From assembly GCA_945901615.1 (NCBI GenBank), contig CAMDLI010000010.1:1-40231 (forward strand): a DNA stretch of 40,231 nt, written 5' to 3'. This stretch comes from Spirosoma fluviale (GTDB taxonomy: Bacteria; Bacteroidota; Bacteroidia; Cytophagales; Cyclobacteriaceae). The notes under the pieces are model-generated. The model did no database searches, was not told the origin of the DNA, and worked only from the letters and a program-made list of their open reading frames with translations. A program made the translations under genes and the position numbers. This document shows, piece after piece, positions 1-40,231 of the stretch; the stretch's first letter is position 1; the number at the start of each line of letters is the position of its first letter.

Positions 1-3000
1 GTCATGTTTTTGCGGAGTAGCTCCTTCCAGCTGGGCAGCTGTTGGATATCCAAAAGGTCTATGCCAAGCTGAGATAGCGAAAAATCTACCCTTGGAAAGT
101 GGCCATTGGGAAGTGCTTGTCCTCCTTTTTGGTACAGGTCAAGCTGCCCATTTTCCATACTCAATCCCTCCAATCCAATGGATTGAATTAGGGGTATCTC
201 TTTTTTCTCCGAGTTTGGGTTACGGGATCCGGCTAGTGTGGGAAGGCTATCCAGGTAGATCGCCAGTTGCGGACGAACCAAGCGTACCTGTTTCAAATCC
301 AACTTTCTAGAAAGCAATAGGTCGAGTAGGCTATTTTTCTGAAGGATAAGTTGCTCTACGGTTCCCCTCAGCACTGGGCTACCGGGCTTACCGAAAAGGT
401 TGGTGGGCTGGATGCTTAGGCCAGAAAAGACCACCTCTTCATTTTGATCTCCAAAGGCTACAGAGGCAAACTTGACCGTGTGCACGCTATCGGGGAGCGT
501 ATAGGTAAAGTCGTTCAGACCTAGATTGGCGCGCTGGTACATGTTTGCATAGTCTTGGGCCTTGGCCAAAAGAGTGTCCAAATTGAATTGGGTGAGGTTG
601 AAACCAAAGCCAGTTTTTATCGCTTGCTTGGTCTGATTTTGGCTCTGGTAGTTCAGCTGAAGCGTAGCATTGGTAGCGGCAATCGTATCGACATACACTT
701 CTTCAATCGCTTTCTGTACCGCCTTCTTTCGTTTAGTGATTGTTTTTTGATCGACCGCAGTGACCTGCCGATCAATGTCAAGTGCCACATCGCCTCCATT
801 GATTTCGAGTTTTTCTAAGTTGAGGACGTTATCAAAAACAAATTCTTCGATGTTTACCCCTTTCAAAGCAACTTTTGGGAGACTTAGGCCCAGGGCGATG
901 CGCTTGTCTCCCACTTTTCCTGGAAGGAGGCTCAGATTTTCAAAGTCAAGGGTACGGGTACGGGAATTGTAATGGAGGTAATCGGTTTCTACGAGGTACC
1001 TACCGCCAGCAAGGCTAAACGAGTAGGAGGTGAATGTCAACTTGACCTCATCGGAAAACAAGGCCCGGTCTTCTGGCAGGCTGTCTTTGTCACTTAGCGA
1101 AAAATTCGTCAACGAAAAAGAAAGGCGGTCCTCCTCAAAAGAAGTCACCGAGGCATTGGCCTGGTTGGCATAACGTATCTTGGCAGCGTCGATGTTGACG
1201 GAGTCCACCTGTATTTTCGTAAAGTATCCCAGTAGCAGTGCTCTCAAATCTTCCTCAGAACGGAGGGCATTCTCCGAATTTTTGCTCTCCTTGGGGCGGT
1301 AAGTGGAGATTCGGAAAAGAGGTGCATTGAGCTGTAGGTGTTGGATGCTTAGTTCTTTATTGTAGAAGGCGGCCATCAGGTCAATCCCCTCCGCTCTGAG
1401 CAAGGGAATGGTAAAATCTACAGCCGCTCGTTTATCCAAGGCTTGGAGTTGGGTCTGGAGTTGGGAAGGGTCTGCTGGCAGAATGCGCAGGTTTTTTACT
1501 TCGAGCAACTTCCTTCTTGAGTCGAGGGTAAGTTTCTCTGCAAGAAAAGTATGGAGGTTATCACGCAAGTTCAACCGGTAGTCATAGAGGGTAAGCTGCA
1601 GTTCCTTGAGTTGCACTTGATCTTGAACCGCCAAGCTGCTATCGGGAAGAAGGACAAGTTCTTGGAGCCCTAGGCTAAACCGTTCCACACCGATGTCCTT
1701 GCTTTGTTGCCCGGACTCCACCTTAAATTCGACTGTTCCCTCTTCAAGTTGAAAATCATCAATCTCCAATTTCTCAAGTAGTCCAGAAAAAAGGGAGGTA
1801 AGGACCTGTTCTGGGGCCTGCTCGCTGTTGGAAGCTTGTTGGATGACTTGAATTTTTGGACGAGACAGCAATACCTTTCCGACCTGCAGTTCTCCCGTTT
1901 GGTACAAGCGCTTCAAATCTGCATCTTCTAAAGAGAGTTCGGCAAGTTCCAAATCGAAAATAGGAGTTCTCCGTATCCCCAAGGGGGTTTTTTCCCTTGG
2001 AGAAAGGTGTAGGTTGGTTGCGGAGAGGATTTTTTTGAAAGAAGACACTTCAATCGCTTCTCCAGAAAGGACATGGATGCCATCCCCCAAGTAGACCTTG
2101 CCCTGTTTGATATTCATGGAGGCATCGGTGCCGTAAAAGAAGGAGTCTGGAGTCTTAAGTGGAGAGCTTCCAAGATGAAAACCGAGCATTTTAAAATCAA
2201 GGTGCTCCAGCTCGATGCGGTTTCTTAAGGAGTCCTCCTTTTCTTTTCTCAAAAATGAACCCCCATTGATGGACAATTCTTTGATAGAAATGGACTCCAA
2301 TTTGCCCCGGATAAAGTCATTCAAGTCCCCCGTTGGGGTCTTATCGTCTTGGGGACTGCTAGATTGGATGACCTCGATTTGAGGACCATTCAGGACTAAT
2401 TCTTCAATGTCGAGTCGTCCCGTTCTAAACGCCTTGTTCCAGTCTACATTCCCGATATGTAGCTCTTCGAGCGCCAGAGCGTAGTAATTTTTACTGGCTT
2501 TGGAGAGGTTAGAAGTCACGGAAAACCGATTGAGGTCCATCGTTTTTTCCAAGGAAGAGATCTGCACCTTAGCAGATGTGATGCGATGAATGCCATCTGG
2601 CAGCGGAAAGGCTACCTCTTCCAAGTCAATTTCGAATCCGCGTGCGTTAAAAGGTCGGTCCCAGTCCTCATTGGGCGTCCAATCCAGGTCCAACAGTTTA
2701 AGCGTTGCATTTTTGGTGAGGAGTTCCTGCTGACTCAGAAAATTTAAAAAAAATAGGTTGGCGTGATCGATCTCTACTGCTGCTACCTGGATAGAGGATA
2801 GACCAAGCTTGAGAACGCTTCTTTTGATTTCATTTTCAAGCAGAAATACGGGGGAAGGTGAATCTTCCGGAGAATTTTCAGCTGGCTTTGAAGCTGTGGA
2901 AAGCGGCTGTAGCAGGTGGATATTGGGATTGTCCAGGGTGATTTTCCGAACCGAAAGTTCCTGATTAAAAAAGTTAAACCACAGACCTGTAAAGGCGAGT

Positions 3001-3317
3001 TCATCCAGGGTAAATTCAAACAACTTCTGATCTGGTCTCGCTTTTTCTGGATGCTGGGGCGTAAAGGTGATTCCATCCAGAAAAACCCCACGTCGAATCA
3101 AGGAGAAGTTTAGCCTGTTGAAACCAATTTCATAGACTCCATTGGAAGATTCCTGGAGACGTTCGCGTAGCATCCCCGCCAAAAACAGGTTTGATCCAAA
3201 GTAAACTGCAAATTCCAGCGTAAGTAGCGCAAGCAATAAGAAGCCCACTCTTCTTGCCCATTTTTTTCGTAAGGTGTACCTGCTGGATTTTTCCTGCGTA
3301 CTAGACTTCGGATCCAT
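1..3317 (-). CDS. Large AsmA-like membrane-anchored repeat protein (partial, 3' end beyond window)
   Basis: The frame is open from an ATG at 3317-3315 to the left edge, giving 1105 codons without a stop; the C-terminus lies outside the window. The N-terminus has a basic stretch, then one hydrophobic segment (about residues 24-48), so the protein is probably anchored in the inner membrane with a long periplasmic part. The rest is built of six related blocks whose cores start near residues 121, 302, 477, 656, 832 and 1006. Each core has the pattern L-x-[VIL]-x-x-[LIV]-x-[LI]-x-x-P-x-[IL], a variable Ser/Pro/charged linker, then a second beta-rich stretch such as I-x-[IV]-x-x-[LV]-x-[IL]. Beta-rich repeats behind a single N-terminal membrane segment recall AsmA, DUF748 and YhdP proteins, which carry lipid along a groove; that role is inference. 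All six cores are in one frame, so no frameshift is suspected. It is preceded by a 22-bp palindrome. Confidence 0.72.
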   Translation of the reverse strand, partial: MDPKSSTQEKSSRYTLRKKWARRVGFLLLALLTLEFAVYFGSNLFLAGMLRERLQESSNGVYEIGFNRLNFSLIRRGVFLDGITFTPQHPEKARPDQKLFEFTLDELAFTGLWFNFFNQELSVRKITLDNPNIHLLQPLSTASKPAENSPEDSPSPVFLLENEIKRSVLKLGLSSIQVAAVEIDHANLFFLNFLSQQELLTKNATLKLLDLDWTPNEDWDRPFNARGFEIDLEEVAFPLPDGIHRITSAKVQISSLEKTMDLNRFSVTSNLSKASKNYYALALEELHIGNVDWNKAFRTGRLDIEELVLNGPQIEVIQSSSPQDDKTPTGDLNDFIRGKLESISIKELSINGGSFLRKEKEDSLRNRIELEHLDFKMLGFHLGSSPLKTPDSFFYGTDASMNIKQGKVYLGDGIHVLSGEAIEVSSFKKILSATNLHLSPREKTPLGIRRTPIFDLELAELSLEDADLKRLYQTGELQVGKVLLSRPKIQVIQQASNSEQAPEQVLTSLFSGLLEKLEIDDFQLEEGTVEFKVESGQQSKDIGVERFSLGLQELVLLPDSSLAVQDQVQLKELQLTLYDYRLNLRDNLHTFLAEKLTLDSRRKLLEVKNLRILPADPSQLQTQLQALDKRAAVDFTIPLLRAEGIDLMAAFYNKELSIQHLQLNAPLFRISTYRPKESKNSENALRSEEDLRALLLGYFTKIQVDSVNIDAAKIRYANQANASVTSFEEDRLSFSLTNFSLSDKDSLPEDRALFSDEVKLTFTSYSFSLAGGRYLVETDYLHYNSRTRTLDFENLSLLPGKVGDKRIALGLSLPKVALKGVNIEEFVFDNVLNLEKLEINGGDVALDIDRQVTAVDQKTITKRKKAVQKAIEEVYVDTIAATNATLQLNYQSQNQTKQAIKTGFGFNLTQFNLDTLLAKAQDYANMYQRANLGLNDFTYTLPDSVHTVKFASVAFGDQNEEVVFSGLSIQPTNLFGKPGSPVLRGTVEQLILQKNSLLDLLLSRKLDLKQVRLVRPQLAIYLDSLPTLAGSRNPNSEKKEIPLIQSIGLEGLSMENGQLDLYQKGGQALPNGHFPRVDFSLSQLGIDLLDIQQLPSWKELLRKNM

Positions 3318-3334
3318 ATAAAAATAAGAACACT

Positions 3335-3342
3335 GAAATATA
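3335..3342 (-). promoter_or_regulatory. Probable -7 box of the AsmA-like gene (TATATTTC)
   Basis: Reading the minus strand, TATATTTC matches seven of eight positions of the Bacteroidota -7 element TAnnTTTG. It lies 17 bases before the ATG at 3317, so the leader would be about 12 bases. It overlaps the left arm of the 22-bp palindrome at 3339-3360. Confidence 0.4.
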
Positions 3343-3360
3343 CCAACTAAACGTGGTATA
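3339..3360. promoter_or_regulatory. 22-bp palindrome, possible operator
   Basis: Two perfect 7-bp arms (TATACCA and TGGTATA) flank an 8-bp spacer. The element sits between the terminator of tRNA-like RNA 1 and the AsmA-like gene and overlaps that gene's probable -7 box, a position suited to a repressor site. No cognate regulator is visible in the window. Confidence 0.4.
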
Positions 3361-3362
3361 CG

Positions 3363-3390
3363 AAAAAAGCAGCCGGGTGGCTGCTTTTTT
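3363..3390 (-). terminator. Rho-independent terminator of tRNA-like RNA 1
   Basis: A 12-bp stem (GCAGCC paired with GGCTGC, extended by six A-T pairs) closes a 4-base loop and ends in a T-run when read on the minus strand. It starts four bases after the presumed discriminator base of tRNA-like RNA 1. The structure is symmetrical and could stop transcription from either side. Confidence 0.85.
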
Positions 3391-3393
3391 TTG

Positions 3394-3533
3394 CTGTAGG
3401 GGAAGGATTCGAACCTCCACGCGGCAGTTAGGCATGAACTTTTTGAAACATGCTTTATCCCATTCCGATCTTTACGACCGTCATCCCCACCCCCGAGACA
3501 GGAGGGCTTGTCTGCCAATTTCAACACCCTACA
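3394..3533 (-). ncRNA. tRNA-like RNA 1 (140 nt, class II-like body with a 71-nt variable region)
   Basis: On the minus strand a perfect 7-bp acceptor stem (3533-3527 with 3401-3395) encloses nearly complete tRNA landmarks. These are U and G at positions 8-9, a 3-bp D stem with an 11-base loop of leucine-tRNA type (AAATTGGCAGA), a 5-bp anticodon-like stem (3506-3502 with 3494-3490) with a 7-base loop, and a 5-bp T arm with the canonical loop TTCGAAT (3413-3407). The anticodon position reads GTC (Asp) after U33, but base 37 is T rather than a purine. Between anticodon arm and T arm lie 71 bases (3489-3419), where normal tRNAs have at most about 24; they can form two 5-bp hairpins (3480-3466 and 3453-3432). 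CCA is not encoded. A promoter box and a terminator flank it. A leucine-type D arm with an aspartate anticodon argues against an ordinary tRNA. It could be a repurposed tRNA, a decoy, or a decaying gene. An automated search might label it tRNA-Asp or undetermined. Confidence 0.65.
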
Positions 3534-3585
3534 AGATGTTTAATTTCTAGTACTACTTTTTTGTTGGCCTTAATGCTAACAAAAG

Positions 3586-3593
3586 CAAATGTA
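3586..3593 (-). promoter_or_regulatory. -7 promoter box of tRNA-like RNA 1 (TACATTTG)
   Basis: Exact match to TAnnTTTG on the minus strand. Transcription would start near 3580, giving a 5' leader of about 45 bases before the acceptor stem at 3533. No clear -33 TTG at the usual spacing. Confidence 0.6.
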
Positions 3594-3792
3594 TAGAAAA
3601 AGCAGATTTAATTAAAATTAATTTAATAAATAGTTTATTTTTTTATTGTTTTTTTATGTGAATGGCATTTTCGTTGCTGTTTTGACATTCAAATGGGGGT
3701 TAAAAATTGGAAAAATTGTCGTTTTGGAAATTTAGAGGAGGCCAGAAAACTCAAAAAATAACCGATCAGCAGCTTCGATTTAGGCAAATAAA
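3594..3792. other. AT-rich spacer between the two tRNA-like RNAs
   Basis: Very AT-rich sequence (runs of A and T around 3600-3660) between the promoter of tRNA-like RNA 1 and the terminator of tRNA-like RNA 2. I see no reading frame, repeat or further RNA fold in it. Confidence 0.5.
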
Positions 3793-3820
3793 AAAACCAT
3801 GAAAAAAATTTCATGGTTTT
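3793..3820 (-). terminator. Rho-independent terminator of tRNA-like RNA 2
   Basis: A 12-bp perfect stem (AAAACCATGAAA with TTTCATGGTTTT) and a 4-base loop, followed on the minus strand by a T-run (3792-3787). It lies about 30 bases beyond the 3' end of tRNA-like RNA 2. Confidence 0.75.
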
Positions 3821-3851
3821 AGTCAATTAACAATAAACCCAAAATAACCTG

Positions 3852-3958
3852 TTGTAAGAGAAGGAGTTGAACCTTCAAATAAACAAACACAAAAAAATTG
3901 TTTTTGTTTTCTTTTCCTTAATTGACTTCTTCTTTTGTCAATTATTTTTTGCCTTACA
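3852..3958 (-). ncRNA. tRNA-like RNA 2 (107 nt, expanded-arm cloverleaf)
   Basis: On the minus strand, 3958-3952 pairs with 3859-3853 as a 7-bp acceptor stem (one G-U), extendable by one more pair. A perfect 5-bp T arm (3876-3872 with 3864-3860) holds the canonical loop TTCAACT. In place of D and anticodon arms there are two other hairpins: an 8-bp stem (3944-3937 with 3926-3919, 10-base loop) and a roughly 12-bp stem with one mismatch (3909-3898 with 3892-3881, 5-base loop). There is no recognisable D loop or anticodon. Its last 28 bases match those of tRNA-like RNA 1 at 22 positions, and acceptor pair 5-68 is A-T here and G-C there, a compensatory change. Own promoter box and terminator. 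The central part is extremely AT-rich. It is probably a diverged relative of RNA 1; function unknown. Confidence 0.55.
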
Positions 3959-3988
3959 ATGCTGTTGCCGTTAAAAACTTCAACAAGA

Positions 3989-3996
3989 CAAAGGTA
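3989..3996 (-). promoter_or_regulatory. -7 promoter box of tRNA-like RNA 2 (TACCTTTG)
   Basis: Exact TAnnTTTG on the minus strand, 30 bases before the acceptor stem of tRNA-like RNA 2, so the primary transcript would carry a leader of about 25 bases. Confidence 0.6.
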
Positions 3997-4138
3997 CAAA
4001 ACGAGCTTGTGTGATTACACATATTTCAACAAATCTTCTAATAATTTACATTATTTTTAAGGAAATCGATTGAAATATATCAACTTGTAAATTTTTTACA
4101 GGTTTGAGCAATTAAAATTGAGGAATTGACATAAAAAA

Positions 4139-4207
4139 TGAGCCTGTTTGTTAAAAAACTGTGTTTTTAAGCACTTGAATTTCTCCTTTTTCAAAAAAAC
4201 AGGCTCA
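4139..4207 (-). terminator. Long-armed terminator overlapping the rluD stop codon
   Basis: Arms TGAGCCTGTTT (4139-4149) and AAACAGGCTCA (4197-4207) form an 11-bp stem around a 47-base loop. The loop itself holds a 7-bp hairpin (TTAAAAA with TTTTTAA). On the minus strand the stem is followed by TTTTTT. One arm includes the rluD stop codon. Confidence 0.6.
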
Positions 4208-5242
4208 GTCTACCTGCACATACTGCTCCCATTTCTGCAGGACTGTTGAAAAATCTGCTGGCAGAGGTGCTTCAAAATAGAGGTTTTTCTTAGTAATGGG
4301 GTGCACAAATCCCAAACTCATCGCATGCAGAGCCTGTCGTGGCATGGCGTCAAAGCAATTGTTGATAAAACTCTTGTATTTGGCAAATTGAGTGCCTTTT
4401 CGAATTTTATCCCCCCCATACATGGCGTCATTGAATAATGGGTGCCCTAAAAATTTAAAATGCGCCCGGATTTGATGAGTTCTTCCAGTTTCTAAGGTAC
4501 ACTGAACCAAAGAAACGTAACGGAGCCGCTTCAAAACTTTCCAGTGTGTAATTGCATGTTTACCTTGACTCCCATCTGGAAATACTTCCATTACCTTCCG
4601 GTCTTTGGCGCTACGTCCCACATGCCCTACGATAGTACCCTCTTCCGCTTCTGGTTCACCCCAAACCAAAGCCAAATAAGTTCGCTGAATGGTATGGTAA
4701 AAAAATTGAGCTGCCAATGGCGCCATGGTCTCTTCTGTTTTGGCAATCACCAACAAGCCCGAGGTATCCTTGTCAATCCGATGAACTAAGCCAGGTCGCC
4801 CCACATTGCCTTTCATTTCAGGCAGGTGCTGAAAGTGATAGACCAGCCCATTTACCAAAGTTCCAGACCAATTGCCATGAGCCGGATGGACGACCATTCC
4901 TGGAGGCTTATTGACGACCAATAGGTCCGTATCCTCATAGACAATGTCCAATGAAATATTCTCCGAAATCACCTCGGTATCTCGCGGGGGCTTCTCTAGC
5001 AGCACCCGAATGTCATCTAGGCCTTTGATCTTATAATTGGACTTTACCGAATGTCCATTGACCTGAACTCCCCCCGAATCAATGGTCTGCTGTACCTTAT
5101 TTCGGGTAGCATTCGCAATTCGTTCCGTTAAAAATTTGTCAATCCGAACAGAAGACTGTCCTTTGTCCACCAAAATACGATGGTGCTCATACAAGGCTAA
5201 CTCATCTTCTTCCAGGTCTTCGTCCAAGTGCTGTTCGATCAT
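4205..5242 (-). CDS. rluD: 23S rRNA pseudouridine synthase, RluD family
   Basis: 345 residues. An acidic N-terminal extension (residues 6-14) leads into an S4 RNA-binding domain (about 30-85), followed by the pseudouridine synthase domain. The catalytic motif HRIDKDTSG places the nucleophilic Asp at residue 157; NKPPGMVVHP (111-120) and the GRTHQIRAH element near the C-terminal third are also typical. RluD makes pseudouridines in helix 69 of 23S rRNA; the S4 plus RluA-type architecture fits RluD best, but RluC-like specificity cannot be excluded by eye. It is transcribed divergently from the PLP-dependent enzyme at 5290 across 47 bp. A TATTTTTG box at 5254-5247 lies so close to the ATG that a transcript from it would be nearly leaderless. 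Confidence 0.9.
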   Translation of the reverse strand: MIEQHLDEDLEEDELALYEHHRILVDKGQSSVRIDKFLTERIANATRNKVQQTIDSGGVQVNGHSVKSNYKIKGLDDIRVLLEKPPRDTEVISENISLDIVYEDTDLLVVNKPPGMVVHPAHGNWSGTLVNGLVYHFQHLPEMKGNVGRPGLVHRIDKDTSGLLVIAKTEETMAPLAAQFFYHTIQRTYLALVWGEPEAEEGTIVGHVGRSAKDRKVMEVFPDGSQGKHAITHWKVLKRLRYVSLVQCTLETGRTHQIRAHFKFLGHPLFNDAMYGGDKIRKGTQFAKYKSFINNCFDAMPRQALHAMSLGFVHPITKKNLYFEAPLPADFSTVLQKWEQYVQVD

Positions 5243-5267
5243 GACACAAAAATAGGAGGATGTCCCG

Positions 5268-5275
5268 TAACTTTG
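5268..5275 (+). promoter_or_regulatory. -7 promoter box of the PLP-dependent enzyme (TAACTTTG)
   Basis: Exact TAnnTTTG, 14 bases before the ATG at 5290, in the divergent gap shared with rluD. The transcript leader would be about 9 bases. Confidence 0.5.
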
Positions 5276-5289
5276 TTAAAATACTTTGA

Positions 5290-6213
5290 ATGCTTCCCCC
5301 ACAACAGATCCCAAGCACCCAACTCCAGCACCCGCTACTCGATCAACTAAAAGTAGAAATGGAAGTAATGCGCTTGGATCAAGTTCATCCAACTGTTTCG
5401 GGGAATAAATACTTCAAATTAAAATACAACCTAGCCGAAGCCCTTAAGCAAAACCACAAGCAAGTACTGACTTTTGGAGGGGCCTATTCCAACCATATTC
5501 ACGCCACTGCCGCAGCAGCCAATCTGGAAGGCCTCCAATCCATAGGAATCATTCGAGGAGAACTTTTGGACAGCCTAAACCCGACACTGAGGTATGCAAA
5601 GGAAGCAGGAATGATCCTAAAAGGCATTTCTCGAGAGCTTTACCGCAACAAAATACAACCTGAATTTTTAGATCAACTTCGCCAAGAGTTGGGTGAATAT
5701 TACCTAATCCCTGAGGGAGGCACCAATGCCCTTGCCATCCAAGGCACCTCTGAAATCTTGAGCAGTAACCAATCCAATTTTAGCCACCTCGCCACTTCCA
5801 TTGGTACAGGTGGCACCTTTTCCGGATTGGCCAATTCACTACTCCCCCAGCAGGAACTGCTCGGAATTTCAGCTTTGAAAGGGGAGGCTATTCCTGAAGA
5901 AATGAAGCAGTTGCTGCATGCGCACAGTATTCAATCCAAAGGCAGTCTTTCCCTTATGACGCAGTACCATCATGGAGGCTATGCTAAATGGACCGCCGAA
6001 TTGATTGAATTTATCCATTGGTTTTGGGAATCATTCGGCATCCCGCTGGACCCAATCTATACGGGAAAAATGGCTTTTGCCTGTTGGGATTTGCTGCAGA
6101 AAAAGTACTTCAAACCGGGCTCCCGAGTGTTGCTCATCCATACAGGAGGCCTCCAAGGAAATCTTGGATTTACTCAACGCACAGGCATCCTGCTTCCTAG
6201 TCCTTTAGGGTAA
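5290..6213 (+). CDS. PLP-dependent ACC deaminase / D-cysteine desulfhydrase family protein
   Basis: 307 residues, close to the family norm of 300-340. SGNKYFKLKYNL (37-48) contains the expected PLP-binding lysine (Lys40); GGAYSNHIHA (63-72) is the substrate/cofactor loop of the family; GTGGTFSGL in the middle is the glycine loop that holds the cofactor phosphate. Family members open the ring of 1-aminocyclopropane-1-carboxylate or desulfurate D-cysteine to pyruvate, ammonia and sulfide. In bacteria lacking plant association the D-cysteine activity is the more usual assignment, but the sequence alone does not decide. Its 3' end overlaps the convergent AlbA-type gene by 17 bp. Confidence 0.82.
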   Translation: MLPPQQIPSTQLQHPLLDQLKVEMEVMRLDQVHPTVSGNKYFKLKYNLAEALKQNHKQVLTFGGAYSNHIHATAAAANLEGLQSIGIIRGELLDSLNPTLRYAKEAGMILKGISRELYRNKIQPEFLDQLRQELGEYYLIPEGGTNALAIQGTSEILSSNQSNFSHLATSIGTGGTFSGLANSLLPQQELLGISALKGEAIPEEMKQLLHAHSIQSKGSLSLMTQYHHGGYAKWTAELIEFIHWFWESFGIPLDPIYTGKMAFACWDLLQKKYFKPGSRVLLIHTGGLQGNLGFTQRTGILLPSPLG

Positions 6214-6832
6214 AAAAATCCTCGGATTCCTGAGGATGCAACTGCAATACATTGGCAGCAGCGAGGCGAACAAGGGTTTTTGAAGCCATGTAAAAGGGAA
6301 TGCCCGCCGCTTTGGAAAACTCCTTAAGGGTTATTCGCCCCCTCTCCTCCAAAAATTTCATCAACACCTCTTCCTTTTTTCCGTAGGTAAAAACAATATC
6401 TCGAGGAACTCTACTTTTTCGAAGCAGCTCCCAGACCTCTCGGCTAGCCTGGATGGTTCGATCTTGAACACGGATATAGGAAACTTTCTTCTCCTCAGCC
6501 CACAAATAATGGGGCCTGTCCGGGCTATGTGGAATTTGAAATACCGCCACCCCTTTTTTTTCGGATAATTTTACAGTAGCTACCTCCACCTGCAAGGGAG
6601 GAAAAATAAGCGTTCGGATGGCTTTATCCATCACAAAAATCTCTTCTTCAATGAAGCGCTGCCCACTGACAGTCCCATCATCGTCCACCCCAATCAACAA
6701 GGTTCCTCCCTGAGTATTGGCCAAAGCAATTACCTCCCGGACGATTTTTTCGGGATAGGCTGCCTTTTTCTTGAACTCAATTTGGAGTCCTTCGCCCTTA
6801 CCTGCCAAATCTTTTACTTCTTGAAGGGTCAT
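6197..6832 (-). CDS. AlbA/Schlafen-type (AlbA_2) nucleic-acid-binding protein
   Basis: 211 residues from the ATG at 6832; the frame also allows a start at 6904, inside uvrB. I prefer 6832 because it lies 19 bp after the uvrB stop and begins just ahead of the conserved domain. The motif EFKKKA followed by EVIALANTQGG and LLIGVDDDG (about residues 18-55) is the hallmark of the AlbA_2 / divergent AAA-4 domain. The C-terminal third (EERGRITLKEFSKAAGIP) looks like a winged helix. Such proteins are usually DNA- or RNA-binding regulators; target unknown. The order and spacing imply cotranscription with uvrB. The 3' end overlaps the convergent gene at 5290-6213. Confidence 0.78.
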   Translation of the reverse strand: MTLQEVKDLAGKGEGLQIEFKKKAAYPEKIVREVIALANTQGGTLLIGVDDDGTVSGQRFIEEEIFVMDKAIRTLIFPPLQVEVATVKLSEKKGVAVFQIPHSPDRPHYLWAEEKKVSYIRVQDRTIQASREVWELLRKSRVPRDIVFTYGKKEEVLMKFLEERGRITLKEFSKAAGIPFYMASKTLVRLAAANVLQLHPQESEDFFTLKD

Positions 6833-6851
6833 GATGGTGCGTTCGAGTCGT

Positions 6852-8888
6852 TTATATCCCTCGGTTAAGTTCTTCCAATCGTTTCTTTTGAGTCGTCCAC
6901 TCATCTCTCAACCGCGCAGCCTCCATGAAGTTCAATTCCTTCGCTGCTTTTTCCATTCCCTTCTGAGTTTGTTGAATCAGCTTCTCCAACTTTTCGGTAC
7001 TGAGGTACTGCACCACAGGATCTGCCACCAAGGAGGCCTCCCCTGGCATAGGCTCTGCATATATTTTTGGGTTTTTCTTGGAATCTGCCACCTTCGTTTG
7101 GCCCATGATCCTTTCCCTCGACTTGATGATGGTCATTGGGGTAATTTCATGCTCGAGGTTGTAGGCAATCTGAAGCGCCCGTCTTCGTTTCGTTTCGTCA
7201 ATTGCAGCTTCCATGGACTTCGTGACCTGGTCTGCATACATGATGACCCTCCCTTCGGAGTTTCGAGCCGCCCGACCAATGGTCTGCACTAGGGAACGCT
7301 CATTTCTCAAAAATCCCTCCTTGTCGGCATCCAAAATAGCAACTAAGGCCACTTCTGGTAAATCCAGCCCCTCCCGAAGCAGATTGACCCCTACCAATAC
7401 ATCGAAAACTCCGAGGCGAAGCTCTCGAAGAATTTCCACACGATCCAAAGTTTTGACTTCGGAGTGGATGTAGCGTGACTTGATACCAGCACGCTCCAAA
7501 TACTTTTGGAGCTCTTCTGCCATTCGCTTCGTCAGCGTAGTCACCAAGACCCGAGCTTCTTGCTTGATGGTTTGATCGATCTCTTCCAACAAATCATCCA
7601 GCTGATTTAAACTTGGCCTCACCTCAATAGTAGGATCCAACAGTCCCGTAGGACGGATAATCTGCTCCACCACAATCCCTTCTGTCAAGGTCAATTCGTA
7701 GTCTGCTGGAGTAGCGGATACGTAGACGATTTGGTTGCTGAGCTGCTCAAATTCTTCAAACTTCAGCGGCCGGTTGTCCATAGCTGAAGGAAGACGGAAG
7801 CCATAGTCCACTAAATTTACCTTGCGAGCACGGTCACCTCCCCACATCGCCCGCACTTGAGGCAGCGTGACGTGGCTCTCGTCGATGACCAACAGGTAAT
7901 CTTCAGGGAAATAATCCAGCAAGCAGAAAGGCCTTGTGCCGGGCTTTCTTCGGTCAAAGTAGCGTGAGTAATTTTCTACCCCGGAGCAGTAGCCCAACTC
8001 TCGGATCATTTCCAAATCAAATTCAGTTCGCTCTTGAAGTCGCTTTGCTTCTAAGTATTTTCCCTCTCGCTCAAAAAAAGCGAGCTGAGCGACCAAGTCA
8101 TCTTGAATCTCGTGAATGGCTGTATCGATTGTATCCTTGCCGGTGACAAATAAGTTAGCAGGAAAAATAGAGATGATTTTTTCGTCCGAAAACTTCTTGC
8201 CTGTGTCCGGCTCGATCCGTTGGATGGATTCGATTTCGTCCCCCCAAAAAATGATGCGATACCCAAAATCTGCATAGGCCACAAATACATCTACGGTATC
8301 TCCTTTCACACGAAAAGTACCACGCGTCAATTCCTGTTGCGTGCGGCTGTACAAAATGTCCACCAACTTGAAAAGCAATTGGTTTCGTGGAATACGATCC
8401 CCCTCCTGCAGGCGTAAGATATTTTTGCTGAATTCCTCCGGGTTACCAATACCATAAATGCAGGATACTGATGCTACTACGATGACATCCCTCCGGCCCG
8501 AAAGAAGGGAGGAAGTAGCACTCAAACGAAGCTTTTCAATTTCCTCATTGATGCTAAGGTCTTTTTCAATATAGGTGCCTGAACTTGGAATAAAGGCTTC
8601 AGGCTGGTAGTAATCGTAGTAGGAGATGAAATATTCGACCGAATTCTCAGGAAAAAACTGTTTGAATTCCCCGTAAAGCTGCGCTGCCAAGGTCTTGTTG
8701 TGACTCAGGACAAGTGTGGGTCGTTGTGTTTGTTGAATGACATTCGCGATGGTAAAGGTCTTCCCTGAGCCAGTGACCCCAAGCAGCACCTGAGCTGCAT
8801 CTCCGGCTTGAAGGCCCGCCACCAACTGCTTGATAGCTTGGGGCTGATCTCCTGTAGGCTGATAATCTGAGGTAAGTTTGAATTCCAT
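6852..8888 (-). CDS. uvrB: Excinuclease ABC subunit B
   Basis: 678 residues, typical length. Walker A GVTGSGKT is at 38-45. The Tyr-rich beta-hairpin [19 protein letters not shown] that locks onto damaged DNA follows near residues 92-110. The DEAD-like box [10 protein letters not shown] and the helicase motif [14 protein letters not shown] are intact, and a UVR motif ([20 protein letters not shown]) ends the protein. UvrB receives damage from UvrA, verifies it and recruits UvrC for dual incision in nucleotide excision repair. The AlbA-type gene follows 19 bp downstream on the same strand. No SOS (LexA) box was recognised upstream. Confidence 0.97.
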
Positions 8889-8954
8889 AGCGTATCTCCA
8901 ACACCAATTTAGAGTAAAAAGGTTTAGTTCTCTGCCAAATTAGTCGAAGCGTAC

Positions 8955-10127
8955 TTAGTCTACTTTTTTACGATTGTAAAATAGAAAATTAGCGCGCAGC
9001 AATAGGAGCAATAAAATTGGAATTATTGCAGGGTAGAAGGATTGGATGCCAAACATCCAAAGCAACAAAACTACTACCGTTGCTCCCAGCACAAAAAGAA
9101 GATAGGAGGAAATCCAAGCAGCATTGGGACGGGCGACCAGGCCCCAAACCAAAAACAAGTGCCCTGGGAAAGCCCAAAGGATATTCCAATTCCATAGAGT
9201 TGCGGAATGATCCGTAAAGAACCAAAGGAAGGTTACCACCAAACCAAGGATGCCGAGGATGCCAAAAAGGGCAATATCCAGCCCTTTCATGAGCTTGCCT
9301 TTCTTAAAGCCATACAAGGTAAATGCTGCAAATAAGACTGCTAAAAGCCAGAAGATTCCCGTCGGATTGAGAAGAGACTGCTGGGTAGCTTCTTTCGGGT
9401 ACTCCAATAGCACTCGGCTTTGTTTGACAAATGGACGCGAGACCCCATTTTCAACGATGGTAGCATTCGCAAATGCCTGCTCCATGTAGGTGGGCAAAAA
9501 CTGCTTTTCTAGTTCCGTTGCTGGACGATCAATAACCGATCCCAAAGCAAGGTCAATTCCAAAATCTGCCCAGGGTAGAGGCTGTACAAATTCATCAATC
9601 AAATTTCGAAAGGTCTTCTCCTCTGCAATGGAATCGCTCCAGACCAACTGCTCTCCCATCGCGATATCAAAAGCATCACGGATTTTCGTTGCACAGTTGT
9701 TGTAGAAAAAATCGTATTTGTAAAACCGTCTTTCTGGAGCGTACTGTGCATCCAAGTGCTGCAGGAGAAAGTCTTTTTGCTCCTGACTTAAATCCAATAC
9801 TTGCTCTCGAAGTCCTCTCTTTAAGTAATCGTATTCCACAATAAACCGATCGTAATTAACCACGCTGAGCATGTAGTTGAGCTTGCCTGTAGCAAACTTT
9901 CCATAAAAATTTGGCGTATCAAAGTCAAACGTACCGAAGTTAAAAACCAAATCTCTACCGTCAGGACCTATCTCACGCATGCGGATGGCGCTGTGTCCAA
10001 ACGAAGAATACAACTCCGTCCCAGGATCTGCGGTAAGCAAACTTACTTCCCAGAATTGTGCTTTAGCAGGAATGAAGCTGACGAAGGTCAAAAGAATTAG
10101 GAGAAAACCTAGCTTGTATTTAGCCAT
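8955..10127 (-). CDS. DUF4105 domain membrane protein
   Basis: 390 residues. A signal peptide (hydrophobic 6-20, AKA cleavage site near 23) precedes a soluble domain with SSFGHSAIRM, NFGTFDF and NNCATKIRD, the Cys/His-containing pattern of DUF4105; the invariant-looking His and Cys suggest a papain-like fold. From about residue 258 on there are five hydrophobic segments, and the protein ends in a basic tail (NRKKVD). The soluble domain would lie in the periplasm. Function is not established; a peptidase role would be inference from the His/Cys pattern. Divergent from the exported protein at 10166, with only 38 bp between start codons. Confidence 0.75.
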   Translation of the reverse strand: MAKYKLGFLLILLTFVSFIPAKAQFWEVSLLTADPGTELYSSFGHSAIRMREIGPDGRDLVFNFGTFDFDTPNFYGKFATGKLNYMLSVVNYDRFIVEYDYLKRGLREQVLDLSQEQKDFLLQHLDAQYAPERRFYKYDFFYNNCATKIRDAFDIAMGEQLVWSDSIAEEKTFRNLIDEFVQPLPWADFGIDLALGSVIDRPATELEKQFLPTYMEQAFANATIVENGVSRPFVKQSRVLLEYPKEATQQSLLNPTGIFWLLAVLFAAFTLYGFKKGKLMKGLDIALFGILGILGLVVTFLWFFTDHSATLWNWNILWAFPGHLFLVWGLVARPNAAWISSYLLFVLGATVVVLLLWMFGIQSFYPAIIPILLLLLLRANFLFYNRKKVD

Positions 10128-10165
10128 GATTTTTTAACTTGGTTTACTTTTTAAACTATTTTACC

Positions 10166-11959
10166 ATGGATATTTTTATTCACCAACCACCACATTCTAG
10201 AATCCATTTTCAGCGTACAATATACAGGATATTCCTTGCAGTTGTATTCCTTTCATTCTTCCTAATTCCGTGTTTGGGTCAAGAAATTGGCGCATACAAA
10301 ACCCGGGTATCGGGTGATTTTAACCAAGCATCAACTTGGGAAGTTTGGGATGGCAGCAACTGGAACGATGCCATCCAACTCCCGGGAGCGAAGGCAGATA
10401 TTTATGTAGATCGATTGCATGCGCTGCGGCTTACGGCTCCTGAGGCTGTCAAAAATTTATTCCTCTTTTCTGGGACCGGCGCAGGGCAAAAATTAAACTT
10501 AAATGGGTTTAATATGGATGTCTACGGGACCCTGGCCGGATTTATAGGCACCGTTCCTGGCACGCCACGAGGAGCTTGGAATAGCCAAAACTGGATTGGA
10601 AATTCCCCCAGCAGCACCCTCACCTTCAAAGGAGAAAGTCGAGTCATTGTGGATAAGGCAAGTTGGAGCGCCCAAACCATCCAAAGCCGATTTGGGGTGA
10701 TTTTTGATCCCGGTCCAGGTCAGGAACTTGTAGTGCAAGCCTCCTTCAAGGCTCTTTTCTTTCGCGTTAGGTCAGGCAGCCTGTACCAAAAAATTGACGC
10801 TACCATCAGCTCTTTACCTTGCTTCACGATGTCCTTCAATACCGAACTTAGCAACAATGGATCTGGGCCATTTGGAACATTTACGGTGGAGGCGGGAGCT
10901 ACCTTCCGGTCGGAATGTAGTACCCAAGTGATTCATCGAACGGGCTCTAACCCTGCCTTACTTTTTGACCTGCAAAGGGATGCTACCTTCCTCTTGGAAG
11001 GACAAGACCCGAAAATTGAAGCCGCCAACATTACCCTTGATGGAAGTTTGATTTTTAGAGGCAACCAAGGTCCCATGAACTTCCTTTCAAGTACCCTATC
11101 TTCCTCTGCCAAGCCTAATTTGGTTCGCCACCTGGTAGTGGACGGAAATGCAGATCTTTTACTTCCTAACCAGCTAGTCCTTCAGGGAAATCTTCAAGAA
11201 CTAGGTCAAGGTAGCTTCCAGCTTGCCCCTACTCAGCTCACCCTGAGTGGACCCGAAGACCAGTCTCTACAAACTAAAACCCTGCTGCTAGGCTCCCTAA
11301 TCCTCCAGAAGCCTGCGGGGAAGGTAAGCCTCGGGTCCGATCTTAGCATCTACCGGAGCCTGACGATGCTGGCCGGAATTTTAGACTTTCAAGGTCATGA
11401 CCTGCTGCTCAATACCTCCAGCCTCGGAACGTTCAACTACCAGGGAGGAGTCTGGCACAGGCTTCGGCAACTCAGCTATTTTGGACTTCCCGGCCTCCTG
11501 ACGCCTACTTCAGGAACCTTCCCTTTTGAAGACCTAGCCAATGGGGGATTTCGAGGACTCCAAGTACTGGGGCCAACTCCGGCAGGAGGAAACCTCAGAA
11601 TTCAATTTGTTGAACAGAAAGGCGCCAATCATGACGCTAATTTTCAGGATGTGGACGGGACGCAAATCGTGTACCAACTTAACAGTTATTTTCAGGTATC
11701 GGCAAACCCGGGACTAGGGCAAGAGGAACTGGAACTTCGAATCTCGGCTGACAGCCTCTTGCTGGAGCAAGTAGTTGACCTGCGTGTAGTCAGCAGGGGA
11801 CTTGCTGCTCCAGGACTCCCTATGCCTGGAGTACTTGAAGGATTCCCTTGGGCTAAAAGGCGGTTGAAGTGGGCGGAGCTATCCGGTGCTGAATTTACAA
11901 TTGGTAGCTACCGCGAGGCAACCGTGCTACCCATTCGTAGGAAAATTGAAAATGAATAG
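10166..11959 (+). CDS. Exported beta-rich protein of unknown function
   Basis: 597 residues from the ATG at 10166; a TTG nine codons upstream (10139) is possible but less likely. Residues 20-40 form a signal peptide ending in CLGQE. The N-terminal module (GDFNQASTWEVWDGSNW) is common at the start of large Bacteroidota surface proteins and is followed by short beta-strand repeats rich in L, N and G (e.g. LNLNGFNMDVYGTLAGF), suggesting a beta-helix. No type IX secretion tail or membrane segment is seen at the C-terminus. I do not recognise an enzyme domain. It precedes the GntP-like permease by 79 bp on the same strand, but a functional link is unsupported. Confidence 0.7.
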   Translation: MDIFIHQPPHSRIHFQRTIYRIFLAVVFLSFFLIPCLGQEIGAYKTRVSGDFNQASTWEVWDGSNWNDAIQLPGAKADIYVDRLHALRLTAPEAVKNLFLFSGTGAGQKLNLNGFNMDVYGTLAGFIGTVPGTPRGAWNSQNWIGNSPSSTLTFKGESRVIVDKASWSAQTIQSRFGVIFDPGPGQELVVQASFKALFFRVRSGSLYQKIDATISSLPCFTMSFNTELSNNGSGPFGTFTVEAGATFRSECSTQVIHRTGSNPALLFDLQRDATFLLEGQDPKIEAANITLDGSLIFRGNQGPMNFLSSTLSSSAKPNLVRHLVVDGNADLLLPNQLVLQGNLQELGQGSFQLAPTQLTLSGPEDQSLQTKTLLLGSLILQKPAGKVSLGSDLSIYRSLTMLAGILDFQGHDLLLNTSSLGTFNYQGGVWHRLRQLSYFGLPGLLTPTSGTFPFEDLANGGFRGLQVLGPTPAGGNLRIQFVEQKGANHDANFQDVDGTQIVYQLNSYFQVSANPGLGQEELELRISADSLLLEQVVDLRVVSRGLAAPGLPMPGVLEGFPWAKRRLKWAELSGAEFTIGSYREATVLPIRRKIENE

Positions 11960-12038
11960 GGCTAAGATTTTGAAAATGGAACAGCCAGATTTTAGAAGAT
12001 TTCCCTAACTTTCTAAGACTACGAGCCAATTTAAACCC

Positions 12039-13352
12039 ATGACCTTACTGTTTGTATTTCTTTCCATTGCCCTGTTGGTCTTGCTGATTGTGTGGGCCAA
12101 GCTGAATCCCTTCCTCTCTTTTTTAATTTCGGCGATTGCTGCTGGATTTTTGTTGGGGCTACCGGCAGACCAGGTAGCCAGCTCCATTCAAAAAGGGATG
12201 GGCGCACTTTTGGGGGACTTGGTCATTGTGATTGTTACTGGAGCCATGCTGGGCAAGCTGGTGGCTGAAAGTGGGGCAGCACAGCGGATCGCAGGGTTCT
12301 TGATGGGTATCTTTGGCGAAAAATACATCACCTGGGCCATGGCATTGACCGGCCTCGTGGTAGGTGTCCCTTTATTTTACAATGTAGGGTTCGTATTGCT
12401 TGTACCGCTGGCATTTACCCTTTCCCACCAATACAAACTGCCTGCGGTGTATGTAGGTTTGCCCTTGCTAGCAGCCTTATCGGTCACCCATGGATTTCTT
12501 CCTCCGCACCCCTCACCCGCAGCTTTGGTGGGTCAGTTTAGCGCCAACATGGGCCTTACCCTCCTTTATGGAGGAATTATTGCCATTCCAACGATCATTC
12601 TTGCAGGGCCATTGCTTGCCCCTTTTCTTAAAAATATTGCCTCAGAGCCGTTAAAAACATTTCAGGCAGATCCAAAGCCAGAATCTGAACTTCCCGGCAT
12701 TGGCACTAGCGTATTTACGGCCTTACTTCCTGTGGTCCTCCTAGTGGTCACCACCATCCTGTCTTTGTCTGTTGCTCCAGAAGACCCCTTACGACCCCTT
12801 CTCAATTTCCTAGCCAACCCGAGTGTGGTGATGTTGGTTTCTGTAGCCTTTGCCACGTATTGCCTAGGCCTTCGGAGAAAGCAATCCATGACGCAGTTGA
12901 TGGACATTTACACGGTTGCTACAAAAGATATTTCGATGATCTTATTGATTGTAGCTGGTGCAGGTGCTTTGAAGCAGATTTTCACAGATTCCGGGGTGAG
13001 CTTAGCGCTAGCTGAGGGAATTCAATCTTGGGACATGCATCCCTTAATTTTGGCTTGGTTGATCACCGCGGTGATCCGTGTTGCCGTGGGCTCTGCCACT
13101 GTAGCCGGTTTGACCACGGCGGGCATTATCGCTCCACTTGTGCCGACACTCAATGTAGATCCCAATTTATTGGTGCTTTCCATTGGGGCGGGCAGCTTGG
13201 TGTTTTCACACTTCAATGATGGAGGCTTTTGGATGTTTAAAGAATACTTCAACCTCAGCATCAAAGACACGCTGCGCTCTTGGACGCTGATGGAAACCGT
13301 AGTAGCTGTCGCTGGTTTAGGCGGTGTACTACTGCTGGATCTGATGCTCTAA
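12039..13352 (+). CDS. GntP-family permease (gluconate:H+ symporter type)
   Basis: 437 residues, almost entirely hydrophobic with about 12 membrane segments. The stretches SVTHGFLPPHPSPAAL (about 149-164) and GVPLFYNVGFVLLVPLAF (108-125) are signatures of the GntP family, as is the C-terminal SHFNDGGFWMFKEYF. Known family members import gluconate, idonate or fructuronate with protons; some import D-serine. No sugar-acid kinase or dehydratase gene is nearby, so the substrate cannot be named. A RidA-family gene follows 100 bp downstream on the same strand, which leans slightly towards an amino-acid-related substrate (inference). Confidence 0.85.
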   Translation: MTLLFVFLSIALLVLLIVWAKLNPFLSFLISAIAAGFLLGLPADQVASSIQKGMGALLGDLVIVIVTGAMLGKLVAESGAAQRIAGFLMGIFGEKYITWAMALTGLVVGVPLFYNVGFVLLVPLAFTLSHQYKLPAVYVGLPLLAALSVTHGFLPPHPSPAALVGQFSANMGLTLLYGGIIAIPTIILAGPLLAPFLKNIASEPLKTFQADPKPESELPGIGTSVFTALLPVVLLVVTTILSLSVAPEDPLRPLLNFLANPSVVMLVSVAFATYCLGLRRKQSMTQLMDIYTVATKDISMILLIVAGAGALKQIFTDSGVSLALAEGIQSWDMHPLILAWLITAVIRVAVGSATVAGLTTAGIIAPLVPTLNVDPNLLVLSIGAGSLVFSHFNDGGFWMFKEYFNLSIKDTLRSWTLMETVVAVAGLGGVLLLDLML

Positions 13353-13452
13353 GTCCAAAAAGGGTGTTGACTCCTCCGAAAATTCATACTTTAGCATTCC
13401 CAGAACCATTCGCACACGTTTAATTGAATCACTATTCCAACCGCAATTCCTT

Positions 13453-13917
13453 ATGACTAGTCCTGAACAAAATTTCGAACAGCTTGGCTTGATCCTTCCA
13501 CCTGCACCAACTCCTTTAGGGGTGTATACTCCCAGCTTGGTGGTGGGCAATTTTCTTTACCTCTCTGGCCACGGAACTGTTACACAAGACGGAAGCTTGA
13601 TTATTGGTAGAATAGGGGAAGATCTGGATATTGAGCAGGGTAAACTTGCGGCAAGACAAGTAGGACTAGCCATGTTGGCCACAATAAAGGCCTCGCTTGG
13701 CTCTTTAGATAAAGTAAAACGAGTGATCAAGGTACTAGGGATGGTCAACTGTGTCTCCTCTTTTGAAAGACACCCCTATGTCATGAATGGCTGCAGTGAA
13801 CTCTTTGCAGCGGTTTGGGGGAAAGAAATGGGAATCGGAGTACGCTCCGCTGTGGGCATGGGTTCCTTACCAGATAATATCCCTGTAGAAATAGAGGGGC
13901 TATTTGAACTGCACTAA
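13453..13917 (+). CDS. RidA (YjgF/YER057c/UK114) family protein
   Basis: 154 residues, somewhat longer than classical RidA (about 128) because of an N-terminal extension (EQNFEQLGLILPPAPTPLGVY). YLSGHG corresponds to the family's YxSG motif near the substrate pocket, and the end (GMGSLPDNIPVEIEGLFEL) is the conserved subunit-interface strand. RidA hydrolyses enamine/imine intermediates released by PLP enzymes. In this subgroup the Arg that binds the carboxylate in true RidA is not evident at its usual place (the equivalent stretch reads MGSLPDNIPVEIE), so imine deaminase activity is uncertain. The stop codon is 3 bp from that of the convergent MltF-like gene. Confidence 0.82.
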   Translation: MTSPEQNFEQLGLILPPAPTPLGVYTPSLVVGNFLYLSGHGTVTQDGSLIIGRIGEDLDIEQGKLAARQVGLAMLATIKASLGSLDKVKRVIKVLGMVNCVSSFERHPYVMNGCSELFAAVWGKEMGIGVRSAVGMGSLPDNIPVEIEGLFELH

Positions 13918-13920
13918 AGA

Positions 13921-15318
13921 TCAAGGATCAACCAAGTCCTTGTAGGATTGAAATAAAGCCAGCACATCGCGCACATACTTCACAGCGATGTGTCCTTTGG
14001 CATATCCACTTTTTACCACCGGATCCCTGTAGTATTTGGGATCGCTTTTTAGATTCAAAAAGTTAGAAACCTCCTGCCAGCTTTGGGTATTTTTCCGATA
14101 CTTCAAGGTCAATCTCCAGGCATCATCCACATGCCCTTGACCAATGTTGTAGGAGGCCAATATAAACTTAATTCGCTCATTGGTTTCAGGAACTCGTTCC
14201 ATCCAAAATTTATCCAAGTACTGCAGGTACTTCACTCCTCCTTTCAAGGACTCCGCAGGATCATTGGGGTTGGTTACCCCAAATCGTTCTACAGTTACGG
14301 GCATCAATTGCAACAATCCCTGAGCTCCTGCATATGAAAGGGCAGTGGTATCAAATCTCGACTCCTTGTACACCAAGGCTGCCAGAAGACGCCAATCCCA
14401 TCCTAGGGATTGGGCTTGGGCTTGGATGAGTTCATCGTAAACGGAAATCCGATTCCCCCCAAGGGAAGAATAGGCGTTTGTGGTACGTTCGTATTGGTTT
14501 TTAGAATTCAAAAAATACCGTGCATAGGTACGCGGGATGAAAACCTTCTTTTTTTCCAGCAGCCAACTGTTCACTGCTTGGAGCAAATTTGGGGATGTAC
14601 TTCGCAGTGCCCAGGTCACCGGCTCTTCTTTGGATACTTCTAGCCCAAGCTGAAGTTCATCGTAATAGGTTGCATTGGTTTGCGCAACATTCTTTTCTGC
14701 AACGGTCCAACGCAGTTCCTGTTCGTAAACACGATCAAGTAAGGTTTCTTCGTGGTCTTGAACTTCAAGGATCGTAAAATCAAGACTTAGGGAATCCTTG
14801 ATCTGTTCAAGTTGGCTCTTGTACACCGCCCCTTTACGTACAACCACCGTATCCATCCCAAGGGTATCCCAAGAAGTCAACTTTTCTCTTCCCACGAGCA
14901 CCGTACTCATGGAGCCAATGGCTTCGGTAAAAATGACAAAGCTTTCCCGCTCAGCATTCTGCTGGACATTCATCGCAATTAAATCTACTCTACCTTCTTC
15001 TAGCTTAGTGAAGGCTTCATCAATGTCGGAAGCCACCACAAATTCAACTTGAACACCCAATTCCTTGCCAAGGTCTAAGAGGAGCTCGTATTCGTAGCCC
15101 ATCCTATTACCTCGATAGATGTAGAAGCTGCTGGAGTTGTTATCCACTGCAACGCGCAAGGTGCCTCGGGTTAGAATCCCATCCTTATCCAGAATAAACT
15201 CTTGTTTTGAAGACTGGGTAAACCAGTTATTAAGGTAGCCAATGGCACCCAATCCTAAAAAAATCAGCACTCCAACAACTACTATTTGTTTCTTTCTTTC
15301 CATGCTAGTGGACAGCAT
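13921..15318 (-). CDS. mltF: MltF-like lytic transglycosylase with solute-binding domain
   Basis: 465 residues (a second ATG five codons later is equally plausible). A single N-terminal hydrophobic helix (11-29) anchors or exports the protein. Residues about 50-275 form a periplasmic solute-binding-like domain (GTLRVAVDNNSSSFY). Residues about 290-445 form an SLT lysozyme-like domain with catalytic Glu319 in YKESRFD and the GAQGLLQLMPVT motif. It cleaves the glycan strand of peptidoglycan with formation of 1,6-anhydro-muramic acid, for wall remodelling; in MltF the binding domain regulates activity. No lipobox Cys is seen. Confidence 0.88.
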   Translation of the reverse strand: MLSTSMERKKQIVVVGVLIFLGLGAIGYLNNWFTQSSKQEFILDKDGILTRGTLRVAVDNNSSSFYIYRGNRMGYEYELLLDLGKELGVQVEFVVASDIDEAFTKLEEGRVDLIAMNVQQNAERESFVIFTEAIGSMSTVLVGREKLTSWDTLGMDTVVVRKGAVYKSQLEQIKDSLSLDFTILEVQDHEETLLDRVYEQELRWTVAEKNVAQTNATYYDELQLGLEVSKEEPVTWALRSTSPNLLQAVNSWLLEKKKVFIPRTYARYFLNSKNQYERTTNAYSSLGGNRISVYDELIQAQAQSLGWDWRLLAALVYKESRFDTTALSYAGAQGLLQLMPVTVERFGVTNPNDPAESLKGGVKYLQYLDKFWMERVPETNERIKFILASYNIGQGHVDDAWRLTLKYRKNTQSWQEVSNFLNLKSDPKYYRDPVVKSGYAKGHIAVKYVRDVLALFQSYKDLVDP

Positions 15319-15389
15319 TGCTGCTTAGTTTGGAGATAGTTGGCAAAGCCTGTGCCAAATTATATTCTGTATTTTTTACTTAACTAAAA

Positions 15390-15413
15390 AAAAGGAGGCC
15401 TCAGCCTCCTTTT
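15390..15413 (-). terminator. Terminator of the RND-TolC operon
   Basis: A 10-bp stem (AAAAGGAGGC with GCCTCCTTTT) and a 4-base loop, followed on the minus strand by a further T-run. It lies 4 bp past the TolC-like stop codon. Confidence 0.85.
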
Positions 15414-15416
15414 CAG

Positions 15417-16766
15417 TTAATTCGCTGGAACCTCAAAGTCCTCCAAGCTGCTGCTGAAAAATATCTTTCCTGAAAGCCGAAGCAACTCAATCTCTTGTTG
15501 TTTTATCTGAAAGATCGAGGTGATCAGTCTATTCTCTGCAGATAGGAGATTGACCTGAGCATCTCTAAATTCAAGATAGGAGGCAATTCCTAACCTGAAT
15601 CGTTCCAAGGCAATTTCTGAATTCTCTTTCGCCACTTGGTAATTCGTTTGTTCTATGGAGAGTAACCCAAGGTTGTTCTCATAGGTATTGTAAGCGCGTT
15701 GGATATCTGACTTCAACTGTATTTCATACTGCTCCAAAGAATAGTCCTGAATGCGCTGATTTACTTTTGCGCTTTGAATCCGTCGGTTGAGTGTGAGCCC
15801 ACTAAATAGGTTGAAGGTAATCGTACCTCCATAATTGAGACCTTGCCGCTCGTTTTGAATCAAGAAACCTGCGTCGGAGTTAAAAACAGAATTGTTAAAA
15901 CTTGAATTCAGGTTTATTCCTGGGAGTCTTGAGGCTTGAAGTTCTCTGATCCGAAGGAAGGCTTCGTTATTGTTTCGTTGATTGACCAACAACTGCTTAT
16001 TCTCTAAAAAGGCACTTTCGTAAAGCGAATCAAGAGCCAATCGATCCCCAATAGTGATGGTGCTGTCTTGAATCAGGAAGTTGGTGTCAGGATCCGCTGC
16101 AAGCAATTCATTCAGGTTAACTCGTGCGTTTTGAATGACTTGATACTGAGTTATCAATAAGCTGGAGTCTCCATTGTAGTCTACTTGGGCCGCTAGATAA
16201 TCTCTTTTTCCAGCTCCGCCCAATTCATACTGTGCCTGGGAGATATCCAATCTCGCCTTACTCAGGAACAAGGTTTGCTGTAGCACTTTCAGCCGCTGCA
16301 ATTCCAAAATCAAGCGGTAATAGGCGGTGGAAATTCCGGCTACTGTATTCTCTACAATCACCTTTGCATCCAAGTCACTTATTTCTTCCAGCACCCCAAG
16401 TCGTCGCATGGTCAGCAAGGACTCAGGTCTAAATCCATAAATTCCAACAAAGCTATATGCTTTGTTTTTGGATTTTGCGGCATCAATTTGTCTAGGGTTT
16501 TTAGGATCACTGACAAAAGTCTGGGTCACATCTTCTGTAGCAAAAGTGCGCAGGTAGTTCGCATTTAGGGTAGGCATGAATAAACTTCCTGCAGCTATTT
16601 TTTTATCGAGCTCTCGCAGATTCCGATTTTCGACGCCAATTTTCACTTGAAGGTTATTCTCCAATCCTAGTTGCAGCGCTTTTTCAAGATCTAGCGGTTC
16701 CTGTACTTGAGCCCATACCGGTAGGATCGGTAGCAGGAATGCAAGTAAAAGTGTTCCTATTTTCAT
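15417..16766 (-). CDS. TolC-family outer-membrane efflux channel
   Basis: 449 residues with a signal peptide (cleavage near VWAQ, residue 20). The repeated amphipathic, coiled-coil-forming helices with Gln/Asn-rich heptads (e.g. LDLEKALQLGLENNLQVK at the start; NRRIQSAKVNQRIQDYSLEQYE in the second half) are characteristic of outer-membrane efflux proteins, whose trimers form a beta-barrel plus alpha-helical tunnel. The start codon overlaps the stop of the RND pump gene by 4 bp, so the two are translationally coupled and almost certainly work together. Confidence 0.92.
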   Translation of the reverse strand: MKIGTLLLAFLLPILPVWAQVQEPLDLEKALQLGLENNLQVKIGVENRNLRELDKKIAAGSLFMPTLNANYLRTFATEDVTQTFVSDPKNPRQIDAAKSKNKAYSFVGIYGFRPESLLTMRRLGVLEEISDLDAKVIVENTVAGISTAYYRLILELQRLKVLQQTLFLSKARLDISQAQYELGGAGKRDYLAAQVDYNGDSSLLITQYQVIQNARVNLNELLAADPDTNFLIQDSTITIGDRLALDSLYESAFLENKQLLVNQRNNNEAFLRIRELQASRLPGINLNSSFNNSVFNSDAGFLIQNERQGLNYGGTITFNLFSGLTLNRRIQSAKVNQRIQDYSLEQYEIQLKSDIQRAYNTYENNLGLLSIEQTNYQVAKENSEIALERFRLGIASYLEFRDAQVNLLSAENRLITSIFQIKQQEIELLRLSGKIFFSSSLEDFEVPAN

Positions 16767-19700
16767 ACTGTTTTTGCTAAAACGCCTTTTTTGGATGTTA
16801 GATAGGTGTACACCCCTGGAATAACGAAGAGTGTCAATACCGTGGAAAAGGCAAGGCCTCCAATCACTGCAGCTCCCATTGGCACCCTGCTTTCTGCCCC
16901 AGCTCCCAAAGCCAAGGCGATGGGCAAAATACCTAGTATGGTAGACATACTGGTCATTAGAATGGGTCGGAGGCGAGATATTGCAGCTCCAAAAATCGCT
17001 TCATCTATATTCATTCCTTCTTCTTTTCGTTGATTGGCAAATTCAACAATCAAAATGCCGTTTTTAGTCACCAAACCTATTAGCATGATGATTCCAATCT
17101 GGCTAAAAATGTTGAGTGTAAAATCAAATATCCAGAGCGTTGCCAGGGCACCAAAAATGGCCAATGGCACTGTAAACATGATGGTCAATGGATCAGCAAA
17201 ACTTTCAAACTGAGCAGAAAGTACCAAGTAGATCAAAACCAAGGCAAAAATAAAGGCAAACAACAAGCTGTTGGAACTCTCCCTAAATTCCTTGGAGGGG
17301 CCAGAAACATCTGTAGCATAGGAATCATCCAAGACCTCAGCAGCAATTTTGTCCATCTCATCCAAGCCTGCACCGATGGTCACCCCATCCGCTAAGTTGG
17401 CAGAAACGGTCGCGCTCACAAATCGATTGAATCGATACAGTTGGGGAGGTGTACTTTTTTCGACCACCCGCACCAAGTTATCCAATTGAACCAACTGTCC
17501 ATTATCACCTCTCACGTAGAGCATGCGCAAATTAACCGGTTCGTTTCGGTCTTGAAGCTGCATCTCACCCACTACCTGGTATTGCTTACCTCCTTTGATA
17601 AAGTAGGCAAAGCGCTGTCCAGAGTAGGATAGCTGAAGGGTACGCGCAATTTCTTGAACAGATACCCCCATATTCCGTGCTCGCTCCCGGTCAATCTCAA
17701 CTTCTAATTCCGGCTTGGTGAACTTGAGGTTGATGTCGGTAAAGATAAATGCAGGGTTTTGCGCAGCCTTCTCCATAAATTTCGGGATGACTGCTTTTAA
17801 TTTTTCCAAAGTTGGGGCCTGAATCACGTACTGAACTGGAAGTCCTCCACGTCGGTCTCCAATAGATGCAGATTGCTGGGCAAAGGCGCGTACTGCAGTA
17901 ATTCCGGAAAGCGACCCATTCACTTGAGAGAAAATTTGTTGTTGAGACCTAGCACGTTGGTCAGAATTAGTTAAGTAGACCCTTAAAAAGCCTGAATTGG
18001 TATTGGATCCTGCAGAAAATGATGGGGAGGTCATGCTCATCAGTCCTTTAAGCTCGGATTCTGGCAAATCTTTCGTAAGCTGAGAATTTAGGTCAGAAAT
18101 CACTTGATCCATAAAGGAAAAAGTAGCCCCTTCTGGTCCAGTCAGCCTGATGGTTAACTCAGATCGGTCTTCGATTGGCACCAGCTCCGATTGTAAATTA
18201 GAAAACAGCCAATAAATCCCAAGACCCATGACGCCGATGATGGGAAAAGAAATCCATTTCACCTTCATGAATTGAGTCAGCGTCCGTCCATAGAAAAGAT
18301 TCAATTGAACAAAGAAGGGTTCTGTAAATCGATAAAATGCATTTTGCTTGCTGCGGTGCTTCAGCATTTTTGCGCTAAGCATCGGGGTCATCGTAAGCGC
18401 AACAAATGCAGAAATAATTACCGAGCCGGCAACAACAATTCCAAATTCTCGAAATAACCTTCCCGTGGTGCCTGTAAGGAAAATTACGGGTAGGAATACT
18501 GCCGCTAGGGCAACTGTGGTCGCAATTACTGCAAAAAATATTTCTTCCGAGCCTTTGGCGGCAGCCTCCATTGGCTTTTCTCCCTTTTCAATTCTGGTAT
18601 AAATATTTTCTAAAACCACGATGGCATCATCTACCACCAAGCCAATGGAAAGTACAATTCCGAGAAGGGTAAGGACATTGATGGAAAAATCCATCAAATA
18701 CATGATAAAAAACACGCCGATGAGCGAAATAGGAATCGTCACTACCGGAATAAAGGTGGTGCGCCAATCCCGCAAAAAGAGAAAAATAATCGCTACCACC
18801 AGTATAAATGCAGTAATGATGGTCTCTTCTACCTCGGAAATAGATTGGCGAATGTATTGAGTACTGTCATAGGCCACCTCAACTCCAACATCTGCAGGCA
18901 AGTCCTTTTTTATAAAGGCTAATCTTTTATAAAATTCATTCGAAATTTCAATGTTATTCGCGTTTGGTAAGGGGACCAAAACCACGCCTACAGAAGGCTC
19001 TAAATTATGACGCAACAATGTTTTCTCATTCAAAGGAGAAAGTTCCGCTGTTCCAATATCTTGGAAGCGTACCAAATTAGTTTCACTTTCCTTGATGATT
19101 AGCTCATTGAATTCCTGAGGAGAACTTAGCCTACTTTTGGTACGAATGGACAATTCAATGGATTGCCCTTCAATTCTTCCTGAGGGTAACTCCACATTTT
19201 CAGTCTGAATTTTACTCAATACATCCATAGGTGTGATTCCATAGGAGGCCATTTTGAGGGGGTCCATTCGCAGTCGAATGGCATATTCTTTTTCGCCCCA
19301 GATCTGAACCCTACTTACGCCAGGAATGGTCTGAAGGCGCTCTTTAAATACATTATCCGCAATTTCCGAAAGCTCAAGCAAATCGCGCTGATCACTTTTC
19401 AAATTGATTCCAATAATATACTGCGCATCGGCGTCTGATTTCGATACCACAGGAGGATCAGCATCAGGCGGCAAATTGCGCTGCGCACCTGAAACCTTGT
19501 CTCGCACATCGTTTGCTGCAGCCTCAAGGTCTGCGTCTACTTCAAACTCTACTGTAATATTGCTTCGCCCATCAGAACTGGTCGAAGTCAAGGATTTGAT
19601 TCCTTGAATACCATTAATTTGTTCTTCGAGAGGTTCCGTGATTTGGGCCAGAATTACATCTGAGTTGGCTCCTACATAAGAAGTACTCACACTGATAACA

Positions 19701-19831
19701 GGTGAATCAATGGTGGGATATTCCCTTACCCCTAAAAGTGAAATTCCAATCCCACCAAAAAGTAGGATGGCCAGAGACATCACAATGGCCAAAACAGGCC
19801 TTTTGATACTTATACTTGAAAGACTAGCCAT
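16763..19831 (-). CDS. RND-family multidrug efflux pump (AcrB/HAE1 type)
   Basis: 1022 residues, full length for the family. Twelve membrane segments enclose two large periplasmic loops. The proton-relay pair is present in TM4 (GLVVDDAIVV, Asp-Asp near residue 403) and the partner Lys in TM10 (LVTKNGILIVE). Residues 45-70 (STSYVGANSDVILAQITEPLE) belong to the porter domain. HAE1 pumps exchange protons for hydrophobic or amphiphilic drugs and dyes; the substrate here is unknown. The gene sits between the adaptor (8 bp upstream) and the TolC-like channel (4-bp overlap), giving a complete tripartite system. Confidence 0.95.
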   Translation of the reverse strand: MASLSSISIKRPVLAIVMSLAILLFGGIGISLLGVREYPTIDSPVISVSTSYVGANSDVILAQITEPLEEQINGIQGIKSLTSTSSDGRSNITVEFEVDADLEAAANDVRDKVSGAQRNLPPDADPPVVSKSDADAQYIIGINLKSDQRDLLELSEIADNVFKERLQTIPGVSRVQIWGEKEYAIRLRMDPLKMASYGITPMDVLSKIQTENVELPSGRIEGQSIELSIRTKSRLSSPQEFNELIIKESETNLVRFQDIGTAELSPLNEKTLLRHNLEPSVGVVLVPLPNANNIEISNEFYKRLAFIKKDLPADVGVEVAYDSTQYIRQSISEVEETIITAFILVVAIIFLFLRDWRTTFIPVVTIPISLIGVFFIMYLMDFSINVLTLLGIVLSIGLVVDDAIVVLENIYTRIEKGEKPMEAAAKGSEEIFFAVIATTVALAAVFLPVIFLTGTTGRLFREFGIVVAGSVIISAFVALTMTPMLSAKMLKHRSKQNAFYRFTEPFFVQLNLFYGRTLTQFMKVKWISFPIIGVMGLGIYWLFSNLQSELVPIEDRSELTIRLTGPEGATFSFMDQVISDLNSQLTKDLPESELKGLMSMTSPSFSAGSNTNSGFLRVYLTNSDQRARSQQQIFSQVNGSLSGITAVRAFAQQSASIGDRRGGLPVQYVIQAPTLEKLKAVIPKFMEKAAQNPAFIFTDINLKFTKPELEVEIDRERARNMGVSVQEIARTLQLSYSGQRFAYFIKGGKQYQVVGEMQLQDRNEPVNLRMLYVRGDNGQLVQLDNLVRVVEKSTPPQLYRFNRFVSATVSANLADGVTIGAGLDEMDKIAAEVLDDSYATDVSGPSKEFRESSNSLLFAFIFALVLIYLVLSAQFESFADPLTIMFTVPLAIFGALATLWIFDFTLNIFSQIGIIMLIGLVTKNGILIVEFANQRKEEGMNIDEAIFGAAISRLRPILMTSMSTILGILPIALALGAGAESRVPMGAAVIGGLAFSTVLTLFVIPGVYTYLTSKKGVLAKTV

Positions 19832-19839
19832 AAGATCGC

Positions 19840-20922
19840 TTAGTTAATGGTTGTAGGCTTGACAGGCATGCCCTGTCTTACTTGCATCACACCGGTAGTG
19901 AGCACCAAGTCCCCCTCCTTCAAGCCAGAGATTACTTGAACTTGTGTGTCTGTTCGGGTACCGATTTCAATAATCCGCTGTTCCGCATTTCCATCCGCAC
20001 CTACCACAAATACCTTGTAGCCAGATAATTCAGGAATTACAGATTCTGCTGGAACCAATAGTGCATCTTCTTTGACCTCCAATACAAAACGAATTTTCAC
20101 AAACATCCCAGGTAGGTATTTGCCGCTTTTGTTGGGGCTTTGTGCTCTCAATTTGAGAGTACGAGTAGCTGCATCAATCTGGGGCTCAAAGGCATATACT
20201 TTTCCTTCCATTTCTTCGGTAGAAGATTCACTACTGAAGAAGATGGAAGAGCCTTCGGATACAAGACCTGCATAGCGTTCAGGAATGGAAAACTCTAATT
20301 TGATTGGATCGATGTTGACTATACTTACAATGATGTTAGCGGCATTGATGACTGCTCCTTCGGAAACTTGACGAAGACCCAACCGCCCATTGAAAGGTGC
20401 ACGAATCACCGTTTTCTCCAGTTGAGCCTGCACCAGCTTGATGTCAGAAAGAGCTGTATTGTACTGATTGAGCACAATATCATATTCCTCCTGGCTGATA
20501 GCCTCTCGAGCTAAAAGCTGCTTTTGTCTAGATTCCTGTGTTTGAACTAATTTTTGAGTGTACTGTAAGCGTTGGTACTGCGCTTGAAGTTCATTGTCAT
20601 TGAGGTACAGTAGTGGAGTTCCCTTGGCCACGTATTGCCCTTCTTTAAAATTTATTTTGGTAACCAAGCCGTTAATTTCGGGCTTGATATCTACCGATTC
20701 ATTCGGCAAAATGGTCCCTGAAACTTGGAGCTGGTTATTGAGCGTTTCCTTTTTTAGTTGAATTACATTCACCACTAAAGGCTCTGCATTGCCCCCACCT
20801 TTTTGGCCAGAAGGTGCAGCCCCTTCACCATCCGTTTGCGTACCGAGTCTTGGATAAAAATAAGCTACCGCCAGTAGCAAAATGATGCCAAGAACTAGAA
20901 AGATTTTGGTTTGTTTTTTCAT
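19840..20922 (-). CDS. RND efflux periplasmic adaptor (MFP/HlyD type)
   Basis: 360 residues. A membrane segment (7-24) is followed by a Gly-rich low-complexity linker. The barrel-sandwich (lipoyl-like) halves (VDIKPEINGLVTKINFKEGQYV and TVIRAPFNGRLGLR) flank an alpha-helical hairpin rich in Gln (about 112-165), then a beta-barrel and a membrane-proximal domain ending in KEGDLVLTTGVMQV. It links the pump to the TolC-like channel. There is no lipobox Cys, so anchorage is probably by the N-terminal helix. It is the second gene of the operon, 15 bp after the hydrolase. Confidence 0.93.
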   Translation of the reverse strand: MKKQTKIFLVLGIILLLAVAYFYPRLGTQTDGEGAAPSGQKGGGNAEPLVVNVIQLKKETLNNQLQVSGTILPNESVDIKPEINGLVTKINFKEGQYVAKGTPLLYLNDNELQAQYQRLQYTQKLVQTQESRQKQLLAREAISQEEYDIVLNQYNTALSDIKLVQAQLEKTVIRAPFNGRLGLRQVSEGAVINAANIIVSIVNIDPIKLEFSIPERYAGLVSEGSSIFFSSESSTEEMEGKVYAFEPQIDAATRTLKLRAQSPNKSGKYLPGMFVKIRFVLEVKEDALLVPAESVIPELSGYKVFVVGADGNAEQRIIEIGTRTDTQVQVISGLKEGDLVLTTGVMQVRQGMPVKPTTIN

Positions 20923-20937
20923 TGGAATAATAGGCAG

Positions 20938-21720
20938 TTACTGTTGGTTTTTTAAAAAAGCAATCGAGAGCTGGTTGAACTCCTCTGGTCTTTCCACGTT
21001 GACGACATGACCACAGGTATCCAAAACACGAAGAATCGAATTTTTGTGTGCACGAATTAAATTTTTGACTGGTTCCAAAAACATCACATCCTGATCCCCC
21101 ATCACATAGAGGGTGGGAATTCCCAGGTCTTTTTCCTTGAAATACCGCAGCAGTGGATTGATGTCTTTGGTCAATTTAAACCAGCGAATGAACTCTTTTT
21201 GACAAAGTTTTTGAGCCTCATGAATGAAGAGGTTGCGCGACTCTGCATGTTGCTTTCGAGGCATGATCACAAAAGCAAAAAGTCGATACAACCACATGAA
21301 GGGAATGATGCGCTTAAAGGTATTTCCGAAAAATACTAGTAATCTACTTTGCACGGTTAACCGGGTAACTGCTCCAGCCATTACTAGGGATTTAACCCGT
21401 GCAGGAGCCATTTCTGCAAGCTGTCTTGCCAAGATCGTACCCAAAGAAACTCCCATAAAATGTGCTGGGGGAAGCTTGAGGTGATCCAATACCTCTAAGA
21501 TATCTTTGGTAACTGCCTCGAATGTGTAGTGCTGCTTCCAGATAGCTTCAGGCATGTCTGCTGATTTACCATGACCGCGAAGGTCAATCAACAACAGGTT
21601 AAAATCTTTCTGAAAATCACGCAGCTGCTTATGCCATACCGCAGAGCTCCCTCCTGCGCCGTGGATGAACACGACCCACTCGCTACTTTGAGAATGCAGA
21701 AATTGCTTAAAGTATAACAT
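20938..21720 (-). CDS. Alpha/beta hydrolase, first gene of the RND operon
   Basis: 260 residues from ATG 21720. The upstream ATG at 21753 is rejected because the -7 box at 21768-21761 would start transcription at about 21754. FIHGAGGSS (18-26) is the oxyanion loop, GVSLG (90-94) the nucleophile elbow with Ser92, and GDQD and CGHVVN supply the acid and His of the triad. There is no signal peptide, so it acts in the cytoplasm. A cap region rich in aromatic and basic residues (FFGNTFKRIIPFMWLYRLF) suggests hydrophobic substrates. It resembles small esterases or MhpC/RutD-like hydrolases; substrate unknown. Confidence 0.83.
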   Translation of the reverse strand: MLYFKQFLHSQSSEWVVFIHGAGGSSAVWHKQLRDFQKDFNLLLIDLRGHGKSADMPEAIWKQHYTFEAVTKDILEVLDHLKLPPAHFMGVSLGTILARQLAEMAPARVKSLVMAGAVTRLTVQSRLLVFFGNTFKRIIPFMWLYRLFAFVIMPRKQHAESRNLFIHEAQKLCQKEFIRWFKLTKDINPLLRYFKEKDLGIPTLYVMGDQDVMFLEPVKNLIRAHKNSILRVLDTCGHVVNVERPEEFNQLSIAFLKNQQ

Positions 21721-21760
21721 ACAGCAAGGATAACAAGGAGAGTTTTTCTCCAATGAAATA

Positions 21761-21768
21761 CAAATATA
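21761..21768 (-). promoter_or_regulatory. -7 promoter box of the hydrolase-RND-TolC operon (TATATTTG)
   Basis: Exact TAnnTTTG on the minus strand, 41 bases before the chosen ATG of the hydrolase. It decides between two possible start codons for that gene. Confidence 0.6.
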
Positions 21769-21897
21769 CCTTAGTTTTCTTGCAGTTCTTTAGAAAACAT
21801 AAGAATGGCAAATCCTCACCATCAATGGAAAATAAGAGGGATATTCCCTAAAAACCCAAAAATAATGGAGTTAAACAGCCCTAAATGGATAACAAAA

Positions 21898-21924
21898 AAA
21901 GCGCCCCGAAGTTCGGGGCGCTTT
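21898..21924 (-). terminator. Terminator of the TonB-dependent receptor gene
   Basis: GC-rich stem of at least 11 bp (AAAGCGCCCCG with CGGGGCGCTTT) with a short loop and a T-run on the minus strand, 20 bp past the receptor stop codon. Confidence 0.9.
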
Positions 21925-21944
21925 CAAAGAATCAAGATTGAAGC

Positions 21945-24900
21945 TTAGTTGAAGATATATCTCAAGCCAAACTGCATTCTCCAAACGTCAGCTACACCAG
22001 CGGTGGCTCTGTACGTTTCAGAGACTAAGCTCGTTCCAAAGTTTCTCATTCTGTACTGAGGTCTACCATCTGCACTAGCAACAGGTGATCCAACCACAAG
22101 AGGCTGCGTAGAGTTGAAGGTCTTACCTACACCATAGTCAGAATCAATCAAGTTACCCACGTTCAAAATATCCATACGGAATTCCAATGTGTTTCTCTTG
22201 CCTCCGATGTTGGTAAACAACTGCTGAGCAAAAGAAAGGTCAGCACGGTAAACCATTGGCATAATCACGGCGCCTCTTTGAGCATAACCGCCTCTATTGG
22301 CGCTCAAGTACTTGTCCTGAAGGATATACGCTTCCCATGCATCTGCTTGCTCTGCGGCAGTAAAGGTCTTACCGCTAGCTGTAAATGCCTGGAAGTTCAT
22401 TTCTGCTTTGGTCGCAGGGATGTAGATCAAATCGTTTGAAGTACCACCATCACCGTTCAAGTCACCACCAACCACGTAACTCGCGTTACCGATTGTTCTA
22501 CCTTCCCAGAATATGGATACTGAAGTATTTCCAAACTTGAAGATATCTTTAGAGTAGGACGCAGTAGCGAAAACTCTATGTCCCATAAAGTTGGAAGACA
22601 TTGCTAAAGCTGGGTTGTTTGGATCGGAAGTAATTGGGTTACCAAACCAAGTGCCTGAAGCGATAGATCCTGGATCCACTGTGTTTTTAGACTCACCGTA
22701 GCTATATGCTGCTTTCAAGAATAGACCGTTTGTGAATGGTCTTTCCAAAGAGAAAGAAGCTACCCATGAGTAACCTACCGCCTGGTTAGACAAGGTTACT
22801 GCATTTGGAATTTTAGCATTTAGTCGGTTGGGGTTGGAAGGAGCATTCCATCTTGCACGGGTATCATTTCCAGCGAATTGAGAGAATTGAACTGGCAAGT
22901 TCGCGTTGTAGTAAGCTATCCCGTTCACGTCCTGGTTGTAGATAAATTCACCCGTAGCAATAATTCCTTTAGGCAACTGCTGATCTACTGCGATGTTGGT
23001 TCTCCATACCTGAGGAAACTTGAAGTTTGTCTCAGTTAAGGCAAGCTCGTAAGAAGATGCCGGTGTACCAGAAACTTCAGTAGGCTTGTACTTATTAGGA
23101 TCAGGATTGAAAGGACGAGTAGTGGTGTTATCCAACTGAGCAAAACCAGTCAAGATGCCATTGTTACCCACTTGGTTGGAAATCCAAACATAAGCTGGGC
23201 GACCAGTGAATACACCTGAACCACCTCTAATCTGCGTCTTCTGGTCACTGAATACATCCCAGTTGAAACCTACACGTGGAGACCACAATAGGTTAGCTTC
23301 AGGGAGGGCATCCGTTCTAAAGTTTACAAATGCGCCAGCTGGGTTTTTGAAGTACATGGTCTCCATTTCTGTATTCCGAAGTGCAGTCTGCTCAAAGAAT
23401 GGCGCATCTACTCTCAAACCTGCAGTAAGCTTCAAGTTCTTTCTAGCCTGCCATTCGTCCTGAATGAAGACACCACCATAGTTCACTTCCAAAGGCTGGA
23501 TTGGCTTCTCAGATCCTGGGATGTTGTTCCAACGAACCTGGAATCTTCTCTGAGTTACACCGGAAGCAACTGTGTTGCCATTGGCAAGGAAGTTATCCGC
23601 ATCCTTGTAGAAGTCTGCCAAAGAGTTGTACACATATACAGACTGAGAACCAGGGAAGAATACGTTTTCAGACTGGTAGTTTTCGTAGCTGAAACCTGCA
23701 GTAATGGTGTGGTTTCCTTTGAAGATTTGCAAGTTTTCCTGGATTTGGAAAGTCTTGTATCTCAATTCGTTGTTTGGAGTGAAAGGCTCAAATCCAAAAG
23801 AAGTGTAAGTAGCACCGTTGTTCAAGATGTCCACCATAGGGAAGAATTCTCCTTTGTAACCACGGCTTTCGTCCTGGTAGGTATATCCAATGATCAAGTT
23901 ATTGGACATGTTGGAATTAATTCGCGTATTCAATTCAGCAACTATAGATTTGATGTTCTCCATGATGCTGTAGTTTGAATTTTGGAAGTTCAAAGCTTCT
24001 GGTCTGAAGTTACGGTTACCGAAACCTAGAGAAGAAGAACCAGACATCAACACATCAGTAGAAGAGTCCAATTGGTTGTATCTCAAGCTAAGCTTGTTCT
24101 TGTCGTTGATGTTGTAGTCCAACTTGATCAAAAACTTCTTACCCAAGGTTTCGTTGTCATATCCTTGGTAAGGACCAGTTTCGTAGTTAAACTTACTTTT
24201 CAAGTAAGTGCTCAAACCATCAAGGTCAGAAGCCAATACGCGAGTAACGTTACCAGTAATTGGCTGAGATCCTGTATTTGCAGTCCAAGTGGTACCTGGT
24301 CTTGCTTCTGCCTCATCTTCAAAAGAAGCGAAGAAGAACAATTTGTCTTTAATGATTGGACCGCCTACGCGGAATCCCATCTGCTTGTAGCTGAAATCAC
24401 CAGGGTTGAAAGGATTCAAACCTGCCTCTTTACCTACGTTTTTGTTATTTCTAGTGAAATAGTAAGCAGATCCTGAAAATTCGTTGGTACCTGAACGGGT
24501 TACGGTGTTAACACCAGCACCAGTAAAGTTACCTTGTCTCACGTCATACGGAGCTACGTTTACAGAGATTTGCTCGATTGCATCCAAAGAGATAGGAGAT
24601 ACGCCTGTTCTACCACCTGGGTTAGAACCAGCACCCAATCCAAATGAGTTGTTGAAGTAAGAACCGTCAACAGTAATGTTGTTTAATCGAGAATCCTGAC
24701 CTGCGAAAGACTGGCCATTGGATTGTGGTGATAATCTAGTAAAGTCGTTGATACTTCTAGAGATGGTTGGAAGCTTGTTCAACATGCTGTTACTTATAGC
24801 AGTGTTTGCTCCTGTACGCTCACTAGAGAAAAGGCTGTTTTGATCTGCAGTGATTAACACTTCAGAAAGTTCCTGGCCATCTTCTTTCAAGGTGATGTTC

Positions 24901-25223
24901 ACATTAGAAAATGTACCCAAAGAAAGGATTAAACCGTCTACATCTTGTGTAGAAAATCCAATGAAGGATACAGAAACTCTGTACGGACCTCCAATACGCA
25001 TCCCTGGGATAGAATATTTTCCTTCTACGTTAGACACAGCGCCATAGCGAGTACCTGAAGGAAGGTGCGTAGCGACCACGTTTGCTCCTGGAAGGGCCTG
25101 TCCGTTGGCTTCGGTTACAGTACCGGTAATACCAGAAGTTGTAACTCCCTGTGACATTGCTAACCCAGTACTCATCACGATTAGGAGTACGGCTAGCAAA
25201 TTCTTCAGTAAATTTTGCTTCAT
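21945..25223 (-). CDS. Oar-like TonB-dependent outer-membrane receptor
   Basis: 1092 residues. A signal peptide (to about residue 25) is followed by a carboxypeptidase-regulatory-like beta-sandwich (GITGTVTEANGQALPGANVV, about 32-115), a TonB plug (about 125-250) and a long 22-strand-type barrel ending in an aromatic-rich strand (GLRYIFN). The domain order and length match the Oar-like receptors of Bacteroidota and myxobacteria rather than SusC: the SusC plug signature and a neighbouring SusD gene are both absent. Ligand unknown. It is a monocistronic unit with its own -7 box and a strong terminator. The third positions look more uniform than in neighbouring genes, as expected of a strongly expressed gene (impression, not measured). 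Confidence 0.88.
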   Translation of the reverse strand: MKQNLLKNLLAVLLIVMSTGLAMSQGVTTSGITGTVTEANGQALPGANVVATHLPSGTRYGAVSNVEGKYSIPGMRIGGPYRVSVSFIGFSTQDVDGLILSLGTFSNVNITLKEDGQELSEVLITADQNSLFSSERTGANTAISNSMLNKLPTISRSINDFTRLSPQSNGQSFAGQDSRLNNITVDGSYFNNSFGLGAGSNPGGRTGVSPISLDAIEQISVNVAPYDVRQGNFTGAGVNTVTRSGTNEFSGSAYYFTRNNKNVGKEAGLNPFNPGDFSYKQMGFRVGGPIIKDKLFFFASFEDEAEARPGTTWTANTGSQPITGNVTRVLASDLDGLSTYLKSKFNYETGPYQGYDNETLGKKFLIKLDYNINDKNKLSLRYNQLDSSTDVLMSGSSSLGFGNRNFRPEALNFQNSNYSIMENIKSIVAELNTRINSNMSNNLIIGYTYQDESRGYKGEFFPMVDILNNGATYTSFGFEPFTPNNELRYKTFQIQENLQIFKGNHTITAGFSYENYQSENVFFPGSQSVYVYNSLADFYKDADNFLANGNTVASGVTQRRFQVRWNNIPGSEKPIQPLEVNYGGVFIQDEWQARKNLKLTAGLRVDAPFFEQTALRNTEMETMYFKNPAGAFVNFRTDALPEANLLWSPRVGFNWDVFSDQKTQIRGGSGVFTGRPAYVWISNQVGNNGILTGFAQLDNTTTRPFNPDPNKYKPTEVSGTPASSYELALTETNFKFPQVWRTNIAVDQQLPKGIIATGEFIYNQDVNGIAYYNANLPVQFSQFAGNDTRARWNAPSNPNRLNAKIPNAVTLSNQAVGYSWVASFSLERPFTNGLFLKAAYSYGESKNTVDPGSIASGTWFGNPITSDPNNPALAMSSNFMGHRVFATASYSKDIFKFGNTSVSIFWEGRTIGNASYVVGGDLNGDGGTSNDLIYIPATKAEMNFQAFTASGKTFTAAEQADAWEAYILQDKYLSANRGGYAQRGAVIMPMVYRADLSFAQQLFTNIGGKRNTLEFRMDILNVGNLIDSDYGVGKTFNSTQPLVVGSPVASADGRPQYRMRNFGTSLVSETYRATAGVADVWRMQFGLRYIFN

Positions 25224-25561
25224 AAGATTTTTGTTTGGTAAAGTTGGTTTTTGTTTAATTTAAACTCTGCAAAGTTAAACTTGCTTTACTCGGGGTACTA
25301 GAAATGTAGGTTAATTTTTGCTTGTCAAATTTCACATCTTTTAACAAAAAATTAACATTGATACAGAATCAATTTTAGGTTATTGTCACTTGATCTTCTT
25401 TTTATTTGGTTTTGTCTATTTGTAGTTGAAATATCAAGTTAAACTAAAAACCAAAGTCAATTGTTTGGGCCAACTATTCATTTCTCTAAGACTCTATTTT
25501 TACTTCGCGCTACAGCTAATCTCATTTTATTTTTAGCTTTCGTAAAAATCCATCCCATCCC
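25224..25561. other. Divergent intergenic region between the receptor and YhhN genes
   Basis: 338 AT-rich bases. The receptor promoter box lies at 25277-25270. I see no reading frame, RNA fold or repeat in the remainder, and no clear promoter for the YhhN gene. Confidence 0.5.
25270..25277 (-). promoter_or_regulatory. -7 promoter box of the TonB-dependent receptor (TAACTTTG)
   Basis: Exact TAnnTTTG on the minus strand, 46 bases before the receptor ATG; the leader would be about 40 bases, A-rich near the start codon as is common in this phylum. Confidence 0.6.
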
Positions 25562-26251
25562 TTGAGAGATAAGAACATCATCTGGCTGTACCTGTTTTTG
25601 TTAGCCACCTTTGTAGACTTAAGCTTCGTGCTGGAGCAAAACACAGCATTGCGGTTTTATTCCAAACCTCTAATCCTAGCGGGTTTGATCCTGTATTTCT
25701 ATTTTATTAGCAAGCCTATTGCCTCCACGCTCCTAGCCAAGACTATCTTGGCGGCGCTTTTATTTTCTTGGCTTGGGGATATTTTGCTCCTTTGGCCACA
25801 GCTATTCATCTATGGATTAGGTGCGTTTTTGATGGCCCATATTTGCTACATTTTTGGGTTTCGCCTGGCCCAGCAGCCTGAAGGGCGTCTCGATTCCTGG
25901 CACTTCATCCGATCCTTTTTTTACAACCTACCCATTTACTTCCTAGCTGGGTTCGTATTTTATTTGATTTTTCCCAATTTGGGAGGCTTAAAAATCCCCG
26001 TAATTGCATACATCCTGGTTATTGTTGGGATGGTCACTACCGCCAGAGCACGGTTCAAAAAAACAAATGCTGCCTCTTTTTGGCAGGTATTTGTAGGCGC
26101 TCTACTTTTTTTAATTTCAGATGGAATTCTTGCTGTCGCTCGGTTTTTCAATGACTTCCCAGAAGCAGGAATTCTGATCATGGGCACCTATACCACTGCC
26201 CAGCTCTTACTTGTGATGGGAATTCGTTCCTATCTTGTAGGTACGAAATAA
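25562..26251 (+). CDS. YhhN / lysoplasmalogenase (TMEM86) family membrane protein
   Basis: 229 residues with about eight hydrophobic segments. The pattern YSKPLILAGL (33-42), FSWLGDILLL (68-77) and SDGILAVARF near the C-terminus, with conserved Asp residues inside membrane helices, is typical of YhhN/TMEM86 proteins, some of which hydrolyse lysoplasmalogens. No ATG lies near the N-terminus; the frame opens only 14 codons upstream of the TTG at 25562, so TTG is the most likely start. The gene converges on aspS. Confidence 0.8.
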   Translation: MRDKNIIWLYLFLLATFVDLSFVLEQNTALRFYSKPLILAGLILYFYFISKPIASTLLAKTILAALLFSWLGDILLLWPQLFIYGLGAFLMAHICYIFGFRLAQQPEGRLDSWHFIRSFFYNLPIYFLAGFVFYLIFPNLGGLKIPVIAYILVIVGMVTTARARFKKTNAASFWQVFVGALLFLISDGILAVARFFNDFPEAGILIMGTYTTAQLLLVMGIRSYLVGTK

Positions 26252-26364
26252 ATAAGGTCGTTGGGGACGACAGATCACAGTACAAAGTACCAAGTATGGA
26301 ATATAAGCCAAGTCACACAACGACTTGGCTGTCGTCTGTTGACAGTCGACCGTTGACAGTGTTA
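26252..26364. repeat. Structured intergenic sequence with nested inverted repeats
   Basis: Between the convergent YhhN and aspS genes, GACGACAG (26266-26273) pairs with CTGTCGTC (26329-26336). It encloses a perfect 8-bp hairpin GCCAAGTC/GACTTGGC (26307-26329). GTTGACAGT then occurs twice (26338-26346 and 26352-26360). It does not look like a simple terminator and may be a remnant of a dispersed intergenic repeat. Confidence 0.5.
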
Positions 26365-28119
26365 CTATTTTTTCAAAGCCACCCGAATAGATAATTCCGC
26401 CAGCTGTGCCTCGTCTAGTGTGCTTGGTGAATCAATCATCACATCTCTGCCTGAGTTGTTTTTTGGGAAGGCGATGTAATCTCGGATGGAATCAGAGCCA
26501 CCAAAAATGGCACATAGTCGATCAAATCCAAAGGCAATGCCTCCGTGTGGAGGAGCCCCAAATTCAAAGGCTTCCAACAAAAAGCCAAATTGCTTTTGCG
26601 CCTCTTCTTCGGTAAATCCAAGGTGGGTAAACATCAACTGCTGGGTAGCACGATCGTGGATACGGATGGATCCCCCTCCCACTTCTACCCCATTGATAAC
26701 TAAATCATAGGCATTGGCCCGCACTGCTCCTGGATCAGACTCCAACAATGGGATATCTTCTCGCTTTGGAGAGGTGAAGGGGTGGTGCATGGCGTGGAAG
26801 CGCTGAGATTCCTCATCCCATTCCAGGAGCGGAAAGTCTACTACCCAAAGCGGCACAAACACAGATCGATCTCTCAATCCTAGCTCTTCACCCATTTTAA
26901 GTCGAAGTTCTGAGAGCTGCTTGCGTGTAGATTTTTCATCTCCACTCAGCACTAAAATCAAATCCCCAGGAACGGCTCCTACCGCATCAGCCCAAGCCTT
27001 CAACTGCTCTTGAGAATAGAATTTATCCACACTGGACTTGAGGATGCCATCTTGCTGGTAGCGTACATAGATCAACCCTTTGGCTCCTATTTGTGGTCGC
27101 TTGACCCATTCGGTCAGCTCATCCAATTGCTTGCGCGTGTATTCTCCAGCACCCTTTGCACAGATGCCCAAAGCGATTTCAGCTTGATCAATGACCACAA
27201 ACCCAGCCCCTTTGGCAAGGGCAGTCAAGTCCACAAATTTCATATCAAACCGCAGGTCCGGCTTGTCATTGCCATAGAACTTCATGGCATCAGCATAGGT
27301 CAAGTGAGGAACATGACCCAAATCCACCCCTTTTACGGATTGGAATAGGTGTTTAACAAGTCCTTCAAAGGTGTTGAGAATGTCTTCTTGGTTGACAAAG
27401 GCCATTTCACAGTCGATCTGTGTAAACTCTGGCTGCCTATCTGCACGCAAATCCTCGTCACGGAAGCATTTGACAATTTGAAAATAACGGTCAAAGCCGC
27501 TGACCATCAAGAGCTGCTTGAAGGTTTGTGGGGATTGAGGCAAGGCGTAAAATTCGCCTGGATTCACTCGGCTAGGCACCACAAAGTCCCGCGCTCCTTC
27601 TGGAGTTGATTTGATGAGTACAGGAGTCTCTACTTCAATAAACTGTTGCTTATCCATGTAACTCCTAGTTTCCTGCATCATGCGGTGACGGAGCTGTAGT
27701 TTTTCGCGGATCACGTTTCTACGAAGATCTAGGTAGCGGTACCGCATGCGAAGCTCGTCCCCACCATCTGTATCATCTTCAATAATAAAAGGAGGCACCT
27801 TGGCGGGATTCAACACGGTGAGTTCCTCCACCTTGATTTCAATATCTCCAGTCGGCATTTTATCATTCTTGGCAGTTCGCTCCACCACCCTGCCTGTGGC
27901 TTGCACCACAAATTCTCTTCCGAGCTGGGCTGCTTTTTCGAGCAAGATTTTGTCGGTAGAGCCCTCCTCAAAAATCAACTGGGTGAGCCCATAGCGGTCC
28001 CTCAAGTCTACCCAAATCAAGCCTCCTTTATTTCTAACGCGCTGTACCCAGCCGGCCAAAGTGATTTGTTGATGGACATGATGAAGGCGAAGTTCGCCAC
28101 AGGTATGCGTTCTTAACAT
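26365..28119 (-). CDS. aspS: Aspartate--tRNA ligase
   Basis: 584 residues, bacterial type. The N-terminal OB-fold anticodon-binding domain (about 1-105, [20 protein letters not shown]) leads to the class II catalytic core with motif 2 around [14 protein letters not shown] (219-232). The bacterial GAD insertion lies roughly at 290-420, and motif 3, [15 protein letters not shown], near the C-terminus. It charges tRNA-Asp in the cytoplasm. An exact -7 box stands upstream. It is monocistronic in this window. Confidence 0.97.
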
Positions 28120-28416
28120 GACTTATTCCTAATTTTTGGGAGCCCAAAGATAAATAAATGCGACACAGAACGATAGCTATATGCTAAGATTCACCTATTG
28201 AAGTCTATTTTTCTTTTGTTTTTTGGCATTGAAACCTAAAATCTCTGGTATTAGCATCGCTTCAGTCAATCGGTTTCTGTTTTTGAAAAATGTCAATTAT
28301 GGTTAAAAAAGAGCCTTTGGCGTCTAATTTGTCTCTGTTTTCTAGGAAAAAAGACATCTTTTGGCTTGTTTGGAGGCCCAAAAAAATTGTGGCCCGATGG
28401 GCTTGGTTAGTTGCTG
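28120..28416. other. Divergent intergenic region between aspS and the M23 peptidase
   Basis: 297 bases. Apart from the aspS promoter box (28152-28145) I see no RNA fold or repeat. A plus-strand frame opening at 28290 runs into the peptidase gene in a different frame, has no family resemblance and is not called. Confidence 0.45.
28145..28152 (-). promoter_or_regulatory. -7 promoter box of aspS (TATCTTTG)
   Basis: Exact TAnnTTTG on the minus strand, 25 bases before the aspS ATG. Confidence 0.6.
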
Positions 28417-29706
28417 ATGAAAAAAAATTGGATTGGTTCGATCACATTGCTTTTGTCTATACTCCTAATCGGAGTGTACCAAGCCGATTTGGGGCTGTTC
28501 CCAAAATGGTTTTCAGAGCAAAAGGAATCCAATGCGGATAGTCTTTCTACTCCCAAGGAACAGTTTCTCTACGGCATCAATGTCACCGGATTGAATATTG
28601 TGGAGGGGACAGTCGCAAAAAATCAAACCCTTGCAACCTTACTGACACCCTTCAATGTGCCCTACCAGATCATTGATGAGCTAGCCAAAAAATCTGCTGA
28701 AGTATTTGATGTACGTAGGATTGCGGCAAATAAAAAATTCACTGTCATTACCCCGCCCAATTCTTCCAAGGCACATTTTTTAATTTACGAACCCAATCCC
28801 GCCGAATACGTGGTGTTTAACCTGGATTCTGCCACCATTCACAGGGCTGAAAAGCCAGCAGTGACTCGAAAAAGAGAAGTGGGAGGCATTATTACCAGTT
28901 CCTTGTACAATGCCATGGTTGACAAGGGCATCTCTCCCGAACTAATTGATGAGTTTGCAGATCTTTACGGATGGTCAGTGGATTTTCAGTCCTTACAAAA
29001 AGGAGATGTGTTCAAAGTAGTTTTTGAAGAAAAAATCATCGAAGAGCAAGTTGTCTCCATCTCTGGAATTCATTTCGCTTATTTTAACCACAAAGGAGAA
29101 GAGATGCATGCCATTCCATTCGAGCAGAATGGCCAACTTACCTTCTTCAACCAGGCCGGTGAAAGTTTCAAAAAAGCCTTTCTTCGGGACCCCTTAAAAT
29201 ATTCCCGAATCAGCTCTCGATACAATTTAAACCGCTTTCATCCCGTCCAAAAAAGATATAAAGCACATTTGGGCACCGACTATGCCGCCCCCACAGGAAC
29301 AGAGATACGATCAGTAGGAGATGGAACCGTGCAAGATGCAAGCTATTCCGCTGCAAACGGGAACTATGTAAAGATCAAACACAACGAAACTTATACCACT
29401 CAGTACCTACACCTCTCTAAAATTAGCAGAGATCTAAGAAGAGGAGACCGGGTGAAGCAGGGTCAAGTCATTGGCTATGTTGGTAGCACCGGATTGGCGA
29501 CAGGGCCTCACCTCTGCTTTCGTTTTTGGAAAAATGGAAAGCAAGAAGATTGGCTAAAGGAAACCATCCCTCCAACTGAGCCCGTATCTCAGGCCAACCT
29601 AACCGCTTTTACTCAAAAAAAGGCCGAAGTAATGAAGCTCTTGGCAGCAATAGATCCAACAGTGGATGATCGCTTATTGGCCAGTGCAAGTAAAGCGAAA
29701 AAATAA
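28417..29706 (+). CDS. M23-family peptidoglycan metallo-endopeptidase with an HxC site
   Basis: 429 residues from ATG 28417; a TTG two codons earlier is also possible. One N-terminal hydrophobic helix (7-24) is followed by a periplasmic region of about 240 residues that resembles the LysM/OapA-like part of MepM proteins, and then by the LytM domain. The metal site shows His284 and Asp288 (HLGTD) and GPHLC, where His365 is the usual catalytic residue but the last Zn ligand, normally His, is Cys367. Cys can bind zinc, so activity is likely retained. It would cut peptide cross-links in the cell wall. rluF follows 60 bp downstream. Confidence 0.87.
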   Translation: MKKNWIGSITLLLSILLIGVYQADLGLFPKWFSEQKESNADSLSTPKEQFLYGINVTGLNIVEGTVAKNQTLATLLTPFNVPYQIIDELAKKSAEVFDVRRIAANKKFTVITPPNSSKAHFLIYEPNPAEYVVFNLDSATIHRAEKPAVTRKREVGGIITSSLYNAMVDKGISPELIDEFADLYGWSVDFQSLQKGDVFKVVFEEKIIEEQVVSISGIHFAYFNHKGEEMHAIPFEQNGQLTFFNQAGESFKKAFLRDPLKYSRISSRYNLNRFHPVQKRYKAHLGTDYAAPTGTEIRSVGDGTVQDASYSAANGNYVKIKHNETYTTQYLHLSKISRDLRRGDRVKQGQVIGYVGSTGLATGPHLCFRFWKNGKQEDWLKETIPPTEPVSQANLTAFTQKKAEVMKLLAAIDPTVDDRLLASASKAKK

Positions 29707-29766
29707 GCCTTGGTCCTTCGAGCATAACCCCTTGCTTGTTTAATTGAATCCTACGAGCCTAGTTTT

Positions 29767-30495
29767 ATGAGTCATGAATCCTCCATTCGAATCAATAAAT
29801 ACCTCAGCGAAGTAGGCTTTTGCTCTCGTAGAGCTGCCGATGGGCTTTTGGAACAGAAACGGATCACCATCAATGGGAAGATTCCCGAGTTGGGCACCCA
29901 GGTATTCCCCACGGATGAAGTGCGCGTAGATGGGCAATTAATCGGGAAGCCCAAACAGCAGCATGTTTACATTGCCTTCAACAAGCCCGTAGGAATAGTT
30001 TCGACCACAGATACGCTAGGGGAAAAAGACAACATCATCGATTTTATAGGCCATTCCGAACGCATATTCCCAATTGGGAGACTGGATAAAGACAGCGAGG
30101 GGCTGATCCTGTTGACCAGTGAAGGAGATTTGGTCAATAAAATCCTGCGGTCAAAAAACAACCACGAAAAAGAATATGTGGTGACAGTGGACAAACCCCT
30201 GCATCCCAGTTTCGTGCAGCGGATGAGTACGGGCGTGCCCATCTTGGATACGGTAACCGCTCCCTGCATGGTCGAAGCCATCAACAAGTTTAAGTTTCGG
30301 ATTATCCTCAAACAAGGCTTAAATCGGCAGATTCGCCGGATGTGTAGGTACCTCGGGTACCAAGTCACCCAGCTCAAACGGATCCGTATCATGCACATTC
30401 AACTCGATCTTGCTGTCGGAAAATGGAGAGACCTTAGTGAAAAGGAGCTGGCCGAACTCAATCTTTTGATTCAGGATAGTTCCAAAACGGTTTAA
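29767..30495 (+). CDS. rluF: 23S rRNA pseudouridine synthase RluF
   Basis: 242 residues. An S4 domain (6-60) precedes the RsuA-type synthase domain. GRLDKDSEGL (104-113) carries the catalytic Asp107, the same number as in E. coli RluF. The following NKILRSKNNHEKEY and GLNRQIRRMC stretches match RluF closely, more so than RluB or RluE. RluF modifies U2604 (and to a lesser extent U2605) of 23S rRNA. It is shorter than E. coli RluF because the C-terminal extension is missing. It may be cotranscribed with the M23 peptidase. Confidence 0.92.
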   Translation: MSHESSIRINKYLSEVGFCSRRAADGLLEQKRITINGKIPELGTQVFPTDEVRVDGQLIGKPKQQHVYIAFNKPVGIVSTTDTLGEKDNIIDFIGHSERIFPIGRLDKDSEGLILLTSEGDLVNKILRSKNNHEKEYVVTVDKPLHPSFVQRMSTGVPILDTVTAPCMVEAINKFKFRIILKQGLNRQIRRMCRYLGYQVTQLKRIRIMHIQLDLAVGKWRDLSEKELAELNLLIQDSSKTV

Positions 30496-30586
30496 CCCTT
30501 TTTTGTTAGGATTCCCCTGACTAATCGTCAAAATTTCTACAAAACTGGCTACCTTAACCAGCAAATAGTCCACTAATCCTCTTGCC

Positions 30587-32014
30587 ATGACGCAGCTTTC
30601 TGACTTTCGCCCTTCGCCCGCTGAACTTTTTGCTAGCCAGCTACCCACGTCCATCGCTTGGAGATCCTCCACGCTTGTGGAGCGAAAAGAACGATTGACC
30701 AAGCTTTTAAATTGGATCAATGCCCACCAGGAAGCCATCCGAGAGGCGCTTTGGTTGGATTTCAGTAAACCAGCACCTGAGGTAGATCTCAATGAGATAT
30801 TCCCGGTTACCTCGGAAATCAAGCATTGCCTTAAAAATCTAAGCGCTTGGATGAGGCCTCAACCGCAACCTACGCCGCTTCCCATGCTCGGTACTTCGGC
30901 ATTTATTGTCGCTGAACCCAAAGGACGGGCCCTCTTAATTTCACCTTGGAATTTTCCCTTCAACCTTGCCATTGGACCTTTGGTGTCCGCACTTGCGGCT
31001 GGATGCCCTGCGATTCTGAAACCTTCTGAATACGCCCCACATACAGCTCAGCTAGTTCAAGACCTCGTGAGCGAACTCTTTGCTCCTCATGAAGTAGCAG
31101 TTTGCCTGGGAGAAAAAGAGGTAGCATCGGAGCTTTTGGCTTTGCCTTTCGACCATATTTTCTTTACGGGAAGCCCAGCGATTGGAAAAATCGTAATGCG
31201 GGCTGCTGCACAACATTTGAGCTCGGTCACCCTAGAATTGGGAGGAAAATCTCCCGTCATCCTGGATGCTTCTGCTGATCTGAAGGATGCTGCAGAAAAA
31301 TTGATGTGGGGCAAGTTTGTCAACTGTGGCCAAACCTGCATCGCACCAGATTACATCCTTGTTCCAGAAGAAAAGAAAGAGGCCTTTATTAACGAGGCGC
31401 AAATTGCGATGACTCGCTACTACGATCCCGAGGGAAAAGGAGTCATGCAAAGCCCAGACTATGCGCGATTGATCAATGGCAAACACTTTGATCGAATCAA
31501 GCAGATGCTGGATGACGCAGTTCAAAAAGGAGCTAAGATAGAAATTGGAGGAGACGTAGATGAGGAGACGAAGTACATTGCGCCTACTTTGATTTCAGGG
31601 ATTGATGAGAACATGCTTGTCTATCAAGAGGAAATTTTCGGCCCAATCCTACCTATACTCAGCTACTCCCAAATCAACGATGCTTTGGCCTTAATCCATT
31701 CACAGCCCAAGCCCCTAGCCTTGTACTTTTTTGGAAAAGACGACTCCCGTGCCAAACGCGTCATGACAGAAACGAGCTCTGGCAACCTGGTGATCAACGA
31801 TTGTGTGCTTCATTTTTTACACAGCGAGCTTCCTTTTGGAGGAGTCAACAACAGCGGTATTGGAAAAGCACACGGCAAGTTTGGGTTTTTGGCCTTTAGC
31901 AATGAAAAAGGAGTGTTGAAGCAGCGGATCGGATTTAACAACGTCAGTTTGCTTCGCCCTCCCTATGGGATTCGTGTCAAGAAGTTGATCGCCACGATGA
32001 TGAAGTGGTTTTAA
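30587..32014 (+). CDS. Aldehyde dehydrogenase (ALDH3-like)
   Basis: 475 residues, typical for the class 3 type. SPWNFPFNL (119-127) and FFTGSPAIGK (192-201) bind NAD(P)+. Glu217 in LELGGKSP is the general base and Cys251 in GQTCIAPDY the nucleophile. The C-terminus ends in a hydrophobic/basic helix (VKKLIATMMKWF) like that of fatty-aldehyde dehydrogenases, which may touch the membrane. It oxidises aldehydes, probably medium- or long-chain, to acids. It lies 91 bp after rluF with no terminator seen between. Confidence 0.92.
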   Translation: MTQLSDFRPSPAELFASQLPTSIAWRSSTLVERKERLTKLLNWINAHQEAIREALWLDFSKPAPEVDLNEIFPVTSEIKHCLKNLSAWMRPQPQPTPLPMLGTSAFIVAEPKGRALLISPWNFPFNLAIGPLVSALAAGCPAILKPSEYAPHTAQLVQDLVSELFAPHEVAVCLGEKEVASELLALPFDHIFFTGSPAIGKIVMRAAAQHLSSVTLELGGKSPVILDASADLKDAAEKLMWGKFVNCGQTCIAPDYILVPEEKKEAFINEAQIAMTRYYDPEGKGVMQSPDYARLINGKHFDRIKQMLDDAVQKGAKIEIGGDVDEETKYIAPTLISGIDENMLVYQEEIFGPILPILSYSQINDALALIHSQPKPLALYFFGKDDSRAKRVMTETSSGNLVINDCVLHFLHSELPFGGVNNSGIGKAHGKFGFLAFSNEKGVLKQRIGFNNVSLLRPPYGIRVKKLIATMMKWF

Positions 32015-32146
32015 GTTGACCACAGCTAACAGACCACGGTCTGCAGGCGGTTCATTGTTGAAAGTAGACTTTACTAAACTTCAACACTGGATTACCAACT
32101 AATTCAATTCTAAAAAAAGAGTGGGGTTGAGCCTAGGGGAAAAGAA

Positions 32147-32168
32147 AACCCCGCCATTCAGCGGGGTT
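32147..32168 (-). terminator. Terminator of the sigma / anti-sigma-like pair
   Basis: 8-bp stem (AACCCCGC with GCGGGGTT) and 6-base loop. On the minus strand it is followed by TTTTCTTTT; on the plus strand no T-run follows. It therefore serves the minus-strand genes ending at 32177. Confidence 0.75.
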
Positions 32169-32176
32169 ACCTTAGG

Positions 32177-32410
32177 TCAGACTTGTGGAAGTCCCGTAGA
32201 CTGGGCCATTTTTTTGATGGCTTTCACTACTTTTTCGGAAGGTTGCAATTTTACTTGCTCCAAAAACTCCACCGTGCTCAGCAGTTTAATGTATTCTTGC
32301 ATCAAAGCGTCGTCGCTGTGCAAGGCTTGCATCAAGAGTTCTTGTTCTACCTCCGACATTTCCTGATAGATATATCTAATCAGGTCATTTGGGGTAAATG
32401 ATTTTATCAT
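32177..32410 (-). CDS. 77-residue anti-sigma-like small protein
   Basis: 77 residues, no membrane segment. The pattern of a short N-terminal helix (LIRYIYQEMSEVEQELLMQAL) followed by a second acidic helix (DDALMQEYIKLLSTVEFLEQ) resembles the N-terminal sigma-binding fold of anti-sigma factors, without the zinc site and without the usual membrane anchor. Its first 26 bases overlap the end of the ECF sigma gene in another frame, so translation is probably coupled. The role as a partner of that sigma factor is inference from position and helix pattern. Confidence 0.65.
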   Translation of the reverse strand: MIKSFTPNDLIRYIYQEMSEVEQELLMQALHSDDALMQEYIKLLSTVEFLEQVKLQPSEKVVKAIKKMAQSTGLPQV

Positions 32411-32987
32411 AGGCGCTGTTTACTTGTTTCATTTTTTTACGAATATGGTTGAGCGCATAGCGCATTCTACCCAAGGCTGTATTGATACTAACGCCGGTTT
32501 GTTCGGCGATTTCCTGGAAACTCATGTCTAAGTAATGCCGCATGATCACCACTTCTCGTTGCGCTTCTGGAAGTTCATCGATCAAGTTGCGCACCCATGC
32601 CAAGGTTTCCTCTTTGATGCGTTGCTCTTCGGAGGAATCTTCCGCAAAGGATAGTGAATTGAGCAGATTGCTCCCATCTTCCAAAAGGATGGTGGGGTAT
32701 CTTTTTGCCTTTCTAAAATGATCGATTGCCATGTTGTGCGCGATGCGCATCACCCAAGGCTGAAATTTACCTTCTTCGTTGTACTTGTCTGAATTGAAGG
32801 TGTGGAGCACCTTTACAAATACATCTTGCAACAGATCTTCTGCTACATCCTGATCTTTGACGATCAGGAAAATTGTGGTAAATACTTTACTTTGATACCG
32901 ATCTACTAAGAGATTAAAGGCGGCTTCATTACCATTACGATACGAAGTGATCAACACTCCGTCTTCAGGACCTAATTGCTTACTCAT
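32385..32987 (-). CDS. ECF-type RNA polymerase sigma factor
   Basis: 200 residues. Region 2 (about 22-92: FNLLVDRYQSKVF, DVAEDLLQDVFVKVL, FQPWVMRIAHNMAIDHFRK) binds core polymerase and the -10 element. Region 4 (about 135-190: LPEAQREVVIMRHYLDMSFQEIAEQTGVSINTALGRM) is a clear helix-turn-helix for the -35 element. There is no region 1 or 3, so it belongs to the ECF class. The family is widespread in Bacteroidota, often beside small partner genes. A -7 box stands 99 bases upstream of the ATG, leaving a leader of about 93 bases. Confidence 0.93.
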   Translation of the reverse strand: MSKQLGPEDGVLITSYRNGNEAAFNLLVDRYQSKVFTTIFLIVKDQDVAEDLLQDVFVKVLHTFNSDKYNEEGKFQPWVMRIAHNMAIDHFRKAKRYPTILLEDGSNLLNSLSFAEDSSEEQRIKEETLAWVRNLIDELPEAQREVVIMRHYLDMSFQEIAEQTGVSINTALGRMRYALNHIRKKMKQVNSAYDKIIYPK

Positions 32988-33350
32988 TTTTAAGTTGGTT
33001 TATAAACAACGTAAAAGTCTAGGCCATAGTATCGGGTTAGGTGAAAAGATTTTTTGAAGCGAGTGAACGTAAACTAAAAAGGAATCAAAACTACGGCCAA
33101 ATTTGTGAATGTTGCAACTTTTGTTCTAAAATCAGTATTTAATTTTTTTTAATGCAGCTAGAGTTAGTTTTTAATTCTTTTTTTTAAGGATAAATAATTT
33201 TTTATTCTGAATCTAGGGAGAGAATTGGCTGAAGGGATGGGATAGCCCCTCCAAGTAAAGAGTGAAATAACTGGAATTATCAATACGGATGGTTTTAAAA
33301 AAGTAAGTCGCATTGCTTACCTTCGTAGTCTTACCTAGAAAAAACGAATT
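32988..33350. other. Divergent intergenic region between sigma factor and DUF3127 genes
   Basis: 363 AT-rich bases holding the sigma-gene promoter box (33093-33086) and a possible TACCTTCG box (33318-33325) for the DUF3127 gene. No other reading frame or fold was seen. Confidence 0.45.
33086..33093 (-). promoter_or_regulatory. -7 promoter box of the ECF sigma gene (TAGTTTTG)
   Basis: Exact TAnnTTTG on the minus strand, with a TTG 21 bases upstream that could be the -33 element. The resulting leader of about 93 bases is the longest in this window. Confidence 0.55.
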
Positions 33351-33695
33351 ATGGATTTAAGCGGAAAAGTAACCTCCCAATTAGCTGAAGTAAGCGGGAG
33401 TTCAAAGAGTGGCAATGCCTGGCGCAAGCAGGAATATATTGTAGAAACTGGAGGTCAGTATCCCAAAAAAGTGTGTGTGTCCATCTGGGGAGACAAGATC
33501 GACCAGTTTGGATTAAAGGTAGGCGAGCAAGTCAACCTTGGGATAGAGGTAGAAAGCCGGGAATACAACGGACGTTGGTATACGGAAGTGAAGGCATACA
33601 AAGTAGACCGCAGCCAAGGCGGAGGAATGCCAGTTGGCCCTCCAGATGTAGATACTTTTTACGAAGCTGCAGACGAGGACAAGCTTCCATTCTAA
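33351..33695 (+). CDS. DUF3127 protein with an SSB-like acidic tail
   Basis: 114 residues. The body (LSGKVTSQLAEVSGSSKSGNAWRKQEYIVETGG, then VNLGIEVESREYNGRWYTEVKAYKV) is a small beta-barrel pattern matching DUF3127, an OB-fold-like family of Bacteroidota. A Gly/Pro linker (GGGMPVGPPDVDT) leads to the acidic end DEDKLPF, which closely resembles the tip of SSB (DDDLPF in this genome's ssb). The architecture, OB fold plus flexible linker plus D/E-LPF tip, is that of a single-stranded-DNA-binding protein recruiting repair partners; this is inference. Monocistronic, with a terminator shared with the convergent rng gene. Confidence 0.82.
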   Translation: MDLSGKVTSQLAEVSGSSKSGNAWRKQEYIVETGGQYPKKVCVSIWGDKIDQFGLKVGEQVNLGIEVESREYNGRWYTEVKAYKVDRSQGGGMPVGPPDVDTFYEAADEDKLPF

Positions 33696-33745
33696 GATTG
33701 CACCGAAGGGAGGTATCTTCCCTATTCGTCAACACCTAGACAAAA

Positions 33746-33776
33746 AAAAAGCGAGACTTACTCAGTCTCGCTTTTT
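33746..33776. terminator. Bidirectional terminator between the DUF3127 gene and rng
   Basis: 13-bp perfect stem (AAAAAGCGAGACT with AGTCTCGCTTTTT) and 5-base loop, T-runs on both strands. It contains the rng stop codon (33760-33758), so the stem covers the end of the rng reading frame. Confidence 0.9.
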
Positions 33777-35329
33777 ACTTTTAGTTCGATTTCTTCTCCA
33801 GATTCATCTAGGAATCTGTATTCCGTCACAGGTAGTGAAGAATCTTTGATCAGTTTTATCCATTTGTAATATTTAAAAAACCACTTTACTCGTCGGCTAA
33901 TCAGGCCAGTGGTAAAGTAGGCATGCAGATACGGATGCAAGCCGATGTGGATTTTATCCACGTTTTGAATGGTTGCCATGTGTTCCAAATCTTTTTCCAA
34001 CTTATCGGCGACCAAAATGGACGCTTGGATTTTGCCGGTACCGTTGCAAGCAGGGCAGGTTTCCTTGGTCACAATGTTGACTTCAGGACGCACGCGCTGT
34101 CGGGTAATTTGCATTAGCCCAAATTTGCTTAAGGGCAATACGGTATGTTTGGATCTGTCAAACTTCATCTCCAACATCATGGCATCGAAAATCGCCTTTT
34201 TATTTTCGGCTTTTTTCATGTCGATAAAATCGACAACGATGATTCCTCCCATATCTCGGAGGCGGAGTTGTCTAGCAATTTCTTTAGCAGCTACCAGGTT
34301 GGTTTTAAGCGCTGTAGATTCCTGGTCACTTTCTTGATTGGACTTATTGCCACTGTTGACGTCGATGACGTGCAGGGCTTCGGTGTGCTCTATAATCACG
34401 TATCCCCCCGCAGGAAGACTAACGGACTGTCCAAACAAGCTTTTGATTTGCTTTTCGATTCCAAAACTTTCAAATAGCTTAACCTTACCGTTGTAAAGTT
34501 TGACAATTTTTTCTTTTTCAGGCGCTATAGACCTGATGTAGGAACGGATCTGATCGTAAGTAGACTCTTCTTCTACGGTGATTGCATCGAATGATTCATT
34601 GAGCAGATCTCTCACAAGTGAGGAGGCCATGCTCATCTCTCCAATAATTTTGTCCCGGCTTTTGGCTTTCAGCAATTTGCTCATTCCCTCTTCCCAATTG
34701 GCGAGAAGATTTCGAAGGTCTTTATCAAGTTCCGTAACGGACTGACCTTCAGCCACTGTTCGGATGATTACCCCGAAATTGGCAGGTTTGATTGAATTGA
34801 TAAGTCTGAGCAGCCTTTTCCGCTCTTCGTTGCTCCGTATTTTCTTGGACACATTGACTGTGTCGGAGAAAGGTACAAGCACGAGGTAACGTCCAGGTAG
34901 AGAGAGCTCACAGGATAGTCTAGGGCCTTTTGTTGAGATGGGTTCTTTGACTACTTGCACCAAAACCTGAGTGGTCTTGGCTAGAATTTTGTCGATTTTA
35001 CCGACTTTTTCTATTTCAGCTTCGTTTTCAAAGCCCTTCAAGAGGTGGTTGCTGTAGTTGTTGTTGCGTACCATTTTGGTAAACTTCAACAAGCTATTGA
35101 TATTTGATCCCAAGTCTTGGTAATGAAGAAAGGCATCTTTCTCGTAGCCAACATCAATAAATGCGGCGTTGAGTCCATTGACAATCTTGCGGACCGTTCC
35201 CAAATAAATGTCACCCACCTTAAACGAGTTGTCCATTCCTTCGGAATGAAGTTCAACCAGCTGCTTGTCTTGCAATAAGGCTATTCGACTTCCATTTTGA
35301 GCAGAATCGATTAACAATTCCGTACTCAA
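33758..35329 (-). CDS. rng: Ribonuclease E/G family endoribonuclease (RNase G)
   Basis: 523 residues. An S1 RNA-binding domain (about 37-130) carries an insertion near 75-112 not found in E. coli. The catalytic metal ligands are Asp323 (VIDVNSG) and Asp367 (IVVDFIDM), 44 residues apart as in RNase E/G (43). The zinc-link motif CPACNGTG begins at Cys425. It lacks the long disordered C-terminal scaffold of RNase E, so it is of RNase G length. It cleaves single-stranded AU-rich RNA with 5'-monophosphate preference in rRNA maturation and mRNA decay. It is last in the HU-TPR-Cox24-rng gene row. Confidence 0.94.
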   Translation of the reverse strand: MSTELLIDSAQNGSRIALLQDKQLVELHSEGMDNSFKVGDIYLGTVRKIVNGLNAAFIDVGYEKDAFLHYQDLGSNINSLLKFTKMVRNNNYSNHLLKGFENEAEIEKVGKIDKILAKTTQVLVQVVKEPISTKGPRLSCELSLPGRYLVLVPFSDTVNVSKKIRSNEERKRLLRLINSIKPANFGVIIRTVAEGQSVTELDKDLRNLLANWEEGMSKLLKAKSRDKIIGEMSMASSLVRDLLNESFDAITVEEESTYDQIRSYIRSIAPEKEKIVKLYNGKVKLFESFGIEKQIKSLFGQSVSLPAGGYVIIEHTEALHVIDVNSGNKSNQESDQESTALKTNLVAAKEIARQLRLRDMGGIIVVDFIDMKKAENKKAIFDAMMLEMKFDRSKHTVLPLSKFGLMQITRQRVRPEVNIVTKETCPACNGTGKIQASILVADKLEKDLEHMATIQNVDKIHIGLHPYLHAYFTTGLISRRVKWFFKYYKWIKLIKDSSLPVTEYRFLDESGEEIELKVKSETE

Positions 35330-35389
35330 ATTTTCTTTTTACTAGTGTAAATGAACGTACTTTACTTCCATTAGCACACAAAGAAGGAA

Positions 35390-35479
35390 TTACTTCTTCT
35401 TGTGTCTGTTTTTTCTAAGTCTCTTCTTACGCTTGTGCGTAGCGATCTTATGTCTTTTTCTTTTCTTACCGCAAGGCAT
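35390..35479 (-). CDS. 29-residue AURKAIP1/Cox24 (bS22/mS38-like) basic protein
   Basis: A 30-codon frame (ATG 35479, TAA 35390) encodes 29 residues of which about 19 are Lys, Arg or His, beginning MPCGKKRKRHK and ending RLRKNRHKKK. This is the AURKAIP1/COX24 signature found in mitochondrial ribosomal protein mS38 and the actinobacterial small-subunit protein bS22, so it is probably a small-subunit ribosomal protein lying on rRNA. The Bacteroidota assignment to the ribosome is inference. It stands 30 bp after the TPR gene and 60 bp before rng, and the row HU, TPR, this gene, rng is all on one strand. Confidence 0.85.
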   Translation of the reverse strand: MPCGKKRKRHKIATHKRKKRLRKNRHKKK

Positions 35480-35509
35480 AGTTGTACAATTTAAAGTGTT
35501 TGTAATTTG

Positions 35510-36328
35510 TTATAGCTGGTCCAAGTAGCCTTGAATACTCTCCAAAATCATCGGATCTTGGGTCATTTTCTTAACTAGCTCAAACTGTGCTTTCGCTTTA
35601 TTTTTCTCCTTCGATTCAAAATAACTGACCCCTAGGTAAAACTGCCCCTGAATGTTTTGAGGATGTGCTTTTACCAATTCCTCAAATCGACCAATTGCTC
35701 GGTCGTATTGCCCAGACTGCATGGAGAGTACACCCATGTTGAATAGGCCGTCTTCATTTTTGGGATCCGCTTCCAGGATTTCTCTCAAAAGCGTGATTCC
35801 CTGCATGGGATTGGCGGAAGACACATAGGTCATCGCTATTTTGGACTTCAAGTCGAGACGGGTTGGATCTTTTTCCAACACCTTGTTTAAGAAACTTCTG
35901 GTCTTCTCTGCCAGCATTTCTACTTTATTCTTGTCAAGGGCAAAAGAAAAAGCATCGTAATTTGCTTTCCCAGCTTCCTCAATGAGAAATAAATTGTCTG
36001 GCCAAAGGGTACTTGCCTCTGTCCAATAGTAGGCGGCACTGTCAAATATCCCCTCTTCCTTGTAGATGCCTGCCAGCACCTGAGCTGCCGCTACTTTCTC
36101 CTCCACCGAAGGTCCGGTACGAAATTGGCTGATTAGCTGCGTTGCCTGGTCTCTATTTTTGGAAGATAGGGTATTCTCATGCGATTCGGAAATGGCTGGG
36201 GAAGCTTCCGCCCCACCTTCCATTTTTGCTCCTGTAGCTTCGTTATCGACGACCACCTTGGGAAGAAGATAAAGTCCAGCTACTGAAGCGATACCGATGC
36301 AGATGAGAACAACCTGTAGTTTCTTCAT
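35510..36328 (-). CDS. Membrane-anchored TPR protein
   Basis: 272 residues. An N-terminal hydrophobic helix (5-23) is followed by a low-complexity acidic linker and then tetratricopeptide repeats (about 80-265). The clearest is DGLFNMGVLSMQSGQYDRAIGRFEELVKAHP, with W/L-G-Y/F-A-P spacing of 34 residues. The TPR array should lie in the periplasm. TPRs mediate protein-protein contacts; partner unknown. It starts 15 bp after the HU gene stop, suggesting cotranscription. Confidence 0.8.
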   Translation of the reverse strand: MKKLQVVLICIGIASVAGLYLLPKVVVDNEATGAKMEGGAEASPAISESHENTLSSKNRDQATQLISQFRTGPSVEEKVAAAQVLAGIYKEEGIFDSAAYYWTEASTLWPDNLFLIEEAGKANYDAFSFALDKNKVEMLAEKTRSFLNKVLEKDPTRLDLKSKIAMTYVSSANPMQGITLLREILEADPKNEDGLFNMGVLSMQSGQYDRAIGRFEELVKAHPQNIQGQFYLGVSYFESKEKNKAKAQFELVKKMTQDPMILESIQGYLDQL

Positions 36329-36343
36329 GCCCTTAACTCAGGC

Positions 36344-36652
36344 TTAGGCCTGAGTAGCCATTTGTTTAATTTTTTTGCTGTTCTTAATTTTTTCTACAAA
36401 TACCTTCGAAGGCTTGAAGGCGGGAATGAAATGCTCGTCTATTACGATCGCGGTATTCTTGGAAATGTTACGCGCAATTTTCTTTGCTCTTTTCTTGTTG
36501 ATGAAACTTCCAAATCCTCTGACATAGATGTTATCTCCATCTGCCATTGAATCTTTTACTACTTTGAAAAACGCCTCAACTGCTTGAGTTACATCGTCTT
36601 TTTGGATTCCGGTCTTCTCGGAAATTTTAGTAATTACTTCTGCTTTAGTCAC
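36344..36652 (-). CDS. HU/IHF family DNA-binding protein
   Basis: 102 residues. MTKAEVITKISEKTG at the N-terminus, the central GFGSFINKKRAKKIARN at the base of the DNA-binding arm, and PAFKPSK near the end match HU/IHF proteins. In the arm the usual RNP tip is replaced by the stretch TAIVIDEHFIPAF, and a 12-residue Lys-rich tail follows the normal end. It bends and compacts DNA as a dimer. An exact -7 box precedes it by 67 bases, giving a leader of about 60 bases. First gene of the row leading to rng. Confidence 0.93.
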   Translation of the reverse strand: MTKAEVITKISEKTGIQKDDVTQAVEAFFKVVKDSMADGDNIYVRGFGSFINKKRAKKIARNISKNTAIVIDEHFIPAFKPSKVFVEKIKNSKKIKQMATQA

Positions 36653-36718
36653 TGTGATTAAAATTTAGAAATTTCGAAATAAGCTTAACAACCTATTAAC
36701 CAAGTATTTTTGGGACTG

Positions 36719-36726
36719 CAAATGTA
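36719..36726 (-). promoter_or_regulatory. -7 promoter box of the HU gene row (TACATTTG)
   Basis: Exact TAnnTTTG on the minus strand in the divergent gap between the HU gene and mutY. Confidence 0.6.
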
Positions 36727-36797
36727 CAAGAACCAACGCAATTAAAAAAGATATTCAAAAAAAATACCTTGGTTTGTAGTCTCGCAACGAATCACAA

Positions 36798-37853
36798 ATG
36801 AATAGCAAAGTCACTGAAAATCAATTCTTTTCAAATTCAATAATTTCTTGGTACCGAGAAAATCCCCGGAATTTACCTTGGCGCGAAACCCAAGATCCCT
36901 ATAAAATTTGGCTCTCGGAAATCATTCTTCAGCAAACCCGCGTGTCACAGGGCCTGCCCTATTACGAAGCATTTTCAAAAGCTTATCCTACAGTGCAAGC
37001 GCTGGCAGAAGCACCAGAAGAGGAAGTACTCCGTCTCTGGCAGGGCTTGGGCTACTACAGCAGAGCCCGCAACCTCCATGGCTGCGCAAAGTATATTTGG
37101 AGCGAACTAGGAGGCGTTTTTCCAAATCGTTACGCTACCCTCATCCAATTGAAAGGCGTGGGCAGCTACACCGCAGCAGCGATCTCAAGCTTTGCATTTG
37201 GGGAAGTTCAAGCAGTCGTAGATGGCAATGTATTCCGGGTGCTCGCGCGTTACTTTGGAATTGCAACAGACATTGCTAGGGGCAAAGGCAAAAAAGAATT
37301 CGAAGCGCTCGCCAACCAGCTGATTCCTGAAAACTCTCCAGGTGAATTCAACCAGGCCATGATGGATTTTGGCTCGCGCTGCTGCGTCCCCAAAAACCCA
37401 TCCTGTGGAGAATGCCCCCTTTCCAGCTCCTGCTTTGCATTTCAAAAAGGACTCGTAAGCTCATTGCCCGTAAAAATCAATAAAACTAAGGTCAAGGAAC
37501 GTGTCCTCAACTACCTGGTGATTCGTTGTGGAGGTCAGGTAGTATGGAATAAAAGAACTGCTGGTGATATTTGGACAGGCTTGTATGATTTTCCCCTTCT
37601 CGAACAAGAATCCTTTCCTTGGCAAGAAAATCTGAGCCAAGAAGCGGTCCTATTTCCTAAAAAATACCGACATCTTCTGTCGCATCAACGGATACTTGGA
37701 AGCTTTTGGGAGATTGAACTTTCTCCTGATAAACGCACTGAATTGGCGAAATGGTGCCAAAAAAAGGGATTTGACTTGGTGGAGCAACAGCAAATTGACG
37801 CTTTACCCAAGCCCAAATTGATCGTTCGCTATTTGACTGATCGAGAGATTTAA
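36798..37853 (+). CDS. mutY: A/G-specific adenine glycosylase
   Basis: 351 residues. Catalytic Glu41 (SEIILQQT) and Asp142 (VVDGNVF) flank the helix-hairpin-helix LKGVGSYTA (118-126). The [4Fe-4S] loop is complete: Cys196, Cys203, Cys206 and Cys212 with spacing C-X6-C-X2-C-X5-C. The C-terminal NUDIX-like domain (about 230-350) recognises 8-oxoguanine. MutY removes adenine mispaired with 8-oxoG. ssb follows 46 bp downstream, and the mutY-ssb-gldE order is a known arrangement in Bacteroidota. Confidence 0.96.
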   Translation: MNSKVTENQFFSNSIISWYRENPRNLPWRETQDPYKIWLSEIILQQTRVSQGLPYYEAFSKAYPTVQALAEAPEEEVLRLWQGLGYYSRARNLHGCAKYIWSELGGVFPNRYATLIQLKGVGSYTAAAISSFAFGEVQAVVDGNVFRVLARYFGIATDIARGKGKKEFEALANQLIPENSPGEFNQAMMDFGSRCCVPKNPSCGECPLSSSCFAFQKGLVSSLPVKINKTKVKERVLNYLVIRCGGQVVWNKRTAGDIWTGLYDFPLLEQESFPWQENLSQEAVLFPKKYRHLLSHQRILGSFWEIELSPDKRTELAKWCQKKGFDLVEQQQIDALPKPKLIVRYLTDREI

Positions 37854-37899
37854 TTACTTTCAATCTTCTAAACTTTTTAACCACTAAAAACAAAATGTT

Positions 37900-38355
37900 A
37901 TGGCAGGAGTAAACAAGGTCATTTTATTGGGACATCTAGGATCTGACCCAGAAGTGAAATATTTGGAGGGAGACAAGGTAGTAGCCAACCTAAGCCTAGC
38001 TACCTCGGAGGCTTACCAAGATCGAAATGGCAACCGTGTAGAGCAGACCGAGTGGCACGACTTGGAGCTTTGGGATCAGCAAGCAAAAATCGCTGAGAAA
38101 TACCTGAAAAAGGGTTCTCAAATCTATGTGGAAGGCAAAATCAAGTCTGACAAATGGACGGATGAGCAAGGTCAAAATCGAAAGAAGATGAAAATCAGAG
38201 TGTTGAGCTTCACCATGGTAGGCGGCAAGCCAGAAGGAATGGCAGCCACTACTCCTGCTCCGGCTGCTGGAATAGCCGCAATGCCAAGTTCATCCCCTGC
38301 ACCTAGCGCACCCATGGTATCCCTTGATGAGGGAGACGATGACTTGCCCTTTTAA
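37900..38355 (+). CDS. ssb: Single-stranded DNA-binding protein
   Basis: 151 residues. The OB fold covers about 1-108 (MAGVNKVILLGHLGSDPEVKY, then EWHDLELWDQQAKIAEKYLKKGSQIYVEGKI). A Pro/Ala-rich linker leads to the acidic tip DDDLPF, which binds partner enzymes such as RecO, PriA and exonuclease I. It coats single-stranded DNA during replication and repair. It sits between mutY and gldE with short gaps. Confidence 0.97.
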   Translation: MAGVNKVILLGHLGSDPEVKYLEGDKVVANLSLATSEAYQDRNGNRVEQTEWHDLELWDQQAKIAEKYLKKGSQIYVEGKIKSDKWTDEQGQNRKKMKIRVLSFTMVGGKPEGMAATTPAPAAGIAAMPSSSPAPSAPMVSLDEGDDDLPF

Positions 38356-38427
38356 TTGAAATACAAATCCCCTGTTCCCTTAATTCAGGGGATTTGTATA
38401 ACTTTGACTCCTTATTGAACTAAACAC

Positions 38428-39777
38428 ATGGATGACCCCTACCCGAGTTACTTACTGATAGCCCAGGTTTCTTCGTTTTCATTCTCTTATTTTTTGTTTA
38501 ATGGGCTCGCGCTCCTCATCCTCCTCGTAGGATCTGCACTGGTATCTGGTTCTGAAGTAGCTTTTTTTTCGTTGAGTAAAGACGAGCTAACCGATCTCAA
38601 CCAAAAACATCCCGAAAAAGGGAGAGTGATCACCAGCTTATTGGCAACCCCAAAAATCTTACTCAGTACCGTACTTATTCTAAATAACCTAATCAATATC
38701 GGCATCGTCACCTTGACGACCTTTGTTACTTGGACACTTTTTGGAACAAACGCTACCGGAATACTAGTCCTTTTAATTCAAACCGTAGGCGTAACCTTTG
38801 CCATCGTGTTTTTTGGGGAGATTGTGCCGAAAGTGTACGCCAACCAAGCCAACACCCGTTTTGCATTGGCTCTTGCAAGGCCAATCACTTTTTTCACGCA
38901 CCTCTTAAAGCCTTTTTCAGCATTTCTAATCGGATTCAGTAACCTCATAGAAAAGCGTATTCAACAAAAAGGATATTCACTATCCGTGGATGAGCTGAAT
39001 CAAGCATTGGAACTGACAACCGAAGACACCCCTGAAGAAGAAAAAGAAATCCTTCGTGGCATCGTGAATTTTGGTACGCTCAACGTCCGCCAGGTCATGA
39101 AAAGCCGCATGGAAATCTCCGCCATAGATGTTGAAATTGATTTCCACGAATTGATGGACAAAGTCAACAAAAGCGGCTACTCTAGAATCCCAGTGTATGA
39201 AGAGACGATTGACCGTATCCTAGGAATTCTTTACATCAAAGACTTACTCCCGCACATCGAAAAAGATGAAACCTTCGAGTGGAAATCTTTGATTCGAAAG
39301 ACTTTCTTCGTTCCTGAAAATAAAAAAGCAGACTCCCTCCTCAAAGATTTTCAGAAAATGCGAGTGCACATGGCTATCGTCGTAGATGAATATGGCGGCA
39401 CCTCTGGCTTAGTCACTTTAGAAGACTTAATTGAAGAGATTATTGGAGAAATCAACGATGAGTTTGACGATACGGATACCCTATTTTTTCAAGAGATCGA
39501 TGTGGACACCTTTATCTTTGAAGGAAAAGTTTCACTCAATGATTTTTGCAAAAAACTAGATTTAGATACCCAAGTCTTTGATGAAGTAAAGGGCGAAAGC
39601 GAGTCTCTTGGCGGCTTGCTCCTTGAGTTGAACTCAAAAATGCCGAAAAACGGGGCAAAAATCCGCTTCAAAGATTTTGAATTTACCATTTTGGCGGTGG
39701 ACACTCGAAAAATCAAAAAAGTAAAAGTTTACCTAAACGGAGGAGAAAAAGATAGTACATCTCCATTTACAGACTAA
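38428..39777 (+). CDS. gldE: Gliding-motility-associated protein GldE (CNNM/CorC-like)
   Basis: 449 residues. The N-terminal part (about 18-190) is a DUF21/CNNM transmembrane domain (LLILLVGSALVSGSEVAFFSLSKDEL). A CBS-domain pair (about 215-345, with MKSRMEIS and YGGTSGLVTLEDLIEEIIGEI) follows, then the CorC_HlyC domain to the end. This is the architecture of GldE, which supports the gliding lipoprotein machinery in Flavobacterium; related proteins are magnesium/cobalt transporters. Assignment to gldE rests on the mutY-ssb-gldE order. The usual next gene, gldD, is absent here: terminators and gltB follow. Confidence 0.87.
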   Translation: MDDPYPSYLLIAQVSSFSFSYFLFNGLALLILLVGSALVSGSEVAFFSLSKDELTDLNQKHPEKGRVITSLLATPKILLSTVLILNNLINIGIVTLTTFVTWTLFGTNATGILVLLIQTVGVTFAIVFFGEIVPKVYANQANTRFALALARPITFFTHLLKPFSAFLIGFSNLIEKRIQQKGYSLSVDELNQALELTTEDTPEEEKEILRGIVNFGTLNVRQVMKSRMEISAIDVEIDFHELMDKVNKSGYSRIPVYEETIDRILGILYIKDLLPHIEKDETFEWKSLIRKTFFVPENKKADSLLKDFQKMRVHMAIVVDEYGGTSGLVTLEDLIEEIIGEINDEFDDTDTLFFQEIDVDTFIFEGKVSLNDFCKKLDLDTQVFDEVKGESESLGGLLLELNSKMPKNGAKIRFKDFEFTILAVDTRKIKKVKVYLNGGEKDSTSPFTD

Positions 39778-39837
39778 ATTTTTTATTTGGTTAATTCTCC
39801 CTACTGCCGCTCATTTATTGGGAGTATTGCCGTACAG

Positions 39838-39860
39838 AAAAAGGAATTCTCCTTTTTTTT
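39838..39860 (+). terminator. First terminator after gldE
   Basis: 8-bp stem (AAAAAGGA with TCCTTTTT) and 4-base loop followed by a T-run. Confidence 0.6.
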
Positions 39861-39914
39861 CCAGTTCTACAAAATATTTCCCTTTCCCTCTCAAAAAACT
39901 ACAATTGAGTTTAA

Positions 39915-39945
39915 AATCCGCCTTATTTCTAAAAAAAGGCGGATT
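39915..39945 (+). terminator. Second terminator after gldE
   Basis: 8-bp stem (AATCCGCC with GGCGGATT), 15-base loop, followed by CTTTTTTT on the plus strand. Two terminators in a row would isolate gltB from gldE. Confidence 0.75.
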
Positions 39946-40074
39946 CTTTTTTTGTAAAGCCTAATTATCTACCCCTATTATTTACCTTATTTTTAATAAA
40001 AAAGATTTTTTTAAATCATTTTAGCATGTTTATGGGTTTTAAATTATGCTTATTTTAAAAAAATCAGTAATTTT

Positions 40075-40082
40075 TACGTTTC
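40075..40082 (+). promoter_or_regulatory. Probable -7 box of gltB (TACGTTTC)
   Basis: Seven of eight matches to TAnnTTTG, 21 bases before the gltB ATG. Confidence 0.4.
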
Positions 40083-40103
40083 AAACCTATTAAACTTATA
40101 AAA

Positions 40104-40231
40104 ATGGAGCAAGGGTTATATCGGCAGGAGTTTGAGCACGATTCCTGCGGTATCGGAGCAATAGTAGACCTCACTAATGAACCTTCACACGAAACCATTA
40201 GTGGGGCTTTGTATATGCTCAGCAACATGGA
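40104..40231 (+). CDS. gltB: Glutamate synthase large subunit (partial, 5' end only)
   Basis: 42 codons to the window edge. The protein starts MEQGLYRQEFEHDSCGIGA; FEHDSCG is the invariant start of the class II glutamine amidotransferase domain of GltB. Cys15 would become the N-terminal nucleophile after removal of a 14-residue propeptide. The large subunit takes ammonia from glutamine and passes it to 2-oxoglutarate to form glutamate. The rest, including the small-subunit gene, is outside the window. Confidence 0.88.
   Translation, partial: MEQGLYRQEFEHDSCGIGAIVDLTNEPSHETISGALYMLSNM

Follow-up and report, generated by a model that had tools for sequence, protein, structure and literature searches.

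Two tRNA-like units downstream of rluD

The window, the whole 40,231-nucleotide stretch of DNA analysed here, belongs to a 2.4 Mb host genome (181 contigs, estimated completeness 75%) and carries two minus-strand RNA units downstream of rluD (4205-5242, minus; PF00849 and S4). Their features are:

3394-3533, minus: RNA1, a tRNA-like RNA, with U1 at 3533, A72 at 3395, discriminator G73 at 3394 and then C at 3393 (R1 model, 127.8 bits; alignment)
3508-3524, minus: D arm of RNA1, with a TTG/CAA stem, GGCAG in the D loop and no extra base past position 20 (alignment)
3490-3506, minus: anticodon-like arm of RNA1, CCCTC-CTGTCTC-GGGGG, loop at 3501-3495 (alignment)
3421-3488, minus: extended variable arm of RNA1, with a basal stem, a GGATAAA / CTAAC internal motif and a distal hairpin (alignment)
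3402-3418, minus: T arm of RNA1, GGAGG-TTCGAAT-CCTTC (alignment)
3586-3593 (3593-3586), minus: promoter-like -7 box of RNA1, TACATTTG, exact TAnnTTTG
3363-3391, minus: terminator-like hairpin of RNA1, A/T-rich stem (read from sequence)
3852-3958, minus: RNA2, a diverged second copy, with acceptor (U1-A72, G2-C71) and T arm kept, A73 and no GUC loop (R1 model, sequence reading)
3989-3996 (3996-3989), minus: promoter-like -7 box of RNA2, TACCTTTG, exact TAnnTTTG
3793-3851, minus: conserved 3' trailer of RNA2, GGTTATTTTGGGTTTATTGTTAATTGACTAAAACC..., and terminator at 3820-3793 (consensus terminator scan, comparison with relatives)

A sequence-only reading of this DNA had described two minus-strand tRNA-like units, each behind an exact TAnnTTTG box, and both units and both boxes are present; the minus strand of the whole window holds 18 such boxes. 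A covariance model, R1, run on the window with filters off, finds RNA1 at 3533-3392 with 127.8 bits, a score that is partly by construction because RNA1 is among the 36 sequences from which the model was built. RNA2 is matched at 3958-3850 with 21.0 bits (E 0.0005), and a third match (E 0.83) is at chance level. The terminators that had been placed behind both units fared unequally: that of RNA2 (3820-3793) is listed in the consensus terminator scan of the window, while the hairpin of RNA1 (3391-3363) is read from the sequence and absent from the scan. The agreement of the last 28 bases of the two RNAs at 22 positions holds by eye with ends at 3392 and 3850, and drops to 20 with ends at 3394 and 3852.

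The cores had been called unlike any tRNA, a description that RNA1 contradicts: it has a D stem, a GGCAG D loop and a seven-base anticodon-like loop, CUGUCUC, with U33 and U37. The odd part is its 68-nt variable arm, whose basal stem has one mismatch in the window's lineage. The fold energy of RNA1 is no better than that of shuffled sequences (z -0.5), so the case for it rests on covariation and not on energy; RNA2 does fold better than its shuffles (z -3.1).

ARAGORN and Rfam at gathering thresholds return zero matches in the window, and Rfam at E up to 10 returns weak matches only, the tRNA model not among them. As for tmRNA, the Rfam model reaches 5.8 bits over 11 nt in the window and ARAGORN calls none there. 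Whole-genome searches of G000, G034 and G130 with the Rfam tRNA model RF00005 behave likewise: the RNA is absent from the 112 matches that they list (32, 40 and 40). As the comparisons below establish, RNA1 is a member of a large covarying RNA family missed by ARAGORN and Rfam.

A conserved and covarying fold

Two routes, blastn and a pattern, led to the relatives of RNA1. Blastn across 145 genomes, the window's included, shows that RNA1 is conserved, often with a second copy nearby. Copies from 50 loci gave alignment A1, which keeps 36 sequences (<93% alike) from a set of 69 unique ones and drew on a search pattern anchored on the D and T arms. The family folds into a 7-bp acceptor, a 3-bp D stem, a 5-bp anticodon-like stem, an extended variable arm (4-bp base and three distal-hairpin pairs in A1) and a T arm with a 5-bp stem. 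Under this structure 97.2% of the cells of A1 are paired, 11 of 27 pairs change on both sides, and the structure beats all 500 shuffles and all slid controls. A larger alignment, A3 (137 matches, 133 distinct, out of 100 chosen loci), has 20 of 27 pairs changing on both sides across the 133 distinct host members, in an alignment that leans to the structure since it was fitted to the model; the distal helix is its weakest, with 73.9% paired.

The change of pair 5-68 from G-C in RNA1 to A-U in RNA2 had been offered as a sign of selection on the fold, and the host members uphold it, with 90 GC, 41 AU, one CG and one GU. U1-A72 and G2-C71 never vary and are therefore uninformative on pairing, though informative on sequence. 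The earlier idea of a family of tRNA-mimicking RNAs, with promoter-like boxes of their own and a fold under selection, is thus borne out.

Second copies are normal in relatives with larger genomes, which have two full members at this place, the second with a conserved distal loop, TAGCGAGCTCGT, and the trailer GGTTATTTTGGGTTTATTGTTAATTGACTAAAACC. The window's lineage, made up of small genome bins, has retained the trailer, acceptor and T arm of RNA2 and lost its D arm, loop and G73, so that RNA2 is either repurposed or decaying. We also observed that the 3' trailer of the second copy (3851-3805, minus, in the window; L016-L030, L090 and L170) is more conserved than the RNA2 body. The alternative allowed by the sequence-only reading, namely a tRNA duplication in decay or an attachment site, may hold for RNA2 in the window's lineage; for RNA1 it is contradicted by conservation across the order and by covariation, and as an account of the RNAs it is extremely improbable.

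Distribution in bacteria and phages

A covariance-model search of 98 sampled genomes of the window's order found R1 matches of at least 75 bits, our threshold for calling a genome of this sample RNA-positive, in 79, with up to six copies in tandem; the conservation of the RNA1 fold expected of related genomes is thus found. Three genomes stand outside this count: G088, whose 63-bit match is an ordinary tRNA-Leu, G570, whose member is cut by a contig end (63 bits), and G098, whose member lacks the variable arm (67 bits). Counting the last two gives 81 of 98. In a phylum-wide sample, where RNA-positive means an E below 1e-15, 40 of 395 genomes have such a match; next below come the true member of G098 (67 bits) and then matches of ordinary-tRNA size at 62 bits or less. 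The pattern scan of named genomes gave at least 119 stretches, all but one titled Bacteroidota, and the carriers among the matches listed include Hymenobacter, Spirosoma, Dyadobacter, Pontibacter, Chitinophaga and Saprospiraceae.

The family pattern also matches 89 viral stretches; 88 of them give R1 members, one of which is truncated at its 3' end. By ARAGORN, 54 of the 89 loci contain one tRNA or more, 36 at least three and 14 at least ten (a few of the calls being RNAs of the second phage family described below), and 13 contain a tmRNA. Searches of ten viral-locus proteins against PHROGs returned a terminase large subunit (L217 and L227), a DNA ligase (L272), an RNA ligase (L255 and L259) and a helicase (L202), with one of the ten giving no match; at least those loci are therefore phage contigs. 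The L217 query had no match among 50,697 named-phage records.

Viral variable arms carry a GACCAC motif, often GGGTTGACCAC, for instance in L201, L214, L216, L245 and L267. By eye, 10 of 16 non-redundant viral arms with GACCAC have a perfect palindrome of 8-12 nt just after it and two more have one of 6 nt; the palindromes vary in sequence. The GAGCTC loops of Algoriphagus and Cyclobacterium form a second palindrome group, again by eye. Dimerisation as a general feature of the family was rejected: the longest palindrome has a mean length of 6.2 in 99 non-redundant variable arms, from an analysis that drew on 195 of 200 distinct members, and of 5.9 in shuffles. For the phage forms only, the palindromes suggest that the RNAs may dimerise.

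Phage members L205, L206, L209, L228, L229, L239, L241, L243, L246, L254 and L286 have D-loop insertions that look hairpin-like by eye. A second, separate phage family has constant tRNA-like ends, AGTCAGGTGGCG...ACAGGTTCGAATCCTGTCCTGACTAC, and hypervariable cores, with examples on the minus strand of L214 (5128-5276, 6141-6262, 6476-6616 and 7681-7830) and in L355, L377 and others. Its 3' end matches 162 times in the collected loci, 128 of them with the 5' end within the preceding 320 nt, and a scan gave at least 120 stretches; there are 100 distinct molecules (<85% alike), mostly of 71-183 nt, with several copies on some phages.

Aspartate and amidation determinants without decoding marks

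A review (PMC9976931) gives the bacterial Asp set as G73, G10, G34, U35, C36 and C38, with G2-C71 minor and G1-C72 helpful, and states that U1-A72 makes Asp-tRNA open to amidation, while G1-C72 and U20a prevent it; U1-A72 is the element read by GatCAB (PMC4206432).

All 133 distinct host members have U1-A72, G2-C71, G73 and C74; G10 occurs in 9 and G1-C72 in none. Their loop reads C118/U15 at position 32, T105 G12 A8 C8 at 33, G120 A6 C5 U2 at 34, U in all 133 at 35, C in all 133 at 36, T126 C6 G1 at 37 and C132 U1 at 38, counts that are biased because the pattern behind the host (at least 119) and viral (89) loci fixed parts of the D and anticodon arms, U35, C36 and C38 included (A2 comes wholly from such loci, A3 partly and A1 not at all). 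U35, C36, C38 and C32 are invariant also in A1, whose sequences were collected without a loop-fixing pattern. Among viral members, 64 of 67 have U1-A72 and three have A1-U72; one viral row lacks the 3' end.

These bases are not a general property of host tRNAs. U1-A72 is present in the one host tRNA-Asn and the one tRNA-Gln examined, but in the 55 other distinct host tRNA calls it occurs three times, and never together with G2-C71 and G73. Host tRNA-Asp has the loop CUGUCAC, which is the commonest family loop except for A37, together with G1-C72 and, by eye, U20a; host tRNA-Glu has CUUUCAC, and the family loops are these two with a pyrimidine at 37. In the tRNA rows of G000, G034 and G130, C follows the discriminator in 78 of 82, so the genes encode CCA at least up to its first C, as in the family. 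The member of G098 has lost its variable arm and has a changed anticodon stem, and keeps U1-A72, G2-C71, G73 and the loop CUAUCUC; these bases thus look like the working part.

Judged by its sequences, the family carries the GatCAB determinant alongside those of bacterial AspRS. With U1-A72 and without U20a (the absence of base 20a in the GGCAG D loop was read by eye), the RNA has the features expected of a GatCAB substrate. NUC anticodons would specify Asp (RUC) or Glu (YUC). Both of these acidic amino acids are amidated by GatCAB, and this would account for a variable position 34 next to nearly fixed 35, 36 and 38.

The family departs from decoding tRNAs, which have both U33 and a purine at 37: a pyrimidine stands at 37 in 132 of 133 host members and position 33 is other than U in 28. 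For comparison, 358 of 360 distinct tRNA calls in the collected loci have U33 and 356 have a purine at 37; the four exceptions include the G098 member and two RNAs of the second phage family. The RNA therefore looks chargeable and amidatable but non-decoding. A tRNA-Asp variant active in translation would account for a commonest loop that differs from that of host tRNA-Asp at 37 alone, and for phages keeping the RNA beside tRNA genes; against it stand the bases at 37 and 33 and the presence of ordinary tRNA-Asp genes in G000, G034 and G130 and, among phages, in arrays like those of L239 and L255, and we regard it as very improbable.

Charging by SerRS deserves only slightly more credence. A class II tRNA of the serine type, like allo-tRNAs and tRNA-Sec, would be recognised through G73, G2-C71, R4-Y69 and the long variable arm, and R4 in 127 of 133 members, with G2-C71 and G73 in all 133, fits the bacterial Ser set given in PMC9976931. 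However, all members have A72 and not C72, C11-G24 is found in 17 of 133, the reading gives no role to the invariant U35-C36 and C38, and an armless member exists in G098.

An AsnC-type regulator and GatB accompany the RNA

The commonest neighbour among the 119 host loci listed is an AsnC-type regulator, found at 63 and always divergent. In the order sample of 98 genomes, drawn regardless of the RNA, 77 have both RNA and regulator, two the RNA only, four the regulator only and 15 neither (Fisher p 3e-12, or 4e-8 without the reduced family f21; shared ancestry inflates the strength of these tests, as of those for GatB). The four regulator-only genomes include G098, bearer of the short member; G088, with a weak AsnC match (1e-40), was scored absent, and would make them five if scored present. 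Gene positions transcribed by hand show the regulator gene adjoining the RNA in 54 of the 77 genomes, divergent in 54 of 54 with gaps of 121-333 nt; in the other 23, the window's included, it is encoded elsewhere. The best NCBIfam match of the regulator is AsnC, at 169.7 bits under a cut-off of 227; among solved structures, E. coli AsnC (2cg4) comes closest to it. PMC8707732 describes E. coli AsnC as activating asnA and being damped by Asn, and local regulators of its family as often divergent from their target.

An ungapped motif search of the AsnC-RNA interval, on 52 of the 63 AsnC loci, returned TTGAAttATTTncAA at width 17, and with more starts the motif became TAnCTTTG followed by CATCA, which by sequence is the promoter box itself. 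Since the box is the motif, the constant distance seen in 50 of 52 loci is built in, and the motif was rejected as an AsnC operator. In upstream regions outside adjacent loci, by a crude adjacency filter, 67 of 126 beat their own shuffles at 5%. The window's RNA1 scores poorly (-0.4), having the box without the CATCA part.

All 40 genomes that are RNA-positive in the phylum sample encode GatB. Within the class but outside the order, 83 listed genomes (a table that omits up to three) divide into 23 with RNA and GatB, none with RNA alone, three with GatB alone, two of these having a weaker gatB match (about 1e-105), and 57 with neither; in families f23 and f24 the presence or absence of the two agrees in 10 of 10 and 13 of 13 listed genomes. 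In the order sample the association is weak (77 with both, two RNA only, 16 GatB only, three neither; p 0.05), and 16 of the 19 genomes scored RNA-negative there encode gatB; in other classes it is common to find gatB where the RNA is absent. G567 has no gatB match and its member has lost the GUC loop; G548, a 690-contig assembly, has an intact RNA and no gatB match.

No avoidance of asparagine synthetase was seen: TIGR01536 (Asn-synthetase-like) is above cut-off in 88 of 98 order genomes and AsnA is present in 7 of 98; AsnRS is found in 97 of 98. A GlnRS match is present in 43 order genomes, 39 of which have gatB, and 37 of these 39 are RNA-positive. The comparisons as a whole point to AspRS, GatCAB and the AsnC-type regulator as candidate partners.

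The other recurrent neighbours among the 119 host loci listed are genes that we take to encode SufB (30), an AMP-binding acyl-CoA synthetase (23) and SufC (17). They form a long-lived suf-asnC-RNA synteny, with sufB/sufC-like genes behind asnC and the acyl-CoA synthetase downstream of the RNA (L186 and others).

A proposed role in making asparagine

From the fold, the determinants, the missing decoding marks, the promoter boxes and the linkage to the AsnC-type regulator and GatB, all of which emerge from comparison, we infer a non-decoding RNA on which Asp is loaded and then amidated to Asn, with the AsnC-type regulator adjusting its supply, and we put this at a little under an even chance. 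A promoter of its own would drive RNA1, whose transcript would undergo tRNA-like processing, with CCA completed after G73-C74. AspRS would charge it with Asp through G73, G2-C71 and the G34-U35-C36-C38 loop, and GatCAB, reading U1-A72, would amidate the Asp to Asn on the RNA. The pyrimidine at 37 and the bulky variable arm would keep it out of translation. The Asn would then be released or handed on, and the AsnC-type regulator, often encoded divergently alongside, would tune the supply.

Several observations count against this Asp-acceptor reading: Asn-synthetase-like genes (88/98) and AsnRS (97/98) are widespread, genomes with gatB and without the RNA exist, G34 is replaced in 13 of 133 members, G10 is rare and G1-C72 absent, the regulator falls below the cut-off, and the comparative data point to no enzyme for Asn release.

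The same determinants and the AsnC linkage would also serve an RNA that binds AspRS, GatCAB or both, charged or not, and so reports or damps Asp/Asn metabolism at a level set by the AsnC-type regulator. Asn-synthetase-like genes in most genomes suit such a sensor or decoy, as do up to six tandem copies, which a titrating RNA might have; the invariant G73-C74 and complete acceptor are more readily explained if the RNA is charged than if it only binds, and we think this role possible but rather unlikely.

Non-translating tRNAs serve as aminoacyl donors in cell-wall synthesis. An Asp- or Asn-RNA might likewise supply a ligase acting on a lipid, a peptide or a small molecule, which would explain non-decoding marks together with acceptor determinants; among the most recurrent neighbours of the 119 host loci listed, however, no aminoacyl transferase was recognised, and this use of the RNA seems unlikely.

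Extended to the phages, the Asp-to-Asn proposal becomes more tentative. The RNA would be a metabolic carrier on which AspRS and GatCAB remake Asp into Asn under end-product control by the AsnC-type regulator, phages would carry their copies as auxiliary metabolic RNA genes, and the RNAs of many phages would dimerise via their variable-arm palindromes, perhaps scaffolding an amidation complex.

If the proposal is true, bacteria keep this RNA to make an amino acid and not to translate, and it could explain why GatCAB is retained in genomes with both AsnRS and GlnRS. The set of clues is unusually full, covering charging, amidation, marks against decoding and a linked regulator, and the tRNA and RNA-family tools used missed a gene family that most sampled genomes of a large order, and many phages, carry.

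Comparison with known systems

Non-translating tRNA-like RNAs are already known as a kind, and we found none of them to share the combination seen in this family. Neither the literature searched (bioRxiv and most subscription papers lay outside its reach) nor Rfam held a description of the family.

The closest parallel to the proposed function is tRNA-dependent Asn synthesis by AspRS and GatCAB on tRNA-Asn, as in Deinococcus, Thermus and Bdellovibrio (PMC4206432), which shares the Asp determinants and U1-A72 and in which AsnRS and GatB genes coexist in genomes. In contrast, the carrier here would be a separate RNA, without decoding marks and with a GUC-type loop usable by a discriminating AspRS.

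tRNA-Other of Bacillus cereus (PMC3399842) is likewise a tRNA-like RNA outside translation; it differs in its Trp anticodon, its poor lysylation in vitro and its occurrence in some Bacilli. The bacterial Y RNA YrlA (PMC8394870) also has 90-150 nt and D, T and acceptor-like arms, but its 5' and 3' ends pair in a large basal stem that tethers Rsr, whereas those of the family form a 7-bp acceptor with G73-C74; Rfam gave no YrlA match in the window. tmRNA (PMC8363625) shares a tRNA-like end, and some phage loci carry both RNAs; where tmRNA has an mRNA-like domain, the family has an anticodon-like arm. The long variable arm and unusual anticodons are shared with allo-tRNAs and tRNA-Sec (PMC7609411), whose acceptor domains have 12 or 13 bp (8/4, 9/3 or 8/5), whereas the family alignments fit 7+5.

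As for the regulator, E. coli asnC-asnA (PMC8707732) likewise has an AsnC-type regulator divergent from its neighbour; there the neighbour is the gene of asparagine synthetase A, and here it is the RNA gene.
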